From Schumannella luteola (GTDB taxonomy: Bacteria; Actinomycetota; Actinomycetes; Actinomycetales; Microbacteriaceae): a stretch of DNA of 64,000 bases. Location: positions 1,364,001 to 1,428,000 of the forward strand of contig NZ_JACBZY010000001.1 of assembly GCF_013408685.1 (NCBI RefSeq), given 5' to 3'. The position numbers and the translations under genes were made by a program. The notes below the pieces were generated by a model, which saw only the letters and a program-made list of their open reading frames with translations, was not told the DNA's origin and made no database searches. Of the stretch, positions 1 to 64,000 are shown one piece after another (position 1 is the stretch's first letter; each line of letters opens with the position of its first letter).

Positions 1-1
1 C

Positions 2-450
<449 letters not shown>

Positions 451-451
<1 letters not shown>

Positions 452-1818
452 TGACCGACACCGCAGCAGCCCCGAAGAAGTCGGGCGGCATCCGCGACCT
501 GGGCAAGATGTTCGGCGGCGGCCAGTCGAGCGTGCGCCAGTTCGGCATCCTCGGCGCCCTCGTCGCGATCATCATCATCTTCCAGGTGCTCACCGGCGGG
601 AAGACGCTCGAGCCCGGCAACGTGATCAACATCGTCAACCAGAACGCCTACGTGCTGATCCTGGCGATCGGCATGGTCATGGTGATCATCGCCGGCCACA
701 TCGACCTCTCGGTCGGCTCGGTCGCCGCGTTCACCGGCATCATCGTCGCGATCGCGATGAACCGCGGCGGTGTTCCGTGGTGGCTCGGCGTGCTGATCGG
801 CCTCGGCATCGGCGCCCTGGTCGGCGCCTGGCAGGGCTTCTGGGTCGCCTACGTCGGGGTTCCGGCGTTCATCGTGACCTTGGCCGGCATGCTCGTCTTC
901 CGCGGACTCAACCAGTTCGTGGGCAACTCGACCACCGAGCCGATCAAGGACGACATCTTCCTGCAGATCGGCGGCGGCTACCTGCCCGACCCCGACCTCG
1001 GCATCGCGTACAACGTGCCGACGCTGATCCTGGGCCTCCTCGCCGCGGTCTTCGTGATCATCAACGAGTTCCGGATGCGCGCCCGCCAGCGCAAGGTCGG
1101 CGCCGAGAGCGCCCCGCTCTGGGTCAGCATCGTCAAGGTCGTGCTGCTCGCCGCCGTCATCATCGTCGCCGCGTTCCTCTTCGCGGGCGGCCGCGTCGGC
1201 ACGAGCTTCCCGATCCCGGGCATCATCCTCGTCGCGCTCGTCATCATCTACGCCTTCGTGACCAACAACACCGTCACCGGCCGCCACATCTACTCGGTCG
1301 GCGGCAACTGGCACGCCGCCGAGCTGTCGGGCGTGAAGATCAAGCGCATCAACTTCTTCGTCATGATGAACATGTCGATCCTGGCGGCCGTCGCGGGCAT
1401 GGTCTTCATCTCGCGCTCGGTGTCGTCGGGCCCCGGAGACGGCACCAGCTGGGAGCTCGACGCGATCGCGGCGGTCTTCATCGGCGGCGCCGCCGTCTCG
1501 GGCGGCATCGGAACCGTCATCGGCTCGATCGTCGGTGGTCTGGTGATCGCCGTGCTCAACAACGGCCTGCAGCTGCTCGGCGTCTCGTCCGACAAGGTGC
1601 AGATCATCAAGGGCCTCGTGCTGCTGCTCGCCGTCGGCATCGACGTGCTCTCGAAGCGCTCCGGCGGCCGCTCGCTGATGTCGCGCTTCTCGCGCCCCAA
1701 GAAGGTCAGCGCCGCCGACGAGAACATGACCTACCCCCTCAACCGTCCCCTGGTCGAGCCCGACGGAGCCTCCGCCGAGCAGTCCGGCCGACCCTCGAGC
1801 ACTACGCCGAACGCCTGA
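451..1818 (+). CDS. mmsB: Multiple-monosaccharide ABC transporter permease
   Basis: 455-residue inner membrane permease of the CUT2 sugar importer. About ten hydrophobic segments are visible, the first near residues 30-50. The conserved stretch GHIDLSVGSVAAFTG and the C-terminal AAVSGGIGTVIGSIVGGLVIAVLNNGLQLL are characteristic of RbsC/XylH/GguB permeases. It is longer than RbsC (about 320 aa) because of a loop near residues 150-250, as in GguB/MmsB. The chosen ATG overlaps the stop of the ATPase gene; the reading frame is open further upstream but that part is antisense-like arginine-rich sequence. The substrate-binding lipoprotein follows 85 bases downstream. The sugar (xylose, glucose, galactose or arabinose) cannot be told from sequence. 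Confidence 0.9.
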
Positions 1819-1903
1819 CGGCGCCCGTCGTAGCCATCCCCGGATCGCAGCGTCGCTCCGGACCCTTGCACCACCACACATCACAACGAAAGTGACGGAA
1901 CAC

Positions 1904-2998
1904 ATGCGAAAGCTCGCCATCACCACGACCGCGGTCGCCGCGGTCGCGCTGCTCGCGCTCGCCGGCTGCTCCAGCCGCAGCGCTGACGACTCCGGCAGCG
2001 GAGACGCCAAGGGCTTCGACAAGGGCTCGCTCATCGGCGTCGCCCTGCCCGACAAGACCTCGGAGAACTGGGTTCTCGCCGGTGGCCTCTTCAAGAGCGC
2101 CATCGAGGAGGCGGGCTTCAAGGCCGACGTGCAGTACGCCGGTCAGAGCACCCCGGTTCCCGACCAGCAGGCCCAGATCGCCTCGATGTCGACCAAGGGC
2201 GCGAAGGTCATCATCATCGGCGCCAAGGACGGCGGCCAGCTCGGCACGCAGGTCAAGGACGCCAAGGCCGCCGGTGCCACCGTCATCGCCTACGACCGCA
2301 TCCTCACCGACACGAAGGACATCGACTACTACGTCGCCTTCAACAACGAGAAGGTCGGCGAGCTGCAGGGCCAGGCCCTGCTCGACGGCCTCAAGGCCAA
2401 GTTCCCGGACAAGAAGAGCTACAACATCGAGCTCTTCTCGGGCGACCCCGGTGACGCCAACGCCCCCGTCTTCTTCCAGGGTGCGATGAAGATCCTGCAG
2501 CCGAAGATCGACGACGGCACGCTCAAGGTCGTCTCGGGTCAGACCGACATCAAGCAGACCGCCACGAAGGACTGGCTCGCGCAGAACGCGCAGAACCGCA
2601 TGGACACGATCCTGCAGGGTTCGTACCAGTCGACCGAGCTCGACGGCGTGCTGTCGCCCAACGACACGCTCGCCCGCGCCATCCTCACCTCGGTGAAGAG
2701 CGCCGGCAAGCCCGCCATCGTCGTGACCGGTCAGGACTCCGAGGCCGCCTCGATCCCGCTGATCATGTCGGGAGAGCAGTACATGACCATCTACAAGGAC
2801 ACTCGTGACCTCGTGAAGAAGGCCATCGAGATGACCACGCAGCTCTCGAAGGGCGACAAGGCCGACACCACCACGAAGACGAACAACGGTTCCGTCGACG
2901 TGCCGACCTTCTACCTCCCGCCGGTCGTCGTCACCAAGGACAACGCCGCCGAGGCCTACAAGAACAACCCCGACCTCGAGAAGCTGACCCAGCAGTAA
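1904..2998 (+). CDS. chvE: ChvE-like sugar-binding lipoprotein
   Basis: 364-residue extracellular solute-binding protein of the importer. A lipoprotein signal peptide is clear: MRKLAITTTAVAAVALLALAGC, with lipobox LAGC, so the mature protein is lipid-anchored at the Cys. The fold is the periplasmic-binding type 4 family (IGVALPDKTSENWV..., QIASMSTKGAKVIIIGAKDG, ATVIAYDRIL, GVLSPNDTLARAI, VVTGQDSE), closest in style to ChvE/xylose-binding proteins. An in-frame GTG at 1892 would add MTEH; the ATG at 1904 is preferred because it begins the normal signal peptide, and AAAG/ACGGA upstream can serve as a weak ribosome site. It is the last gene of the operon and a hairpin follows. Confidence 0.9.
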   Translation: MRKLAITTTAVAAVALLALAGCSSRSADDSGSGDAKGFDKGSLIGVALPDKTSENWVLAGGLFKSAIEEAGFKADVQYAGQSTPVPDQQAQIASMSTKGAKVIIIGAKDGGQLGTQVKDAKAAGATVIAYDRILTDTKDIDYYVAFNNEKVGELQGQALLDGLKAKFPDKKSYNIELFSGDPGDANAPVFFQGAMKILQPKIDDGTLKVVSGQTDIKQTATKDWLAQNAQNRMDTILQGSYQSTELDGVLSPNDTLARAILTSVKSAGKPAIVVTGQDSEAASIPLIMSGEQYMTIYKDTRDLVKKAIEMTTQLSKGDKADTTTKTNNGSVDVPTFYLPPVVVTKDNAAEAYKNNPDLEKLTQQ

Positions 2999-3052
2999 GC
3001 AGCGCGAGGCTCTGACGCGGGCGCTGCACCGCACGCGTCGACACCACGGCAG

Positions 3053-3080
3053 GGGCCGTCCGGATCCATCCGGGCGGCCC
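3053..3080 (+). terminator. Hairpin after chvE
   Basis: GGGCCG-t-CCGGAT pairs with ATCCGG-g-CGGCCC across two central bases, so 6+6 base pairs with one bulge pair. It begins 54 bases after the chvE stop and is followed by ttcgcc, not a true T-run. Likely intrinsic terminator of the importer operon, in the T-poor style seen elsewhere in the window. Confidence 0.6.
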
Positions 3081-3173
3081 TTCGCCGTTCCCGGGCGGCT
3101 GCGCATAGCCGGGTCATAGCGAGTCGGGGCCTCCGCACAGGATGGCCCTGCACCGGCCATAGCGGGCGACCGG

Positions 3174-4517
3174 ATGCTCGTGCCCATGAGCGCCGAGACG
3201 ACCAGTGACCCGACCCCGCCCGAGCCGGCGACGCTGCCTGCGCTGCTGGAGGTCGTCGTTCCCGTCTACGACGAGGAGCGCTCGCTCGAGCACAGCATCC
3301 GCACCCTGCACGCCGCCCTCGCCGGGCAGTTCGCCGACCGCTGGCTCGTCACGATCGCCGACAACGCGTCCACCGACGCGACCCCGCAGATCGCCGACGA
3401 CCTCGCGGCCGAGCTCGAGCGGGTGCGCGCCGTGCACCTCGCCGAGAAGGGCCGCGGCCGCGCGCTCAAGCAGGTCTGGCTGACCAGCGAGGCGGAGGTC
3501 GTCGGCTACCTCGACGTCGACCTCTCGACCGACCTCGCCGCGCTCGCGCCGCTCGTCGCGCCGCTGCTCTCCGGCCACTCCGACCTCGCGATCGGCACCC
3601 GCCTCTCCGCCGACTCGCGCGTCGTGCGCGGGGCCAAGCGCGAGTTCGTCTCGCGCGGCTACAACACGCTGCTGCGGGCGACCGGGCTGCGCGCCTCCGA
3701 CGCGCAGTGCGGCTTCAAGGCGATGCGCAGCGACGTCGCCCGGCGCATCCTGCCCTTCGTCGAGGACACCGGCTGGTTCTTCGACACCGAGGTGCTGATG
3801 ATCGCCGAGCGCTCAGGCCTGCGCATCCACGAGGTGCCGGTCGACTGGGTGGATGACGAAGACAGCAAGGTCGACATCGTCGCCACCGCCCTCGCTGACC
3901 TGCGCGGCGTCGTGCGCGTGCTGCGCGGCATCGCCTCGCGGCGCATCCCCGTCGAGGCGATCTACGCCGAGCTCGGCCGGCGCCCCTTCGAGCAGGTGCA
4001 CCGACCCGGGTTCTTCGGACAGGTGCTGCGTTTCGGCCTCATCGGCGGGGCCTCGACGGTCGCCTACGCGCTGCTCTACCTCGGCCTGCAGCTGGTCATC
4101 GCCCCGCAGGTCGCCAACTTCGTCGCGCTGCTGCTCACCGCCATCGCGAACACCTGGGCCAACCGCCACATCACCTTCGGCGTGCGCGGCCGGGCCGGCC
4201 TCGTCAGCGATCAGGTCAAGGGGCTCCTCGTGTTCCTGCTGGCCTGGTGCCTGACCTCCGGCTCGCTGCTCGCCCTGCACGCCGCCCGGCCGGAGTCGGG
4301 TCCGGTCGCCGAGCTCATCGTGCTGACCGTCGCCAACCTCGTCGCGACCGCGCTGCGCTTCGCGCTGCTGCGGGCGTGGGTGTTCCGGCGCACGCGATCC
4401 CTCATCCACTCGACGCCGGCCGCCTCGGCCGCCCCGATCCCGGCCGACTCGGCCACCTCGACCCCGCGGACCGGCGCGCTCGCCGCCGCGCTGACCCAGG
4501 AGGACGCCGCAGCATGA
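3174..4517 (+). CDS. Glycosyltransferase family 2 fused to a GtrA membrane domain
   Basis: 447 residues. Residues about 20-250 are a GT2 domain of the dolichol-phosphate mannose synthase kind: LEVVVPVYDEERSLEHSI, nucleotide site VTIADNASTDATP, metal-binding DVDLS near residue 115, then GFKAMRSDVARRILP. Residues about 280-410 are a GtrA/DPMS-like domain with four membrane segments (FGLIGGASTVAYALLYLGLQLV, NTWANRHITFG). Such fusions make a polyprenyl-phosphate-linked sugar and help flip it across the membrane (family knowledge). The downstream GT39 enzyme overlaps by four bases (ATGA) and is the likely user of that sugar. ATG 3186 is an alternative start; neither has a strong ribosome site. The pair resembles Bacillus ykcC-ykcB. 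Confidence 0.85.
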   Translation: MLVPMSAETTSDPTPPEPATLPALLEVVVPVYDEERSLEHSIRTLHAALAGQFADRWLVTIADNASTDATPQIADDLAAELERVRAVHLAEKGRGRALKQVWLTSEAEVVGYLDVDLSTDLAALAPLVAPLLSGHSDLAIGTRLSADSRVVRGAKREFVSRGYNTLLRATGLRASDAQCGFKAMRSDVARRILPFVEDTGWFFDTEVLMIAERSGLRIHEVPVDWVDDEDSKVDIVATALADLRGVVRVLRGIASRRIPVEAIYAELGRRPFEQVHRPGFFGQVLRFGLIGGASTVAYALLYLGLQLVIAPQVANFVALLLTAIANTWANRHITFGVRGRAGLVSDQVKGLLVFLLAWCLTSGSLLALHAARPESGPVAELIVLTVANLVATALRFALLRAWVFRRTRSLIHSTPAASAAPIPADSATSTPRTGALAAALTQEDAAA

Positions 4518-6736
4518 GCGCCGCCACCACGACCACCGCCGGCTCGGGGCGCATCCCCGCCGGCACCGCCCACTCTCCTCTCGGCACGCGCCTGCGCGAA
4601 GCGGGCCGCGCCCTCGTGCTCGGCCGTCGCGGCGCCCTGCTCTGGGAGCGCCCCGCGCTGCTCGGACTGCTCGCCGTCACCGCCGTGCTCTACATCTGGA
4701 ACCTCGGCGCGAGCGGCTACGCCAACTCCTTCTACTCCGCGGCGGTGCAGGCCGGCAGCGTGAACTGGGAGGCCTTCTTCTACGGCTCGAGCGACGCGGC
4801 GAACTCGATCACGGTCGACAAGCCGCCGGCGAGCCTGTGGATCATGGCCCTCTCGGTGCGTCTCTTCGGGCTGAGCTCGTGGAGCATCCTGCTGCCCGAG
4901 GCGATCATGGGCGTCATCACGGTCGCGATCGTGTACGCCACCGTGCGCCGCCGCTTCAGCGCCGCGACCGCGCTGCTGGCCGGGGGAGTGCTCGCGATCA
5001 CGCCGGTCGCCGCGCTGATGTTCCGCTTCAACAACCCCGATGCGCTGCTCGTGCTGCTGCTGAGCCTCGCGACCTACTTCACGATCCGCGGCGTCGAAGA
5101 CGGCCGCATCCGCTGGGTGCTGTGGGCCGGCGCGATGATCGGCCTCGGCTTCCTGACCAAGCAGCTGCAGGCCTTCGTGCTGCTGCCCCCGCTCGCGCTC
5201 GTCTACCTCTGGGCGGCGCCGCGCACCTTCCGCGTGCGACTGCTGCACTCGCTCGCCGCGCTCGGCGCCGTGATCGTGTCGGCCGGATGGTGGGTCGCGA
5301 TCGTCGAGCTCGTGCCCGAGTCGTGGCGGCCCTACATCGGCGGCTCGCAGACGAACAGCTTCCTCGAGCTGACCTTCGGCTACAACGGCTTCGGGCGGCT
5401 CACGGGGAACGAGACCGGCAGCGTCACCGGCGGCGGTGGCGGTGGCAACACCGGCGGCGGGATGTGGGGCTCGACCGGCATCACGCGCCTCTTCGACGGT
5501 GAGATCGGCGGTCAGATCACCTGGCTGCTGCCGGCCGCGCTCGTCGTCGGCGTCGTCGCCCTCGTGCTGCTGCGCCGCGCCCCGCGCACCTCGGTGCGCC
5601 GCGCCATCCTCGTCATCTTCGGCGGCTGGATGCTCGTCACCGGACTCGCCTTCAGCTTCATGGCCGGCATCTTCCACGCCTACTACACGGTCGCGCTCGC
5701 CCCGGCGATCGCGGCGGTCGTCGCGATCGGCACGACCATGCTGTGGGAGCGCCGCTCGGCCCTGTGGGCGCGGATCGTGCTCGCCGCGGTGCTGCTCGGC
5801 AGCGCCGGCTGGGCCTACGCGCTGCTCACCCGAGCGGGCGACTGGATGCCCTGGCTCAAGTTCGTCGTCGTCGGCCTCGCGGTCATCGGCGCGGTGCTGC
5901 TCGTGCTGCCGCCGCTCGGCCGGCGCATCGCCGTGGCGACCGCCGCGGTGTCGCTGATCGGCGCTCTCGCGGCCCCGGCCGCCTACTCGCTGCAGACCGT
6001 CTCGGAGGGCCACAGTGGCTCGATCGTCACGGCCGGCCCGAGCGTGCAGGGCGGGATGGGCGGCTTCGGCGGCGGCCGCGGCGGCGGCCAGGGCGGGATG
6101 GGCGGCCCGGGGGGAGGTCAGGGCGGCTTCCCCGGGTCGAACCAGAACGGCTCGTCGAACGGCTCGTCGAGCGCGCAGGGCTTCGGCGGCACCCCGCCAC
6201 AGGGCTTCGGGCAGGGCGGCACGGGGGCGGGTTCGAGCACCGGGACGGGGTCGGGCACCGGCTCGACCGGCGGCTCGACCGGCGCCACCGGGCAGGGCGG
6301 CTTCCCCGGCCAGGGCGGCACCGCATCCGGTGAGAGCTCGACCGGCGGCGGCCGCGGCGGCTTCGGCGGCGGAGGCGCCGGCGGACTGCTCGGCGCGAGC
6401 AGCGTCAGCACGAAGGTCGAGGCCCTGCTGAAGAAGAACGCGAGCGCCTACACCTGGGCGGCCGCGACGATCGGCTCGAACAGCGCCGCCGGCTACCAGC
6501 TCGCGACCGAGCTGCCGGTCATGCCGATCGGCGGATTCAACGGCAGCGACCCCTCGCCGACCCTCGCCGAGTTCCAGGCCCTCGTGAAGAAGGGCGAGAT
6601 CCACTACTTCATCGCCAGCGGCGTCAGCGGACGCTCCAACGGCGGCTCGGATGCGGCCAGCGCGATCTCCAGCTGGGTCGAGGAGAACTACACGGCCACG
6701 ACGGTCGACGGGGTCACCCTCTACGACCTGAGCTGA
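4514..6736 (+). CDS. GT39-type membrane glycosyltransferase, YkcB-like, with glycine-rich segment
   Basis: 740-residue polytopic membrane protein that should transfer a lipid-linked sugar outside the membrane. The N-terminal half has the ArnT/PMT layout: first membrane helix near residue 45, then YIWNLGASGYANSFYSAAVQAG, the acidic/DKPPAS loop typical of GT39, and about ten further helices. Residues about 505-630 are very rich in Gly, Ser and Gln (GGMGGFGGGRGGGQGG style), and the last 100 residues form a compact domain (AYTWAAATIGSNSAAGYQLATELPVMPIGGFNG) as in YkcA/YkcB C-terminal domains. The start ATG overlaps the stop of the GT2-GtrA gene; frame openness upstream is coincidental. The acceptor is unknown (wall polymer or protein). 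A strong hairpin follows. Confidence 0.84.
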   Translation: MSAATTTTAGSGRIPAGTAHSPLGTRLREAGRALVLGRRGALLWERPALLGLLAVTAVLYIWNLGASGYANSFYSAAVQAGSVNWEAFFYGSSDAANSITVDKPPASLWIMALSVRLFGLSSWSILLPEAIMGVITVAIVYATVRRRFSAATALLAGGVLAITPVAALMFRFNNPDALLVLLLSLATYFTIRGVEDGRIRWVLWAGAMIGLGFLTKQLQAFVLLPPLALVYLWAAPRTFRVRLLHSLAALGAVIVSAGWWVAIVELVPESWRPYIGGSQTNSFLELTFGYNGFGRLTGNETGSVTGGGGGGNTGGGMWGSTGITRLFDGEIGGQITWLLPAALVVGVVALVLLRRAPRTSVRRAILVIFGGWMLVTGLAFSFMAGIFHAYYTVALAPAIAAVVAIGTTMLWERRSALWARIVLAAVLLGSAGWAYALLTRAGDWMPWLKFVVVGLAVIGAVLLVLPPLGRRIAVATAAVSLIGALAAPAAYSLQTVSEGHSGSIVTAGPSVQGGMGGFGGGRGGGQGGMGGPGGGQGGFPGSNQNGSSNGSSSAQGFGGTPPQGFGQGGTGAGSSTGTGSGTGSTGGSTGATGQGGFPGQGGTASGESSTGGGRGGFGGGGAGGLLGASSVSTKVEALLKKNASAYTWAAATIGSNSAAGYQLATELPVMPIGGFNGSDPSPTLAEFQALVKKGEIHYFIASGVSGRSNGGSDAASAISSWVEENYTATTVDGVTLYDLS

Positions 6737-6779
6737 GGCGGCGTGAGCTGAACATCCGGGGCGCCGCGCGTCCCACCGG

Positions 6780-6816
6780 AGCGGGTCTCGATCGCGAGGA
6801 GCGATCGAGACCCGCT
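6780..6816 (+). terminator. Perfect 16-bp hairpin after the glycosyltransferase operon
   Basis: Bases 6780-6795 (AGCGGGTCTCGATCGC) are perfectly complementary to 6801-6816 with loop GAGGA. It starts 44 bases after the stop codon and ends 190 bases before the next gene. No T-run follows, as is common in this window. Terminator is the simplest reading. Confidence 0.7.
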
Positions 6817-7006
6817 CATCGTCGCGCGACAGGTGTCGCGTCTGCGAAGATCGAGCGACCGTGAGGGAATCGTGCGCACGCTGCACCGTTGCACTACGGC
6901 ACGGCGTCACCGCGAACGGGGCGGCCGGAGCACCACCGCTGCGCAGCCTCATCACGCAGCGCACCACACCACCACCGCATCTCGACCGCTTCCGGAGCGC
7001 TCACCC

Positions 7007-8233
7007 ATGACCGCCCTCGTGCACCCCGGCGACGCCATGTCGCGCGGCCAGCGCATCCTGCACATCATCCTGCTCGGTGCGCTCGTCGGCCTCGGCCCCT
7101 TCACGATCGACCTCTACCTGCCCGCCTTCCCGAAGGTCGTCGACGAGCTGTCGACGACGGATGCGGCGGTGCAGCTGACCCTGACGGCGACCACGGTCGG
7201 CTTCGGCCTCGGCCAGCTCGTCGTCGGCCCCTGGAGTGACCGGGTCGGCCGCCGCCTGCCGCTGCTGCTCGCGACAGCGCTGCACATCGGCGCGAGCATC
7301 GGCGTCGCCGCCTCGCCCGACGTCGTCTGGGTCGGCGTGTTCCGCGTGCTGCAGGGCATCGGCGCGGCCGGCGGCGGCGTGGTCGCGATGGCCATGGTGC
7401 GCGACCTCTTCTCCGGGCACGCGCTCGTGCGGATGCTCTCCCGCCTGGCCCTCGTGACCGGGCTCGCGCCCATCCTCGCGCCGCTCATCGGCTCGCAGAT
7501 GCTGCTGTTCTTCGACTGGCGCGGCATCTTCGTCGCCCTCGCGATCTACGGCTTCGTCGCGGTCGTCGTCGCCGCCTTCCTCGTGGCCGAGACGCGGCCG
7601 CGGGGCGCCCACATCCCCTCGGCTACGACCACCGCGCGGCAGAGATATCGGGCGCTGTTCACCGACCGCGTCTTCATCGGCGTCGCGATCATCGGCGGCA
7701 TGCAGTTCTCCGGACTGTTCGCCTATCTCTCGGCCTCGTCGCTGCTGCTGCAGAACGTCTACGGCCTCAGCGCGCAGCAGTTCGGCATCATGTTCGGCGT
7801 CAACTCGCTCGGACTCGTGATCGCGTCGCAGCTCTCGTCGCGGCTCATGCGGCGCATCGGCCCGCAATGGATCCTCGCCACGGCGATCGGCATCATGCTG
7901 CTCAGCTCGCTCTCGATCGCTGTCGTCGCGCTGCTCGGCGGTGCGCTCATCCCGATCCTCGTCGCCCTGTTCGTGATGCTCGCGGCCTGCGGTCTCGCGT
8001 TCCCCAGCGTGCAGGTGCTCGCGCTCGCGCACCACGGCAGCGAGGCGGGCACGGCGGCCTCGCTGCTCGGCGCCGTCAACTTCGGCCTCGCCGGCGTGAT
8101 CTCGCCGATCGTCGGCGTGCTCGGCATCACCTCGGCGCTGCCGATGGCGGCGGTCATGATCGGCTGCCACGTCGTCGCGAACGTCGTCATGTGGACGATC
8201 GTGCGGCCGCGGACGGTGCCGCCGATCGAGTAG
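7007..8233 (+). CDS. MFS drug exporter, Bcr/CflA type
   Basis: 408-residue major facilitator protein with 12 membrane segments. LGPFTIDLYLPAFPKVVDELSTTDAAVQLTLTA is the hallmark N-terminus of the Bcr/CflA (bicyclomycin/multidrug) subfamily, followed by the loop 2-3 motif GPWSDRVGRRLPLLLAT and the helix 5 stretch RVLQGIGAAGGGVVAMAMVRDLF. The ATG at 7007 is chosen for the GGAG at 6994-6997, nine bases upstream; the open frame further upstream is low in typical coding character. Drug specificity cannot be inferred. It stands alone: hairpins lie on both sides and no regulator is adjacent. Confidence 0.87.
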   Translation: MTALVHPGDAMSRGQRILHIILLGALVGLGPFTIDLYLPAFPKVVDELSTTDAAVQLTLTATTVGFGLGQLVVGPWSDRVGRRLPLLLATALHIGASIGVAASPDVVWVGVFRVLQGIGAAGGGVVAMAMVRDLFSGHALVRMLSRLALVTGLAPILAPLIGSQMLLFFDWRGIFVALAIYGFVAVVVAAFLVAETRPRGAHIPSATTTARQRYRALFTDRVFIGVAIIGGMQFSGLFAYLSASSLLLQNVYGLSAQQFGIMFGVNSLGLVIASQLSSRLMRRIGPQWILATAIGIMLLSSLSIAVVALLGGALIPILVALFVMLAACGLAFPSVQVLALAHHGSEAGTAASLLGAVNFGLAGVISPIVGVLGITSALPMAAVMIGCHVVANVVMWTIVRPRTVPPIE

Positions 8234-8250
8234 GCCGGGCGCCCGGACCG

Positions 8251-8291
8251 GCGCGGGCGAGCGCGGGCGAGCGCGGGGCCGGGCCCGGCCC
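8251..8291. repeat. GC-rich decamer repeat and 16-bp palindrome
   Basis: GCGCGGGCGA occurs twice in tandem at 8251-8270 with a partial third copy, directly followed by the perfect palindrome GGGCCGGGCCCGGCCC at 8276-8291. It lies between the convergent MFS and DUF222 genes, so it may act as a two-way terminator; it may also be simple slippage-prone sequence. Confidence 0.5.
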
Positions 8292-8410
8292 GGGTCGGGC
8301 CAGAGGAGCGTTGCGGTTGCCGCGACGTGATGGGTCGGCTGTGTGAGCGATCGAGTGCGTCGGTCTCTCGCGCGCACGGTCGATCGACGACGACAGGGAG
8401 TCGCTCGGCT

Positions 8411-9937
8411 TCAGAACGGGGCCGGGATCGGGTCATGGGCCGCCGCGATCGCGAACGGCGCACCGGTTTCATGGTCGCGAAGTCCGCGGGGGCGATCCGG
8501 TGGATCGTCGAGAGGTTCACCGCTGTCGGGGATCGGTCGGTGGCAGCGGATGGGGTGTCCGAGTGGCACGAACGCCACGGGTGGGGCGGGCGCGTCTTCG
8601 CGGTAGACGCGGCCGGTCGGGGATGTCCATTGCAGGACTCCGCCGGGATGCTGTCTCACTCGCCAGGCGGTGAATTGCTTCATCGAGTGATGCCGCTGGC
8701 ACAGATGGGCGAGGTTGATCAGTGCCGTCGGACCGCCGAGCGCGTGGTCGAGGGTGTGGTCGAGCTCGCAGCGGATCGCCGCGATCCGGCATCCCGGGAA
8801 GCGGCAGTGCTGATCCCGGGCCCGCAGGTGACGGCGCTGCTCGAGCGAGGGCCGGTACCGGTCGACCGCGACCGTGACGCCGTCGATGGGATCGGTGAGC
8901 AGGCGGGTCCATGACGAGGTGTCGCCGGCGAGGTAGCGGGCGGTTCCGGCGTCGATCGGTGAGCGCCCGATGAGGTCGGCCGGGTTCTCGTCGTCGCCGA
9001 GGAGAGTGAGCGCGGACACGGTGACCTGCACCTGCGCGCGGATCGCACCCAGCGCACCGGGACCGTCGCCCTGCGCGGTCACGTCGAGCGCCGGGGCGCC
9101 GGCGAGGAGCAGGTCGGCGAACACGTCCGCGCGGATTTGGTCGACCGTCCGCCGATCCGTCGAGGCGCTGGCTCCGCTGGCAGATGCGATGTCGGCGGTG
9201 GTTTCTCCGCGCGGTTCGGCAGCGTCCTGCACCGCGTGCGCCATCCGCGTCAACCGATCCAGGATCCCGTCGCCGATCACCGTCGGGACGGTCGCGATCA
9301 CGTCGCACATCCCATCCCGCCCCGGAATGAGCCGGACCGCACGGCCACGGGCGGCGTCCTCGTGCCGTTCGCTGAAGTTCCGGTCGGTGAGCATCTGGGC
9401 GTAGAGCTCGAGTCCGGCACGCACCCGGTTCGGGGTATCGGCGAGGCTGCGCTCGATCGCCTCCCGCTCGAACTCGCCCCGACGCTCGACCGGGACGACC
9501 CGGCCGGCGTCGACGATCACCGTGACGTGCCCTCGGGTGATGAACCCGTGCTCCCAGGCCGACAACGCGGCAGGGTAGAACTCGACGATCTCCCGTGCCT
9601 CGCCGATGCGGCGCTGCACGGTCCTGTCTGGGGAGCGGAGCACTCCCCCGATCTCCGCCGCGATCGACCGCAGAGCCATGTCATGTGCCCGCACGTTCAC
9701 CGGAGACCCAGCGGCTTCGGCCTCCGCGAGCTGGCCGGCGCGGGCGAGCATTCGCACCTCCGCCACCTGCCCCGCCGTCAACGCCGCGAGCGCCGACTCC
9801 GCCTCACCCACCAGCCCCGGCAACGTCACGACCTCGCCGGCAACACGGCCACCGCCCGCGCTCACGAAGCCATCGACGTCGCCATCAGCGAACGGCGCTT
9901 GGCCGTCGCCTCCGAGTGACGTCCTGGGCTTCTCCAT
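8411..9937 (-). CDS. DUF222 protein with C-terminal HNH nuclease domain
   Basis: 508 residues. The N-terminal two thirds are a DUF222 (13E12-repeat) domain with the typical RRIGEAREIVEFYPAALSAWEHGFITRGHVTVIVD; the C-terminus is an HNH motif with zinc-type cysteines: RDQHCRFPGCR, then CELDHTLDHALGGPT, then LAHLCQRHHSMKQ. Such genes are multi-copy in many actinobacteria; DNA cleavage is expected from the motif but the biological role is not known. The ATG at 9937 follows CACAGT by six bases, consistent with a leaderless start. No terminal repeats or target duplication were seen around it, so mobility is only a possibility. Confidence 0.85.
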   Translation of the reverse strand: MEKPRTSLGGDGQAPFADGDVDGFVSAGGGRVAGEVVTLPGLVGEAESALAALTAGQVAEVRMLARAGQLAEAEAAGSPVNVRAHDMALRSIAAEIGGVLRSPDRTVQRRIGEAREIVEFYPAALSAWEHGFITRGHVTVIVDAGRVVPVERRGEFEREAIERSLADTPNRVRAGLELYAQMLTDRNFSERHEDAARGRAVRLIPGRDGMCDVIATVPTVIGDGILDRLTRMAHAVQDAAEPRGETTADIASASGASASTDRRTVDQIRADVFADLLLAGAPALDVTAQGDGPGALGAIRAQVQVTVSALTLLGDDENPADLIGRSPIDAGTARYLAGDTSSWTRLLTDPIDGVTVAVDRYRPSLEQRRHLRARDQHCRFPGCRIAAIRCELDHTLDHALGGPTALINLAHLCQRHHSMKQFTAWRVRQHPGGVLQWTSPTGRVYREDAPAPPVAFVPLGHPIRCHRPIPDSGEPLDDPPDRPRGLRDHETGAPFAIAAAHDPIPAPF

Positions 9938-10184
9938 ACCTGCACTGTGACAGCCACCACCGACATCCGCCGGAACACCCGAGCGAACCAGAACCGCAGA
10001 TCAGATGCACATTCCACCGACATCCGACACGGGGGGCCCAGGACCACACACGAGACCACGCGAACCATCCGTTCGAGCCCGGGATCCTGATCGGCCGTCG
10101 GATTTGCTCGCGATCGGTCCGTCGCGCGAGCGCCGAGATGCTGTGCGGAGGCTCGATCGGCGAGGACTGTCCGAGGCCATGGCC

Positions 10185-10190
10185 TAGCGT
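10185..10190 (+). promoter_or_regulatory. -10 box TAGCGT of the PAP2 gene
   Basis: TAGCGT with six bases between it and the GTG start at 10197. The expected transcription start coincides with the start codon, so the mRNA should be leaderless. The same arrangement recurs at many genes in this window. Confidence 0.6.
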
Positions 10191-10196
10191 GACGGG

Positions 10197-10961
10197 GTGC
10201 CCGTTCCGCCGACTCCCGCTGATGACGACCGCGGGAGCGCCGGGCGGCCGCTGACCCCGCGCGAGGCGGCCGCGCATCCCGTCACCGCCGCGCGCCGCCG
10301 ACCGGCCCTGTTCGCCGCGCTGATCGTGCTCGCCGCCGCCTTCGGACTGGGCGCGCTGCTGGCCGTGCGCGGCAGCCAGCCGCCCGGGATCGACCGCGAG
10401 TGGATGGCCGAGATCATCGAGCACCGCAACCCGATCTGGGAGGTGCCGTCGCTGCTGTTCAACGCGATCGGCGGCGGCTGGTTCGCGGTGTTCGTCGTGC
10501 CGCTCGGGGTGCTCGCGGTGCTGCTGATCGTGCGGCGGCCGTGGGCCGCGCTGTACTGGGCGCTCGCGTGCGGAGCCAGCGCCGGGCTCGTGCAGCTGCT
10601 CAAGGCGCTGTTCGGACGGGCGCGGCCGCACGACATCCTCGTCGCCGTCGATCCGGGGTCGTTCCCCTCGGGCCACACCGCCAACGCCGCCACGCTCGCC
10701 GTCGTGCTCGGAGTGCTGCTCGCGCGGCGCTGGGTCTGGGTGCTCGGCGCGGTCTACGTCGTCGCGATGATGCTGAGCCGCACCTACCTCGGCGCGCACT
10801 GGATGACCGACACGCTCGGCGGGCTGCTCATCGGCGTCGCGGTCGGGCTGCTGGGATGGGCGGCGCTCGCCGGGCCGGTCGAGCGCGAGCGGCAGCGGCG
10901 ACGCGACCTCGCGGCGGCGCGGTACGCCGACCCCTCGCCCGGCGGCGGGGGTGCGCGCTAG
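10197..10961 (+). CDS. PAP2-family membrane phosphatase
   Basis: 254-residue integral membrane phosphatase, probably acting on a lipid phosphate such as undecaprenyl pyrophosphate or phosphatidic acid. The three PAP2 signature motifs are present: KALFGRARP near residue 138, PSGHT near residue 157, and SRTYLGAHWMTDTLGG near residue 197, giving the catalytic His pair. Five to six hydrophobic segments are visible. The GTG start is chosen by its TAGCGT -10 box and matches a leaderless start; no Shine-Dalgarno sequence is present. The next gene starts nine bases after the stop but has its own -10 box inside the end of this gene. Confidence 0.85.
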   Translation: MPVPPTPADDDRGSAGRPLTPREAAAHPVTAARRRPALFAALIVLAAAFGLGALLAVRGSQPPGIDREWMAEIIEHRNPIWEVPSLLFNAIGGGWFAVFVVPLGVLAVLLIVRRPWAALYWALACGASAGLVQLLKALFGRARPHDILVAVDPGSFPSGHTANAATLAVVLGVLLARRWVWVLGAVYVVAMMLSRTYLGAHWMTDTLGGLLIGVAVGLLGWAALAGPVERERQRRRDLAAARYADPSPGGGGAR

Positions 10962-10970
10962 CCTCGCGCC

Positions 10971-12299
10971 ATGAGCGACGACGCCGCGGCCCCGACCATG
11001 CGCATCCTTCTCGTCGGGGCGGGCGGTGTCGGCGACGCCTTCGCGCGCATCGCCGCGCGACGCTCCTTCTACGAGTTGATCGTCGTGACCGACTACGACC
11101 CGGCGCGAGCCGAGCGCACGGTCGCGTGGATCCGCGAGCGGCACGGCGACGAGGTCGCGTCGCGGTTCCGGGCGGCCCGCATCGACGCCTCCGATCCGGC
11201 CGATGTGACGCGGGTCGCGACCGAGCACGCGGTGACGCACGTGATGAACGCAGTCGAGCCGAAGTTCGTGCCGACGATCTTCCGCGGCGCACTGGATGCC
11301 GGCGCCGACTACCTCGACATGGCGATGTCGCTGTCGGAGCCGCATCCGACCGATCCGCACACCGAGACCGGGGTGAAGCTCGGCGACGACCAGTTCGCGC
11401 AGGCGGGCGACTGGGAGAGCGCGGGGCGTCTGGCGCTGGTCGGCATCGGCGTGGAGCCGGGGCTGTCGGATGTGCTCGCCCGCTACGCGTCGGATGTGCT
11501 GTTCGAGTCGATCGACGAGCTCGGCGTGCGCGACGGCGCGAACCTGGTCGTGCGCGACGAGACCGGGGCGGAGATCTTCGCGCCGTCGTTCTCGATCTGG
11601 ACGACCATCGAGGAATGCCTGAACCCGCCGGTGATCTTCGAGAAGGAGCGCGGCTGGTTCACGACGCCGCCGTTCAGCGAGCCGGAGACCTTCGTCTTCC
11701 CCGAGGGCATCGGCGAGGTCGAATGCGTGAACGTCGAGCACGAGGAAGTGCTGCTGATGCCGCGCTGGCTCGACGCTCGCCGGGTGACGTTCAAGTACGG
11801 CCTCGGGGCCGAGTTCATCGGCGTGCTGAAGACACTCAACCTCCTCGGCCTCGACAAGACCGCCCCGGTGCGCGTGCGTTCGGCCGCCGGCCCGGTCGAG
11901 GTCGCCCCCCGCGATGTCGTGGCGGCATCCCTGCCGGATCCCGCGACGATCGGCCCCCGCATGACCGGCAAGACCTGCGCCGGCGTGCTCGTGACCGGGA
12001 CCGGCGCGGTCGGCACCGAATGGGAGGGGCGCCCGCGGGAGGTGTATCTGTTCCACGTCGCCGACAACGAATGGACCATGGCCGAATACGGCACCCAGTG
12101 CGTCGTCTGGCAGACCGCCCTCAACCCGGTCATCGCCCTCGAACTGCTCGCGACCGGCGTCTGGACCGGCACCGGCGTCCTCGGCCCCGAGGCCTTCGCC
12201 GCCCGCCCCTTCCTCGAGCTCATGGCCCGCCCCGTCGCCGACGGCGGCTACGGACAGCCCTACGGCCACGAAGAACGCACCCCCACCACGTCGAGCTGA
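10971..12299 (+). CDS. Saccharopine dehydrogenase family oxidoreductase
   Basis: 442 residues. The N-terminus MRILLVGAGGVGDAFARIAARR is a dinucleotide-binding Rossmann motif, with an acidic residue after the second strand (VVTDYDPARAERT). The central part FVPTIFRGALDAGADYLDMAMS and GIGVEPGLSDVLARYASD match the saccharopine dehydrogenase / carboxynorspermidine synthase / homospermidine synthase superfamily, which act on amino acid or polyamine Schiff bases. The exact substrate is not evident; the length (about 400-480) fits the LYS9-like members. TAGCCT at 10959-10964 ends six bases before the ATG, so translation is probably leaderless. Confidence 0.78.
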   Translation: MSDDAAAPTMRILLVGAGGVGDAFARIAARRSFYELIVVTDYDPARAERTVAWIRERHGDEVASRFRAARIDASDPADVTRVATEHAVTHVMNAVEPKFVPTIFRGALDAGADYLDMAMSLSEPHPTDPHTETGVKLGDDQFAQAGDWESAGRLALVGIGVEPGLSDVLARYASDVLFESIDELGVRDGANLVVRDETGAEIFAPSFSIWTTIEECLNPPVIFEKERGWFTTPPFSEPETFVFPEGIGEVECVNVEHEEVLLMPRWLDARRVTFKYGLGAEFIGVLKTLNLLGLDKTAPVRVRSAAGPVEVAPRDVVAASLPDPATIGPRMTGKTCAGVLVTGTGAVGTEWEGRPREVYLFHVADNEWTMAEYGTQCVVWQTALNPVIALELLATGVWTGTGVLGPEAFAARPFLELMARPVADGGYGQPYGHEERTPTTSS

Positions 12300-12304
12300 A
12301 CCGA

Positions 12305-12359
12305 GGATCGTGCCACCTCGTCGGCATCAGCACTCCATACCGACGCGAGCGCACGATCC
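12305..12359. terminator. Long inverted repeat after the oxidoreductase gene
   Basis: GGATCGTGC (12305-12313) pairs with GCACGATCC (12351-12359); inside it CTCGTCGG pairs with CCGACGcGAG. The structure starts five bases after the stop codon. It could terminate transcription; it is also reminiscent of the intergenic palindromes at 38.5 and 39.6 kb, though the sequence differs. Confidence 0.5.
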
Positions 12360-12401
12360 CCGACCGTGGAAGCGGGAAGGCGCTCTCAATAGGGTGAGGG
12401 C

Positions 12402-14345
12402 ATGAGTGACGCCGAGGACAAGGTCGCTGCTGCACGTCGGGCGCTCGAGGAGGCGCAGGCGGCGCTCGCCGCCGCCGAGGCGGAGCACGCCGGGGCGGAC
12501 GCGGAACGGGATGCGACGCCCGCGACCGTCGAGCCGACCGCCGCGACGACTCCTGCATCCGCGCCCGCAGTCGACGCTGAACCCGCCGAGCCCGCCACTA
12601 CCGCGGCTCCCGCTCCCGCCGCACCCGCCTCCGTCCCCGCCGCTCCCGCAGCTCCCGCGACACCAGCCGCTCCCGCCGCCCCCGGCCCGCTCACCGCACC
12701 CCAGGTCGACGCGATCCGCGCCGGGTACGCCTTCGACGGTCCCGCGCTCGAGATGGGCGCCCTCGTGAACGGCGACGCGCTCGCCGACGTGCCCGTGCGC
12801 ATCCCGCTCGGCATGACCAATCGCCACGGCCTCGTCGCCGGCGCCACCGGAACCGGCAAGACGAAGACGCTGCAGGTGCTCGCCGAGCAGCTCAGCGCCA
12901 ACGGAGTCCCGGTGTTCGCGGCCGACATCAAGGGTGATCTCTCGGGCATCGCGAGCCCCGGCGAGGGCAACGAGAAGCTGCTCGCCCGCACGCGCGGCAT
13001 CGGCCAGGACTGGGCCCCGCAGGCCGCCCCGACCGAGTACTACACGCTCGGCGGGCTCGGCACCGGCATCCCGATCCGCGCGACCGTCTCGAGCTTCGGC
13101 TCGCTGCTGCTCAGCAAGGTGCTGGGCCTCAACCAGACGCAGGAGTCGAGCCTGGCGCTCGTCTTCCACTACGCCGACCAGGCCGGCCTGCCGCTGCTCG
13201 ACCTCAGCGACCTGCGGGCGGTGCTGACCTTCCTCACGAGCGACGACGGCAAGGATGAGCTCACCCAGCTCGGCGGCCTGTCGAAGGCGACCGCAGGCGT
13301 CATCCTGCGCGAGCTGATCGGCTTCGCCGACGCGGGCGCGGATGTCTTCTTCGGCGAGCCGGAGATCGACACGGCCCAGTTCCTGCGCACGACGGCCGAC
13401 GGCCGCGGCATCGTCAGCCTGCTCGAGGTGCCGAGCGTCGCCGACCAGCCGGCGCTGTTCTCGACGTTCCTCATGTGGCTGCTGGCCGATCTGTTCAACG
13501 ACCTGCCCGAGGTCGGCGACCTCGACAAGCCGAAGCTGGTGTTCTTCTTCGACGAGGCCCACCTGCTGTTCAAGGACGCGTCGAAGGATTTCGTGGCGCA
13601 GATCACCCAGACGGTGCGCCTCATCCGCTCGAAGGGCGTCGGCATCTTCTTCGTCACGCAGACGCCGAAGGACGTGCCGTCGGATGTGCTCGCCCAGCTC
13701 GGCAGCCGAGTGCAGCACCAGCTGCGCGCCTTCACTCCCGAGGACGCGAAGGCGCTCAAGGCGACCGTGACGACCTACCCGAAGAGCGGCTACCAGCTCG
13801 GCGAGGTGCTGCAGTCGCTCGCGACCGGCGAGGCGATCGTGACCGTCATGAACGAGAAGGGCGCGCCGTCGCCCGTCGCCTGGACCCGCCTGCGCGCCCC
13901 GCAGGGTTCCATGTCGCCGACGCCGCTCGAGCAGATCCAGGCGACCGTGAACGCCTCGCCGCTGCTCGCGCAGTACGGCACCGCGATCGACCGCGAGTCG
14001 GCGCGCGAGATCCTGGCCGCGAAGATGGATGCCGCCGCCGCGGCCGACCGCGCCGCCGAGGAGCAGGCCCAGGCCGAGGCGGATGCCGCGCAGAAGGTCA
14101 AGGACGACGAGAAGCGCGCGAAGGACGAGGCGAAGGCGAAGGTCCAGGCGCAGCGCGACTACGAGCGCACCCTCGCCGAGGCTCGCCGCAGTCAGGGCCG
14201 CGCCACCACGACCCGCACCTCGTCGAGCCGCGCATCCACCCGCCGAGAGAAGTCGGTGGCCGAGGAGATCCTCGGCTCGACGACCGGTCGCACGGTCATC
14301 CGCGAGATCGTGCGCGGCATCTTCGGCACGCTGAAGCGCAAGTAG
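12402..14345 (+). CDS. HerA-like helicase/ATPase, DUF853 family
   Basis: 647 residues. After an acidic coiled N-terminus (residues 1-35) comes an Ala/Pro-rich linker to about residue 95, then the ATPase core: Walker A GATGTGKTKT near residue 148, ADIKGDLSGIASPG, and Walker B LVFFFDEAHLLF near residue 380, with the sensor region VRLIRSKGVGIFFVTQTPKDVPSDVLAQLGSRVQHQLRAFTP. This is the DUF853/YjgR group of HerA-FtsK ATPases; cellular role is unclear. A charged helical stretch rich in Ala, Lys and Glu spans residues 540-610. TAGGGT at 12390-12395 precedes the ATG by six bases, so the start is likely leaderless. The gene converges on the next with a one-base gap. Confidence 0.86.
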   Translation: MSDAEDKVAAARRALEEAQAALAAAEAEHAGADAERDATPATVEPTAATTPASAPAVDAEPAEPATTAAPAPAAPASVPAAPAAPATPAAPAAPGPLTAPQVDAIRAGYAFDGPALEMGALVNGDALADVPVRIPLGMTNRHGLVAGATGTGKTKTLQVLAEQLSANGVPVFAADIKGDLSGIASPGEGNEKLLARTRGIGQDWAPQAAPTEYYTLGGLGTGIPIRATVSSFGSLLLSKVLGLNQTQESSLALVFHYADQAGLPLLDLSDLRAVLTFLTSDDGKDELTQLGGLSKATAGVILRELIGFADAGADVFFGEPEIDTAQFLRTTADGRGIVSLLEVPSVADQPALFSTFLMWLLADLFNDLPEVGDLDKPKLVFFFDEAHLLFKDASKDFVAQITQTVRLIRSKGVGIFFVTQTPKDVPSDVLAQLGSRVQHQLRAFTPEDAKALKATVTTYPKSGYQLGEVLQSLATGEAIVTVMNEKGAPSPVAWTRLRAPQGSMSPTPLEQIQATVNASPLLAQYGTAIDRESAREILAAKMDAAAAADRAAEEQAQAEADAAQKVKDDEKRAKDEAKAKVQAQRDYERTLAEARRSQGRATTTRTSSSRASTRREKSVAEEILGSTTGRTVIREIVRGIFGTLKRK

Positions 14346-14346
14346 G

Positions 14347-15021
14347 TCAGCGCGTCGTCGAGCGCTCGCGCTTCGCGAGGATGCGGCGCTGGCGCACCAT
14401 CATGAGCTGAGGCCCGAGCAGCGGCGCGATCGCCGTCCAGATCAGCCAGACCGCGATCGACGCGTACGAGATGAGGATCCCCGCATCCGTCAGCGCGACG
14501 ATCTCGGCGGTGCTCGGATCGCCGGAGCGCTCGCGACCGTTCAGCAGCAGTCCGCGCGCGAAGAGCTCATTCGCCGCGAGGTAGAGCCCGGCCGCGATCG
14601 CCCCCGCGAGCAGGCCCTTCCACCAGCGCGGTCGACCGCGCCGCAGCAGGCCGTCGAGGGGATAGTGCGCGAGAGTGCGCCCGGGCGCTCCGGTCAGCAG
14701 GACGGCCGCCAGCGCGAGCGCCAGATAGAGCAGCAGCAGCGGGTCGCCGCGGGAGAACTCCGGGCGCAGGTCGTTCCAGAGAACGAGCTGCGCGACGCCG
14801 GCCGCGAAGATCCCGAGCAGCACGATCGCCGAGCCGGTCGAGGCGATCGCGCGCGTCCGTCGCAGTCGATCGAGGTCGCGGGTCGGCACCTCCGCGGGCG
14901 TCGCAGGCTCCCGGCTCGCGCGGCCGTCGACCGGGGCGCGGGCGTCGAGCCGGGTCCCGCACGCCGAGCAGCGGTCTTCGCCGATCTCGTACGGCAGCGA
15001 GCACATCGAGCATCGGCGCAT
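14347..15021 (-). CDS. Membrane protein with N-terminal zinc ribbon
   Basis: 224 residues. The N-terminus is a short zinc ribbon with two cysteine pairs (CSMC and CSAC spaced by about 13 residues). A hydrophilic linker to residue 65 is followed by about five membrane segments, starting with AIASTGSAIVLLGIFAAGVAQLVL. The end is basic (MMVRQRRILAKRERS). No family is recognised; it resembles actinobacterial zinc-ribbon membrane proteins of unknown function. The ATG at 15021 is chosen because the ribbon begins there; CAGACT lies six bases upstream. Its stop lies one base from the stop of the convergent HerA-like gene, leaving no room for a separate terminator. Confidence 0.72.
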   Translation of the reverse strand: MRRCSMCSLPYEIGEDRCSACGTRLDARAPVDGRASREPATPAEVPTRDLDRLRRTRAIASTGSAIVLLGIFAAGVAQLVLWNDLRPEFSRGDPLLLLYLALALAAVLLTGAPGRTLAHYPLDGLLRRGRPRWWKGLLAGAIAAGLYLAANELFARGLLLNGRERSGDPSTAEIVALTDAGILISYASIAVWLIWTAIAPLLGPQLMMVRQRRILAKRERSTTR

Positions 15022-15062
15022 GGAGGCAGTCTGCCCGCTCGCGGGCCGGACGTGAAGGTGTC

Positions 15063-15686
15063 TCAGCCGGGAATGCGGTCGCCGAGCGCGAGCATCGCGC
15101 CCGCGGCGACGCCGAGCACGAGCACGCCGGCGCCGAGGATCGCCGCGACGCGCAGCCACGGCTTGTTCTCGAACCAGTACTCGCTGCCCGGGTAGGTCTC
15201 GAAGAACGCCTTCGACGTCACCGGCTCGGCGACGGTCTGCACCGGCACGGGCAGGGCGGCGGCGAGCTTCTCGAGCAGGCCGTCATCCCAGAAGTTGCCG
15301 CGCAGGCGGAACAGCCGGCGCCCGGTCGCGTCGCGCACGAGCATCTGCAGCACCGGGTCGGGAGCAGCCCCGACGAAGGTCGGCACGAGCAGCACCTCGT
15401 GCACGTCGTCGAGGTCGACGCGCACCATCGGGCTGAAGATGCCGTTGCCGCTGAGCTCGCGATCGGTGAGTCGCACGTGGATCGTGAGCTGACGGATGCC
15501 GAGCACGACGCAGGTGATCACGATGGCCGACTCGATGAGCACGGTCGGCAGCAGGCCGTCGCCGAGCACGACGAGGGCGACGGTCACCGGCACGAGCGCG
15601 AGCACGAGAGCCGTGATCGCGCCGACCAGGATGGATCGGCGTAGGCGCGCGAAGACGAGCGTCGTCGGCGTCGTCATGGTCGTCAC
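15063..15686 (-). CDS. Membrane protein of unknown function
   Basis: 207 residues with two membrane segments near residues 17-58 (SILVGAITALVLALVPVTVALVVLG and VLIESAIVITCVVLG), a soluble beta-rich middle domain (IHVRLTDRELSGNGIFSPMVRVDLDDVHEVLLVP) that looks like a PH-like bacterial domain, and a final membrane helix (VAAILGAGVLVLGVAAGAMLAL). The GTG at 15686 is preferred over the ATG at 15677 because a GGAGGAGGA ribosome site sits just upstream. The gene lies 41 bases from the following zinc-ribbon gene on the same strand, so the two may be cotranscribed. Function unknown. Confidence 0.7.
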   Translation of the reverse strand: MTTMTTPTTLVFARLRRSILVGAITALVLALVPVTVALVVLGDGLLPTVLIESAIVITCVVLGIRQLTIHVRLTDRELSGNGIFSPMVRVDLDDVHEVLLVPTFVGAAPDPVLQMLVRDATGRRLFRLRGNFWDDGLLEKLAAALPVPVQTVAEPVTSKAFFETYPGSEYWFENKPWLRVAAILGAGVLVLGVAAGAMLALGDRIPG

Positions 15687-15791
15687 CCCGTCCTCCTCCT
15701 CGGGTCTGCTGTCTCGATGGTGACAACTCTGCCGGATCCGCGCGTCATCCCAGTTCGGGGCACCCCGGTTCGGGGGCACCCCGAACCGCTC

Positions 15792-16883
15792 TCAGAGCCA
15801 GCGCTTGCGCTTGAACACGAACCACAGCCCCGCGCCGAGCCCCAGCATGAGCGCGATCGCGAAGGGGTAACCCCACGCCCAGTGCAGCTCGGGCATGGCG
15901 TCGAAGTTCATGCCGTAGACGCCCGCGATGAGCGTCGGCGCGAACAGGATCGCCGCCCACGACGTGATCTTCTTCGTCTGCTCGCCCTGCTCGAGCTGGA
16001 TCTGCGCGAGCCGCCGGCTCTCCTCGCCCTGGGCGAGGCTGGCGCGGGTCATGCGGCGCATCCCCTCGTTCTGCTCCTGGGTGACGAGGGTCGAGTGCAG
16101 GGTGAGGAGGCTCTCGAGCAGCGCGCGGAAGGCATCCGCCCGCTCGGTGATGCGCAGCGCGTGGTCGAGCACGTTGCGCACCTGGTTCTGCACCTCGTCG
16201 TCGGCGCCGTACTTGCGCGAGCCGCGCAGCAGCCCGTGCAGCATGTCGGGCAACGGGCCGATCGCGCGCTGGAAGTCGATCACCTGCGAGAGCAGGTGGT
16301 AGATGCGCTGGGATGCGGCCGGGTCGGCCTTGCCGCGCAGCAGCTCGTCCTCGAGCGCATCCACGCCCTCCTGCAGGCCGTGCACGACGGGCGCGTAGCC
16401 GTCGACGACCTCGTCGAGGATCGCCGCGAGCACGGCCTCCGAGCCGCCGCAGAGCGTCTGCGGGTTCGCCTCGAGCCGCGCCCGCACGCCGGCGAGCGAG
16501 GGGCGGTCGGCGTGCCGCACGGTGATCACGAAGTGCGGCCCGGCGAAGACGTGGATCTCGCCCGACTCGACCGTGACGCCGTCGGCGGTGGATGCGGCGG
16601 TGGCGTCGGCGCCCGCGAGCCAGGCCGGCCGCAGCACCAGGAACAGCGTGTGGTCGTACCGCTCGAGCTTGGCCCGCTGGTGGCCCTTCTGCGCGTCCTC
16701 GACAGCGAGCGGGTGCAGGTCGAACTCCTCGGCCAGCTCGGTCAGCTGGGCGGCGGTCGGGCGCAGCAGGCCGATCCAGGCGAGATCGTCGGTGCCCACG
16801 AGGCTCTCGGAGGTGAGATGCGTCTCGGGAGGGGCGGCCAGGCGTGCGCCGTCGCGGTAGATGCCGGTGTCGATGAGAGTCAT
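15792..16883 (-). CDS. corA: CorA-family magnesium/cobalt transporter
   Basis: 363-residue divalent cation channel. The diagnostic YGMN motif (GVYGMNFDAMPELHW) follows the first of two C-terminal membrane helices (KITSWAAILFAPTLIAGVYGMN and GYPFAIALMLGLGAGLWFVF). The long N-terminal cytoplasmic domain carries the usual stretch HPLAVEDAQKGHQRAKLERYDHTLFLVLRP. It should move Mg2+ (or Co2+) inward through a homopentamer, which is family knowledge. ATG at 16883 and GTG at 16886 are adjacent; the AGGAGG four bases upstream of the ATG favours the ATG. A long untranslated gap with a hairpin lies upstream. Confidence 0.9.
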   Translation of the reverse strand: MTLIDTGIYRDGARLAAPPETHLTSESLVGTDDLAWIGLLRPTAAQLTELAEEFDLHPLAVEDAQKGHQRAKLERYDHTLFLVLRPAWLAGADATAASTADGVTVESGEIHVFAGPHFVITVRHADRPSLAGVRARLEANPQTLCGGSEAVLAAILDEVVDGYAPVVHGLQEGVDALEDELLRGKADPAASQRIYHLLSQVIDFQRAIGPLPDMLHGLLRGSRKYGADDEVQNQVRNVLDHALRITERADAFRALLESLLTLHSTLVTQEQNEGMRRMTRASLAQGEESRRLAQIQLEQGEQTKKITSWAAILFAPTLIAGVYGMNFDAMPELHWAWGYPFAIALMLGLGAGLWFVFKRKRWL

Positions 16884-16886
16884 CAC

Positions 16887-17260
16887 TCCTCCTGAGGTGT
16901 CAGGAGGCAGGCGTGCGCAGACCCGGCGTCAGACGAGTGGATGCGCGGGCGCGAGCTGAGTCAGCCGCGGACGCGGGCATCCATCCGCCTCGTGCCGGGA
17001 CGAGGGAGGAGGATCAGGACGCAGAAGCGCCGAGGCAGGAGCGACGGCGCTTCTGCGGATCATGATCGCCGATCATCGTGCGCGTCACCTGCCTCTCGCG
17101 GTTCGTTCTGCGGGTCTCGCGGGGCCGTCGCGCTGGGCGTCGACCGGGCGTCTCGGGCTCGCGCGGGGCGCGGGCCTCGGCAAGGATACGCCTCTTCCGC
17201 GGCGGGGGCGCACGCCCCCGTTTCGGGCTCGACGGCGGGCTCCCGCTCGCGCTCGATGAG
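16887..17260. other. Intergenic region between corA and tetR
   Basis: 374 bases without a convincing gene. It holds the corA ribosome site, the 12-bp hairpin at 17021-17056 and a short GGGGGC/GCCCCC hairpin at 17205-17218 just after the tetR stop. Arginine-rich open frames here lack start signals and normal composition. Confidence 0.6.
17021..17056. terminator. Perfect 12-bp hairpin upstream of corA
   Basis: GCAGAAGCGCCG (17021-17032) pairs perfectly with 17045-17056 across a 12-base loop. It lies 205 bases after the tetR stop and about 140 bases before corA, both on the minus strand. It may end tetR transcripts or be part of a long corA leader. Confidence 0.45.
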
Positions 17261-17887
17261 TCAGGGCACGGGTGCGTAGGCGCGCAGGAACGCGGCGGCG
17301 CCGGCGCGGGCCGCGGTGCGCACGCGGCGGGCGGTGACGTCGAGCGGCAGGAAGGTGCCGCGGTCGAGGTCGGCGCCCATCACGAGGAAGGCGAAGTGCT
17401 CGGCCATGAGGCGCCCGGGCGCCGCACGCAGCAGCCCGCGTTCGGCTAGGCGCACGAACAGGGCGGCGAGCGCGCGCATGACCGCTTCGGGGGCGCGGTC
17501 GCGGTACTCCTCGGCGAGGTCGGGGAAGCGGCGCGACTCGGTCACGAGCAGCCGTCGCAGCGGCAGCACCGGGCCCAGCAGCACGGATTCGGCGAGCCGC
17601 ACCGCGATATCCGGCAGCTCGGCGGCGGGGTCGTCGACGGCCAGCACCTCGGCGGCGAGGGAGGCGCTGAATCGGTCGGCGGTCGCGATCGAGCGCAGGA
17701 TCGTGGCGCGGAACAGCGCATCCTTCTCGCCGTACAGGTTGTAGATCGTGCGCTTGGCCACGCCGCCGGCCGCCGCGATCTGGTCGACCGTCGCCTCCAC
17801 GTAGCCGTGCTCGAGGAAGACGACGGCCGCCGCGTCGAGGATGAGCGCGCGCGATCGGGTCACGCGCGGGTCCTCGTGCTCGGTCAT
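17261..17887 (-). CDS. TetR-family transcriptional regulator
   Basis: 208 residues. The N-terminal helix-turn-helix is clear: RALILDAAAVVFLEHGYVEATVDQIAAAGGVAKRTIYNLYGEKDALF (residues about 13-60). The C-terminal ligand domain has the pattern LLVTESRRFPDLAEEYRDRAPEAVMRALAALFVRLAERGLLR seen in TetR_C_7-like regulators. It is divergent from the DUF998 membrane gene, and two overlapping palindromes sit in the shared 113-base gap, so it probably represses that gene and perhaps itself. The inducer is unknown. Confidence 0.87.
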   Translation of the reverse strand: MTEHEDPRVTRSRALILDAAAVVFLEHGYVEATVDQIAAAGGVAKRTIYNLYGEKDALFRATILRSIATADRFSASLAAEVLAVDDPAAELPDIAVRLAESVLLGPVLPLRRLLVTESRRFPDLAEEYRDRAPEAVMRALAALFVRLAERGLLRAAPGRLMAEHFAFLVMGADLDRGTFLPLDVTARRVRTAARAGAAAFLRAYAPVP

Positions 17888-17965
17888 CGTCGTCCTCTCG
17901 TGCGCGGCGCTCGCCGCGGTCGGATGCTTGCGTCGGCCGTCGCGATGTCGCTACCGTACCGCCGA

Positions 17966-17990
17966 GTGCACTAATGCACCCATGAGTGCA
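17966..17990. promoter_or_regulatory. Probable TetR operator: two overlapping palindromes
   Basis: GTGCA-CTAA-TGCAC (17966-17979) is a perfect inverted repeat. It overlaps TGCAC-CCATGA-GTGCA (17975-17990), which matches its own reverse complement at 14 of 16 positions. Both share the GTGCA half-site and lie between the divergent tetR and DUF998 genes, ending just before the ribosome site GGAG at 17991. Size and symmetry fit TetR dimers; binding by the adjacent regulator is inference. Confidence 0.68.
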
Positions 17991-18000
17991 GGAGACCGTG

Positions 18001-18723
18001 ATGGCCGAGAAGAACCCCGACCTCGACGGCGCCGCCGCCGTCACCCGCAGCCTGCTCGGCTGGGGCGTCGTGGCCGGTCCGTTCTACGTCGTCGTCGGCC
18101 TCGTGCTCGCCCTGACCCGCCCGGGGTTCGATCTGACGCGGCACGCCCTCTCCCTGCTCATGCTCGGCGATCTGGGCTGGCTGCAGCGGGCGAACCTCGG
18201 CCTCACGGCGCTCATGGTCATCGCGGCGGCTGTCGGCATCCTGCGGGCGATCCGCAGCGGGCGCGGTCTCGCGATCGGCGCGCTCACGATCGTCTACGGC
18301 GGCGGGCTCGCGCTCAGCGCCGTCTTCCCTCCCGACCCGGTCGCCGGTTTCCCGTCCGGATCGGCGGGCGGCGAGTTCAGTCTCTCCGGCATCCTGCACC
18401 TGCTCTTCGGCGCCATCGGCTTCGTCGCGATCGCCGTCGCCGCGTTCGCGTACGCCGGATGGGTGCGCGCGCTCGGGCGTCCGCGCCTGGCGGGGTTCAG
18501 CATCCTGCTCGGCGTGCTCGTGCTCGTCGGCTTCGTCGGCGGGGCCGCCCTCTCGAACGGTCCGCTCGTCGCGCTCGGCACCGCGTTGCTGTGGATCGCC
18601 GTGCTCGCCCAGTGCGCCTGGCTCGCCCGCGCGGCGTCGCAGATCTACGCCTGGTCGCCGCATCCGCTGCGTTCGAAGCGCGCCGAGCAGGGGCGCCCCG
18701 AGCAGGGTCGCGCCGCCGAGTAG
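18001..18723 (+). CDS. DUF998 membrane protein
   Basis: 240 residues with six membrane segments. The conserved opening GPFYVVVGLVLALTRPGFDLTRHALSLLMLGDLGWLQ is typical of DUF998 proteins, a family of unknown function. The ATG at 18001 is chosen for the GGAG at 17991-17994; GTG 17998 and GTG 17986 are in frame, but the latter overlaps the operator. The neighbour upstream is a divergent TetR regulator, an arrangement often seen for this family, which suggests ligand-controlled expression. The C-terminus is charged and probably cytoplasmic. Confidence 0.78.
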   Translation: MAEKNPDLDGAAAVTRSLLGWGVVAGPFYVVVGLVLALTRPGFDLTRHALSLLMLGDLGWLQRANLGLTALMVIAAAVGILRAIRSGRGLAIGALTIVYGGGLALSAVFPPDPVAGFPSGSAGGEFSLSGILHLLFGAIGFVAIAVAAFAYAGWVRALGRPRLAGFSILLGVLVLVGFVGGAALSNGPLVALGTALLWIAVLAQCAWLARAASQIYAWSPHPLRSKRAEQGRPEQGRAAE

Positions 18724-18773
18724 GCGACGGCTCCCCGCGTCGGCGCGCCCCAGCTTCCCGCCGCCGGCGCGAC

Positions 18774-19847
18774 TCAGCTCACCGCGTGCGCGCTGTCGTC
18801 GATCTCGCCGACGAGCTCCTCGAGGATGTCCTCGAGGAACACCGCGCCGTGGATGCGCCCCTCGGCGTCGGCCGTTCGGGCGACGTGCACGCCGTCGCGG
18901 CGCATCCGGTCGAGAGCGTCCTCGAGCTCGGCGTCGCGCGAGAGCGTGACGAGACGGCGCATCCGCTTCGCCGGAACCGGCTGCGTATCCGCCGCGCCCG
19001 TCAGGTCGAGCACGTCCTTGAGGTGCAGGTACGCGATGGGCTCGGCGGCGACGGGCTCGGCGACGCCTGACGCATCGGCGTCAGTCAGCACGAAGCGCGA
19101 CCAGCCGGTCTCGGCCACCGCGGCCCGCACGTCGGCGGGCGTCGCGTCGCGGGCGAGCGTGCGCATCCGCGTCGTCGGCACCTCGATGTCGTGCACCCGC
19201 TTGTCGGTGAATTCGAACGCCGCCTGCAGCGCGCCCGACCGGTCGTCGAGCACACCCTCGCGGGTCGACACCGCCACGATGCCGGCGACCTCGTCGAGCG
19301 TGAACGCGCTCGTCGCCTCGTCCTTCGGCTGCACCTTGAACAGTCGCAGGATGCCGTTCGCGAGCCAGTTCAGCGACCCGATCACGGGCAGCAGGATGCG
19401 CGCCACGAGCACGAGCGGCGGCGCGAGCAGCAGGGCGACGCGATCCGGCACCGAGAACGCGAGGTTCTTCGGGATCATCTCGCCGAACACGACGTGCAGG
19501 AAGGTCACCGCGAGCAGCGCGACGACGAAGGCGATCACCGCGATCGCATCCCCGCTGAGCGCGGTCGCCCCGAGCGGCACCTCGAGCAGGTGCTTGATCG
19601 CCGGCTCGCTGACGTTGAGGATCACGAGCGAGCAGACCGTGATGCCCAGCTGGCTCGTCGCCAGCATGAGCGTCGCGTGCTCCATCGCCCAGAGGGTCGT
19701 CTTCGCGGCGCGGCTGCCGGCAGCGGCGCGCGGCTCGATCTGCGAGCGCTTCGCCGAGATGACGGCGAATTCGGCGCCGACGAAGAAGCCGTTCACGATC
19801 AGCAGCACGAACAGCCAGATCAGGCCGGCGATGTCACTGCTCGCCAT
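18774..19847 (-). CDS. CNNM/HlyC-type membrane protein with CBS pair
   Basis: 357 residues. The N-terminal DUF21 (CNNM) transmembrane domain shows FFVGAEFAVISAKRSQIE and the downstream MIPKNLAF motif; residues about 205-345 carry two CBS domains (ending DGVHVARTADAEGRIHGAVFLEDILEELVGEIDD). The C-terminal CorC/HlyC domain present in its upstream neighbour is absent. Proteins of this family are linked to Mg2+/Co2+ efflux or sensing; the old hemolysin name is not meaningful. Its start lies 14 bases inside the end of the preceding gene, so both are made from one transcript and probably form a heteromer (inference). Confidence 0.84.
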   Translation of the reverse strand: MASSDIAGLIWLFVLLIVNGFFVGAEFAVISAKRSQIEPRAAAGSRAAKTTLWAMEHATLMLATSQLGITVCSLVILNVSEPAIKHLLEVPLGATALSGDAIAVIAFVVALLAVTFLHVVFGEMIPKNLAFSVPDRVALLLAPPLVLVARILLPVIGSLNWLANGILRLFKVQPKDEATSAFTLDEVAGIVAVSTREGVLDDRSGALQAAFEFTDKRVHDIEVPTTRMRTLARDATPADVRAAVAETGWSRFVLTDADASGVAEPVAAEPIAYLHLKDVLDLTGAADTQPVPAKRMRRLVTLSRDAELEDALDRMRRDGVHVARTADAEGRIHGAVFLEDILEELVGEIDDSAHAVS

Positions 19848-21285
19848 GAGCGCTCACCTCCTGTCGGTCGCGGGCATCCGGGGCGGTGGATGCGGGCTCG
19901 GCTCGTTCGGCTCCGGGCCCCTCGGCGTCGGCTCGCTCGGCGTCGGCTCGCTCGCTGTCGGTTCTGTCGGGTCTGTCGGCGGCGGGCGTCCAGCGCAGTC
20001 GCGCGACGCGCACCCCGTCCATCCGCACGACCGTGAGCGCGCCGTGTTCGAGCTCGACGGCGTCGCCGACCTCGGGAACCCGCTCCAGCCGGTCGAGCAC
20101 GAGCCCGCCGACCGTGTCGTAGTCGTCGCCCTCGGGCACGATCGCGGCGGCCCCGCCGCCCGTCGCGGTGAGCTGGCGCACCTCGTCGGGGCGCAGGCCG
20201 GCGTCGAGCATCCATCCCTCGCCGTCGCGCACCACGGCCTGGTGGATGCGGTCGTGCTCGTCGCGCAGCTCGCCCACGAGCTCTTCGATGAGGTCTTCGA
20301 GGGTGACGAGTCCGGCGGTGCCGCCGTGCTCGTCGAGCACGATCGCGAGCTGCCCGCCCGAGCGGCGCAGCGTCTGCAGCACGCCGTCGACGGCGGCCGT
20401 CTCGGGCACGAACAGCGCCGCCGTCGCGAGATCGCCCGCGGTCACGCCGTCGCGCTCGCCCGGGTCGAGGCGGAACGCCTGCTTCACGTGCACGAGCCCG
20501 ACGATGTCGTCGCGATCGGCGCCGGTGACCGGGAAGCGCGAGTGCCCGGAGGCGAGCGAGGCGGCGATCACGGCGTGCGCCGAGTCGTCGGCGGCGACCG
20601 TCACCATCCGCACCCGCGGGGTCAGCGCGTCGGCGACGTCGTGCTGCGCGAAGCGCAGGGTGCGGTCGAGCAGGGTCGCGTGGTCGGGGTCGAGGGTGCC
20701 CTCGACGGCGGAGCGCCGCACGAGGAAGCCGAGCTCCTCGGCCGTGCGCGCCCCCGACAGCTCCTCCTTCGGCTCGATGCCCATGCGCCGGATGATCGCG
20801 TTCGCGGTGCCGTTGCACAGCGCGATCACGGGCCGGAACACGGTCGTGAACACCACCTGCAGCGGCACGACGAGCTTCGCCGTCTGGCGGGGGAGGGCGA
20901 GCGCGAAGTTCTTCGGCACGAGCTCGCCGAGGATCATCGAGAACAGCGTCGCCAGCACGATCGCGACGACGGCGCCGACGCCGGGCACGACGGCATCCGG
21001 GATGCCGAGGCCGGTGAGCGGGCCGCGCAGCAGGCTGCTGATCGCCGGTTCGAAGGTGAAGCCGGCCAGCAGGGTCGTCAGGGTGATGCCGAGCTGGGCG
21101 CCGGAGAGGTGCGTCGAGGTGATGCGCAGCGCGCCGATCACCGGGCCGAGCCGCTTCTCACCGCGGTCGCGCCGGCCTTCGAGCTCGTGGCGGTCGAGGT
21201 TCACCAGGGCGAACTCGCTCGCGACGAAGACGCCGGTTCCGACGGTGAGCAGGGTGCCGAGGATCAGACCGAGCCACTCGGGCAC
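19834..21285 (-). CDS. CNNM/HlyC-type membrane protein with CBS and CorC domains
   Basis: 483 residues. Layout: DUF21 membrane domain (residues 1-190; FVASEFALVNLDRHELE, LGELVPKNFALALPRQ), two CBS domains (about 205-330; ending AIVLDEHGGTAGLVTLEDLIEELVGELRDEHD), a CorC/HlyC accessory domain (about 345-430; GWMLDAGLRPDEV, YDTVGGLVLDRLERVPEVGD), then a disordered acidic tail. It is the first gene of a two-gene operon with the shorter paralogue that follows. The tail is encoded by short direct repeats (AERADAE-like), likely slippage products. Role in divalent metal handling is from family knowledge. Confidence 0.86.
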   Translation of the reverse strand: MPEWLGLILGTLLTVGTGVFVASEFALVNLDRHELEGRRDRGEKRLGPVIGALRITSTHLSGAQLGITLTTLLAGFTFEPAISSLLRGPLTGLGIPDAVVPGVGAVVAIVLATLFSMILGELVPKNFALALPRQTAKLVVPLQVVFTTVFRPVIALCNGTANAIIRRMGIEPKEELSGARTAEELGFLVRRSAVEGTLDPDHATLLDRTLRFAQHDVADALTPRVRMVTVAADDSAHAVIAASLASGHSRFPVTGADRDDIVGLVHVKQAFRLDPGERDGVTAGDLATAALFVPETAAVDGVLQTLRRSGGQLAIVLDEHGGTAGLVTLEDLIEELVGELRDEHDRIHQAVVRDGEGWMLDAGLRPDEVRQLTATGGGAAAIVPEGDDYDTVGGLVLDRLERVPEVGDAVELEHGALTVVRMDGVRVARLRWTPAADRPDRTDSERADAERADAEGPGAERAEPASTAPDARDRQEVSAHGEQ

Positions 21286-21416
21286 GCGTCACCTCCGTCG
21301 GCGACGCGGATGGGCAGGCTGGGTCTATGGCAGTCGTCCATGCGACGACCGTAAATCAGGATGCTCGGAGAACGCCGGGCGCGAAACGCGAGCGCGCCGC
21401 GGTCAGCGGGAACGCG

Positions 21417-21451
21417 AAGAGCGCGGCTCCCGAAGTGGGAACCGCGCTCTT
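21417..21451 (-). terminator. Hairpin downstream of tRNA-Ser
   Basis: AAGAGCGCGG (21417-21426) pairs with CCGCGCTCTT (21442-21451), with an extra TCCC/GGGA pairing inside. It begins eight bases beyond the tRNA 3' end on the minus strand and should end its precursor. Confidence 0.68.
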
Positions 21452-21458
21452 CGACCTG

Positions 21459-21543
21459 CGGAGGATGGGGGATTCGAACCCCCGAGGGCTTTCACCCAAC
21501 ACGCTTTCCAAGCGTGCGCCATAGGCCACTAGGCGAATCCTCC
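21459..21543 (-). tRNA. tRNA-Ser(GGA)
   Basis: 85-base cloverleaf on the minus strand. Acceptor stem GGAGGAT/ATCCTCC with discriminator G, D arm after CGCCTAGTGG, anticodon loop CTTGGAAAG with anticodon GGA, a long variable arm typical of class II tRNAs, and T arm with GGTTCGAATCC. CCA is not encoded. It decodes UCC/UCU serine codons. Confidence 0.95.
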
Positions 21544-21701
21544 TGGCACTCGCCGAGGCGAAGCCGTCGCCCATCCTACCGGGCATTCGGGGCGCCGCCG
21601 TCCGCAGGCACCGCGGCCCTGGCAGGGCACCGCATCCGCGCGCTGCGAACCCGCGCCGATTCCCAGGTTGTGAGGTCATCCTTACTTCTACGCTGGAGGG
21701 C

Positions 21702-23816
21702 GTGACGACTCGCATCTTCATCGCCTCAGCAGAAGGTCACACCGGCAAGTCGACCGTCGCCCTCGGCGTGGTCGAGCTGCTGCAGCGCCGCGCCACGCGC
21801 GTCGGCGTCTTCCGGCCGGTCGCCCGCACGACGCAGGAGCGCGACTACGTGCTCGAGCTGCTGCTGGCGCACTCGACCGCCGATCTCGACTACGACACCT
21901 GCGTCGGCACGAGCTACGAGCGCGTGCACAACGACCCCGATGGGGCGCTCGATGAGATCGTCACGCGCTTCGCGGCGGTGGAGGCGGCGAGCGATGTGGT
22001 CGTGATCGTCGGCAGCGACTACACCGACATCGGCAGCCCGACCGAGCTGAGCTTCAACGCCCGCGTCGCCGCGAACCTCGGCGCCCCGGTGCTGCTCGTG
22101 CTCGGCGGACGCGGGCAGGATGGCACCGCCGCCCGCACCCCGGCCGAGCTGCGGCAGGTGGCCGAGGTCACCCGCGCCGAGCTGCGCGCCGAGCACGCCG
22201 GTCTGCTCGCCGTCGTCGTGAACCGCGCCGATCCCGACCAGCTGGGCGAGGTCGTCGCCGCGGTGGAGGCGGCCGAGCACGGCGCCGGCGGTGCCGCCTC
22301 GAGTGATATCCCCGTCTGGGCGATCCCCGAAGACCCGCTGCTCGTCGCGCCGTCGTTCCGCACGCTGGTCGAGTCGCTGGATGCGCGGCTCATCCGCGGC
22401 GAGGATGCGCTGCTCGACCGCGAGGTGCTCGGCACCGTGATCGCGGCGATGTCGCTCGAGAACGTGCTGCCGCGCCTGCTCGAGGGCGCGGTCGTCGTGG
22501 TTCCGGGAGATCGGTCGGATGTGCTGCTCGGCACGATCCTCGCTCACTCCTCCGACACCTTCCCTTCTCTCGCGGGCGTGCTGCTCAACGGCGGGTTCGA
22601 GCCCGCCGCATCCATCACCCGGCTGCTCGACGGCCTCGGCTCGCCGCTGCCGGTCGCGACGGTCGAGTCCGGCACCTTCGACACCGCGGTCGGCATCACG
22701 CGAACCCGTGGCCGTCTCGCCGCGGACTCCCCGCGAAAGCAGGAGGCGGCGCTCGCCCTGTTCGAACGCAGCGTCGACGGCGAGGCTCTCGCCTCCCGAC
22801 TCGACCTCGCGCCCCCGACGGTCGTCACGCCGCTCATGTTCGAGCACGGCCTGCTCGACCGCGCCCGCGCCGACCGCAAGCACATCGTGCTGCCCGAGGG
22901 CGACGACGACCGCGTGCTGCAGGCTGCGGGGATGCTGCTGCAGCGCGGCACCGCGCAGCTCACGATCCTCGGCGAGGAGGTGGCGGTGCGCTCCCGCGCC
23001 CTCGAGCTCGGCGTCGATCTGCGCGACGCGGCGGTGATCAGCCCCTTCGACGAGCAGCTGCGGCAGCGCTTCGCCGAGGAGTACGCCCGCGTGCGCGCCC
23101 ACAAGGGCATCACGGTCGGCCAGGCCGCCGACACGGTCACCGACGTCAGCTACTTCGGCACGATGATGGTGCACCTCGGACTCGCCGACGGGATGGTGTC
23201 GGGCGCCAAGCACACGACGGCGCACACCATCCGTCCCGCTTTCGAGATCATCAAGACGAAGCCGGGCGTCTCGGTCGTGTCGAGCGTCTTCCTCATGGCG
23301 CTCGCCGACCGCGTGCTCGTCTACGGCGACTGCGCGGTGATCCCCGACCCCACCTCCGAGCAGCTCGCCGACATCGCGGTGAGCTCGGCCGCGACCGCCC
23401 GGCAGTTCGGCATCGACCCGCGCGTGGCGATGCTGAGCTACTCGACGGGGGAGTCGGGAACGGGCGCCGATGTCGACAAGGTGCGCGCCGCGACGGCGCT
23501 CGTGCGCGAGCGCGCCGGGCATCTGCTGGTCGAGGGGCCCATCCAGTACGACGCGGCCGCCGACCCCACCGTGGCGGCCACGAAGATGCCCGATTCGGCC
23601 GTCGCGGGCCGTGCGACGGTATTCGTATTCCCCGATCTGAATACAGGCAACAACACCTACAAGGCCGTGCAGCGCAGCGCCGGCGCGGTCGCCATCGGAC
23701 CCGTGTTGCAGGGTCTCAACAAGCCCATCAACGACCTCTCGCGCGGAGCCCTCGTGCGCGACATCGTCAACACGGTCGCGATCACCGCGATCCAGGCCCA
23801 GGGGAGTGCTCAGTGA
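21702..23816 (+). CDS. pta: Phosphate acetyltransferase, long DRTGG type
   Basis: 704 residues; interconverts acetyl-CoA and acetyl phosphate. N-terminal P-loop-like domain (IASAEGHTGKSTVALGVVELLQ), a middle DRTGG domain (about 210-320), and a C-terminal catalytic PTA_PTB domain (about 375-700; HIVLPEGDDDRVLQAA, GMVSGAKHTTAHTIRPAFEIIKT, SYSTGESGTGADVDKVRAATALVRE, FPDLNTGNNTYKAVQRSAGAVAIGPVLQGL). Length fits the class II enzymes such as E. coli Pta (about 714 aa). The GTG start is preceded by TACGCT at 21689-21694, seven bases away, so leaderless translation is likely, although GGAGGG also lies directly upstream. ackA overlaps by four bases. Confidence 0.95.
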   Translation: MTTRIFIASAEGHTGKSTVALGVVELLQRRATRVGVFRPVARTTQERDYVLELLLAHSTADLDYDTCVGTSYERVHNDPDGALDEIVTRFAAVEAASDVVVIVGSDYTDIGSPTELSFNARVAANLGAPVLLVLGGRGQDGTAARTPAELRQVAEVTRAELRAEHAGLLAVVVNRADPDQLGEVVAAVEAAEHGAGGAASSDIPVWAIPEDPLLVAPSFRTLVESLDARLIRGEDALLDREVLGTVIAAMSLENVLPRLLEGAVVVVPGDRSDVLLGTILAHSSDTFPSLAGVLLNGGFEPAASITRLLDGLGSPLPVATVESGTFDTAVGITRTRGRLAADSPRKQEAALALFERSVDGEALASRLDLAPPTVVTPLMFEHGLLDRARADRKHIVLPEGDDDRVLQAAGMLLQRGTAQLTILGEEVAVRSRALELGVDLRDAAVISPFDEQLRQRFAEEYARVRAHKGITVGQAADTVTDVSYFGTMMVHLGLADGMVSGAKHTTAHTIRPAFEIIKTKPGVSVVSSVFLMALADRVLVYGDCAVIPDPTSEQLADIAVSSAATARQFGIDPRVAMLSYSTGESGTGADVDKVRAATALVRERAGHLLVEGPIQYDAAADPTVAATKMPDSAVAGRATVFVFPDLNTGNNTYKAVQRSAGAVAIGPVLQGLNKPINDLSRGALVRDIVNTVAITAIQAQGSAQ

Positions 23817-24937
23817 GCCGCGTCTTCGTCGTCAACTCCGGTTCCTCGTCGATCAAGTACCAGCTCGTCGACCCCGTCGCGGGCGAGACGATCCTCTCGG
23901 GAACCCTGCAACGACTGGGCGAGCCGGGCGGTGACGCCGCGAACCACGACGAGGGGATGCGCATCGTGCTCGAGCGACTCGGCCCCGATGCCGAGGTCGC
24001 GGCGGTGGGTCACCGCGTCGTGCACGGCGGCGCCCGATTCGACCGCGCGGTGGTCGTGGACGACGCCGTGATCGCCGAGATCGAGAAGCTCAACGACCTC
24101 GCCCCGCTGCACAATCCGGCGAACCTCGACGGCATCCGCGCGGCCCGCGCCGCCTTCCCCGATGTGCCCCATGTGGCCGTCTTCGACACCGCCTTTCACC
24201 AGTCCATGCCGGAAGAGGCATGGAGATACGCGATCGACCGCGAGCTCGCCGATCGGCACGCGGTGCGGCGCTACGGATTCCACGGAACGAGCGTCAAGTA
24301 CGTGACCGAGCGGGCCGCCGCGTTCCTCGGCCGGCCGCTCGGCGAGCTCAAGCAGATCGTGCTGCACCTCGGCAACGGCGCGAGCATCACCGCGGTCGAC
24401 GGCGGCCGCAGCGTCGACACCTCGATGGGCCTCACGCCGCTCGAGGGCCTGGTGATGGGTACCCGCTCGGGCGACCTCGACCCGGCGATCGTGCCCTACC
24501 TCGGCCGTGTCGCCGACCTCGACCTCGGCGAGCTGGATGCGCTGCTCAACAAGCGCAGCGGGCTGCTCGGACTCACCGGCACGGGCGACATGCGCGACGT
24601 GCAGCGGGCCGCCGCCGAGGGCGAGCCGCGGGCCGAGCAGGCGCTGGCCATCTGGCGGCACCGGGTGAAGCACTACGTCGGCGCCTACGCCGCGATCCTC
24701 GGCGGGGTCGACGTGATCGCCTTCACGGCGGGCATCGGCGAGAACAACCCGCTGCTGCGCCGCCGCACGATGACCGGCCTCGAGTTCCTCGGCATCCGCA
24801 TCGACGACGACCGCAACGAGCTCGACTCCCGCGCCGAGCGCCGCATCTCGCCCGACCGTCAGCCGGTCGAGGTGCTCGTCATCCCGACCGACGAGGAGCT
24901 CGAGATCGCGAAGCAGGCGCTCGCGCTGGCGCGCTGA
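23813..24937 (+). CDS. ackA: Acetate kinase
   Basis: 374 residues; converts acetyl phosphate and ADP to acetate and ATP, completing the Pta-AckA pathway. Signatures present: N-terminal VNSGSSSIKYQL, HRVVHGG, VAVFDTAFHQSMP, YGFHGTSVKYV, LHLGNGASITAV, and FTAGIGENNPLLR near the C-terminus. Slightly shorter than the usual 390-400 aa. The GTG start overlaps the pta stop (GTGA), so the two are translationally coupled and made together. Confidence 0.96.
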   Translation: MSRVFVVNSGSSSIKYQLVDPVAGETILSGTLQRLGEPGGDAANHDEGMRIVLERLGPDAEVAAVGHRVVHGGARFDRAVVVDDAVIAEIEKLNDLAPLHNPANLDGIRAARAAFPDVPHVAVFDTAFHQSMPEEAWRYAIDRELADRHAVRRYGFHGTSVKYVTERAAAFLGRPLGELKQIVLHLGNGASITAVDGGRSVDTSMGLTPLEGLVMGTRSGDLDPAIVPYLGRVADLDLGELDALLNKRSGLLGLTGTGDMRDVQRAAAEGEPRAEQALAIWRHRVKHYVGAYAAILGGVDVIAFTAGIGENNPLLRRRTMTGLEFLGIRIDDDRNELDSRAERRISPDRQPVEVLVIPTDEELEIAKQALALAR

Positions 24938-24964
24938 TCCTCCGGCTGATCGTCGGGCTGATCC

Positions 24965-25612
24965 TCAGAGCGCCGCGACGGCCTCCGCGATCGGCGTCGA
25001 CCCGGTCGTGAGGTCGAACTGCTTCCGCACGGCGCCGCCCGAGCGCAGCAGCTCGGCCAGCACGGCGGCGACGTCGGCGCGGGGGATGTCGCCGCGCGGC
25101 AGCTCCGGGGCGGCGGAGACCGAGCCCGTCCCCGGTTCGTCCTTCAGGCCGCCGGGGCGCACGATCGTCCAGTCGAGATCCCGCTCGCGCACGGCCGCAT
25201 CCGCCTCGCTCTTCGCCCGCAGATAGATCTGGAACACGTCGTCGGACTCGGGGTCGAAGCTGTCGGTGCCGATCGCCGAGACGATCAGATAGCGCCGCAC
25301 GCCGGCCTGAACGGCGGCATCAGCGAGCAGGATGGCCCCGTCGCGGTCGAGGGTGAGTTTGCGCTCGGCGGTGCTGCCCGGGCCGGCGCCGGCCGCGAAG
25401 ACGACCGCGTCGGCGCCGGCGATCGCCTCGGCGACCTCCGCGTCGTCGGCCTTCTCGAGGTCGAGCACGACGGGTTCGGCACCGACCGCGCGCAGGTCGT
25501 CGCCGTGGTCGGCGTTGCGCACGAGCCCGCGCACGCGGTGCCCGTCGGCGCTGAGCAGGGAAGAGAGCAGAAGGGCGATCTTGCCGTGACCGCCCGCGAT
25601 CGCGATGTCCAT
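24965..25612 (-). CDS. NAD(P)-binding oxidoreductase-like protein (NmrA/SDR atypical)
   Basis: 215 residues. N-terminal Rossmann motif MDIAIAGGHGKIALLLSSLL with the NAD(P)H-binding 10 (NmrA-like) pattern GADAVVFAAGAGPGSTAERKLTLDRDGAILLADAAVQAGVRRYLIVSAIG, then TIVRPGGLKDEPGTG. These proteins are often annotated as nucleoside-diphosphate-sugar epimerase-like or quinone-reductase-like, but the catalytic role here is unknown. ATG 25612 is preferred because the motif begins there; ATG 25630 would add six residues. It converges with ackA, leaving 27 bases. Confidence 0.8.
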   Translation of the reverse strand: MDIAIAGGHGKIALLLSSLLSADGHRVRGLVRNADHGDDLRAVGAEPVVLDLEKADDAEVAEAIAGADAVVFAAGAGPGSTAERKLTLDRDGAILLADAAVQAGVRRYLIVSAIGTDSFDPESDDVFQIYLRAKSEADAAVRERDLDWTIVRPGGLKDEPGTGSVSAAPELPRGDIPRADVAAVLAELLRSGGAVRKQFDLTTGSTPIAEAVAAL

Positions 25613-25718
25613 GCCGTCAGTCCACCGCATCCGGCGCGCGGGATGCCGGTGCGGGCGTGATCGCTCAGGAGGCGAGGAGGAACGCGCGGTCGAGACGGCA
25701 TACGCCGCGCAAAGAAAA

Positions 25719-25804
25719 GGACCCCCCGCGCACCCGCCAGAGCCCGGTTACCCTTGCTGCGTTTCCGCCCTGGGGGAGTTGGCCTGGATGGCGCCACGCG
25801 GGGA
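25719..25804 (-). ncRNA. ffs: Signal recognition particle RNA, small bacterial type
   Basis: On the minus strand the conserved helix 8 core is visible: CAGGGCGGAAACGCAGCAAG followed by GGTAACCGGGC, flanked by complementary arms (CCCCGCGTGGCG... and ...GGGTGCGCGGGGGGTCC). A T-rich tail, TTTTCTTT, follows at 25711-25718 and should terminate it. It is the 4.5S-like RNA that binds Ffh and targets membrane proteins. Ends are approximate to a few bases. Confidence 0.93.
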
Positions 25805-26258
25805 GCCGGGGATCAGTCTAGCGGGAGCCGGCGGTGCGGCCGTTCGCGGCCCGACACCATTCATCACCGCGCCCGCGCGTAACTCGAGTTCACGTCGGGC
25901 GCAATCCCTCCGGGCGCGTCGGAGCGGATTCGAACCGAGGAGAACCGCATCCTCGGTTGGCCGTCGTCCGCCGCGGTGTCCCGGCATCCTGGGCTACCTC
26001 GCCCGCGTTTTCAGGGAGCCGAGTCTGTTTTCGACCGGACGATGTCCGTTTGGTGCCCCCGTGTGCCCGTTTCCGACCGCCTCGCGGCGCCTGGGGGATG
26101 CCCGGATGAGTCCGATGGGGGGTTGAAAACGAGCACTGCCCGCGTAATCTGAATGTCAGTCACCCGACGGGGAACCCGAAACCCGGACCAACCACCCGAG
26201 TTCGCTCTCCGTCTAGTCGGATCAGGACACGGGGATGTGTGACATGGGGGAAATGACG
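25805..26258. other. Intergenic region before the giant repeat-protein gene
   Basis: About 450 bases with no convincing gene. It holds the upstream sequence of the SRP RNA, a GGATTCGAACC string that resembles a tRNA T-arm but has no cloverleaf, and near its right end a promoter (26123-26150) with a leader of about 100 bases. Confidence 0.6.
26123..26150 (+). promoter_or_regulatory. Promoter of the IPT-repeat gene
   Basis: TTGAAA (26123-26128), a 16-base spacer, and TAATCT (26145-26150). Unlike many neighbours, this promoter would give a leader of about 100 bases, so this gene is not leaderless. Confidence 0.6.
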
Positions 26259-29200
26259 ATGGCGCGTACGCGCGCCGAGAAGTTCAGCACGTGGGGGAGC
26301 CGGGGGCTGGCTCTCGTCGCGGCGGTGATGACGGGGGTCTTCCTCGTCGGCATCGCCCCGAGCAGCGCCAGTCCCGGCGACCGCTCCAGCGCGAGCGGCA
26401 CCTTCCTCTCGGGGTCGCTGGTGAGCGCCATCGACGGCGCGCTCAACACCTCGGCGACGCAGAACCTGGGGACGACGGCGACGCAGATCGACCGGCACAA
26501 CCTCAACGCCTCGGTGCTGAACGGGTTCAACATCGCGCTGCCGGGCAACCTCGGCATCCCGGTGCACCTGACGAACGCCGGCGCGCTCTCCTCCTATGCG
26601 AAGTCCGACCCGGACGCCAGCTCGATCGGCGCCTCCGGTCTCGTCGGCAACGACGGCGTGATCGGCGTCGGCACCGTTCCCCCCAGCCAGGTGCCCGGCA
26701 ACCTCACCTTCGACCTGCACGACATCCTCGGGGCTCAGCTCACCGGCGAGCTGGCGGATGCGCACCTCGACCTCGGCGCCCTCAGCGCGAGCGCCTCGAG
26801 CACCCAGGGCGGCACGCCGGTCGGCAAGTACGAGATCGCCGGCGGCAAGCTGCGCCTCACCAGCAACACGCTGAAGAGCCTCAACGGCATCGTCACGCCG
26901 CGCGTCAGCGCGCTGCAGACCACCGTGCAGGGCCAGCTCACGACCGGCGCAGGCACGCTGCTGACGAACACCCAGAACAGCCTGCGCGGCCTGCTCTCGG
27001 TCGCCGGCAACCTGATCACGACACCGGCCGCGACCAACAACTCCTCGATCACGGTCGACCTGACGTCGGTCACCCTGCCGCAGACGCTCACCACGGCCGA
27101 CGGCAGCGTCAGCATCAACCTCACGACCGGCGAGATCTCGGCCGACCTGTCGAAGATCAACGGCGGCCTCAACGGCCTCGACCCGAACACCGAGGTGCTC
27201 TCGGCCGCCGCGCTGCAGGCGATCTCGGGATCCGTGCTCTCGCTCGTCGGCTCGGCGGTCGACCAGCTGCAGGCGAACCTGGTGACCGCGATCCGCTCGG
27301 CCGCCGTGAACCTCAACGTGCAGCTCGCAGTTCTCGGCAGCCCGGCGATCACGGTCAACGTGGCGGCGCCGCTCGGCCAGCTGCTCGACGGAACCTTCGC
27401 CCCGACCGCGGTCAAGGTGAACGCCGTCGGCCTCACCCTCTCGGTCGGCACGGTCGTCGGCCTGCTCACCGGCACGCTCGGCACCCTGCTGACGCAGACC
27501 ACCGCGAGCGTCGGCACCGCGATCACCGCGCTGCGTCCGCTGCTCATCACCCCGGTGACGAACACGCTGCAGCCGGTCCTGAGCCTGCTCAACACGGTGC
27601 TGTCGCTGCGGGCCAACGTGCAGAGTCCCTCGCCCGCGCAGGCGGGCCGGCCGTTCAGCGAGACCGCGCTGCAGCTGCGTCTGCTCAACTTCTCCGCCGG
27701 GGGCGGGGATGTGCTCACCCTCAACCTCGCGAACGGCGAGGTCGGCCAGGCGGTCGACGGCAACGCCAAGGCGGTCGCGCCCCGCGTCGACGGGATCAGT
27801 CCGTCCAGCGGGCCGGAGGCCGGCGGCACCGTCGTCACCCTGACCGGCGCCGGATTCACCGGAGCCACCGGCGTGACCTTCGGCGGCACGCCCGGCATCA
27901 TCCAGTCGGTCACCGACACGCAGATCACCGTGAAGACCCCGTTCCACGCGGCAGGGGCGGTGCCGGTCGTCGTCACGACCGCGGCCGGGCCGTCGCAGCC
28001 CGGGACCTTCACCTACGTGCCGGCGCTGGCGCTGACCGCGGCCGTGCCGAACACCGGTCCGCTCGCGGGCGGCACCACCGTGATCCTCACTGGCTCGTGC
28101 CTCGACACCGTCACCGGCGTGACCTTCGGCGGCACCGCCGGCACGATCGTCAGCCGCGACTCGGCCCAGCAGCTCACCGTCACCACGCCCGCCCACGCGG
28201 CGGGAACGGTGGATGTGGGCGTCACCAGCGCCGCCCCGTGCGGCACCACGGCGACCCTGCCCGGCGGCTTCACCTACGCGAACCCGCTGCCCCTCGCGCC
28301 GGCCATCGCGAGCATCACGCCCGGCCACGGCCCGGAGACCGGCGGCACCGTCGTCACGATCGCCGGCACCAACCTGGGCGCGACCGGCACGACCGCGGTC
28401 ACCTTCGACGGCATCCCCGCGACCGCCGTCACCGTGAACGCGGCCGGCACGCAGATCACCGCGACCACGCCGCCGCACACCGCGGCGACCGTCGGCGTCG
28501 CCGTCACCACTCCGGCGGGCACCTCGGGCACCAGCCCCTACGTCTACGACCCGGTCATCGCGATCACGACCGTGACGCCGACCTCCGGCCCCGCCGCGGG
28601 CGGCACCCCGATCACGATCGACGGCCGCGCCTTCACCGGCGCGACCGGCGTCGACATCGGCGGCGCCCCGGCCACGAACGTCACCGTCGTCAGCGACACC
28701 CGCATCACGGCGACGACCCCGGCCGGCACCGCCGGTCCGGCCGACGTGGTCGTGCACGGCACCGCCGCGGTCGGCGGCGACGCCACCGCCCCCGGCGCCT
28801 ACAGCTACGTCGCCCCGCAGAAGCCGGCCGTGACGAGCTACACCCCGCAGCAGGGCCCGAGCACCGGCGGCACCACGGTGCTCTTCACCGGAACCGGATT
28901 CACCGGCACCACCGGCGTGCAGTTCGGCGGCGTGCCCGCCACCGGCGTGCAGATCATCAGCGACACGGCGTTGCGCGCCACGACCGCGGCCCGCACGCCC
29001 GGCCAGGTGAGCATCGTCATCCAGCACCCCAACGGCGACACGACGATCGACGGCGGCTACACCTACACACCGCCGCCCGCGCCGACCGCGGCCTCGATCG
29101 ACCCGGTCGTCGGACCGACCGCCGGCGGCACGGCCACGACCATCACCGGCACCGGCTTCACCGGCGCGACCGGCGTGACCTTCGACGGCACCGCCGGAAC

Positions 29201-32200
29201 CGCGTTCACTGTCGTCTCGCCCACCCAGATCACCGTCACCACCCCGGCGCACGCCGCCGGACCGGTGGATGTGGTGGTGCAGCACCCGAGCGGCGCCGCG
29301 ACGCTGGCGGGCGGCTTCACCTTCCAGCCGCCGGCCGTGCCGAACGTGACCACCGTCTCGCCGGCCAGCGGAACGCAGCTCGGCGGCACCGTCGTCACGA
29401 TCACCGGCACCGACCTCGGCGGCACGACCGGAGTGACCTTCGGCGGCACCGCCGGAACCGGCCTCGTCGTCACCCCGACCCAGGTGACGGTCACGACGCC
29501 GGCGCACGCGCCGGGCGCGGTCGACCTGGTCGTGCAGGCGCCCGGCGGCGACGTCACCCGCTCGTTCACCTTCATCCCCGACGGTGCGCCCGTCGTGACC
29601 GCGCACACGCCGGTCACCGGCCCGACCGCCGGCGGCACCGCCGTCACGATCACCGGAACCGACCTCGACGGCGTCACCGCCGTGCAGTTCGGCACGACCG
29701 CGGGCACGATCACGAGCCAGTCGCCCACGCAGATCGTGGTCACCAGCCCGGCGCACGCCGCCGGGTCGGTGAACCTCGTGCTGCGCGACCCGGCCGGCGA
29801 CGTCACCATCGCCGACGGATTCCTGTTCCGCGACCCGCAGGCGCCGACCACGTCGAACCTGGCCCCGGCCACCGGCCCGACCGCGGGCGGCACGAACGTC
29901 ACGATCACCGGCACCGGCTTCAGCGGCGCCACCGGCGTGACCTTCGGCGGCGACGCGGGCACCGCGTTCACGATCGTCAGCGACACCCAGATCACGGTCG
30001 CCTCGCCCGCTCACGCGGCCGGCGGCGTGCCCGTGGTGGTGCAGCACCCCGACGGAGCCTCGGCGCCGATCACCTTCACCTACACGGTCGCGACCCCGGT
30101 CATCGGCTCGATCACGCCGAACACCGGCTCGACCGCCGGCGGCGACGTGGTGCGCATCACCGGCACGGCCCTCGGCGACGCCTCCGCGGTCTCCTTCGGC
30201 GGCAGCGCCGGCACCGGGATCACCCGCGTCGACGCCGACACGATCGACGTCACCACCCCGGCCCACGCGGCGGGCGCGGTGAACGTGACCGTGACGACGC
30301 CCGGCGGCACCTCGGCCCCGCTCACCGGCGGCTTCACCTTCCTGCAGCCGGCCCCGCAGCCGACGATCGGCGGCATCGCGCCGCTCTCGGGTCCGACCGG
30401 CGGCGGCACGAGCGTGACGATCACCGGCACCGGCTTCACCGGCACGACCGGCGCTGACGCCGTCACCTTCGGCGGAACCCCGGCGACGAGCTACACGGTC
30501 GACAGCGACACCCAGATCACCGCCGTCACCCCGGCGCACGCCGCCGGCGCGGTGGATGTCGCGGTCACCGCCCCCGGCGGAACCGTCACCCAGACGAACG
30601 GCTACAGCTTCCGGCCCGGCCCGGCCATCACCGGCCTGACCCCGGCGAGCGGCCCGATCGCCGGCGGCACGAGCGTCACGATCATCGGCTCGAACCTCAC
30701 CGACGCGGGCGCCGTCAGCTTCGGCGGCGTGGCCGCGACGAGCTTCACGGTCGACAGCGACACCCAGATCACCGCGGTCGCCCCGGCGCACGCCTCGGGT
30801 GCGGTGGATGTCGTCGTCACCACGCCCTTCGGCGGCGCCACGAGCGCGGGCGCCTTCACCTACCTGCCGCCGGCCGCGGCGGCGAGCGTGACTCCCGCAT
30901 CCGGCCCCGACACCGGCCAGCAGACGGTCACGATCACCGGCACCGGCTTCACCGGCGCGACCGGGGTGACGATCGGCGGCACCGCGGCGACGAACGTCAC
31001 CGTCGTCGACGCCGAGCACATCACCGCGACCACCCCGGCGCACGTCGCCGGCACCGTCGACGTGGTCGTGCAGCACCCGGCGGGCGACAGCACGCTGGCG
31101 GGCGCGTACTCCTTCATCAGCACGGCCCCGCCGACCGCGAACGGCCTCACGCCGAACACCGGCTCGGCCGCGGGCGGCACGACCGTCACGATCGACGGCT
31201 CGGGCTTCACCGGCTCGACCGGGGTCACGTTCGACGGCACCGCCGGCGTCGGGTTCACGGTCAGCCCCGACGGCACCAGCATCACGGTCACGACCCCGGC
31301 GCACGCCGCCGGCAACGTGCCGGTCGTCGTGCAGCACCCGAACGGCGACGTGACCCTCGCGGATCCCTTCACCTTCACAGCCATCCCGCCGTCGATCCAG
31401 TCCATCGACCCGAACGCGGGCGATGCGGCCGGCGGCACCACCGTGACGATCAGCGGCCCGGGCCTCGGCGCGGCGACCGCGGTCAGCTTCGGCGGCGCCG
31501 ACGCCGGCACCGTGACCCGCATCAGCGACGACAGCATCAGCGTCGCCACGCCGGCCCACGCGGCCGGAGCGGTGGATGTGGTCGTCACCCTGCCGAGCGG
31601 CTCGCTCACGTCGACGAACGGCTTCACCTACACCGGCGGCACGCCCGTGCCGCCGACTGCGAGCGGCCTCACGCCGGTCAGCGGCACGACCGCGGGCGGC
31701 ACGACGATCACGATCACCGGAACCGGCCTCACCGGCACGACCGGCGTCGCGATCGACGGCGTCGTGCAGCCGGTCACGGTCGTGAACGACACGACGGTCA
31801 CCGTCACCAGCCCGGCGCACGCCGCCGGTGGCGTCGCCCTCGAGGTGCAGCACCCGAACGGGAACGTCGCCGTTCCGGGCACCTTCACCTACGTCGCCCC
31901 GCCGGCCTCGATCGACTCGATCACGCCGAACAGCGGACCGGCCGCCGGCGACACCACGGTGACGCTGAGCGGATCCGGCCTCGGCGACGCGACCGGCGTC
32001 ACCTTCGGCGGGCTCGCCGGAACGCAGCTGACGCGCGTCGACGCGGACACGATCACCGCGCACACCCCGGCGCACTCCGCCGGAGCGGTGGATGTGACGG
32101 TCACTCTGCCGACGGCCACGCTCACCACGACGGGCGGCTTCACCTACACGGGTGCGCCGACCGCCCCGACGGCGAGCGCGATCGACCCGGCCACCGGCAG

Positions 32201-34400
32201 CACCGCGGGCGGCACGACGACGACGATCACCGGAACCGGCTTCACGGGCGCGACCGGAGTGACCTTCGGCGGCGCGACCGGCACCTCGTTCTCGGTGACG
32301 AACGACACCACGATCGTCGTCACCTCGCCCGCCGGCGCCGCGGGGAACGCCGCGGTCGTCGTGCAGCACCCGAACGGGAACGCGACCGTGCCCGGCGGAT
32401 TCACCTACACCGGCACCGCCCCGTCGATCACCGCGATCACGCCCGACAACGGCCCCGCCGCCGGCGGAACCACCGTCACGATCACCGGCCCCGGCATCGC
32501 CGCCGCCACGAACGTGACCTTCGGCGGCATCCCCGGCACCGACCTCACCCCCGGCGCCGACGGCGACGAGAACAGCCTCAGCGTCACCACGCCGGCGCAC
32601 TCCGCCGGAGCGGTGGATGTGGTCGTCACCCTGCCGAGCGGCCCGCTGACCTCGACGGGCGGCTTCACCTACACCGGCGCCCCGACCGCGCCCACCGCCA
32701 CCGGGCTCGACCCGAGCAGCGGCGCCACGGTCGGCGGCACCACGGTCGTCGTGCACGGCACCGGCTTCACCGGCGCCACCGGGGTCACCTTCGGCGGCAC
32801 CGCGGGCACCTCCTTCGTCGTGACGAACGACACGACGATCACGGTGACCACGCCCGCCGGCACCGCCGGCACCGCGGCGGTCGTCGTGCGGCACCCGAAC
32901 GGCGACGCGACCGTGCCCGGCGGCTTCACCTACACGGCGCCGCCCGCCTCCATCCAGACGATCGCGCCGACCAGCGGCCCCGCCGCGGGCGGAACCGAGG
33001 TCACGATCACCGGACCGGGCCTCGGCGCGGCGACCGGCGTGAGCTTCGGCGGCACGGCCGGCACCGGCCTCGTGTCGAACGGCGCCGACTCGATCACCGT
33101 CACCGCCCCGGCGCACGCCGCCGGAGCCGTGGATGTGGTCGTCACCCTGCCGAGCACGACGCTCACCTCGACCGGCGGCTTCACCTACACCGGAGCCCCG
33201 GTGCCGCCGACCGCGAGCTCGATGACGCCCACCAGCGGCGGCACCGCGGGCGGCACCACCGTCACGATCACCGGAACCGGCTTCGCCGGAGCGACCGGCG
33301 TCACCTTCGACGGCGCCCCCGGCGGCTCGTTCACGATCGTGAACGACACCACCATCACGGTGGCGGCGCCCGCCCACGCGGCCGGCAGCGTCCCGGTGCT
33401 CGTGCAGCACCCGAACGGCAACCCGACCGTGCCCGGCGGCTTCACCTACCTCGCGACCGCGCCGAGCATCCAGTCGGTCTCGCCGAACGCCGGACCGGCC
33501 GACGGCGGCACCGTCGTCACGATCAGCGGCCCCGGCGTCGGCTCCGCCACCGCGGTGACCATCGGCGGGACGCCCGCCACCGGCCTCACCGTCGTGGATG
33601 CCGACACCGTCACCGTCGTCAGCCCGGCCCACGCGCCCGGCGCCGCCGACGTGGTCGTGACGCTGCCGACCGTGACGCTCACCAGCGTCGGCGGCTTCAC
33701 CTTCGCCGGGGTCGCCCCCAGCGTCGGCACCGTCACGCCGAACGCCGGACCGGCGGAGGGCGGCACCAGCGTCACCCTCGGCGGCGAGGGCCTCACCGGC
33801 ACCACCGACGTCGAGTTCGGCGGAACGCCGGGCACCGACGTCACGGTCGTCGACGACAACACCGTCACGGTCACGACGCCCGGGCACGCGCCCGGCAACG
33901 TGCGCATCCTCATCCGCAACCCGAAGGGCGACGTGACCCTCGACGACGGATTCGGCTACGTCGGCGCCGACGACCCGGTGGTCACCGACGTCAGCCACGA
34001 CACCCTGCCCACCGGCGGCGTGCGCATCCGCATCTTCGGGCGCAACTTCGCCAACGCGACCGGTGTCACCTTCGACGGCGTGCTCGGCTCGGGCTTCACC
34101 GTCATCGACGACAACACGATCGAGGTCATCGCCCCGCCGCACGCCCCCGGCGACGTGCAGGTGCGCATCCTGACCGCGACGGGAGGCTCGCTCCCCTGGA
34201 CGATGACCTACGTCGCGGCAGCAGACCCCGGCACGCCGGGCGACGGTTCGGGTCCGTCGTCCAGCGCCGCCGGAAGCGGTGGCCTCGCGGCCACCGGCAC
34301 CGATGGAGGTCGGTGGGTATTCGGGGCTCTCGCGATGCTGTTCGCGGGTGCAGCCCTCCTCCTCCACGGTGCACGCCGCCGGCGGTTCGCCCGCCGGTGA
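26259..34400 (+). CDS. Giant cell-wall-anchored protein with about 25 IPT/TIG repeats
   Basis: 2713 residues. A Sec signal peptide (GLALVAAVMTGVFLVGIAPSSAS) is followed by a unique N-terminal domain of about 480 residues resembling choice-of-anchor G proteins (GTFLSGSLVSAIDGALNT...). From about residue 508 there are 24 clear IPT/TIG immunoglobulin-like repeats of 84-90 residues, each opening with a P-x-x-G-x-x-x-GG motif and ending near FTY, plus one degenerate copy. The C-terminus has LAATG, a hydrophobic helix (WVFGALAMLFAGAALLL) and a basic tail, a sorting signal of the LAxTG kind used by class E sortases. ATG 26259 fits the GGGGGAA at 26246-26252; ATGs at 26235, 26244 and 26253 are in frame. 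Probably an adhesin or wall fibre; a hairpin terminator follows. Confidence 0.88.
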   Translation: MARTRAEKFSTWGSRGLALVAAVMTGVFLVGIAPSSASPGDRSSASGTFLSGSLVSAIDGALNTSATQNLGTTATQIDRHNLNASVLNGFNIALPGNLGIPVHLTNAGALSSYAKSDPDASSIGASGLVGNDGVIGVGTVPPSQVPGNLTFDLHDILGAQLTGELADAHLDLGALSASASSTQGGTPVGKYEIAGGKLRLTSNTLKSLNGIVTPRVSALQTTVQGQLTTGAGTLLTNTQNSLRGLLSVAGNLITTPAATNNSSITVDLTSVTLPQTLTTADGSVSINLTTGEISADLSKINGGLNGLDPNTEVLSAAALQAISGSVLSLVGSAVDQLQANLVTAIRSAAVNLNVQLAVLGSPAITVNVAAPLGQLLDGTFAPTAVKVNAVGLTLSVGTVVGLLTGTLGTLLTQTTASVGTAITALRPLLITPVTNTLQPVLSLLNTVLSLRANVQSPSPAQAGRPFSETALQLRLLNFSAGGGDVLTLNLANGEVGQAVDGNAKAVAPRVDGISPSSGPEAGGTVVTLTGAGFTGATGVTFGGTPGIIQSVTDTQITVKTPFHAAGAVPVVVTTAAGPSQPGTFTYVPALALTAAVPNTGPLAGGTTVILTGSCLDTVTGVTFGGTAGTIVSRDSAQQLTVTTPAHAAGTVDVGVTSAAPCGTTATLPGGFTYANPLPLAPAIASITPGHGPETGGTVVTIAGTNLGATGTTAVTFDGIPATAVTVNAAGTQITATTPPHTAATVGVAVTTPAGTSGTSPYVYDPVIAITTVTPTSGPAAGGTPITIDGRAFTGATGVDIGGAPATNVTVVSDTRITATTPAGTAGPADVVVHGTAAVGGDATAPGAYSYVAPQKPAVTSYTPQQGPSTGGTTVLFTGTGFTGTTGVQFGGVPATGVQIISDTALRATTAARTPGQVSIVIQHPNGDTTIDGGYTYTPPPAPTAASIDPVVGPTAGGTATTITGTGFTGATGVTFDGTAGTAFTVVSPTQITVTTPAHAAGPVDVVVQHPSGAATLAGGFTFQPPAVPNVTTVSPASGTQLGGTVVTITGTDLGGTTGVTFGGTAGTGLVVTPTQVTVTTPAHAPGAVDLVVQAPGGDVTRSFTFIPDGAPVVTAHTPVTGPTAGGTAVTITGTDLDGVTAVQFGTTAGTITSQSPTQIVVTSPAHAAGSVNLVLRDPAGDVTIADGFLFRDPQAPTTSNLAPATGPTAGGTNVTITGTGFSGATGVTFGGDAGTAFTIVSDTQITVASPAHAAGGVPVVVQHPDGASAPITFTYTVATPVIGSITPNTGSTAGGDVVRITGTALGDASAVSFGGSAGTGITRVDADTIDVTTPAHAAGAVNVTVTTPGGTSAPLTGGFTFLQPAPQPTIGGIAPLSGPTGGGTSVTITGTGFTGTTGADAVTFGGTPATSYTVDSDTQITAVTPAHAAGAVDVAVTAPGGTVTQTNGYSFRPGPAITGLTPASGPIAGGTSVTIIGSNLTDAGAVSFGGVAATSFTVDSDTQITAVAPAHASGAVDVVVTTPFGGATSAGAFTYLPPAAAASVTPASGPDTGQQTVTITGTGFTGATGVTIGGTAATNVTVVDAEHITATTPAHVAGTVDVVVQHPAGDSTLAGAYSFISTAPPTANGLTPNTGSAAGGTTVTIDGSGFTGSTGVTFDGTAGVGFTVSPDGTSITVTTPAHAAGNVPVVVQHPNGDVTLADPFTFTAIPPSIQSIDPNAGDAAGGTTVTISGPGLGAATAVSFGGADAGTVTRISDDSISVATPAHAAGAVDVVVTLPSGSLTSTNGFTYTGGTPVPPTASGLTPVSGTTAGGTTITITGTGLTGTTGVAIDGVVQPVTVVNDTTVTVTSPAHAAGGVALEVQHPNGNVAVPGTFTYVAPPASIDSITPNSGPAAGDTTVTLSGSGLGDATGVTFGGLAGTQLTRVDADTITAHTPAHSAGAVDVTVTLPTATLTTTGGFTYTGAPTAPTASAIDPATGSTAGGTTTTITGTGFTGATGVTFGGATGTSFSVTNDTTIVVTSPAGAAGNAAVVVQHPNGNATVPGGFTYTGTAPSITAITPDNGPAAGGTTVTITGPGIAAATNVTFGGIPGTDLTPGADGDENSLSVTTPAHSAGAVDVVVTLPSGPLTSTGGFTYTGAPTAPTATGLDPSSGATVGGTTVVVHGTGFTGATGVTFGGTAGTSFVVTNDTTITVTTPAGTAGTAAVVVRHPNGDATVPGGFTYTAPPASIQTIAPTSGPAAGGTEVTITGPGLGAATGVSFGGTAGTGLVSNGADSITVTAPAHAAGAVDVVVTLPSTTLTSTGGFTYTGAPVPPTASSMTPTSGGTAGGTTVTITGTGFAGATGVTFDGAPGGSFTIVNDTTITVAAPAHAAGSVPVLVQHPNGNPTVPGGFTYLATAPSIQSVSPNAGPADGGTVVTISGPGVGSATAVTIGGTPATGLTVVDADTVTVVSPAHAPGAADVVVTLPTVTLTSVGGFTFAGVAPSVGTVTPNAGPAEGGTSVTLGGEGLTGTTDVEFGGTPGTDVTVVDDNTVTVTTPGHAPGNVRILIRNPKGDVTLDDGFGYVGADDPVVTDVSHDTLPTGGVRIRIFGRNFANATGVTFDGVLGSGFTVIDDNTIEVIAPPHAPGDVQVRILTATGGSLPWTMTYVAAADPGTPGDGSGPSSSAAGSGGLAATGTDGGRWVFGALAMLFAGAALLLHGARRRRFARR
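27780..34240 (+). repeat. Tandem array of about 25 IPT/TIG-coding units
   Basis: In-frame repeats of roughly 252-276 bases. In the last ten regular units (about 31130-33710) they alternate between two subtypes: A units contain an xxQHPNG-type strand (VVVQHPNG) and B units contain VVVTLPS, so the effective period there is about 515-520 bases. Earlier units are more mixed. Confidence 0.85.
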
Positions 34401-34404
34401 CCGG

Positions 34405-34435
34405 GCGGGGGAGCCCTTCGGGTGGGCTCCCCCGC
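34405..34435 (+). terminator. Strong hairpin after the repeat-protein gene
   Basis: GCGGGGGAGCCC (34405-34416) pairs perfectly with GGGCTCCCCCGC (34424-34435) across a seven-base loop, four bases after the stop. Only a weak TTCG follows. Confidence 0.78.
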
Positions 34436-34520
34436 TTCGCCCGGGTCCGTTCGATCGGGTTCCCGATCAGCGGCTCGGCCCAGAAGCTCTCTCTCCCGCA
34501 CACCTGAACAGAACCTCCGG

Positions 34521-34559
34521 CGCGGACGATCGCATCCCCTCTTTCAGCGGTCGTCCGCG
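34521..34559. repeat. Inverted repeat upstream of the dnaX promoter
   Basis: CGCGGACGATCGC (34521-34533) pairs with 34547-34559 with one G-T type mismatch and a 13-base loop. It lies 96 bases before the dnaX -10 box, so it is outside the expected transcript; it could be a protein site or a second terminator. Confidence 0.45.
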
Positions 34560-34654
34560 TCGGTCGTCTGCGCGGTCTCGGCGGCTGCTCGGCGCGACGC
34601 GCGCGGGGGTGGATGCGGCCCTCCTCCGGGCCGGTCGGCGTCGGTGGTCGCGGG

Positions 34655-34660
34655 TAGTCT
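34655..34660 (+). promoter_or_regulatory. -10 box TAGTCT of dnaX
   Basis: TAGTCT ends six bases before GTG 34667. Expected transcript begins at or next to the start codon (leaderless). Confidence 0.58.
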
Positions 34661-34666
34661 GTGCGG

Positions 34667-37600
34667 GTGGTCACAGCCCTGTATCGCCGGTACCGACCGG
34701 AGAACTTCGCCGAGCTGATCGGACAGTCGCAGGTGACCGATCCGCTGCGCACCGCCCTGCGCACCGACCGGGTCAACCACGCCTATCTCTTCAGCGGCCC
34801 GCGCGGCTGCGGCAAGACCACGAGCGCGCGCATCCTCGCCCGCTGCCTCAACTGCGTCGAGGGCCCCACCGACACCCCCTGCGGCGTCTGCCCGAGCTGC
34901 GTCGAGCTCGCGCGCGGCGGCGGCGGATCGCTCGACGTGATCGAGATCGACGCGGCCAGCCACAACGGCGTCGACGACGCCCGCGACCTGCGCGACCGCG
35001 CCGCCTTCGCACCGGCCCGCGACCGCTTCAAGATCTTCATCCTCGACGAGGCCCACATGGTCACGAGCGCGGGATTCAACGCCCTGCTCAAGCTCGTCGA
35101 AGAGCCGCCGGAGCACGTCAAGTTCATCTTCGCCACGACCGAGCCCGAGAAGGTCATCGGCACGATCCGCTCGCGCACGCACCACTACCCCTTCCGGCTG
35201 GTGCCGCCCGCGACGATGCTCGACTACCTGCAGCAGCTCTGCGAGAGCGAGGGCGTCGAGGTTCAGCCGGGCGTGCTGCCGCTCGTCGTGCGCGCCGGCG
35301 GTGGTTCGGTGCGCGACACCCTGTCGCTGCTCGACCAGCTCATCGCCGGCAGCGAGGGCGCCCTCGTGCAGTACGAGCGCGCGGTCGCGCTGCTCGGCTT
35401 CACCCACGGCGCCCTGCTCGACGAGATCGTGGATGCGCTGGCCGTCGCCGACGCGCCGGGCGCCTTCGCCGGGGTCGACCGCGTCATCCAGACCGGCCAG
35501 GATCCGCGCCGCTTCGTCGAGGACCTGCTCGAGCGCCTGCGCGATCTCATCGTCGTCGCCGCGACCCGCGAGGGCGCCGCGGCCGTGCTACGCGGTGTTC
35601 CCGCCGACGAGCTCGAGCACATGGGCCGTCAGGCCGGGGCCTTCGGCACCGCGGCCCTGTCGCGCGCCGCCGACATCGCCAACAGCGCGCTGACCGAGAT
35701 GTCGGGCGCCACCTCGCCGCGCCTGCACCTCGAGCTGCTGCTCGCCCGCCTGCTCGTGCCCGCCGCCGATGCGACCGAGCGCGGCGCGCTGGCGCGCGTC
35801 GAGCGGCTCGAGCGCCGGGTCGGCATCCAGGATGCGACCGGGTCGGGCGCCTCGGGCGCGGCGCCGGTGTCGGGTTCGGGCGCAGGATCCGACTCAGGCG
35901 CGGGATCCGCGTCGGGCTCGGCCGGTTGGTCGGGTTCGACGGGTTCAACGGGCGACGTTCCGCCCACGGAGTCAGGTCTCACCGGGATCGCGGCGATGCG
36001 CGCCGCATCGCCGCGCGCGAAGGCGGCCGCCGCGGCCGCAGCCGCCGCCGCGGCCGCAGCCGCCGCCGCGGCCGGTCAGAATCCTTCGGGGCAGGGGGCT
36101 TCGGGGCAGGGCGTGTCAGGGCAGGGCGCTGCGGCATCGTCGTCGACCGGCTCGAGCTCGTCGGCTCCCGTCTCGTCGGCTCCGGGCTCGTCCCAGCCGG
36201 TCTCGTCGGCGCCGAGCGCTCCCGCCGACTCCGTCGACGGGGCGTCCGCCGCCGGTTCGCCGGGCGATGGTGTCGCCGCCGAGGCGTCGTCGGCCGCACC
36301 CGGCTCGCGCGACGCGGCCCCCGCATCCACGTCATCCGCCGACGCCGCAGCCGGCGCGCAGTCCGGCGACGGCGCTGAGCGCGACGCCGCCGCACCGCGC
36401 GCGCCCGAGCTGCCGGCCGAGACCGCCGTGCCGACCTCCGAGCCGCGTCGGGCCGAGCGACCCGAGGCGCCGGCGCCGGTCGGACCGGTCACCGTGCAGC
36501 AGCTGCGCGACGCCTGGCCCGAGGTGCTCGAGGTCGTGCAGAAGTCGCGGCGCCAGGCCTGGATGGTCGTGCTCACCGCGACCGTGCTCGACCTGAACGG
36601 CGACGTGCTCGTGCTGAGCTTCCCGAGCGAGAAGGACTCCGAGGGCTTCAAGGGCAGCGCGCAGGCCGCGCTCGAGACGCCGAGCGAGCAGCTGCGCGCA
36701 GCGATCCAGCAGGTGCTCGGCATCCGGGTGAAGTTCCTCGTCCGCCGCGGCGGCCCGGGTCAGGGCGGCACCGGCGGGCAGGGCGGACCCGGGCAGGGCG
36801 GCGCCGGGCCGACCGGCGCCGGGCGCCCGGCCGGCACTGCCGGCGACCCCGCCGCGGCTCCCTCGAACGCCGACGCCGGCGGATCGTCGGCGCCGACCGG
36901 TGGGCCGAGCTCGGACAGCCGCCCCGCGGCGTCGGGGTCGGCATCCGGCTCCGCGTCCTCGACGTCGACCGCCGGTGGCGCCGGGCCGCGCGGCGCGGAT
37001 TCCCGTTCGCGGTCGTCAGCCCCCGCGAGCTCGTCGGGCTCGGCGTCGACGCCCTCCGCATCGGCCGCCCCTGCCGCACCCGCGTCGCCGGGCGGCTGGA
37101 ATGTCGCGCGCATCCCCGACTCCGACCCGACCGCCCAGCCGGCTGCCGCGCAGCCCGACGCGGCCGACCCCGAGATCGAGCCCATCGTGGGCGGCAAGGA
37201 CGCCGACGGCTGGGCCGCGCCCGGCCTCGACTCGGGGGCGTCGTTCGATGGCCCCGCCGTCGACCTGTCGTCGCTGCCCGACTCGATCCGGCCCGCGTCC
37301 GCGCTGCGCGGTGGGCCGAAGGCCGGTCCCGGTCCCGCCGTCGGCACGGTCCCCGCGCGCGGGGGCTCGGGTGCCGCCGACGCGTCCGGTGCGGGGTCGA
37401 GCAGCTCCCCGGCCTCCGAGCCCGAGCCGCGCGACGAAGATGCCCCGCCGGACTACGACGCACCGCCGCCGCCCGACGAGGGCGGGCGTCCCGCCGGACG
37501 CAGCTCCGCATCCGCCTCCGCGCCGTCGACCGCCGCGCCGACGACGGCCGCCGCGCCGCGGCCAGCCCGTCAGGCGCCCACGGCGCCGCGTCGCCCCGGC

Positions 37601-37729
37601 GCGCCCACCGGTCAGCGCTACGGCGAGGCCGTCGTGCGCGAGATCCTGGGCGCGACCTTCATCGAAGAGCACACGATCGCCCCGACGGTGAAGCCCGTGG
37701 CCGAGCCGCCGCGCGGGGATGACTTCTGA
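34667..37729 (+). CDS. dnaX: DNA polymerase III subunits gamma and tau
   Basis: 1020 residues; clamp-loader ATPase and, as tau, organiser of the replisome. Residues 1-370 are the conserved AAA+ part: [19 protein letters not shown], Walker [21 protein letters not shown], zinc module CxxxxxxxxCGVCPSC, Walker [25 protein letters not shown], and sensor motif [14 protein letters not shown]. Residues about 390-600 and 690-1000 are very rich in Ala, Ser, Gly and Pro, with a run of about 18 alanines near residue 452; a conserved tau-like island ([27 protein letters not shown]) lies between. GTG 34667 is preferred to 34661 for its leaderless spacing. The stop overlaps recR by one base. Confidence 0.95.
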
Positions 37730-38328
37730 TGTACGAGGGGATCGTCCAGGAGCTGATCGACGAGCTCGGCCGCCTGCCCGGCGTCGGCCCGAAGTCGGCG
37801 CAGCGCATCGCCTTCCACATCGTGCAGACCGAGAGCTACGACCCGACGCGTCTGTCGGAGGTGCTCGCCGAGGTACGCGACAAGGTGCGCTTCTGCCAGC
37901 AGTGCGGCAACGTCGCCGAGGGCGAGCTGTGCTCGATCTGCCGTGACCCGCGTCGCGTTCCGAGCGTGATCTGCGTGGTCGAGGAGGCGAAGGACGTCGT
38001 CGCGATCGAGCGCACCCGCGAGTTCCGCGGGCTGTACCACGTGCTCGGCGGCGCCATCAGCCCGATCGACGGCATCGGCCCCGATCAGCTGCGCATCACC
38101 CAGCTCGTGCAGCGCCTCGCCGACGGCACCGTCACCGAGGTCATCATCGCGACCGACCCGAACCTCGAGGGCGAGGCGACCGCGACCTACCTCTCGCGGC
38201 TGCTCATCCAGCCGGGACTCCGGGTCAGCCGCCTCGCGTCCGGGCTCCCGGTCGGCGGCGACCTCGAGTACGCCGACGAGGTCACCCTCGGGCGCGCCTT
38301 CGAGGGCCGCCGCGTCGTCGAGCACTGA
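37729..38328 (+). CDS. recR: Recombination mediator RecR
   Basis: 199 residues; works with RecO to load RecA at gaps. N-terminal helix-hairpin-helix ([24 protein letters not shown]), zinc finger [16 protein letters not shown] (residues about 56-71), Toprim domain with [16 protein letters not shown] and [17 protein letters not shown], and the Walker-like C-terminus [29 protein letters not shown]. Length is exactly typical. The ATG overlaps the dnaX stop (TGATG), so it is translationally coupled to it, a conserved arrangement. Confidence 0.97.
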
Positions 38329-38458
38329 CCGGGCGGATGCGCGTGCGCTCGACTCCCGTGCGTTCGATTCCCGTGCCGCCCGCGCGCCCCGTTGCGCACG
38401 CGGGCTCTGGCCTGCGTGCGCACCCTGTTCTGCCCTTCCCTGGCGCCCGGAACCTGCC

Positions 38459-38516
38459 CGAGTTGCCCACTTCGGTCGGGTTCCGTGCGCCGAACCCGGC
38501 CGAACTGGGCGACTCG
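38459..38516. repeat. 25-bp imperfect inverted repeat, copy 1
   Basis: The arm 38459-38483 matches the reverse complement of 38492-38516 at 22 of 25 positions; two of the three mismatches would be G-U pairs in RNA. The loop is eight bases. The left arm shares CCCGAGTTGCCCACTTC with 38529-38545. Confidence 0.7.
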
Positions 38517-38528
38517 CCGGCTGGTGAT

Positions 38529-38587
38529 CCCGAGTTGCCCACTTCCGCGGCGTGCCGGATCCCGATGATCGCGGATTCGGGCAACTC
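38529..38587. repeat. Related inverted repeat, copy 2
   Basis: Starts with the same 17 bases as copy 1 (CCCGAGTTGCCCACTTC at 38529-38545). GAGTTGCCC (38532-38540) pairs with GGGCAACTC (38579-38587) over a 38-base interior. Probably a diverged second copy of the same palindromic element. Confidence 0.6.
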
Positions 38588-38659
38588 ATGTGCTCGCCCG
38601 GTCGGCATGACCGCGAGCGTCGACGCGGGCCGTGGCTCGAGCCTCGACAGGATGCGGCC

Positions 38660-39100
38660 GTGGCGCTGACGCCGGAGCGTCGCGCCGAGCTGGTGGCGCT
38701 GCGCCGCGCCCGCGACCTCATGGATCGCGAGTTCGCGAGCGGCCTCGACGTCGCCGCGGTCGCCCGCCACGCGCACATGTCGTCGGCGCACTTCTCGCGC
38801 CGCTTCCGCGCCGCCTACGGCGAGACGCCGAACGCCTACCTGATGACCCGCCGCGTCGAGCGGGCGATGATGCTGCTGCGCGGCGGCGCGAGCGTGACCG
38901 AGGCGTGTATGGCCGTCGGATACAGCTCTCTCGGCTCCTTCAGCACGGCGTTCACGAGCATCACGGGCGAGTCGCCGAGTGCGTATCGCGCCCGACCGCA
39001 CTCGCCTTTCGAGGAGATGCCGGCCTGCGTCGCCCGCTCCGTGGCCCGCCCGACGCGGCTGCCGCGCCCGCTGGCCGCTCCGCCCTCCGCATCCTCGTAG
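38660..39100 (+). CDS. AraC-family transcriptional regulator
   Basis: 146 residues, essentially only the DNA-binding domain: two helix-turn-helix units, LDVAAVARHAHMSSAHFSRRFRAAYGETPNAYLMTRRVERAMMLL and VTEACMAVGYSSLGSFSTAFTSITGESPSAYR. No N-terminal sensory domain is present. GTG 38660 is chosen because CAGGAT ends six bases upstream and the preceding frame is the palindromic intergenic DNA. It lies 86 bases before a glyoxalase-superfamily gene on the same strand, a common pairing in actinobacteria in which the regulator controls the enzyme (inference). Confidence 0.82.
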   Translation: MALTPERRAELVALRRARDLMDREFASGLDVAAVARHAHMSSAHFSRRFRAAYGETPNAYLMTRRVERAMMLLRGGASVTEACMAVGYSSLGSFSTAFTSITGESPSAYRARPHSPFEEMPACVARSVARPTRLPRPLAAPPSASS

Positions 39101-39186
39101 CCCGTCCCGCTCGCTGGCATCACCCCGACGCGATCGAGCAGGATCCGAGAAGCCGGATGCGCATCCGCCCGCCTAGCGTGAACGTC

Positions 39187-39585
39187 ATGAGCATCGGACT
39201 CCGCTTCGTGAACATCACCGTCGATGACGTCGACGCCGCGATCGCGTTCTACCGCGACGGCCTCGGCTACGAGACCCGCAACGACATCGCCTACGGCGAC
39301 GGACGCTGGGTCACCCTGGGCGTGCCCGGCGAGGCCGCCGAGATCGTCCTCTCCCAGCCGCACGCGGGCCGCGCGCCCGCCGACGCCGAGGCGATCGGCG
39401 AGCTGCTCGCCAAGGGACTGCTGCCGAACATCGTCTTCCTCAGCGACGACGTGGATGCGGCCTTCGCCCGACTGCAGCAGGCCGGCGCCGAGATCGTGCA
39501 GGAGCCGACCGACCAGGACTGGGGCCCGCGCGACTGCGCCGTGCGCGACCCCGCCGGCAACATGGTGCGCATCTCGGCCGCCTGA
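39187..39585 (+). CDS. VOC-superfamily (glyoxalase/bleomycin resistance-like) protein
   Basis: 132 residues, one vicinal-oxygen-chelate module: two beta-alpha-beta-beta-beta repeats starting [31 protein letters not shown] and [53 protein letters not shown]. It probably binds a divalent metal; substrate unknown. ATG 39187 follows TAGCGT (39174-39179) by seven bases, giving a likely leaderless start with its own promoter. The upstream AraC-type gene is the likely regulator. Confidence 0.85.
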
Positions 39586-39598
39586 GCCGCGGTCCCTT

Positions 39599-39668
39599 CT
39601 CCGCGAGAGTACGTACTTTGCGGCGTCGGCCCGGCGTGTCACAGCGCAAAGTGCGTACTCTCGCGGAG
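39599..39668. repeat. Near-perfect 24-bp palindrome with 22-base loop
   Basis: The arm 39599-39622 and the reverse complement of 39645-39668 agree at 23 of 24 positions; the one difference is a U-G wobble in RNA. It contains GAGAGTACGTACTTTGCG and its near mirror. It begins 14 bases after the VOC stop and lies 43 bases before the lysC -10 box (TATGAT at 39712). It is AT-richer than its surroundings and not followed by a T-run. Confidence 0.8.
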
Positions 39669-39751
39669 CCCGGCGGCGCGACACGCGGTCAGGGGGACCC
39701 CGCGCGCTCGATATGATTCCCGAGGAATCGAGCAACCGGGAGTCGGCCGTA

Positions 39752-41017
39752 GTGAGCCTGATCGTGCAGAAGTTCGGCGGATCCAGTGTCGCCGACGCCG
39801 AGAGCATCAAGCGCGTCGCGAAGCGCATCGTCGAGACCCGCAAGGCGGGCAACGAGGTCGTCGTGGCGGTCAGCGCCATGGGCGACACCACCGATGAGCT
39901 GATCGACCTCGCCCACGAGGTGACGCCCATCCCCGACGCCCGCGAGATGGACATGCTGCTCACCACGGGCGAGCGCATCTCGATGGCGCTGCTGGCGATG
40001 GCGATCAAGAGCCTCGGCCACGAGGCCCGCAGCTACACGGGCAGCCAGGCCGGCATGATCACGGATGCGCAGCACGGCGCCGCACGCATCGTCGACGTCA
40101 CGCCGGTGCGCGTGCGCGAGGCCCTCGACGAGGGCGCGATCGCGATCGTCGCCGGCTTCCAGGGCTTCAACCGTGACTCGCGCGACATCACGACCCTCGG
40201 CCGCGGCGGCTCGGACACGACCGCCGTCGCCCTCGCCGCCGCGCTGAACGCCGACGTCTGCGAGATCTACACCGATGTCGACGGCGTCTTCACCGCCGAC
40301 CCCCGCGTCGTGCCGCGCGCGCACAAGATCGACACGATCACGAGCGAGGAGATGCTCGAGCTGGCGGCAGCCGGCGCGAAGGTGCTCTACATCCGCGCCG
40401 TCGAGTACGCCCGCCGCCACGGCGTCACCCTGCACGTGCGCTCGTCGTTCAGCCCCGCCGAGGGCACCCTGGTCATCAACCCCACCGAGGGAGAGAAAGT
40501 GGAAGAGCCGATCATCACCGGTGTCGCCGGCGACCTCAGCGAGGCGAAGATCACCGTCGTCGGCGTGCCCGACGTGCCCGGCAAGGCGGCGGAGATCTTC
40601 ACGATCGTCGCCAAGACCGGCGCCAACATCGACATGATCGTGCAGAACGTGTCGGCCGCCTCCACCGGCCTCACCGACATCTCCTTCACCCTGCCGAAGT
40701 CCGACGGTCAGAAGGTGCTGACGACCCTCAAGGCCGAGCAGCCCGAGGTCGGCTTCCAGTCGCTGCAGTACGACGACCAGATCGGCAAGCTGTCGGTGGT
40801 CGGCGCCGGGATGCGCACCAACGCCGGCGTCTCGGCTCAGCTGTTCACGTCGCTCAGCGACAACGGCATCAACATCGAGATGATCTCCACCAGCGAGATC
40901 CGCATCTCGGTCGTCACCCGCGCCGACTCGCTCGCGAAGGCGACCCAGGTCGTGCACACCGCCTTCGGGCTCGACTCCGACGGCGAGGCGAAGGTCTACG
41001 CCGGAACGGGTCGCTGA
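39752..41017 (+). CDS. lysC: Aspartokinase
   Basis: 421 residues; phosphorylates aspartate in the first step to lysine, threonine, methionine and diaminopimelate. N-terminal kinase domain (residues 1-245): [59 protein letters not shown]. Two ACT domains follow ([60 protein letters not shown]), the allosteric sites for lysine plus threonine in this class. The GTG start at 39752 has GGAG ten bases upstream; TATGAT at 39712-39717 is a fitting -10 box, so this gene has a leader of about 30 bases. An internal start encodes the beta subunit. A hairpin terminator follows. Confidence 0.96.
40499..41017 (+). CDS. lysC: Aspartokinase beta subunit from internal start
   Basis: In-frame GTG at 40499 (residue 250 of LysC) preceded by GAGGGAGAGAAA, a good ribosome site six bases away, and followed by GAAGAGCCG. 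The product, 172 residues starting [12 protein letters not shown], holds both ACT domains. Corynebacterium glutamicum and Bacillus make alpha2beta2 aspartokinase from the same nested arrangement (family knowledge). Confidence 0.75.
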
Positions 41018-41055
41018 TCCGGTCTCACGATCGGATCGACGCTCGCACCGCGTCA

Positions 41056-41089
41056 GGAGCGCGCCGCACCCTCGGGGTCGGCGCGCTCC
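41056..41089. terminator. Hairpin after lysC
   Basis: GGAGCGCGCCG (41056-41066) pairs perfectly with CGGCGCGCTCC (41079-41089), with further CCC/GGG pairing inside; followed by gtcgttctc. It lies between convergent lysC and sbcC and probably works in both directions. Confidence 0.75.
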
Positions 41090-41190
41090 GTCGTTCTCGG
41101 GCTTGTCGTTCCCGGCGTTCCCGGGCTAGTCGGCGCCGGGCCTGTCACCCCGGCGCTCCCTGACCGTCGTCCCGCGTCGCGCGTGCCGGC

Positions 41191-46619
<5,429 letters not shown>

Positions 46620-46674
46620 GCCGACCCGCGCCCCTCACACCGAACCGCAACTTCGCTGGGATCGAATACCCGGC

Positions 46675-47466
46675 ATGGATGCGCTCACCGCACGTCGTCC
46701 GCGCCGGTCGGCTCCGCCTCTGCTGAGGCGGATGCTGACCGGCGCGGTCGCGTTCGCGGCGGCGATCGGGCTGGCCGGCTGCATCGGCGCCGGGCCCGGC
46801 TCGGACACGGGCGGCGCGAACGGCCAGAACAGCCAGGGAGGCGCCGTGACGAGCGACCCGAGCACCCCGATCATCGACCACGGGGACCCCGACGGCGAGC
46901 TCGTCGCCTTCTACGGCGACTCGTACACGATCGGCACGGCGCTCTCCGACCCGGAGGCCGAGCGCTGGCCGGCCCTCATCAGCGAGGAGCGCGGCTGGCG
47001 CGAGTTCAACCCGAGCCTCAACGGCCTCGGCTTCGTCAACCAGCGCGGCGATCGCGACCTGCCGGGCCAGATCATCGCCGCGAAGCCCGACATCGTCGTC
47101 GTCACCATGGGGCTCAACGACAACTTCAGCTACGACGGCGGCGCTGACGAGATCCACGCCGCGATCGACCGCGATCTCGACCGGCTGCACGAGAAGCTCC
47201 CCGACGCCCGCTTCATCGTCGTCGAGCCGTTCTGGTATCAGGACGAGCGCCCCGACTCGCTCGCGCAGATCATCCGCTGGGTGCACGCCGCCGCCGAACG
47301 CATCGGCGCCGACTGGGTGAGCGGGGCATCCCACTGGATGGACGGCGCGGCGAAGCGCGGCGTGCTCGCCGACGACGGCCTGCACCCGAACGCCGCCGGT
47401 CACGCCGACTTCGCGCGGCGGATGGATGCGGCGCTCACCCGGCTGGGTCTGCCCGCGACCCGCTGA
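46675..47466 (+). CDS. SGNH-type hydrolase lipoprotein
   Basis: 263 residues. Basic N-terminus, hydrophobic stretch MLTGAVAFAAAIGLAGC with lipobox LAGC near residue 37, then a Gly/Ser/Gln linker. The catalytic domain starts LVAFYGDSYTIGTALSD (block I, nucleophile Ser), GLGFVNQRGDRDLPGQI (block II Gly), VVTMGLNDNFSYDG (block III, GxND), and DDGLHPNAAGHADFARRM (block V, DxxH). All catalytic blocks of the GDSL/SGNH family are present, so an active extracellular esterase or acetylhydrolase anchored to the membrane is expected; the substrate is unknown. It follows asd by 55 bases. Confidence 0.84.
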   Translation: MDALTARRPRRSAPPLLRRMLTGAVAFAAAIGLAGCIGAGPGSDTGGANGQNSQGGAVTSDPSTPIIDHGDPDGELVAFYGDSYTIGTALSDPEAERWPALISEERGWREFNPSLNGLGFVNQRGDRDLPGQIIAAKPDIVVVTMGLNDNFSYDGGADEIHAAIDRDLDRLHEKLPDARFIVVEPFWYQDERPDSLAQIIRWVHAAAERIGADWVSGASHWMDGAAKRGVLADDGLHPNAAGHADFARRMDAALTRLGLPATR

Positions 47467-47540
47467 GTCGGTCATCCGCTCGACCTGAGCGCGACTCCCG
47501 TGCGTCAGCCGGGCGCGTCGCGCGCGCCTAGACTGGCCCG

Positions 47541-49010
47541 GTGAGCAAGCCCATCGACGTCGCCCTGATCGGCGGCGGAATCATGAGTGCGACCCTCGGA
47601 ACCCTGCTGCAGCGCCTCGAGCCCGGCTGGTCGATCTCGATCTTCGAGAGCCTCGGCGACATCGCGCAGGAGTCCTCCAACCCGTGGAACAACGCGGGCA
47701 CCGGCCACTCGGCTCTCTGCGAGCTGAACTACACGCCCGAGAAGAACGGGCAGATCGACGTCAGCAAGGCGATCGAGGTGAACGAGCAGTTCCAGGTGTC
47801 GCGCCAGTTCTGGTCGTACCTGGTCGACGAGGGTGCGCTGCCCGACCCGAAGGCGTTCATCAACGAGGTTCCGCACATGAGCTTCGTGTGGGGCGAGAAG
47901 AACGTCGACTACCTGCGTCGCCGCTTCGACGCGCTCAAGGACCACCCGCTCTTCGCCGGTATGGAGTACAGCGAGGATGCGAAGGTCATCCGCTCGTGGG
48001 CCCCGCTGCTGATCCCGGGTCGCCGCAAGGACCAGCCGATCGCCGCGACCCGCATCGCCGCGGGAACCGACGTCGACTTCGGCGCCCTGACCCGTCTGCT
48101 GGTCGGCGCGATGACCGACAAGGGCGCGAAGCTGAAGACCGACCACCGGGTGATCGGCCTCAAGCGCACCAAGGACGGGCTGTGGAAGATCCGCATCCGT
48201 CACGAGATCGGCGGAACGGTGCTCGAGGTCACGGCGCGCTTCGTGTTCGTCGGTGCCGGAGGCGGCGCGCTCAACCTGCTGCAGAAGTCGGGCATCCCTG
48301 AGATCAAGGGCTTCGGCGGCTTCCCGATCAGCGGCGAGTTCCTGCGCACCGACGACCCCGAGGTCGTCGCCCAGCACGCGGCGAAGGTCTACGGCAAGGC
48401 GTCGGTCGGCGCTCCGCCGATGTCGGTTCCGCACCTCGACACCCGCGTCGTCAACGGCCAGGCGAGCCTGCTCTTCGGGCCCTACGCGGGCTTCTCGACG
48501 AAGTACCTCAAGAAGGGCTCGCTGCTGGATCTCTTCCAGGCACTGCGCCCGCACAACATCTCGACCTTCCTCGGCGCCGGGCTCAAGAACCTCGACCTGG
48601 TCAAATACCTCGTCGGCGAGGTCTTCGCCAGCCGCGCCAAGAAGATCCGTGCGCTGCAGGAGTTCGCGCCGAACGCGAAGGGCTCTGACTGGCGCCTCAT
48701 CACGGCCGGCCAGCGCGTGCAGGTCATGAAGAAGGATGCGAACGGCAAGGCCGTCATCCAGTTCGGCACCGAGGTCGTCTCGGCCGCCGACGGCTCGATC
48801 GCCGGTCTGCTCGGCGCCTCGCCGGGCGCCTCGACGGCCGTGCCGATCATGCTGACGCTCGCCGAGAAGTGCTTCCCCGACAAGATCGCGGAGTGGACGC
48901 CGAAGCTCACCGAGATGGTGCCGAGCTACGGCGCCACCGTCGGCGCGGACGAGAAGGTCGCTGCGGCGACTCTCGGGCGCACCGCGGCGGCGCTGCAGAT
49001 CCAGCCCTGA
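47541..49010 (+). CDS. mqo: Malate:quinone oxidoreductase
   Basis: 489 residues; membrane-associated FAD enzyme of the TCA cycle that passes electrons from malate to quinone. N-terminal FAD site VALIGGGIMSATLGTLLQRLEPGW, EESSNPWNNAGTGHSALCELNYTP-like motif (here QESSNPWNNAGTGHSALCELNYTP), VFVGAGGGALNLLQKSGIPE, FGPYAGFSTKYLK and the terminal ASPGASTAVPIMLTLAEKCFP. GTG 47541 follows TAGACT (47529-47534) by six bases; leaderless start likely. No neighbouring gene has an obvious functional link. Confidence 0.95.
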   Translation: MSKPIDVALIGGGIMSATLGTLLQRLEPGWSISIFESLGDIAQESSNPWNNAGTGHSALCELNYTPEKNGQIDVSKAIEVNEQFQVSRQFWSYLVDEGALPDPKAFINEVPHMSFVWGEKNVDYLRRRFDALKDHPLFAGMEYSEDAKVIRSWAPLLIPGRRKDQPIAATRIAAGTDVDFGALTRLLVGAMTDKGAKLKTDHRVIGLKRTKDGLWKIRIRHEIGGTVLEVTARFVFVGAGGGALNLLQKSGIPEIKGFGGFPISGEFLRTDDPEVVAQHAAKVYGKASVGAPPMSVPHLDTRVVNGQASLLFGPYAGFSTKYLKKGSLLDLFQALRPHNISTFLGAGLKNLDLVKYLVGEVFASRAKKIRALQEFAPNAKGSDWRLITAGQRVQVMKKDANGKAVIQFGTEVVSAADGSIAGLLGASPGASTAVPIMLTLAEKCFPDKIAEWTPKLTEMVPSYGATVGADEKVAAATLGRTAAALQIQP

Positions 49011-49174
49011 CCGGCCCGCTGACGCCCCGCCGCCGGGGTTGATCTGCGACCGCCGACGTTCCGGTCGCGTCGGGAGTCGGCATCCGCCCATCCGCTGACT
49101 ACGCTGAGCCCATCGCGCTTCTCAGCGCGGACCGTCGCCCGCGCCGCGCGCGAGAGGCGACGCGGGGGAGCGCG

Positions 49175-50218
49175 ATGACGCGCAGAGAGCAGGGTGCGAT
49201 GGCGCAGCGGGTGGGGATCCGCGAGGTGGCCCGGCAGGCTGGCGTCTCGGTCACGACCGTGTCGCACGCGCTCAACGACCGCGGCCAGGTCAGCGCCGCC
49301 ACGCGCGAGCACGTCAAGCGCATCGCCGGCGAGCTCGGCTACGCCCCCAACCGCATCGCGAGCGCCCTGCGCAGTCAGCGTTCGCGGCTGATCGGCTTCG
49401 TCAGCGACGAGATCGCGGCGACCCCCTTCTCGGGCCGGGTGATCACGGGCGCGCAGGATGCGGCATCCGAGCTCGGGCTCATGCTCATGGTGGTCGACTC
49501 GGCGCGCGACGACGGGCTCGAGGAGCGCCAGATCGAGACCCTGCTCGCCCAGCAGGTCGACGGCGTCGTCTACGCGCGCATGTTCCACCAGCTGGCCGAT
49601 GTGCCGGCGACGCTCGGCGCGCATCCGACGATGCTGGTGGATGCGGTCGACCGTGCCGGCGCGCAGCCGTCGATCGTGCCCGACGAGGTGCAGATCGGTC
49701 GCATCGCGACGGAGCACCTCATCGAGGCCGGGCACCGGCAGATCGCGCACCTCACCCTCGAGCAGCCGGGCATGGCCCGCGACGGCCGCGAGGCGGGGTT
49801 CCTGGCGACGATGCGCGAGTGCGGGCTCACCGGCCCGGTCATCCGCGTGCCCGGCATCGGCGACGCGGTCGCGGGGCGTCGCGCGGCGACCGAGCTGCTG
49901 CGTCGGCATCCGCAGATCACGGCCGTCCTGTGCTTCAACGACCAGATGGCGATGGGCGTCTACCAGGTCGCCCAGGCGGCCGGCTTGCGCATCCCACAGC
50001 AGCTCTCGGTCGTCGGCGTCGACGACTTCTGGCCGATCTCCGAAGGACTCGACCCGGTGCTGACCACGGTCGCGCTGCCGCACTACGCGATGGGGCGGCT
50101 CGCGATCACCCGGCTCGAGGCGCTCATCACCGGACAGGCGGATGCCGCTCCGCGCGAAGCGAGGCTCGCCTGCGAGCTGGTGCGGCGCGCGTCGGTGACG
50201 GCCCCTCCTGCCCCCTGA
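49175..50218 (+). CDS. LacI-family transcriptional regulator
   Basis: 347 residues. N-terminal helix-turn-helix GIREVARQAGVSVTTVSHALNDRGQVSAATREHVKRIAGELGYAPNRIASALRSQRS (hinge AxALRS present), then a periplasmic-binding-like effector domain (RLIGFVSDEIAATPFSGRVITGAQDAASELGLMLMVVDS, AVLCFNDQMAMGVYQVAQAAGLRIPQQLSVVGVDDF). Such proteins repress sugar-use genes, but no sugar transporter or glycosidase adjoins it. GGGGGAG at 49165-49171 places the start at ATG 49175; ATG 49199 is an alternative. TACGCT at 49100-49105 may be its -10 box, giving a leader of about 60 bases. Confidence 0.88.
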   Translation: MTRREQGAMAQRVGIREVARQAGVSVTTVSHALNDRGQVSAATREHVKRIAGELGYAPNRIASALRSQRSRLIGFVSDEIAATPFSGRVITGAQDAASELGLMLMVVDSARDDGLEERQIETLLAQQVDGVVYARMFHQLADVPATLGAHPTMLVDAVDRAGAQPSIVPDEVQIGRIATEHLIEAGHRQIAHLTLEQPGMARDGREAGFLATMRECGLTGPVIRVPGIGDAVAGRRAATELLRRHPQITAVLCFNDQMAMGVYQVAQAAGLRIPQQLSVVGVDDFWPISEGLDPVLTTVALPHYAMGRLAITRLEALITGQADAAPREARLACELVRRASVTAPPAP

Positions 50219-50347
50219 TTCCAGCCATATGCCGGTTCGGGCATGATCTCGACCCGGGCTTCTCGCGCCTCCGCGCGGATCGCTGCTCGACCCTGCCGCG
50301 GGAGCCGCCCGTGTCGCGTGGCCGCGGGCAGAAACGAAGAACGGCTG

Positions 50348-50376
50348 TTGACGAACTCGCCGAGCGGGTCTAGCGT
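50348..50376 (+). promoter_or_regulatory. Promoter of the ABC-F gene
   Basis: TTGACG (50348-50353), exactly 17 bases, then TAGCGT (50371-50376). It is among the best -35/-10 pairs in the window. Transcription should begin near 50383, more than 300 bases before the ABC-F start codon. Confidence 0.72.
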
Positions 50377-50384
50377 CGCTCCCC

Positions 50385-50396
50385 GTGAAGATCTGA
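50385..50396 (+). CDS. Three-codon leader reading frame (M-K-I-stop)
   Basis: GTG AAG ATC TGA begins about two bases after the predicted transcription start. In this window, start codons near the predicted 5' end are used often, so this tiny frame could be translated as an almost leaderless leader peptide. The first bases of an inverted repeat start inside its stop codon. Its function as a ribosome sensor is inference. Confidence 0.4.
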   Translation: MKI

Positions 50397-50483
50397 GACT
50401 CCGTCCGACCCGCGTCTGAGGCAGCTGCCCGGCGGGTGACGTGCGCCGATCCGGCGTCCCGTGCGAGTGGCGCGGGGAGTCTC
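50395..50483 (+). promoter_or_regulatory. Leader inverted repeat overlapping the mini-ORF stop
   Basis: GAGACTCC (50395-50402) is perfectly complementary to GGAGTCTC (50476-50483). The left arm overlaps the stop codon of the three-codon frame, so a ribosome held there would mask it and free the right arm. Intervening sequence has additional GC-rich pairing potential, such as GCCGATCCGGC. Confidence 0.5.
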
Positions 50484-50649
50484 TTCCGAATCCCGGTGGC
50501 CTGACGGTCCGGCGGTCCTCCGCCCCGCCGTTCCGATCACCATCCGACGACCGATCCCGGCCGACGACCTCCGCATCCTATGGCGGCGTCGCGACCGGCG
50601 TCGCTCGTCACCACGATCCCGGACGAACTCCACGCCCGCTCCCGGATCC

Positions 50650-50692
50650 GGCTCCGGCGCCGATTCCGACGCCGAACCGAAGGAGCCCTCTT

Positions 50693-50694
<2 letters not shown>
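50650..50694 (+). terminator. Attenuator-like hairpin covering the ABC-F ribosome site
   Basis: GGCTCC (50650-50655) plus GGCG (50656-50659) pair with CGCC (50670-50673) and GGAGCC (50682-50687), followed at once by CTCTTTT. The right arm contains the GGAG of the ribosome site AAGGAG (50680-50685), and the T-run enters the TTG start at 50693. If formed, the hairpin could both end transcription and hide the ribosome site. Confidence 0.6.
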
Positions 50695-52399
<1,705 letters not shown>

Positions 52400-52433
52400 C
52401 CGGCGCCATCTGATCCCGTGGCCGCCGCGGGCC

Positions 52434-52934
52434 TCAGCGCGATCGATCCGCGCGGGGCTCGCGGCTGCTGCGGGAGAGCGGATAGCGCTCGTCGAGACGC
52501 GGCTCGATCACCGCATCCATGAGCCAGCGGCCGAGCAGTGCGCCGCCCGCCCAGTAGGCGCCGAGGGCGAGGTAGAGCATGCCGAGATGCGTGATGGCCA
52601 CGACGACCGTGATGCCCATCGCCAGCACGACGCCGATGCCGACGTAGAGGCTGCGCCACGAGCGGGTGGCGCGGTCGCGCTGCTGCTGCTCGCGCTCGGT
52701 GCGGGCGTCGAGCCCGTCGACGGCCTCACCGAACTCGGGCTTCTCGACCGTCTCGAAGAGGTCTCTGACCGGCACCTCGAAGGCGCGCGCGACGAGGGTG
52801 AGGGTCTCGAGGCTGGCGTCGTCGCCGCGTTCGAGCCGCTGGATGGTGCGCACGGTCACGCCGCTGTGCTCGGCCAGGCGCTCCTGGGTCCAGCCGCGTT
52901 CGCGGCGGAGGGTGCTGATGCGGGTCTCGTTCAT
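52434..52934 (-). CDS. XRE-type regulator with two membrane helices
   Basis: 166 residues. Residues 1-58 form a helix-turn-helix (ISTLRRERGWTQERLAEHSGVTVRTIQRLERGDDASLETLTLVARAFEVPVRDLF); residues about 95-140 hold two membrane helices (SLYVGIGVVLAMGITVVVAI, LYLALGAYWAGGALLGRWLMD), a 2TM domain. Membrane-bound regulators of this type are common in Microbacteriaceae; target genes are unknown. ATG 52934 is chosen because TAGCGT on the minus strand (52947-52942) ends seven bases upstream, giving a leaderless start. It is divergent from the SOS-box radical SAM gene. Confidence 0.8.
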   Translation of the reverse strand: MNETRISTLRRERGWTQERLAEHSGVTVRTIQRLERGDDASLETLTLVARAFEVPVRDLFETVEKPEFGEAVDGLDARTEREQQQRDRATRSWRSLYVGIGVVLAMGITVVVAITHLGMLYLALGAYWAGGALLGRWLMDAVIEPRLDERYPLSRSSREPRADRSR

Positions 52935-53049
52935 GCCCATCACGCTAAGAATGCCCGGCTTCTGGCTCCACGTCAGCAGCACGACGATCACCCGACAGCT
53001 TCACGACAGCGACCCGACAGGCTCTCGGCGCCCCGGGAAACGCGGTGCA

Positions 53050-53078
53050 TTGACACCATATCGAACGTATGTTCGAAT
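53050..53078 (+). promoter_or_regulatory. Promoter of the radical SAM gene
   Basis: TTGACA (53050-53055), 17-base spacer, TCGAAT (53073-53078). The expected start of transcription lies at ATG 53086. The SOS box fills the spacer and reaches into the -10 box. Confidence 0.65.
53061..53076. promoter_or_regulatory. LexA-binding SOS box, perfect palindrome
   Basis: TCGAAC-GTAT-GTTCGA, an exact match to the actinobacterial/Gram-positive LexA consensus (CGAACNNNNGTTCG) with perfect outer symmetry. It lies between the -35 and -10 boxes of the downstream gene, where LexA would block RNA polymerase, and 10 bases before its start codon. Confidence 0.85.
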
Positions 53079-53085
53079 GTCGAGC

Positions 53086-54240
53086 ATGAGATGGAGCGGG
53101 CAGCAGCTGGATGCCGAGCAGCAGGGCGCGCTGCCCGGGCTGGCGCGCCTGCACGACCTCGTCCGCTCGGTCAGCACTCCCGAATTCGCCGGAATCACCT
53201 TCCACGAGGTGATGGCCAAGAGCGCGCTCAACCACGTGCCGACGGCGGCCGCACTGCCCTTCGGCTGGACGATCAACCCCTATCGCGGGTGCAGTCACGC
53301 CTGCGTCTTCTGCTTCGCCCGGCGCACCCACGAATACCTCGACCTGGATGCCGGGCGCGACTTCGACGAGCAGATCATCGTCAAGGTCAACGTCGCCGAG
53401 GTGCTCGAGCGCGAGCTGGCCCGCCCGAGCTGGGGCCATCATCCGGTCGCGCTCGGCACCAACACCGATCCGTATCAGCGGGCCGAGGGGCGCTACCGGC
53501 TCATGCCCGGCGTCATCGCGGCGCTCGCCGCGTCGGGAACCCCGCTGAGCATCCTCACCAAGGGCACCCTGCTGCGGCGCGACCTGCCGCTGCTGCAGGC
53601 GGCCGCCGAGCGCGTGCCCGTCGACCTGGCGATGTCGATCGCCGTCTTCGACCCCGAGCTGCAGAAGTCGATCGAGCCGGGCGCCCCGAGCACCGAGGCG
53701 CGGCTGGCCACGATCGCGGCGGCGCGGGATGCCGGCTTCAGCCCGAGCGTCTTCCTCATGCCGGTGCTGCCCTGGCTCACCGACAGCCGCGACCATCTCG
53801 ACCGCGCACTGGGCCGCATCGCCGAGGCCGGGGCGAGCTCGGTGGCCTACTCGGCGCTGCATCTGCGCCCGGGCGCGCGCGAGTGGTACTTCTCCTGGCT
53901 CGCGCGCGAGCATCCCGACCTGGTCGGCCGCTACACCGATCTCTACCGCGATTCGAACTACGCGCCGAAGGACTACCGGCGCTGGCTCGCCGCCAAGATG
54001 CAGCCGCTGCTGCGCAAACACGGTCTCGGCCGCGCGCAGGAGGAGCCGTCGACCGGAGCGATCCGCTCGAGCGGGCTGCGCTCGCGCCCGACCGGGCCGC
54101 AGCCGAAGGTCGGCTTCGACGGCACGACGCACGGCGATCCCTCCTCGTCGGGTGGCGCCGTCGCCGATGGCGCCGAACGGATGCTCGCGGCCGAGCTGAG
54201 CCCGGCCGCCGCCGAGGCGCTGCAGCCGAAGCTGTTCTGA
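53086..54240 (+). CDS. Rv2578c-family radical SAM protein
   Basis: 384 residues. The radical SAM cysteine motif is present as CSHACVFC near residue 67 in the context TINPYRGCSHACVFCFARRTHEYLDLDAGRDFD. Downstream landmarks (ALGTNTDPYQRAEGRYRLMPGVIAALAA, LSILTKGTLLRRDLPLL, FLMPVLPWLTDS) match the Rv2578c/spore photoproduct lyase-like group that binds a 4Fe-4S cluster. The C-terminal 70 residues are variable. Biochemical activity is not known; the perfect LexA box in its promoter indicates a DNA-damage response role, and DNA photoproduct repair is a reasonable but untested idea. ATG 53086 follows the -10 box by seven bases; ATG 53091 is out of frame. Confidence 0.9.
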   Translation: MRWSGQQLDAEQQGALPGLARLHDLVRSVSTPEFAGITFHEVMAKSALNHVPTAAALPFGWTINPYRGCSHACVFCFARRTHEYLDLDAGRDFDEQIIVKVNVAEVLERELARPSWGHHPVALGTNTDPYQRAEGRYRLMPGVIAALAASGTPLSILTKGTLLRRDLPLLQAAAERVPVDLAMSIAVFDPELQKSIEPGAPSTEARLATIAAARDAGFSPSVFLMPVLPWLTDSRDHLDRALGRIAEAGASSVAYSALHLRPGAREWYFSWLAREHPDLVGRYTDLYRDSNYAPKDYRRWLAAKMQPLLRKHGLGRAQEEPSTGAIRSSGLRSRPTGPQPKVGFDGTTHGDPSSSGGAVADGAERMLAAELSPAAAEALQPKLF

Positions 54241-54387
54241 AGGCAGGGGAACCCGATGGGAGGCCGCGGAGGGCGAGATCCGTGAGCAGTGCGAGACGAC
54301 CGGCGAGCCCGGAGCCGCGGGGCCCGGGCCCGACCTGCGCGACGCCCGTTGCCGGGCGCGACGCGCCACACCCTCTAATCTGGAGGA

Positions 54388-55098
54388 ATGAGCATCCCGG
54401 GCGTCTCCGCTGCCCCCGGCGGCGACCCGCTCGGTGTGCGCACGCCGCGCCGCTCGCCGGTGCGTCTGGCCCTGCTCGACGACCACGAGGTGCTGCTCGA
54501 CTCGCTCAGCAGCTGGATCGCCGGCAACGCCCCCGACTTCGACGTCGTGCTCGCCGCGACCAGCTGGCTGCAGCTCGTGCACAGCCCGGCGTTCCCGACC
54601 GAGATGGTCTTCCTCGACCTGCAGCTCGCCGAGCCTGTGAGCATCGAGGCCCGCGTGCGCACCTGCCGCGCGGCCGGAGCCAAGGTGGTCGTGCTGACGA
54701 GTCTCGACACCCCGGAGGCCCGCGAGCGCGCGATGGCCGCCGGGGCCGCCGAGTTCCTGGCCAAGACGCTCCCGATGGCCGAGGTCATGGAGGCCGCCCG
54801 ACGGGTCATGGGCCTCGACGATGCCGGTACGGCCGGCGGATGGCGCCCGCCGCCCTCGGGTGCCGCAGCACATCCCGAGCACGTGCGCCCGCGGCTCAGC
54901 CCGGGCGAGGAGGAAGCGCTCAAGCTCTACGTCGCCGGCCACAGCACCGCCGAGGTCGCCGCCGAGATGAACGTGCAGTACGAGACCGCGAAGACCTACC
55001 TGCGCCGCGTGCGCGAGAAGTACGCCAAGGTGGGCCGCCCCGCGGGCAAGAAGGCCGAGCTGATCCGCCGCGCGGCGGAAGACGGGATCCTGGAGTAG
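54388..55098 (+). CDS. LuxR-type response regulator, orphan
   Basis: 236 residues. Receiver-like domain at residues 25-140 (VRLALLDDHEVLLDSLSSWI with acidic DD pair, phospho-acceptor Asp near residue 77 in MVFLDLQL, Thr in VVVLTSLD, Lys in EFLAKTLPM), a Pro/Gly linker, then a LuxR helix-turn-helix at about 168-230 (LSPGEEEALKLYVAGHSTAEVAAEMNVQYETAKTYLRRVREKYAKVGRPAGKKAELIRRA). No histidine kinase gene is adjacent. TAATCT (54376-54381) ends six bases before the ATG, and GGAGGA sits in between, so the start is supported either way. tdk follows two bases after its stop. Confidence 0.86.
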   Translation: MSIPGVSAAPGGDPLGVRTPRRSPVRLALLDDHEVLLDSLSSWIAGNAPDFDVVLAATSWLQLVHSPAFPTEMVFLDLQLAEPVSIEARVRTCRAAGAKVVVLTSLDTPEARERAMAAGAAEFLAKTLPMAEVMEAARRVMGLDDAGTAGGWRPPPSGAAAHPEHVRPRLSPGEEEALKLYVAGHSTAEVAAEMNVQYETAKTYLRRVREKYAKVGRPAGKKAELIRRAAEDGILE

Positions 55099-55100
55099 CG

Positions 55101-55766
55101 ATGGCGAAGCTCTACTTCCGCTACGGCGCGATGAACTCGGGCAAGAGCACCGCGCTGCTGCAGGCGGCGTTCAACTACGAGGAGCGCGGCCAGCACGTGC
55201 TGCTCGCCAAGCCCTCCGTCGACTCGAAGGGCGACGACGCGATCGTCTCCCGCCTCGGCGTCACGCGCTCGGTCGACTTCACCGTCGGGCCCGACGACGA
55301 CATCCGCGCCACCTTCGCCAGCGAGCGTCGCGCCGTGATCGAGCGCACCGAGAAGGACGTCAGCTGCCTGCTCGTCGACGAGGCGCAGTTCCTCACCGAG
55401 GGCCAGGTCGACGACCTCTTCCGCATCGTCATCGAAGACGACGTGCCGGTGCTCGCCTACGGCATCCGCACCGACTTCCAGACCGTCGCCTTCCCCGGCA
55501 GCCGTCGCCTGCTCGAGGTCGCGCACTCCCTGGAAGAGCTCAAGACGATCTGCCGCTGCGGCCGCAAGGCCGTCTTCAACGCACGCACCGTCGACGGCCG
55601 GTTCATCTTCGACGGCGAGCAGGTCGCGATCGACGGCGTCGCCGTCGGCTACGAGTCGCTCTGCGGCGCCTGCTACCTCGAGGAGAGCGGCGGCGTGCTC
55701 AACAACGGCTGGCGCCCCCGCCTCGACTTCAGCTACAAGTCGGGCCCCGACGCCGACTTCGCCTGA
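55101..55766 (+). CDS. tdk: Thymidine kinase
   Basis: 221 residues; salvages thymidine to dTMP with ATP. Type II TK features: P-loop YGAMNSGKSTALLQAA at the N-terminus, LLVDEAQFLTEGQVDDL, GIRTDFQTVAFPGSRRLLEVA, zinc-binding cysteines in CRCGRKAVFNARTVDG and YESLCGACYLEE, and the lasso tail. The ATG is two bases after the LuxR-type regulator stop, with GGAG at 55091-55094 inside the end of that gene, so both are on one transcript. The last codons are partly duplicated just after the stop. Confidence 0.94.
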   Translation: MAKLYFRYGAMNSGKSTALLQAAFNYEERGQHVLLAKPSVDSKGDDAIVSRLGVTRSVDFTVGPDDDIRATFASERRAVIERTEKDVSCLLVDEAQFLTEGQVDDLFRIVIEDDVPVLAYGIRTDFQTVAFPGSRRLLEVAHSLEELKTICRCGRKAVFNARTVDGRFIFDGEQVAIDGVAVGYESLCGACYLEESGGVLNNGWRPRLDFSYKSGPDADFA

Positions 55767-55829
55767 GACCCCGCGAGTTCGCGGGCTGTGACGGCGACTT
55801 CGCCTGCCCGCGAGCCCGCGAGCCGTGAC
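55751..55829 (+). repeat. Imperfect tandem duplication of the tdk 3' end
   Basis: The stretch from CGCCGACTTCGCCTG (55751-55765, including the tdk stop region) to about 55791 is repeated, with small indels, from 55792 to 55829 (CGGCGACTTCGCCTG ... GAGCCGTGAC). Both copies contain short CGCGA/CGCG hairpin elements. The second copy is out of the gene. Confidence 0.55.
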
Positions 55830-55870
55830 CTCGGAATCCGCGCGGCGGCGCGGCGTCGTGACGTGACCGG

Positions 55871-56509
55871 CTAGCCGACCGCGCGGATGATGAGCTGGGC
55901 CGTGATGACCGCGGCGAGGATCGGGACGGCGGCGATCGCGTAGCGGAGGCCGCGGACGAGGTGGCGGCGCTGCGGCTTGCCGGCCGTGCGCACGAGGCCG
56001 AGCCCGGTCACGACGGCGACGCTCGCGGTCACGATCCAGGGGAGTCCCCAGCGCACGAACTCCGACACCTCCTGGGTGCGCGTCGAGAGCAGGTCGAGTC
56101 CAGGGCGATCCGCGTCTCCGAGGGAAGCGCCGCTGAGACTGAGCCACGCCAGCACCGCGGCCCAGGCGAGCGTCAGCGCGAGACCGACTGCGAACCCCCA
56201 GCGGGCGACGGGGATGAGCGGGGGCTCGGGCTGCTCGGAGTCGCCCAGCGCGATCACGAGCGCGCCGAGCGAGACCGCGAGCGAGGTGAGGATCACCGCG
56301 GAGACCGAGGTGTCGAGCCCGCCGTTCAGGATCGTGCCGGCGGCGGTCGCGAAGGGGCGTGCGATGAGCGCCGCGAGGGCCGGTGCGCCCAGTGCCACGA
56401 CGATCGCCGAGAGATGCGGGGCGATGCGCGTCGCGGTGTGCGTCGCGGTCGGCTCGCTCGACGGCGGAACGGGGGAGTCGGACACGTCTCGATTCTGTCG
56501 TGCCATCAC
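55871..56509 (-). CDS. Membrane protein of unknown function
   Basis: 212 residues with five hydrophobic segments (LSAIVVALGAPALAALIARPFA, VSAVILTSLAVSLGALVIAL, WGFAVGLALTLAWAAVLAWLSL, PWIVTASVAVVTGLGLV, YAIAAVPILAAVITAQLII) behind a hydrophilic N-terminus. No recognised domain. GTG or ATG starts between 56509 and 56500 are possible; the first Met is used here. It converges with tdk, and tRNA-Pro lies upstream on the same strand. Confidence 0.62.
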   Translation of the reverse strand: MMARQNRDVSDSPVPPSSEPTATHTATRIAPHLSAIVVALGAPALAALIARPFATAAGTILNGGLDTSVSAVILTSLAVSLGALVIALGDSEQPEPPLIPVARWGFAVGLALTLAWAAVLAWLSLSGASLGDADRPGLDLLSTRTQEVSEFVRWGLPWIVTASVAVVTGLGLVRTAGKPQRRHLVRGLRYAIAAVPILAAVITAQLIIRAVG

Positions 56510-56526
56510 CGCGGAACGGAAACGCG

Positions 56527-56556
56527 GAAGAGGGCCGCCCGAAGGCGACCCTCTTC
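56527..56556 (-). terminator. Hairpin downstream of tRNA-Pro
   Basis: GAAGAGGG (56527-56534) pairs with CCCTCTTC (56549-56556), with inner GCC/GGC pairing. It lies 22 bases beyond the tRNA 3' end on the minus strand. Confidence 0.68.
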
Positions 56557-56578
56557 TGCTGTGTTCTCTTCAGATCTG

Positions 56579-56652
56579 TCGGGGTAACAGGATTTGAACC
56601 TGCGACCTCGTCGTCCCGAACGACGCGCGCTACCAAACTGCGCCATACCCCG
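56579..56652 (-). tRNA. tRNA-Pro(CGG)
   Basis: 74-base cloverleaf on the minus strand. Acceptor CGGGGTA/TACCCCG with discriminator A, D arm GGCGCAGTTTGGTAGCGC, anticodon arm GTCGTTCGGGACGAC with anticodon CGG, variable AGGTC, T arm CAGGTTCAAATCCTG. It reads CCG proline codons, which are frequent here. Confidence 0.95.
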
Positions 56653-56683
56653 GTCTTGAAGTGCTGCCGCGAGCGGCAACCTG

Positions 56684-57646
56684 TCAAGGATAGCCGACTT
56701 CTGAGGCGGTCAGTGTCACGACCACCGCTTCGGGTGCGCACGCGAAGCGCACGGGTGCGTAGATCGAGGTGCCGAGGCCCGCGGAGACGTCGAGGAAGGC
56801 GCTCGAGCGAGCGCTGCGCCACACGCTGAGACCCTGCGCCTGCGCCGGCGGGATGTCGCAGTTGGTGACGAGGGCGGGACGCCCGGGGATGCGCACCTGA
56901 CCGCCGTGCGTGTGCCCGGCGAAGATGAGATCCGCGCCCTGGGTGGTCAGCGCATCCAGCACCCGCCGGTAGGGCGCGTGGGTCACGCCGATGCTCACGA
57001 CCGGCTCGACCTCGTCGCTCGACCACTCGACGTTCTCGCGCAGCTCCTCGATCGTGCCGGGCAGCGCATCCAGTCGGTCCCAGCCGCGGTGCGCGTCGCC
57101 GGTTCCGAAGAACTCGAGGCGCGTGCCCTTCAGCTCGATCGCGCGGGCGTGGTTGTTGAGGTCGAGCCAGCCGAAGTCGAGCTCGAAGAGCCGGTTGAGA
57201 CCGGCGGTGTCGAGATCCATCGGCCGCTTGCCGTGGCCCTCGCTGGGGAAGAAGTAGCCGAAGGGGTTCTTCAGCACCGGTCCGTAGTAGTCGTTCGAAC
57301 CGTGGGCGAAGACGCCGGCCGTGCCCGCGAAGGGCTCCAGCGCGTAGTGCAGCGCGTCGAGTGCATCGGGGTGACCGTAGTTGTCGCCCGTGTCCACGAT
57401 CAGATCGGGCTCGTAGCGCGCGAGCGAGCGCACGAACTCCTGCTTGCCGTGCTGCCACGGCGCCATGTGCAGGTCGCTGAGGTGCAGCACCGTGATGTCG
57501 CGGCTGCCCGGGGGCAGGATCGGCAGGATCTCCTCGCGCACCGTCCAGCGCGTGCGCTCGACGAAGACGCCGTAGGCGGCGACCGCGGCGCCGGCCGCGA
57601 CGGTCAGCCCGAGGGCGGTCGCCGTCGTGCGGCCGGCGCGCGCCAT
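56684..57646 (-). CDS. Membrane-anchored metallophosphoesterase
   Basis: 320 residues. An N-terminal membrane anchor (TTATALGLTVAAGAAVAAYGVFVE) is followed by the calcineurin-like domain: VLHLSDLHMAPW, LIVDTGDNYG, FAHGSNDYYGP, and the C-terminal FAGHTHGGQVRIPG. All metal ligands are present. It resembles YkuE/Rv3683-type phosphoesterases. ATG 57646 is chosen because it overlaps the stop of the penicillin-binding protein gene (TGATG); this ponA-phosphoesterase pair is conserved in actinobacteria and suggests a job in envelope metabolism. Substrate unknown. Confidence 0.88.
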   Translation of the reverse strand: MARAGRTTATALGLTVAAGAAVAAYGVFVERTRWTVREEILPILPPGSRDITVLHLSDLHMAPWQHGKQEFVRSLARYEPDLIVDTGDNYGHPDALDALHYALEPFAGTAGVFAHGSNDYYGPVLKNPFGYFFPSEGHGKRPMDLDTAGLNRLFELDFGWLDLNNHARAIELKGTRLEFFGTGDAHRGWDRLDALPGTIEELRENVEWSSDEVEPVVSIGVTHAPYRRVLDALTTQGADLIFAGHTHGGQVRIPGRPALVTNCDIPPAQAQGLSVWRSARSSAFLDVSAGLGTSIYAPVRFACAPEAVVVTLTASEVGYP

Positions 57647-60186
57647 CAGCAGCGGAACTTCTTGTAGTCGAGCGTGATCGGCGTCGACGGGTTGGCCATC
57701 GCCCCTCCCGCGGGAGTCTGCGCCGTCACGACCGGCTGCGCATCCGCGGGTTGGCTCGTGGCCGTGCATTGACCTTGGGCGACGTTCGCGAAGCCGGCGT
57801 CGTTCAAGGTCTTCTTGGCTTGATCGAGCGTCTGCCCCGTCGTATCGGGCACTGTCTTGCCCTGCCCGTTCGAGGTGAAGACGGTGACCGTCGTGCCCTT
57901 CGCGACCGAGGAGCTGCCCGCCGGGTCGGTGCGCACGATAGTGCCGGCCGGCTGGTCGGAGTCGATCTGGCCGCCGTCGGCGAAGAGCAGGTCGGCGTTC
58001 TCGATGATCGGCTGCGCCTTATCGATCGTCTGCCCCGTCACATCGGGCACGATCGTCGGCTTTCCGGTCAGCAGGTTCGGGTCGGCGGCCGGGAGCCGCT
58101 CGCCCTTGTGGTTGATGTCGACCGCGGTCGCGATCCCCTTGAAGATGCTGTTGCGCAGCTCGGCCGCGCGAATGCCCTTCACCGAGATGCGGCGCAGGTT
58201 CTGGCCGCCCGAGATGTTGCCGACCCAGAGCGAGGTCGACGCGGCGGTCGTGGCGCCGTTCGTCCAGGTCTGCTTGGCCTCATCGGTGGTACCCGTCTTG
58301 CCGGCGTAGAAGCTGCCATCGTTCGGTCGGGCCGCGACGGCGGTACCGCCGCTGGCGAACACGCCGCCCATCACGTTCGCCGCGGTGTCGGCGACGTTGG
58401 CCGGGATCGCCTGCGTGCAGTCGCCCACCTGGCCCGGCAGCTCGGTTCCGTCGGGCGCGATGATCTTGTCGACGATGGTCGGCTTGCAGTAGTTGCCGTG
58501 GTCGACGATCGCGGCGTAGGCGGCGGCCATCATGAGCGGGCCGACGTTGTTGTCGCAGGTGCCGATCGCGCAGATCGGCACGGTCTGCAGCGGCTTCTTC
58601 GAGTCGTAGGCGTTGTGGATGCCGAGCTTCGCGGCGACGTCGGCGATGTCGCACTGGTCGACCTTGGTCGCCATCTGCAGGAACACCGAGTTGACCGACT
58701 GAGCGGTACCGCGAGCGACCGTGAAGGGGCCGCTCTCATTGGCGTCGTTGCGGAACTGGAACGAGCCGCCGCCCGGGGTCGCGCCGCAGGTCTTGAACTT
58801 CGAGAACGGGAGCGACTTCACGCTCGCGTCGAACGACTGGTTCACGCCGTTGCCGGCCTCGAGGTAGGCGAGCAGCGTGATCGGCTTGTAGGTCGATCCG
58901 GGCTGGAAGCCGCGCGATCCACCGTGATCGACGTCGGCGGTGTAGTTGATCGCCGTCGTCGTGGTGTCGGTGCTCCCGCGGTCGTCGAAGTCCTTGTTCT
59001 GCGCCATCACGAGGATGCGGCCGCTGCCGGGCTGCACGGTCGCCGCGGCGGCGCCGAGCTGGAAGCGGGTCTCGTCGACGGGGGCGCGCTGCTGCAGCAC
59101 CGTGCGGGCGGCGATCTGCGCGTTCGCGTCGATCGACAGGAAGAACTTGTAGCCGCCGGTCTTGTAGTTCTCCTTGCGCTCCGTGGCGTTCGCACCGAGC
59201 GAGGTCAGCTCGGTGATCGAGTTGCGCAGGTAGTCGCAGGGGAGGCGGTAGTTCGGGTCGGCGTAGGCGCATCCGCTGGTCGGCGGCGTGATGTGCACGA
59301 AGTTCGCATCGACCGGGGTCGCGAGGGCCTCGTCGCGCTGCTTCTCGTCGATGAACTTGGCCGCGTACATCTTCTTGATGATGTAGTCGCGCCGCTCCTG
59401 GTTCTTCGCGTAGTTGTCGGGGTTCGACAGGCGCAGCTGGTCGGGGCTCTGGGTGATCGCGATGATCGAGGCCGACTGGGCGATCGTCAGATCGCTCGCG
59501 TTGACCGAGAAGTACTGGTTGGCGGCGGCCTGCACGCCGTAGGTGTTCACACCGAAGTTCGCGATGTTGAGGTAGCCCTGCAGGATCTCGTCTTTGGAGT
59601 ACTGCTTGGCCAGGCTGATGGCGAGCTTGATCTCCTTGAGCTTGCGGCTCGGGGTCGCCACGGTCGCGTCGTTGTAGGCCTTCTCCTGCGCGTCCTTGTC
59701 GCCCTCGTTCTCGTTGAGGGCCTTCTGCACGAGGATGTTGCGCACGGTCTGCATCGCGAGCGTCGATCCACCCGTGTCGCCCGAGCCGGTCGCGTAGCCG
59801 AAGCCCGCTCGCATGAGCGACTGCAGGTCGACTCCGCCGTGCTCGTAGAAGCGCACGTCCTCACCGGCGATGGCGGCCTTCTTGACCCAGTCGCTCATCT
59901 GGTCGAGCTTGACCTCTTGACGGTTCTGGTCGTAGACCGTCGCGATCTTCAGCGGATTGCCGTCGGGACCGGTGATGTAGATCTCGTTCTGCTGCTTCTG
60001 CTTCCCGAGGGTGATGTAGTCGGGCAGACCCTCGAAGATGCCGATGGTGCTCGAGGCGGTCATGCCGGTCACGGCGAGGGCCGGGGCGACCATGACGGTC
60101 ACCAGAACACCGGCGAGGGCGCTGAAACCGAGGGTGCCGAGGGTGGCGCCGATGAGCGAGCTCACCGTCTTCTTCTGGGCAGGCAT
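57646..60186 (-). CDS. ponA: Bifunctional penicillin-binding protein with PASTA domains
   Basis: 846 residues; class A PBP making and cross-linking peptidoglycan outside the membrane. One N-terminal membrane anchor (LGTLGFSALAGVLVTVMVAPALAV); transglycosylase domain at about 75-260 (AAIAGEDVRFYEHGGVDLQSLMRAG, TGGSTLAMQTVRNIL); transpeptidase domain at about 360-680 with SxxK in STYKPITLL, SVNSVFLQMA as SxN, and KTGTTDEAKQTW as KTG; two C-terminal PASTA domains (VPDVTGQTIDKAQPIIE; VPDTTGQTLDQAKKTLNDAG), like PonA2. TACCAT (minus strand) ends seven bases before the ATG, so the start may be leaderless. The metallophosphoesterase gene overlaps its stop. Confidence 0.95.
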   Translation of the reverse strand: MPAQKKTVSSLIGATLGTLGFSALAGVLVTVMVAPALAVTGMTASSTIGIFEGLPDYITLGKQKQQNEIYITGPDGNPLKIATVYDQNRQEVKLDQMSDWVKKAAIAGEDVRFYEHGGVDLQSLMRAGFGYATGSGDTGGSTLAMQTVRNILVQKALNENEGDKDAQEKAYNDATVATPSRKLKEIKLAISLAKQYSKDEILQGYLNIANFGVNTYGVQAAANQYFSVNASDLTIAQSASIIAITQSPDQLRLSNPDNYAKNQERRDYIIKKMYAAKFIDEKQRDEALATPVDANFVHITPPTSGCAYADPNYRLPCDYLRNSITELTSLGANATERKENYKTGGYKFFLSIDANAQIAARTVLQQRAPVDETRFQLGAAAATVQPGSGRILVMAQNKDFDDRGSTDTTTTAINYTADVDHGGSRGFQPGSTYKPITLLAYLEAGNGVNQSFDASVKSLPFSKFKTCGATPGGGSFQFRNDANESGPFTVARGTAQSVNSVFLQMATKVDQCDIADVAAKLGIHNAYDSKKPLQTVPICAIGTCDNNVGPLMMAAAYAAIVDHGNYCKPTIVDKIIAPDGTELPGQVGDCTQAIPANVADTAANVMGGVFASGGTAVAARPNDGSFYAGKTGTTDEAKQTWTNGATTAASTSLWVGNISGGQNLRRISVKGIRAAELRNSIFKGIATAVDINHKGERLPAADPNLLTGKPTIVPDVTGQTIDKAQPIIENADLLFADGGQIDSDQPAGTIVRTDPAGSSSVAKGTTVTVFTSNGQGKTVPDTTGQTLDQAKKTLNDAGFANVAQGQCTATSQPADAQPVVTAQTPAGGAMANPSTPITLDYKKFRC

Positions 60187-60239
60187 AGGCTCGATGGTAC
60201 GTTACGGCCCCTCGCCCCCGACTGAATGGATGCCCAACG

Positions 60240-60410
60240 ATGCCGACCTGGGAATACCTGACGACGCCGCTCCTGATCCACAACACGACGGCGATCCTCA
60301 ACAACTGGGGATCCCAGGGCTGGGAGCTCGTGCAGATCGTCACCGGTCCCGAGGGCGGACTCGTCGCCTATCTGAAGCGTCCGGTCGCGGCGGCGGGAGC
60401 TGAGGCGTGA
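60240..60410 (+). CDS. Small DUF4177-like protein
   Basis: 56 residues: starts MPTWEYLTTPLLIHNTTAIL, then NNWGSQGWELVQIVTGPEGG, then LVAYLKRP. The W-E-Y opening and GWELVQI match DUF4177-type small proteins and the small gene that precedes the RidA gene in mycobacteria (Rv3678A, from memory). Function unknown. The stop overlaps the ridA start by four bases (GTGA), so the two are coupled. It is divergent from ponA, with 53 bases between the start codons. Confidence 0.85.
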   Translation: MPTWEYLTTPLLIHNTTAILNNWGSQGWELVQIVTGPEGGLVAYLKRPVAAAGAEA

Positions 60411-60892
60411 GCGGTCGCATCGAGGCGCGTCTCGCCGAGCTCGGGCTGACCCTGCCGGCCGTCGCCGCTCCGGTCGCCGCCTACATTCCGGCCGTCACGA
60501 CCGGGAACCTCGTCTACACCTCGGGCCAGCTGCCCTTCACCGACGGCGCCCTGCCGGCGACCGGGAAGGTCGCAGCGGATGCGGCCGCGGGGTCGGGACT
60601 CGTCGCGGCCGAGGACGCGAAGGCCTACGCCCGCACCGCCGCGCTCAACGCGCTCGCCGCCGTGGAGAGCGTGATCGGCTCGCTCGACCGCGTCACCCGC
60701 GTCGTCAAGGTCGTCGGCTTCGTCGCCTCCGACCCGGCCTTCACCGGCCAGCCGGGCGTGATCAACGGCGCCTCGGAGCTGCTCGGCGAGGTCTTCGGCG
60801 ACGCCGGCATCCACGCCCGCAGCGCGGTCGGCGTCGCGGTGCTGCCGCTCGACGCGCCCGTCGAGGTCGAGCTGGTCGTCGAGTTCGCCTGA
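60407..60892 (+). CDS. RidA/YjgF-family protein
   Basis: 161 residues of the RidA-like enamine/imine deaminase superfamily, in the longer (about 150 aa) actinobacterial subgroup. Visible are VTTGNLVYTSGQLPFTDGALPATGKV, AAVESVIGSLDRVTRVVKVVGFVASDPAFTGQPGVINGASELLGEVFGDAGIHARSAVGVAVLPLDAPVEVELVVEFA, with the conserved Arg near the end of the ARSAVGV strand. It is translated together with the small DUF4177-like protein. Canonical RidA removes reactive 2-aminoacrylate; whether this subgroup does so is not settled. Confidence 0.86.
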   Translation: MSGRIEARLAELGLTLPAVAAPVAAYIPAVTTGNLVYTSGQLPFTDGALPATGKVAADAAAGSGLVAAEDAKAYARTAALNALAAVESVIGSLDRVTRVVKVVGFVASDPAFTGQPGVINGASELLGEVFGDAGIHARSAVGVAVLPLDAPVEVELVVEFA

Positions 60893-60908
60893 GCCGGCGT
60901 CCCGGATT

Positions 60909-60953
60909 CGACGAAGGCCCCCTCCCGCGGATGCGGTGAAGGGGCCTTCGTCG
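60909..60953. terminator. Bidirectional terminator between ridA and acs
   Basis: CGACGAAGGCCCC (60909-60921) is perfectly complementary to GGGGCCTTCGTCG (60941-60953), loop 19 bases. It lies 17 bases after ridA and 16 bases after the end of acs on the opposite strand. Confidence 0.82.
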
Positions 60954-60968
60954 TTCGCGGGCCGCTGC

Positions 60969-62945
60969 CTACTTCAGCTTGTCGGTGATGATCTGCATCA
61001 CGTTCGTGTCGGCGAGCGTCGTCGTGTCGCCGACCTCGCGGCCCTCGGCGACGTCGCGCAGCAGGCGCCGCATGATCTTGCCCGAGCGGGTCTTCGGCAG
61101 CTCGGTCACGATGAACACCTGGCGCGGTCGGGCGATCGCGCCGATCTGCTGGGCGACGTGGGCGCGCAGCACATCCGCCGCCTCGGCCGCCGTCGCGACA
61201 TCCGCCTGGCTGGCCTTGACGATCACGAAGGCGACGACCGCCTGACCGGTGGTCTCGTCGTTCGCGCCGACGACCGCCGACTCGGCGACCCACGGATGCG
61301 ACACCAGCGCCGACTCGATCTCGGCCGTCGAGAGGCGATGGCCCGAGACGTTCATGACGTCGTCGACCCGGCCGAGCAGCCAGATGTCGCCGTCCTCGTC
61401 CTTGCGGGCGCCGTCGCCGGCGAAGTACTGCGGCGGCTCGCCGTCGCCGCCCGGGAACTTCGACCAGTAGGTCTCGACGAAGCGCTCCGGGTCGCCCCAG
61501 ATGCCGCGCAGCATGCTCGGCCAGGGTTCGGTGACGACCAGCAGGCCGCCCTCGCCGTTGGCGACGGGCGTGCCGTCTTCATTCAGCACATCCACCGAGA
61601 TCCCCGGCAGCGGCACCTGCGCCGATCCCGGCTTCAGCGTCGTCACGCCCGGCAGCGCGCTGATCATGATGCCGCCGGTCTCTGTCTGCCACCAGGTGTC
61701 GACGATCGGCGCGGCTCCGGCGCCGATGATGTCGCGGTACCAGATCCACGCCTCCGGGTTGATGGGCTCGCCCACCGAGCCGAGCAGGCGGATGCTCGAC
61801 AGGTCGTACTTCTGCGGCTCCTGCCGCCCGATCTTCATGAACGAGCGGATCGCGGTCGGCGCCGAGTAGAAGATCGACACCTGGTACTTCTCGACGACCT
61901 CCCACCAGCGCGCCGGGTGCGGGGTGTCGGGCGTGCCCTCGTAGATGACCTGCGTGGCGCCGTTCGCGAGCGGGCCGTAGACGACGTAGCTGTGGCCGGT
62001 GATCCAGCCGACGTCGGCGGTGCACCAGTAGACGTCGGTCTCGGGGTGCAGGTCGAAGACGTTCTTGTGCGTGTAGGCGGTCTGGGTGAGGTAGCCGCCC
62101 GAGGTGTGCAGGATGCCCTTCGGCTTCCCCGTCGTGCCCGAGGTGTAGAGGATGAACAGCGGGTTCTCGGCGTCGAAGGCCTCCGCCTCGTGCTCGTCGC
62201 TCGCCTCCTCGACCGTGTCGTGCCACCACAGGTCGCGACCTTCGGTCCATTCGACCGTGTTCTCGCCGCGGCGCACCACCAGCACGTGCTCGACGGTGCT
62301 CTCGCCGTCGGCCAGGGCAGCATCCACCGCGTTCTTGAGCGGGAAGACCTTGCCCTTGCGCCAGCCGCCGTCGGCCGTGATCACGAGCTTGGCCTCGGCG
62401 TCGTCGATGCGGGCGCGCAGGCTGTCGGCGCTGAAGCCGCCGAAGACGACCGAGTGGATGGCGCCGAGCCGGGCGACTGCGAGCATCGCCACGACGGCCT
62501 CGGGGATCATCGGCAGGTAGATCGCGACCCGGTCGCCGTGACCGACGCCGAGCCCGGCGAGGGTGTTCGCGGCGCGCTTCACGTCGGCGGTGAGCTCTTC
62601 GTAGGTGATCGAGCGGCTGTCGCCCGGCTCGCCCTCCCAGTGCAGCGCGATGCGGTCGCCGTTGCCGGCCTCGACGTGCCGGTCGAGGCAGTTGTACGCG
62701 ACGTTGAGCTTGCCGTCGGCGAACCACTTCGCGAACGGGGCCTCGCTCCAGTCGAGCGTCTGGGTGAAGGGAGTGGACCACGAGAGCAGTTGCCGCGACT
62801 GGTCGCCCCAGAAGGCGAGGCGGTCGGCGGCGGCGGCCTCCGCGAGCTCCGGACCGGCGACCGCGTTCTCGACGAACGCGGGGGCGGGAGGGAAGCGGCG
62901 GGTCTCGTGGAGCAGGCTGTCGATCGAGTTCATGGACGTCGTCAT
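60969..62945 (-). CDS. acs: Acetyl-CoA synthetase
   Basis: 658 residues; activates acetate to acetyl-CoA via acetyl-AMP. Adenylate-forming motifs: YTSGTTGKPKGILHTSGGYL, core VYWCTADVGWITGHSYVVYGPL, WWQTETGGIMISALPG, YFAGDGARKDEDGDIWLLGRVDDVMNVSGHRLSTAEIESAL, and the C-terminal KTRSGKIMRRLLR, whose Lys is the acetylation control site in the family. Length is standard. ATG 62945 or ATG 62933 can start; AAGGA lies just before both. TAGGAT on the minus strand (63020-63015) may be the -10 box. It complements pta-ackA by working at low acetate. Confidence 0.95.
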   Translation of the reverse strand: MTTSMNSIDSLLHETRRFPPAPAFVENAVAGPELAEAAAADRLAFWGDQSRQLLSWSTPFTQTLDWSEAPFAKWFADGKLNVAYNCLDRHVEAGNGDRIALHWEGEPGDSRSITYEELTADVKRAANTLAGLGVGHGDRVAIYLPMIPEAVVAMLAVARLGAIHSVVFGGFSADSLRARIDDAEAKLVITADGGWRKGKVFPLKNAVDAALADGESTVEHVLVVRRGENTVEWTEGRDLWWHDTVEEASDEHEAEAFDAENPLFILYTSGTTGKPKGILHTSGGYLTQTAYTHKNVFDLHPETDVYWCTADVGWITGHSYVVYGPLANGATQVIYEGTPDTPHPARWWEVVEKYQVSIFYSAPTAIRSFMKIGRQEPQKYDLSSIRLLGSVGEPINPEAWIWYRDIIGAGAAPIVDTWWQTETGGIMISALPGVTTLKPGSAQVPLPGISVDVLNEDGTPVANGEGGLLVVTEPWPSMLRGIWGDPERFVETYWSKFPGGDGEPPQYFAGDGARKDEDGDIWLLGRVDDVMNVSGHRLSTAEIESALVSHPWVAESAVVGANDETTGQAVVAFVIVKASQADVATAAEAADVLRAHVAQQIGAIARPRQVFIVTELPKTRSGKIMRRLLRDVAEGREVGDTTTLADTNVMQIITDKLK

Positions 62946-63279
62946 CCTTGTTTCTCTGGCGTGACGCCGCGACGTGCCTGGTCGCCGCAGCGCTGCGGTG
63001 GTTCGGTGTTCTCGATCCTAATCACGGGCGGGTTGCGGCCGGGTTGCGCGCTCGGGGAGATGACGGCAGACGACGCGGAGGGGCGACCGGCTGGGCGTCA
63101 TGGGTCGGCTGTCGGCGTGGTGCCATCGCCGTGTCATGGTCGCGACAGTCGTGCGCCGGAGGGGCGTCGGCGAGACGCGTCGGCGTGTCGTCGCGGCCGA
63201 CGGGGTACGTTGCCGGCCGCGAATCCGTGCATTCGCATGAGTCCTGGTCGCGATCCCCGGAATTACGGGGTACACGCCG
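62946..63279. other. Intergenic region upstream of acs
   Basis: 334 bases without a gene. It contains the acs leader and a possible -10 box at 63015-63020. CCCCGGAATTACGGGG at 63255-63270 forms a short hairpin just before the 6C promoter. Nothing else stands out. Confidence 0.55.
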
Positions 63280-63307
63280 TTGCCAAGCCCCCCATTTGGA
63301 GTACACT
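63280..63307 (+). promoter_or_regulatory. Promoter of the 6C RNA
   Basis: TTGCCA (63280-63285), 16-base spacer, TACACT (63302-63307). Transcription should begin near 63314. Confidence 0.65.
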
Positions 63308-63313
63308 CAAGCC

Positions 63314-63413
63314 AGCCGAGGGTGACTTCGGCTCTGCAACGCAAGCGATTCCCCCCGATCCTGTGTTGCCGTGGCGGCGCCCGTTCCCCCCGATGGGCGC
63401 CGCCCCTCTTTAA
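63314..63413 (+). ncRNA. 6C small RNA
   Basis: About 100 bases between a good promoter and an intrinsic terminator, with no credible reading frame. Two hairpins each show six cytosines in the loop: stem GCAACGCA/TGTGTTGC (63336-63343 with 63362-63369) with CCCCCC at 63351-63356, and stem GGCGGCGCCC/GGGCGCCGCC (63373-63382 with 63395-63404) with CCCCCC at 63386-63391, then CCTCTTTAA. This is the defining layout of the actinobacterial 6C RNA, which has been found to affect growth and cell-envelope or cell-cycle genes through its C-rich loops. Position between acs and Tad-type genes also fits. Confidence 0.85.
63373..63412 (+). terminator. Terminator of the 6C RNA
   Basis: Perfect 10-bp stem (63373-63382 with 63395-63404) and CCTCTTTAA tail; it doubles as the second C-loop hairpin of the RNA. 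Confidence 0.82.
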
Positions 63414-63575
63414 CGGCCGGCGCGGTTCTTCGACTGCCGGCGCCGTGAGGCTCGGCGGCGTTCCCGATCTGGGACGATTCCGCGACGCGGGCGACGGCGT
63501 TCTCCACAGCCGCGAGCTGTCCACCGATCGTCGCCGCATCCGTTCGCCGACGTCGAGGCGGCCCAGAGTCGGGGG

Positions 63576-64000
63576 ATGCGCGAACCTCCCTCCGCGAACC
63601 TCGCTGACCAGACAGCCGAGCCGCCCGCCGGGCACGATGCGACCCCCGTGCTGCCGTTCGTCGCGCGGCCGGGCGTCGTGCCCCACGATGCGGGGGCGCA
63701 GGCTTCTGCCGCGGGCACGGATACCGGCTTCGGCGGCTCTGTCTCCGGCCGTGTCCCCGCCGCGGGCTGGGCGCTGGCGTCGTCGCGCGGGCGGACCGGG
63801 GGCGGGCCGTCGCCGACCTCGTTGCGGGACCCAGGATCGGTGCGGCTCGCCTCCGTCGCCGGACGCGACGATCTCAGCGAGATCGACTTCGGTCCGCTCA
63901 GCCCGCTCGTCGCCGACCCGCGGGCGACCGACGTGTTCCTCACCGCCGACGGCGCCCTCTGGGTCGACCGCGGGGGAGGGCTCGAGCCGGACGGCGATGC
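63576..64000 (+). CDS. TadA/CpaF-family ATPase, 5' end only
   Basis: First 141 residues; the gene runs off the window. After a long low-complexity N-terminus (residues 1-90) comes the start of the N-terminal domain of Tad/type IV secretion ATPases: LSEIDFGPLSPLVADPRATDVFLTADGALWVDRGGGLEP. This stretch is characteristic of TadA-family pilus or secretion ATPases in actinobacteria, which drive assembly of Flp-like pili. The Walker motifs lie beyond the window. ATG 63576 follows CAGAGT by six bases; a later start near residue 80 cannot be excluded. Neighbours acs and 6C RNA match the position of the mycobacterial tad-like locus. Confidence 0.78.
   Translation, partial: MREPPSANLADQTAEPPAGHDATPVLPFVARPGVVPHDAGAQASAAGTDTGFGGSVSGRVPAAGWALASSRGRTGGGPSPTSLRDPGSVRLASVAGRDDLSEIDFGPLSPLVADPRATDVFLTADGALWVDRGGGLEPDGD

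Follow-up and report, generated by a model that had tools for sequence, protein, structure and literature searches.

The ABC-F gene and its leader

The window (the whole 64,000-nucleotide stretch of DNA analyzed here, to which the positions refer) carries an ABC-F ATPase gene preceded by a promoter, a three-codon mini-ORF and a long leader. Table 1 shows the features of the locus. The promoter and the mini-ORF were at the places given by the first-pass annotation, and the mini-ORF was identical in two related genomes, G001 and G002 (the latter of the same genus). The window genome and G001 were identical over 110 nt, from 27 nt before the mini-ORF start to 83 nt after it, and diverged downstream of that block, where one 1-nt indel was found.

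Table 1. Features of the ABC-F locus in the window
Feature	Sequence	Positions	Strand	Basis or remark
Promoter	TTGACG, 17 nt, TAGCGT	50348-50353 and 50371-50376	+	Letters read directly
Mini-ORF	GTG AAG ATC TGA (Met-Lys-Ile-stop)	50385-50396	+	Letters read directly; no Shine-Dalgarno sequence seen
Arm	GAGACTCC	50395-50402	+	Starts within the stop codon; in the position that the anti-RBS arm takes in relatives
P1, 5' strand	CCCGCGTCTGAGGC	50409-50422	+	Family alignment
P1, 3' strand	GCCCGGCGGG	50427-50436	+	Family alignment
Probable relic of an older RBS and start	GGGGAGTCTCTTCCGAATCCC	50474-50494	+	Contains the arm partner; relic status inferred
Arm partner	GGAGTCTC	50476-50483	+	73 nt between arm and partner; letters read directly
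Hairpin over the Shine-Dalgarno sequence	GGCTCC/GGAGCC	50650-50655 and 50682-50687	+	
Shine-Dalgarno sequence	AAGGAG	50680-50685	+	Covered by the hairpin
ABC-F ATPase gene	TTG start, 568 aa	50693-52399	+	Profile matches

The ABC-F protein scored 447.7 bits against the NCBIfam model of the TlrC/CarA/OleB/SrmB group (NF000171), whose curated cutoff of 800 was not reached, and 338 against the general ribosomal-protection ABC-F model (cutoff 380). Since both scores were below the cutoffs, the protein lies near these families, nearest to the TlrC/CarA/OleB/SrmB group, and outside their thresholds. The window's own genome is a single contig of 3.75 Mb, in which the next-best full-length matches were 36% and 33% identical. 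The TTG start was supported by TTGCGATCC in G001, G002 and the related leader L118 and by the 1-nt indel in the G001 leader, on account of which an N-terminal extension to GTG 50441 was rejected. Upstream of the leader (47541-50218), the window has a frame that looks mqo-like by eye, together with a LacI-type regulator. Several relatives have a similar 3' end immediately before the leader (by eye), so the LacI gene of the window may be an insertion.

A TANNNT element ending 6 to 10 nt ahead of the mini-ORF start was found in 105 of 115 leaders (70 from the family and 45 wider), the window included, compared with 2.9 expected, and a loose pattern found a -35-like word in only 60 of the 115. By our own count the window promoter has 8 of 12 consensus letters, so a promoter scan with a threshold of 9/12 listed none at this leader. 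At the usual distance from a -10 element to a transcript start, the mini-ORF would be leaderless or have a 5' untranslated region of about 3 nt or less. The window transcript is predicted from sequence to start at about 50382-50384, and its mini-ORF would thus be leaderless or nearly so. Leaderless translation fits the promoter spacing and the scarcity of Shine-Dalgarno sequences: one of at least four letters preceded only 6 of 115 mini-ORFs, compared with 96 of 115 ABC-F starts, which were themselves chosen partly by this sequence.

A mini-ORF and a conserved stem in related leaders

A protein search of 398 family genomes found a match at E <= 1e-100 in 88 of them, from 32 of 85 genera. The count of 88 is an undercount, since G094, G274 and G351 also carry ABC-F genes. 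The upstream DNA was examined in 70 of the 88, namely, the best 71 by score less G177, whose gene starts at a contig edge; the 17 left out were lower scoring. All 70 leaders had a mini-ORF of 2 to 4 codons ahead of the ABC-F gene. Sixty-three mini-ORFs were given by a pattern; the other seven, and replacements for the pattern picks in L126 and L144, were read manually, so that nine were hand-picked. The starts were GTG (36) and ATG (34), and the stops were TGA (42), TAG (15) and TAA (13). Three codons were the most frequent length (53 leaders), followed by two (14, all Met-Lys-stop) and four (3); five-codon frames in L203 and L206 extended the overall range to 2 to 5 codons. The second codon was AAG in 53 of the 70 leaders, and the third codon and the length varied, which agrees with the earlier suggestion that such a frame senses a block of initiation or early elongation rather than a particular peptide.

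The mini-frame was also found when the search began from the conserved stem P1. When P1 was located first, without reference to any ORF (63 of 70 leaders), a frame of 2 to 3 codons ended 8 to 16 nt before it in 59 of 63 leaders, compared with 2.2 in shuffles. Conservation of the mini-frame, which the first-pass annotation had proposed as a check, was found in relatives. An earlier count of 61 of 63 (2.1 expected) was superseded because the leaders had partly been chosen for having the ORF.

The best-conserved part of the window leader was the stem P1, which is absent from the first-pass annotation. In relatives, CCCGCGYCYGNGGC and GCCCGGCGGG followed the mini-ORF at 2 to 142 nt from each other (trusted rows, with L133 and L138 left out). 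In 42 compact leaders, 99.2% of P1 cells paired, and the outer helix had both-sided changes in four of five pairs (13 cells). For the share of paired cells, the numbers of double changes and the covariation score of P1, none of 500 shuffles did as well; the number of further pair types was matched by 128 of 500 shuffles, and the inner helix hardly varied and was uninformative on covariation. P1 was unrecognized by pattern in seven of the 70 leaders (L118, L125, L133, L138, L148, L153 and L156), and L118, L148 and L153 had an altered form of it by eye. In L100, L102, L109 and similar Met-Lys-stop leaders with long P1 loops, the 3' strand of P1 was seen by eye to be flanked by GGGCGCTCC upstream and GGAGCGCCC downstream; pairing of these two could compete with P1 or form a knot with it.

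Two positions in the internal loop of P1 were G in 63 of 63 leaders, with C between them in 62 of 63 and CG opposite in 62 of 62. This near invariance exceeds the needs of a plain spacer helix, as would be expected if P1 bound a protein or a small molecule like a riboswitch and the mini-ORF merely marked leaderless initiation. That reading is very improbable, given that no family leader lacks the mini-ORF and that the targets are nearly all ABC-F genes, which have a ribosome-drug function. As defined across these leaders, the element is a mini-ORF of 2 to 5 codons, often Met-Lys-x-stop or Met-Lys-stop and usually without a Shine-Dalgarno sequence, followed by the stem CCCGC..GCGGG.

The covariance model R1, built from 42 family leaders, was used for whole-genome searches at the family, order and class levels. 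R1 matched the window at 50385-50436 (E 1e-17), the window sequence being part of the training set. In the family, 52 of 398 genomes had one match each at E <= 1e-6, and an ABC-F gene lay behind all 52. Forty-two of these matches were training sequences; among the other ten, seven lie beside a gene from the protein search, and three (G094, G274 and G351) were read and also precede ABC-F genes. In the order, 100 of 396 genomes matched at E <= 0.01, many of them weakly. Among the matches listed, ABC-F genes followed 24 of 29 inspected new loci, in seven families besides that of the window (22 called by a P-loop pattern, L176 and L182 by eye). In the class, 28 of 394 genomes matched at E <= 1e-5, and 21 of 25 new loci precede ABC-F genes; two others, from one genus, precede a small ORF, and two look like chance.

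R1 was also run on 12 actinobacterial loci that the protein search had given; only Catellatospora sichuanensis (L009), a named member of the group, matched at E <= 0.1. Arthrobacter L015 had ATG AAG TCC TAA by eye and no R1 match. Rfam gave no match at E up to 1 for window positions 50330-50800 and none at E up to 0.1 for 16 loci. A second R1 match in the window's genome (122350, E 1.9e-5) had no ATG or GTG start and was taken as chance. The R1 matches without ABC-F genes (L177, L181, L187, L188, L189, L207 and L214) were likewise treated as chance; against this, GTG/ATG-AAG-x-stop occurs in L181 (E 2.3e-7) and in L207, and the match in L177 had an E of 6.5e-10.

Several other arrangements were seen. 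L227 (at about 1076, reverse strand), L195 and L197 had GTG ATC CTC TGA and a stem GCCCAC..GTGGGC before a small ORF that is not ABC-F. The small ORF (MRNVFPY...) was alike in both genomes, a helicase-like frame lay nearby in L227 (by eye), and a 36-aa piece of the ORF had no match in Pfam. Tandem ABC-F genes were found in L231 and in the Streptomyces plasmids L233 and L235. In each of them, R1 matched across the interval that precedes the second gene, with the stop codon of the first gene standing where the mini-ORF would be. The first ABC-F gene of L233 and L235 stands behind a frame ending in DDISG-stop, like the tiaA uORF as far as the accessible text describes it (PMC12421871). A frame of that type, M-A-G-DDDISG-stop, also precedes the ABC-F gene of Nonomuraea gerenzanensis (L234, from 3305), which had no R1 match.

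We then considered the spacing, measured with strict anchors in 107 leaders. The distance from the start codon to the P1 loop was 26 to 27 nt in 15 of 17 two-codon frames and 26 to 29 nt in 75 of 85 three-codon frames; it was 25, 27 and 28 nt in the three four-codon frames and 27 and 28 nt in the two five-codon frames, and eight leaders had 19 to 23 nt. Per nucleotide of ORF, the slope was -0.76 for the distance from stop to P1 and +0.24 for that from start to P1, and the overall spreads were little different (sd 2.10 and 2.36). By analogy with the are5sc and tiaA uORFs, on which ribosomes were toeprinted at the start, a ribosome held there could account for the constant spacing, and so could a lack of indels. 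At close to an even chance, these leaders form an RNA family whose leaderless ORF, down to Met-Lys-stop in size, is a ribosome-occupancy gauge anchored at the start codon, the peptide being irrelevant. The state sensed would be a ribosome that is stuck at initiation or at the first peptide bond and whose leading edge lies at P1.

Predicted pairing of the leader with the ribosome-binding site

In many leaders the stretch from the stop codon onward complements the ABC-F RBS, as in L104 (ACCTTCTTTC with GAAAGAAGGT), L166 (GAGGCAC with GTGCCTC), L167 (GACATCA with TGATGTC) and L198 (ACACCACC with GGTGGTGT). The mean energy of the leaders' own duplexes was -13.25 kcal/mol in the 70 family leaders, compared with -11.68 kcal/mol for swapped ones (sd 0.29), and -16.12 compared with -11.68 kcal/mol (sd 0.45) in the 45 wider leaders, with 0 of 10,000 permutations reaching the observed value in either set; since the relatives are not independent, the corresponding P values are too small. 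The ABC-F starts in these tests were chosen partly by Shine-Dalgarno sequence, and L211, which precedes an ABC-F gene and has no recognized mini-ORF, was left out. Taken one at a time, 40 of the 70 family leaders paired better with their own RBS than with the average swap, and 30, the window and G001 included, did no better; for the 45 wider leaders the numbers were 41 and 4. When the mini-ORF was masked, mean predicted RBS accessibility went from 0.35 to 0.43-0.45 in 69 family leaders (control windows, 0.36) and from 0.32 to 0.43-0.44 in the 45 wider leaders (control, 0.32). A gain above 0.1 was predicted in only 24 of 69 and 25 of 45 leaders, compared with 5 and 1 in the controls.

In the window, the arm GAGACTCC and its complement 73 bases on were present as first described. 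A perfect 8-bp partner arose by chance in 11% of shuffles over the rest of the leader and in 1.9% within 105 nt, and the GAGACTCC/GGAGTCTC stem taken alone is therefore merely suggestive. The partner lies in GGGGAGTCTCTTCCGAATCCC, which resembles the present window RBS AAGGAGCCCTCTTTTGCGATCCCC and is probably a relic RBS; it lies about 210 nt upstream of the start now in use. The would-be start at the relic is TTC at 50484, 87 nt after the mini-ORF stop; among the eight next relatives (L091-L098), the assigned ABC-F start is 85 to 89 nt after that stop in all but L096, where the distance is 71 nt, and in G002 it is 146 nt. The arm pairs with the relic at -15.6 kcal/mol and with the present RBS at -9.8, which ranks 57th of the 70 family leaders. 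By these comparisons the window leader looks derived, its arm pairing with the relic rather than with the present RBS. After the relic, at 50496-50504, the window has GTG GCC TGA and G001 has ATG GTC TGA, possibly a second two-codon frame or a chance occurrence.

The hairpin over AAGGAG, followed by CTCTTTT, was also as the first-pass annotation had it, and CTCTTTTG runs into the TTG at 50693. Compensatory changes in these two stems had been put forward as a check on them; in G001 the GAGACTCC helix and the hairpin each retain their two arms, the hairpin with unchanged letters, and the GGCTCC side of the hairpin is missing in G002. The whole leader did not fold unusually well (z -1.47, with 7 of 100 shuffles equally good), and its fold was dropped as evidence because it was no better than shuffles.

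The first-pass annotation had also proposed that a ribosome on the mini-ORF masks the arm and refolds the leader. When the window mini-ORF was masked through its last codon, the expected number of GGCTCC:GGAGCC pairs in the computed ensemble fell from 3.53 to 0.12, as proposed, but RBS accessibility did not rise in the computed fold (from 0.48 to 0.40 or 0.38), and opening was likewise absent in G001 and G002. GGCTCC pairs over the Shine-Dalgarno sequence at -12.9 and could pair with the relic at -10.7; the latter pairing was absent from the masked window ensemble. These pairings would allow a four-segment relay of the erm type in the window's lineage, with the arm (1), the relic (2), GGCTCC (3) and the Shine-Dalgarno sequence (4) each pairing with the next. 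The hairpin was lost without relic:GGCTCC pairing and without net opening, so the relay is a possibility at most. Control may instead have been partly lost.

The relic, the low-ranking arm pairing and the absence of a predicted opening would also be expected if, in the window strain, the switch were broken or weakened and the ABC-F gene, with about 210 nt inserted ahead of it, were roughly constitutive. The 110 nt shared by the window genome and G001, while later parts differ, and the retention of both arms of each helix in G001 argue against such a loss, which we consider unlikely though worth bearing in mind.

Mode of control and relation to known leaders

We propose that the element is probably an attenuator through which ribosomes control the translation of an ABC-F ribosome-protection gene. 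The transcript would begin at or a few bases before the ORF of 2 to 5 codons, which would be translated leaderless. Without drug, ribosomes would clear the mini-ORF quickly, the arm would pair with the ABC-F RBS, the junction would close over P1, and translation would be low. With a drug that stops initiation or formation of the first peptide bonds, a ribosome would be parked on the mini-ORF, covering the arm and not P1, and the RBS would be freed. Pleuromutilins, lincosamides and streptogramin A would be the expected drugs. This proposal draws on the sequence, namely, the mini-ORF, the promoter position, the compensatory changes in P1, the set-wide arm/RBS complementarity and the association with ABC-F genes; we infer the transcript start, mini-ORF translation, stalling, drug spectrum and induction. 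The possible relay step in the window's lineage is the weakest part of the explanation.

It was first proposed that stalling instead prevents an intrinsic terminator just ahead of the ABC-F start. The window has the GGCTCC/GGAGCC hairpin followed by CTCTTTT, masking the mini-ORF removes that hairpin from its ensemble, and lmrC, vmlR and are5sc/tiaA are ABC-F genes under transcription attenuation in the accessible accounts of them. However, only two of the 115 leaders had a T-run as long as 4 between mini-ORF and gene start, the other 113 having none above 3, a terminator scan called none in the window or G001, the T-run is broken in G001 (CTCGTTT), and CTCTTTTG is common to the window and G002 though the GGCTCC side is not. 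The terminator thus found no support, and transcription attenuation appears improbable. Since the arm pairs with the RBS itself in many relatives, translation attenuation fits better.

On the other hand, a stalled or absent 5' ribosome may alter Rho loading or RNA decay, a Rho-dependent or coupling-type control that would leave RBS access unchanged. The window leader, with 296 nt from stop to start and no predicted rise of RBS accessibility, would suit such control, as would the 48 of 115 leaders longer than 90 nt. In 65 of the 115 leaders, including 41 from the wider set of 45, however, the distance from stop to start is only 60 to 90 nt, which is short for Rho loading, and the set-wide arm/RBS complementarity would be left unexplained. 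We therefore regard this mode of control as having little likelihood.

Translation attenuation has precedents in Firmicutes. Ahead of the ABC-F genes cplR, vmlR, vmlR2 and lsaA, uORFs of the consensus MR[I/M], MIN, MK[L/Q] and MAGN are described, the cplR leader sequesters the Shine-Dalgarno sequence, and translation attenuation is reported for cplR and vmlR (PMC10201436, PMC9226507, accessible portions). These systems are alike in having a tri- or tetrapeptide uORF before an ABC-F gene and belong to another phylum. As far as those portions go, the cplR and vmlR leaders have an intrinsic terminator and the vmlR uORF (MIN) has a predicted Shine-Dalgarno sequence, unlike the element described here, and the two-codon frames and P1 of this element were not found described for the cplR/vmlR type (PMC10201436, PMC9226507).

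Closer in phylogeny, the Streptomyces ABC-F genes are5sc and tiaA have uORFs (MLV in are5sc), and toeprints on both leaders show ribosomes stalled by LSAP drugs at the start codon of the uORF (PMC12421871, accessible portions). They differ in that their uORFs have an RBS, the leaders measure 232 and 194 nt, and a terminator/antiterminator is present; their frames are MLV and MVGDDDISG, and no P1 was found described in the accessible text (PMC12421871). In lmrC of Streptomyces lincolnensis, disruption of uORF2 is described as giving constitutive expression; this drug-induced attenuation of an actinobacterial ABC-F gene is similar, but it acts on transcription in the part of the report available (PMC8546547). 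The whiB7/wblC leaders, likened here by partial description only, are alike as actinobacterial uORFs on an antibiotic-resistance regulator and have another target. No description of leaderless 2- to 5-codon frames with P1 was found in the accessible portions of six reports (PMC8546547, PMC10201436, PMC12421871, PMC11550727, PMC10219788, PMC9226507), and no paper on an ABC-F leader peptide in Microbacterium was found, in searches whose scope mostly excluded the subscription literature.

Inducible ABC-F resistance has been studied in Firmicutes and a few Streptomyces. The leaders described here, from genomes across the window's class, appear to follow the same logic with frames down to two codons, mostly no Shine-Dalgarno sequence and a conserved stem. 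The program uORF4u, which from the accessible description annotates Shine-Dalgarno sequences and uses a minimum of nine nucleotides, may miss such frames. A two-codon leaderless sensor would let one ask which drugs hit the first peptide bond of a leaderless start.
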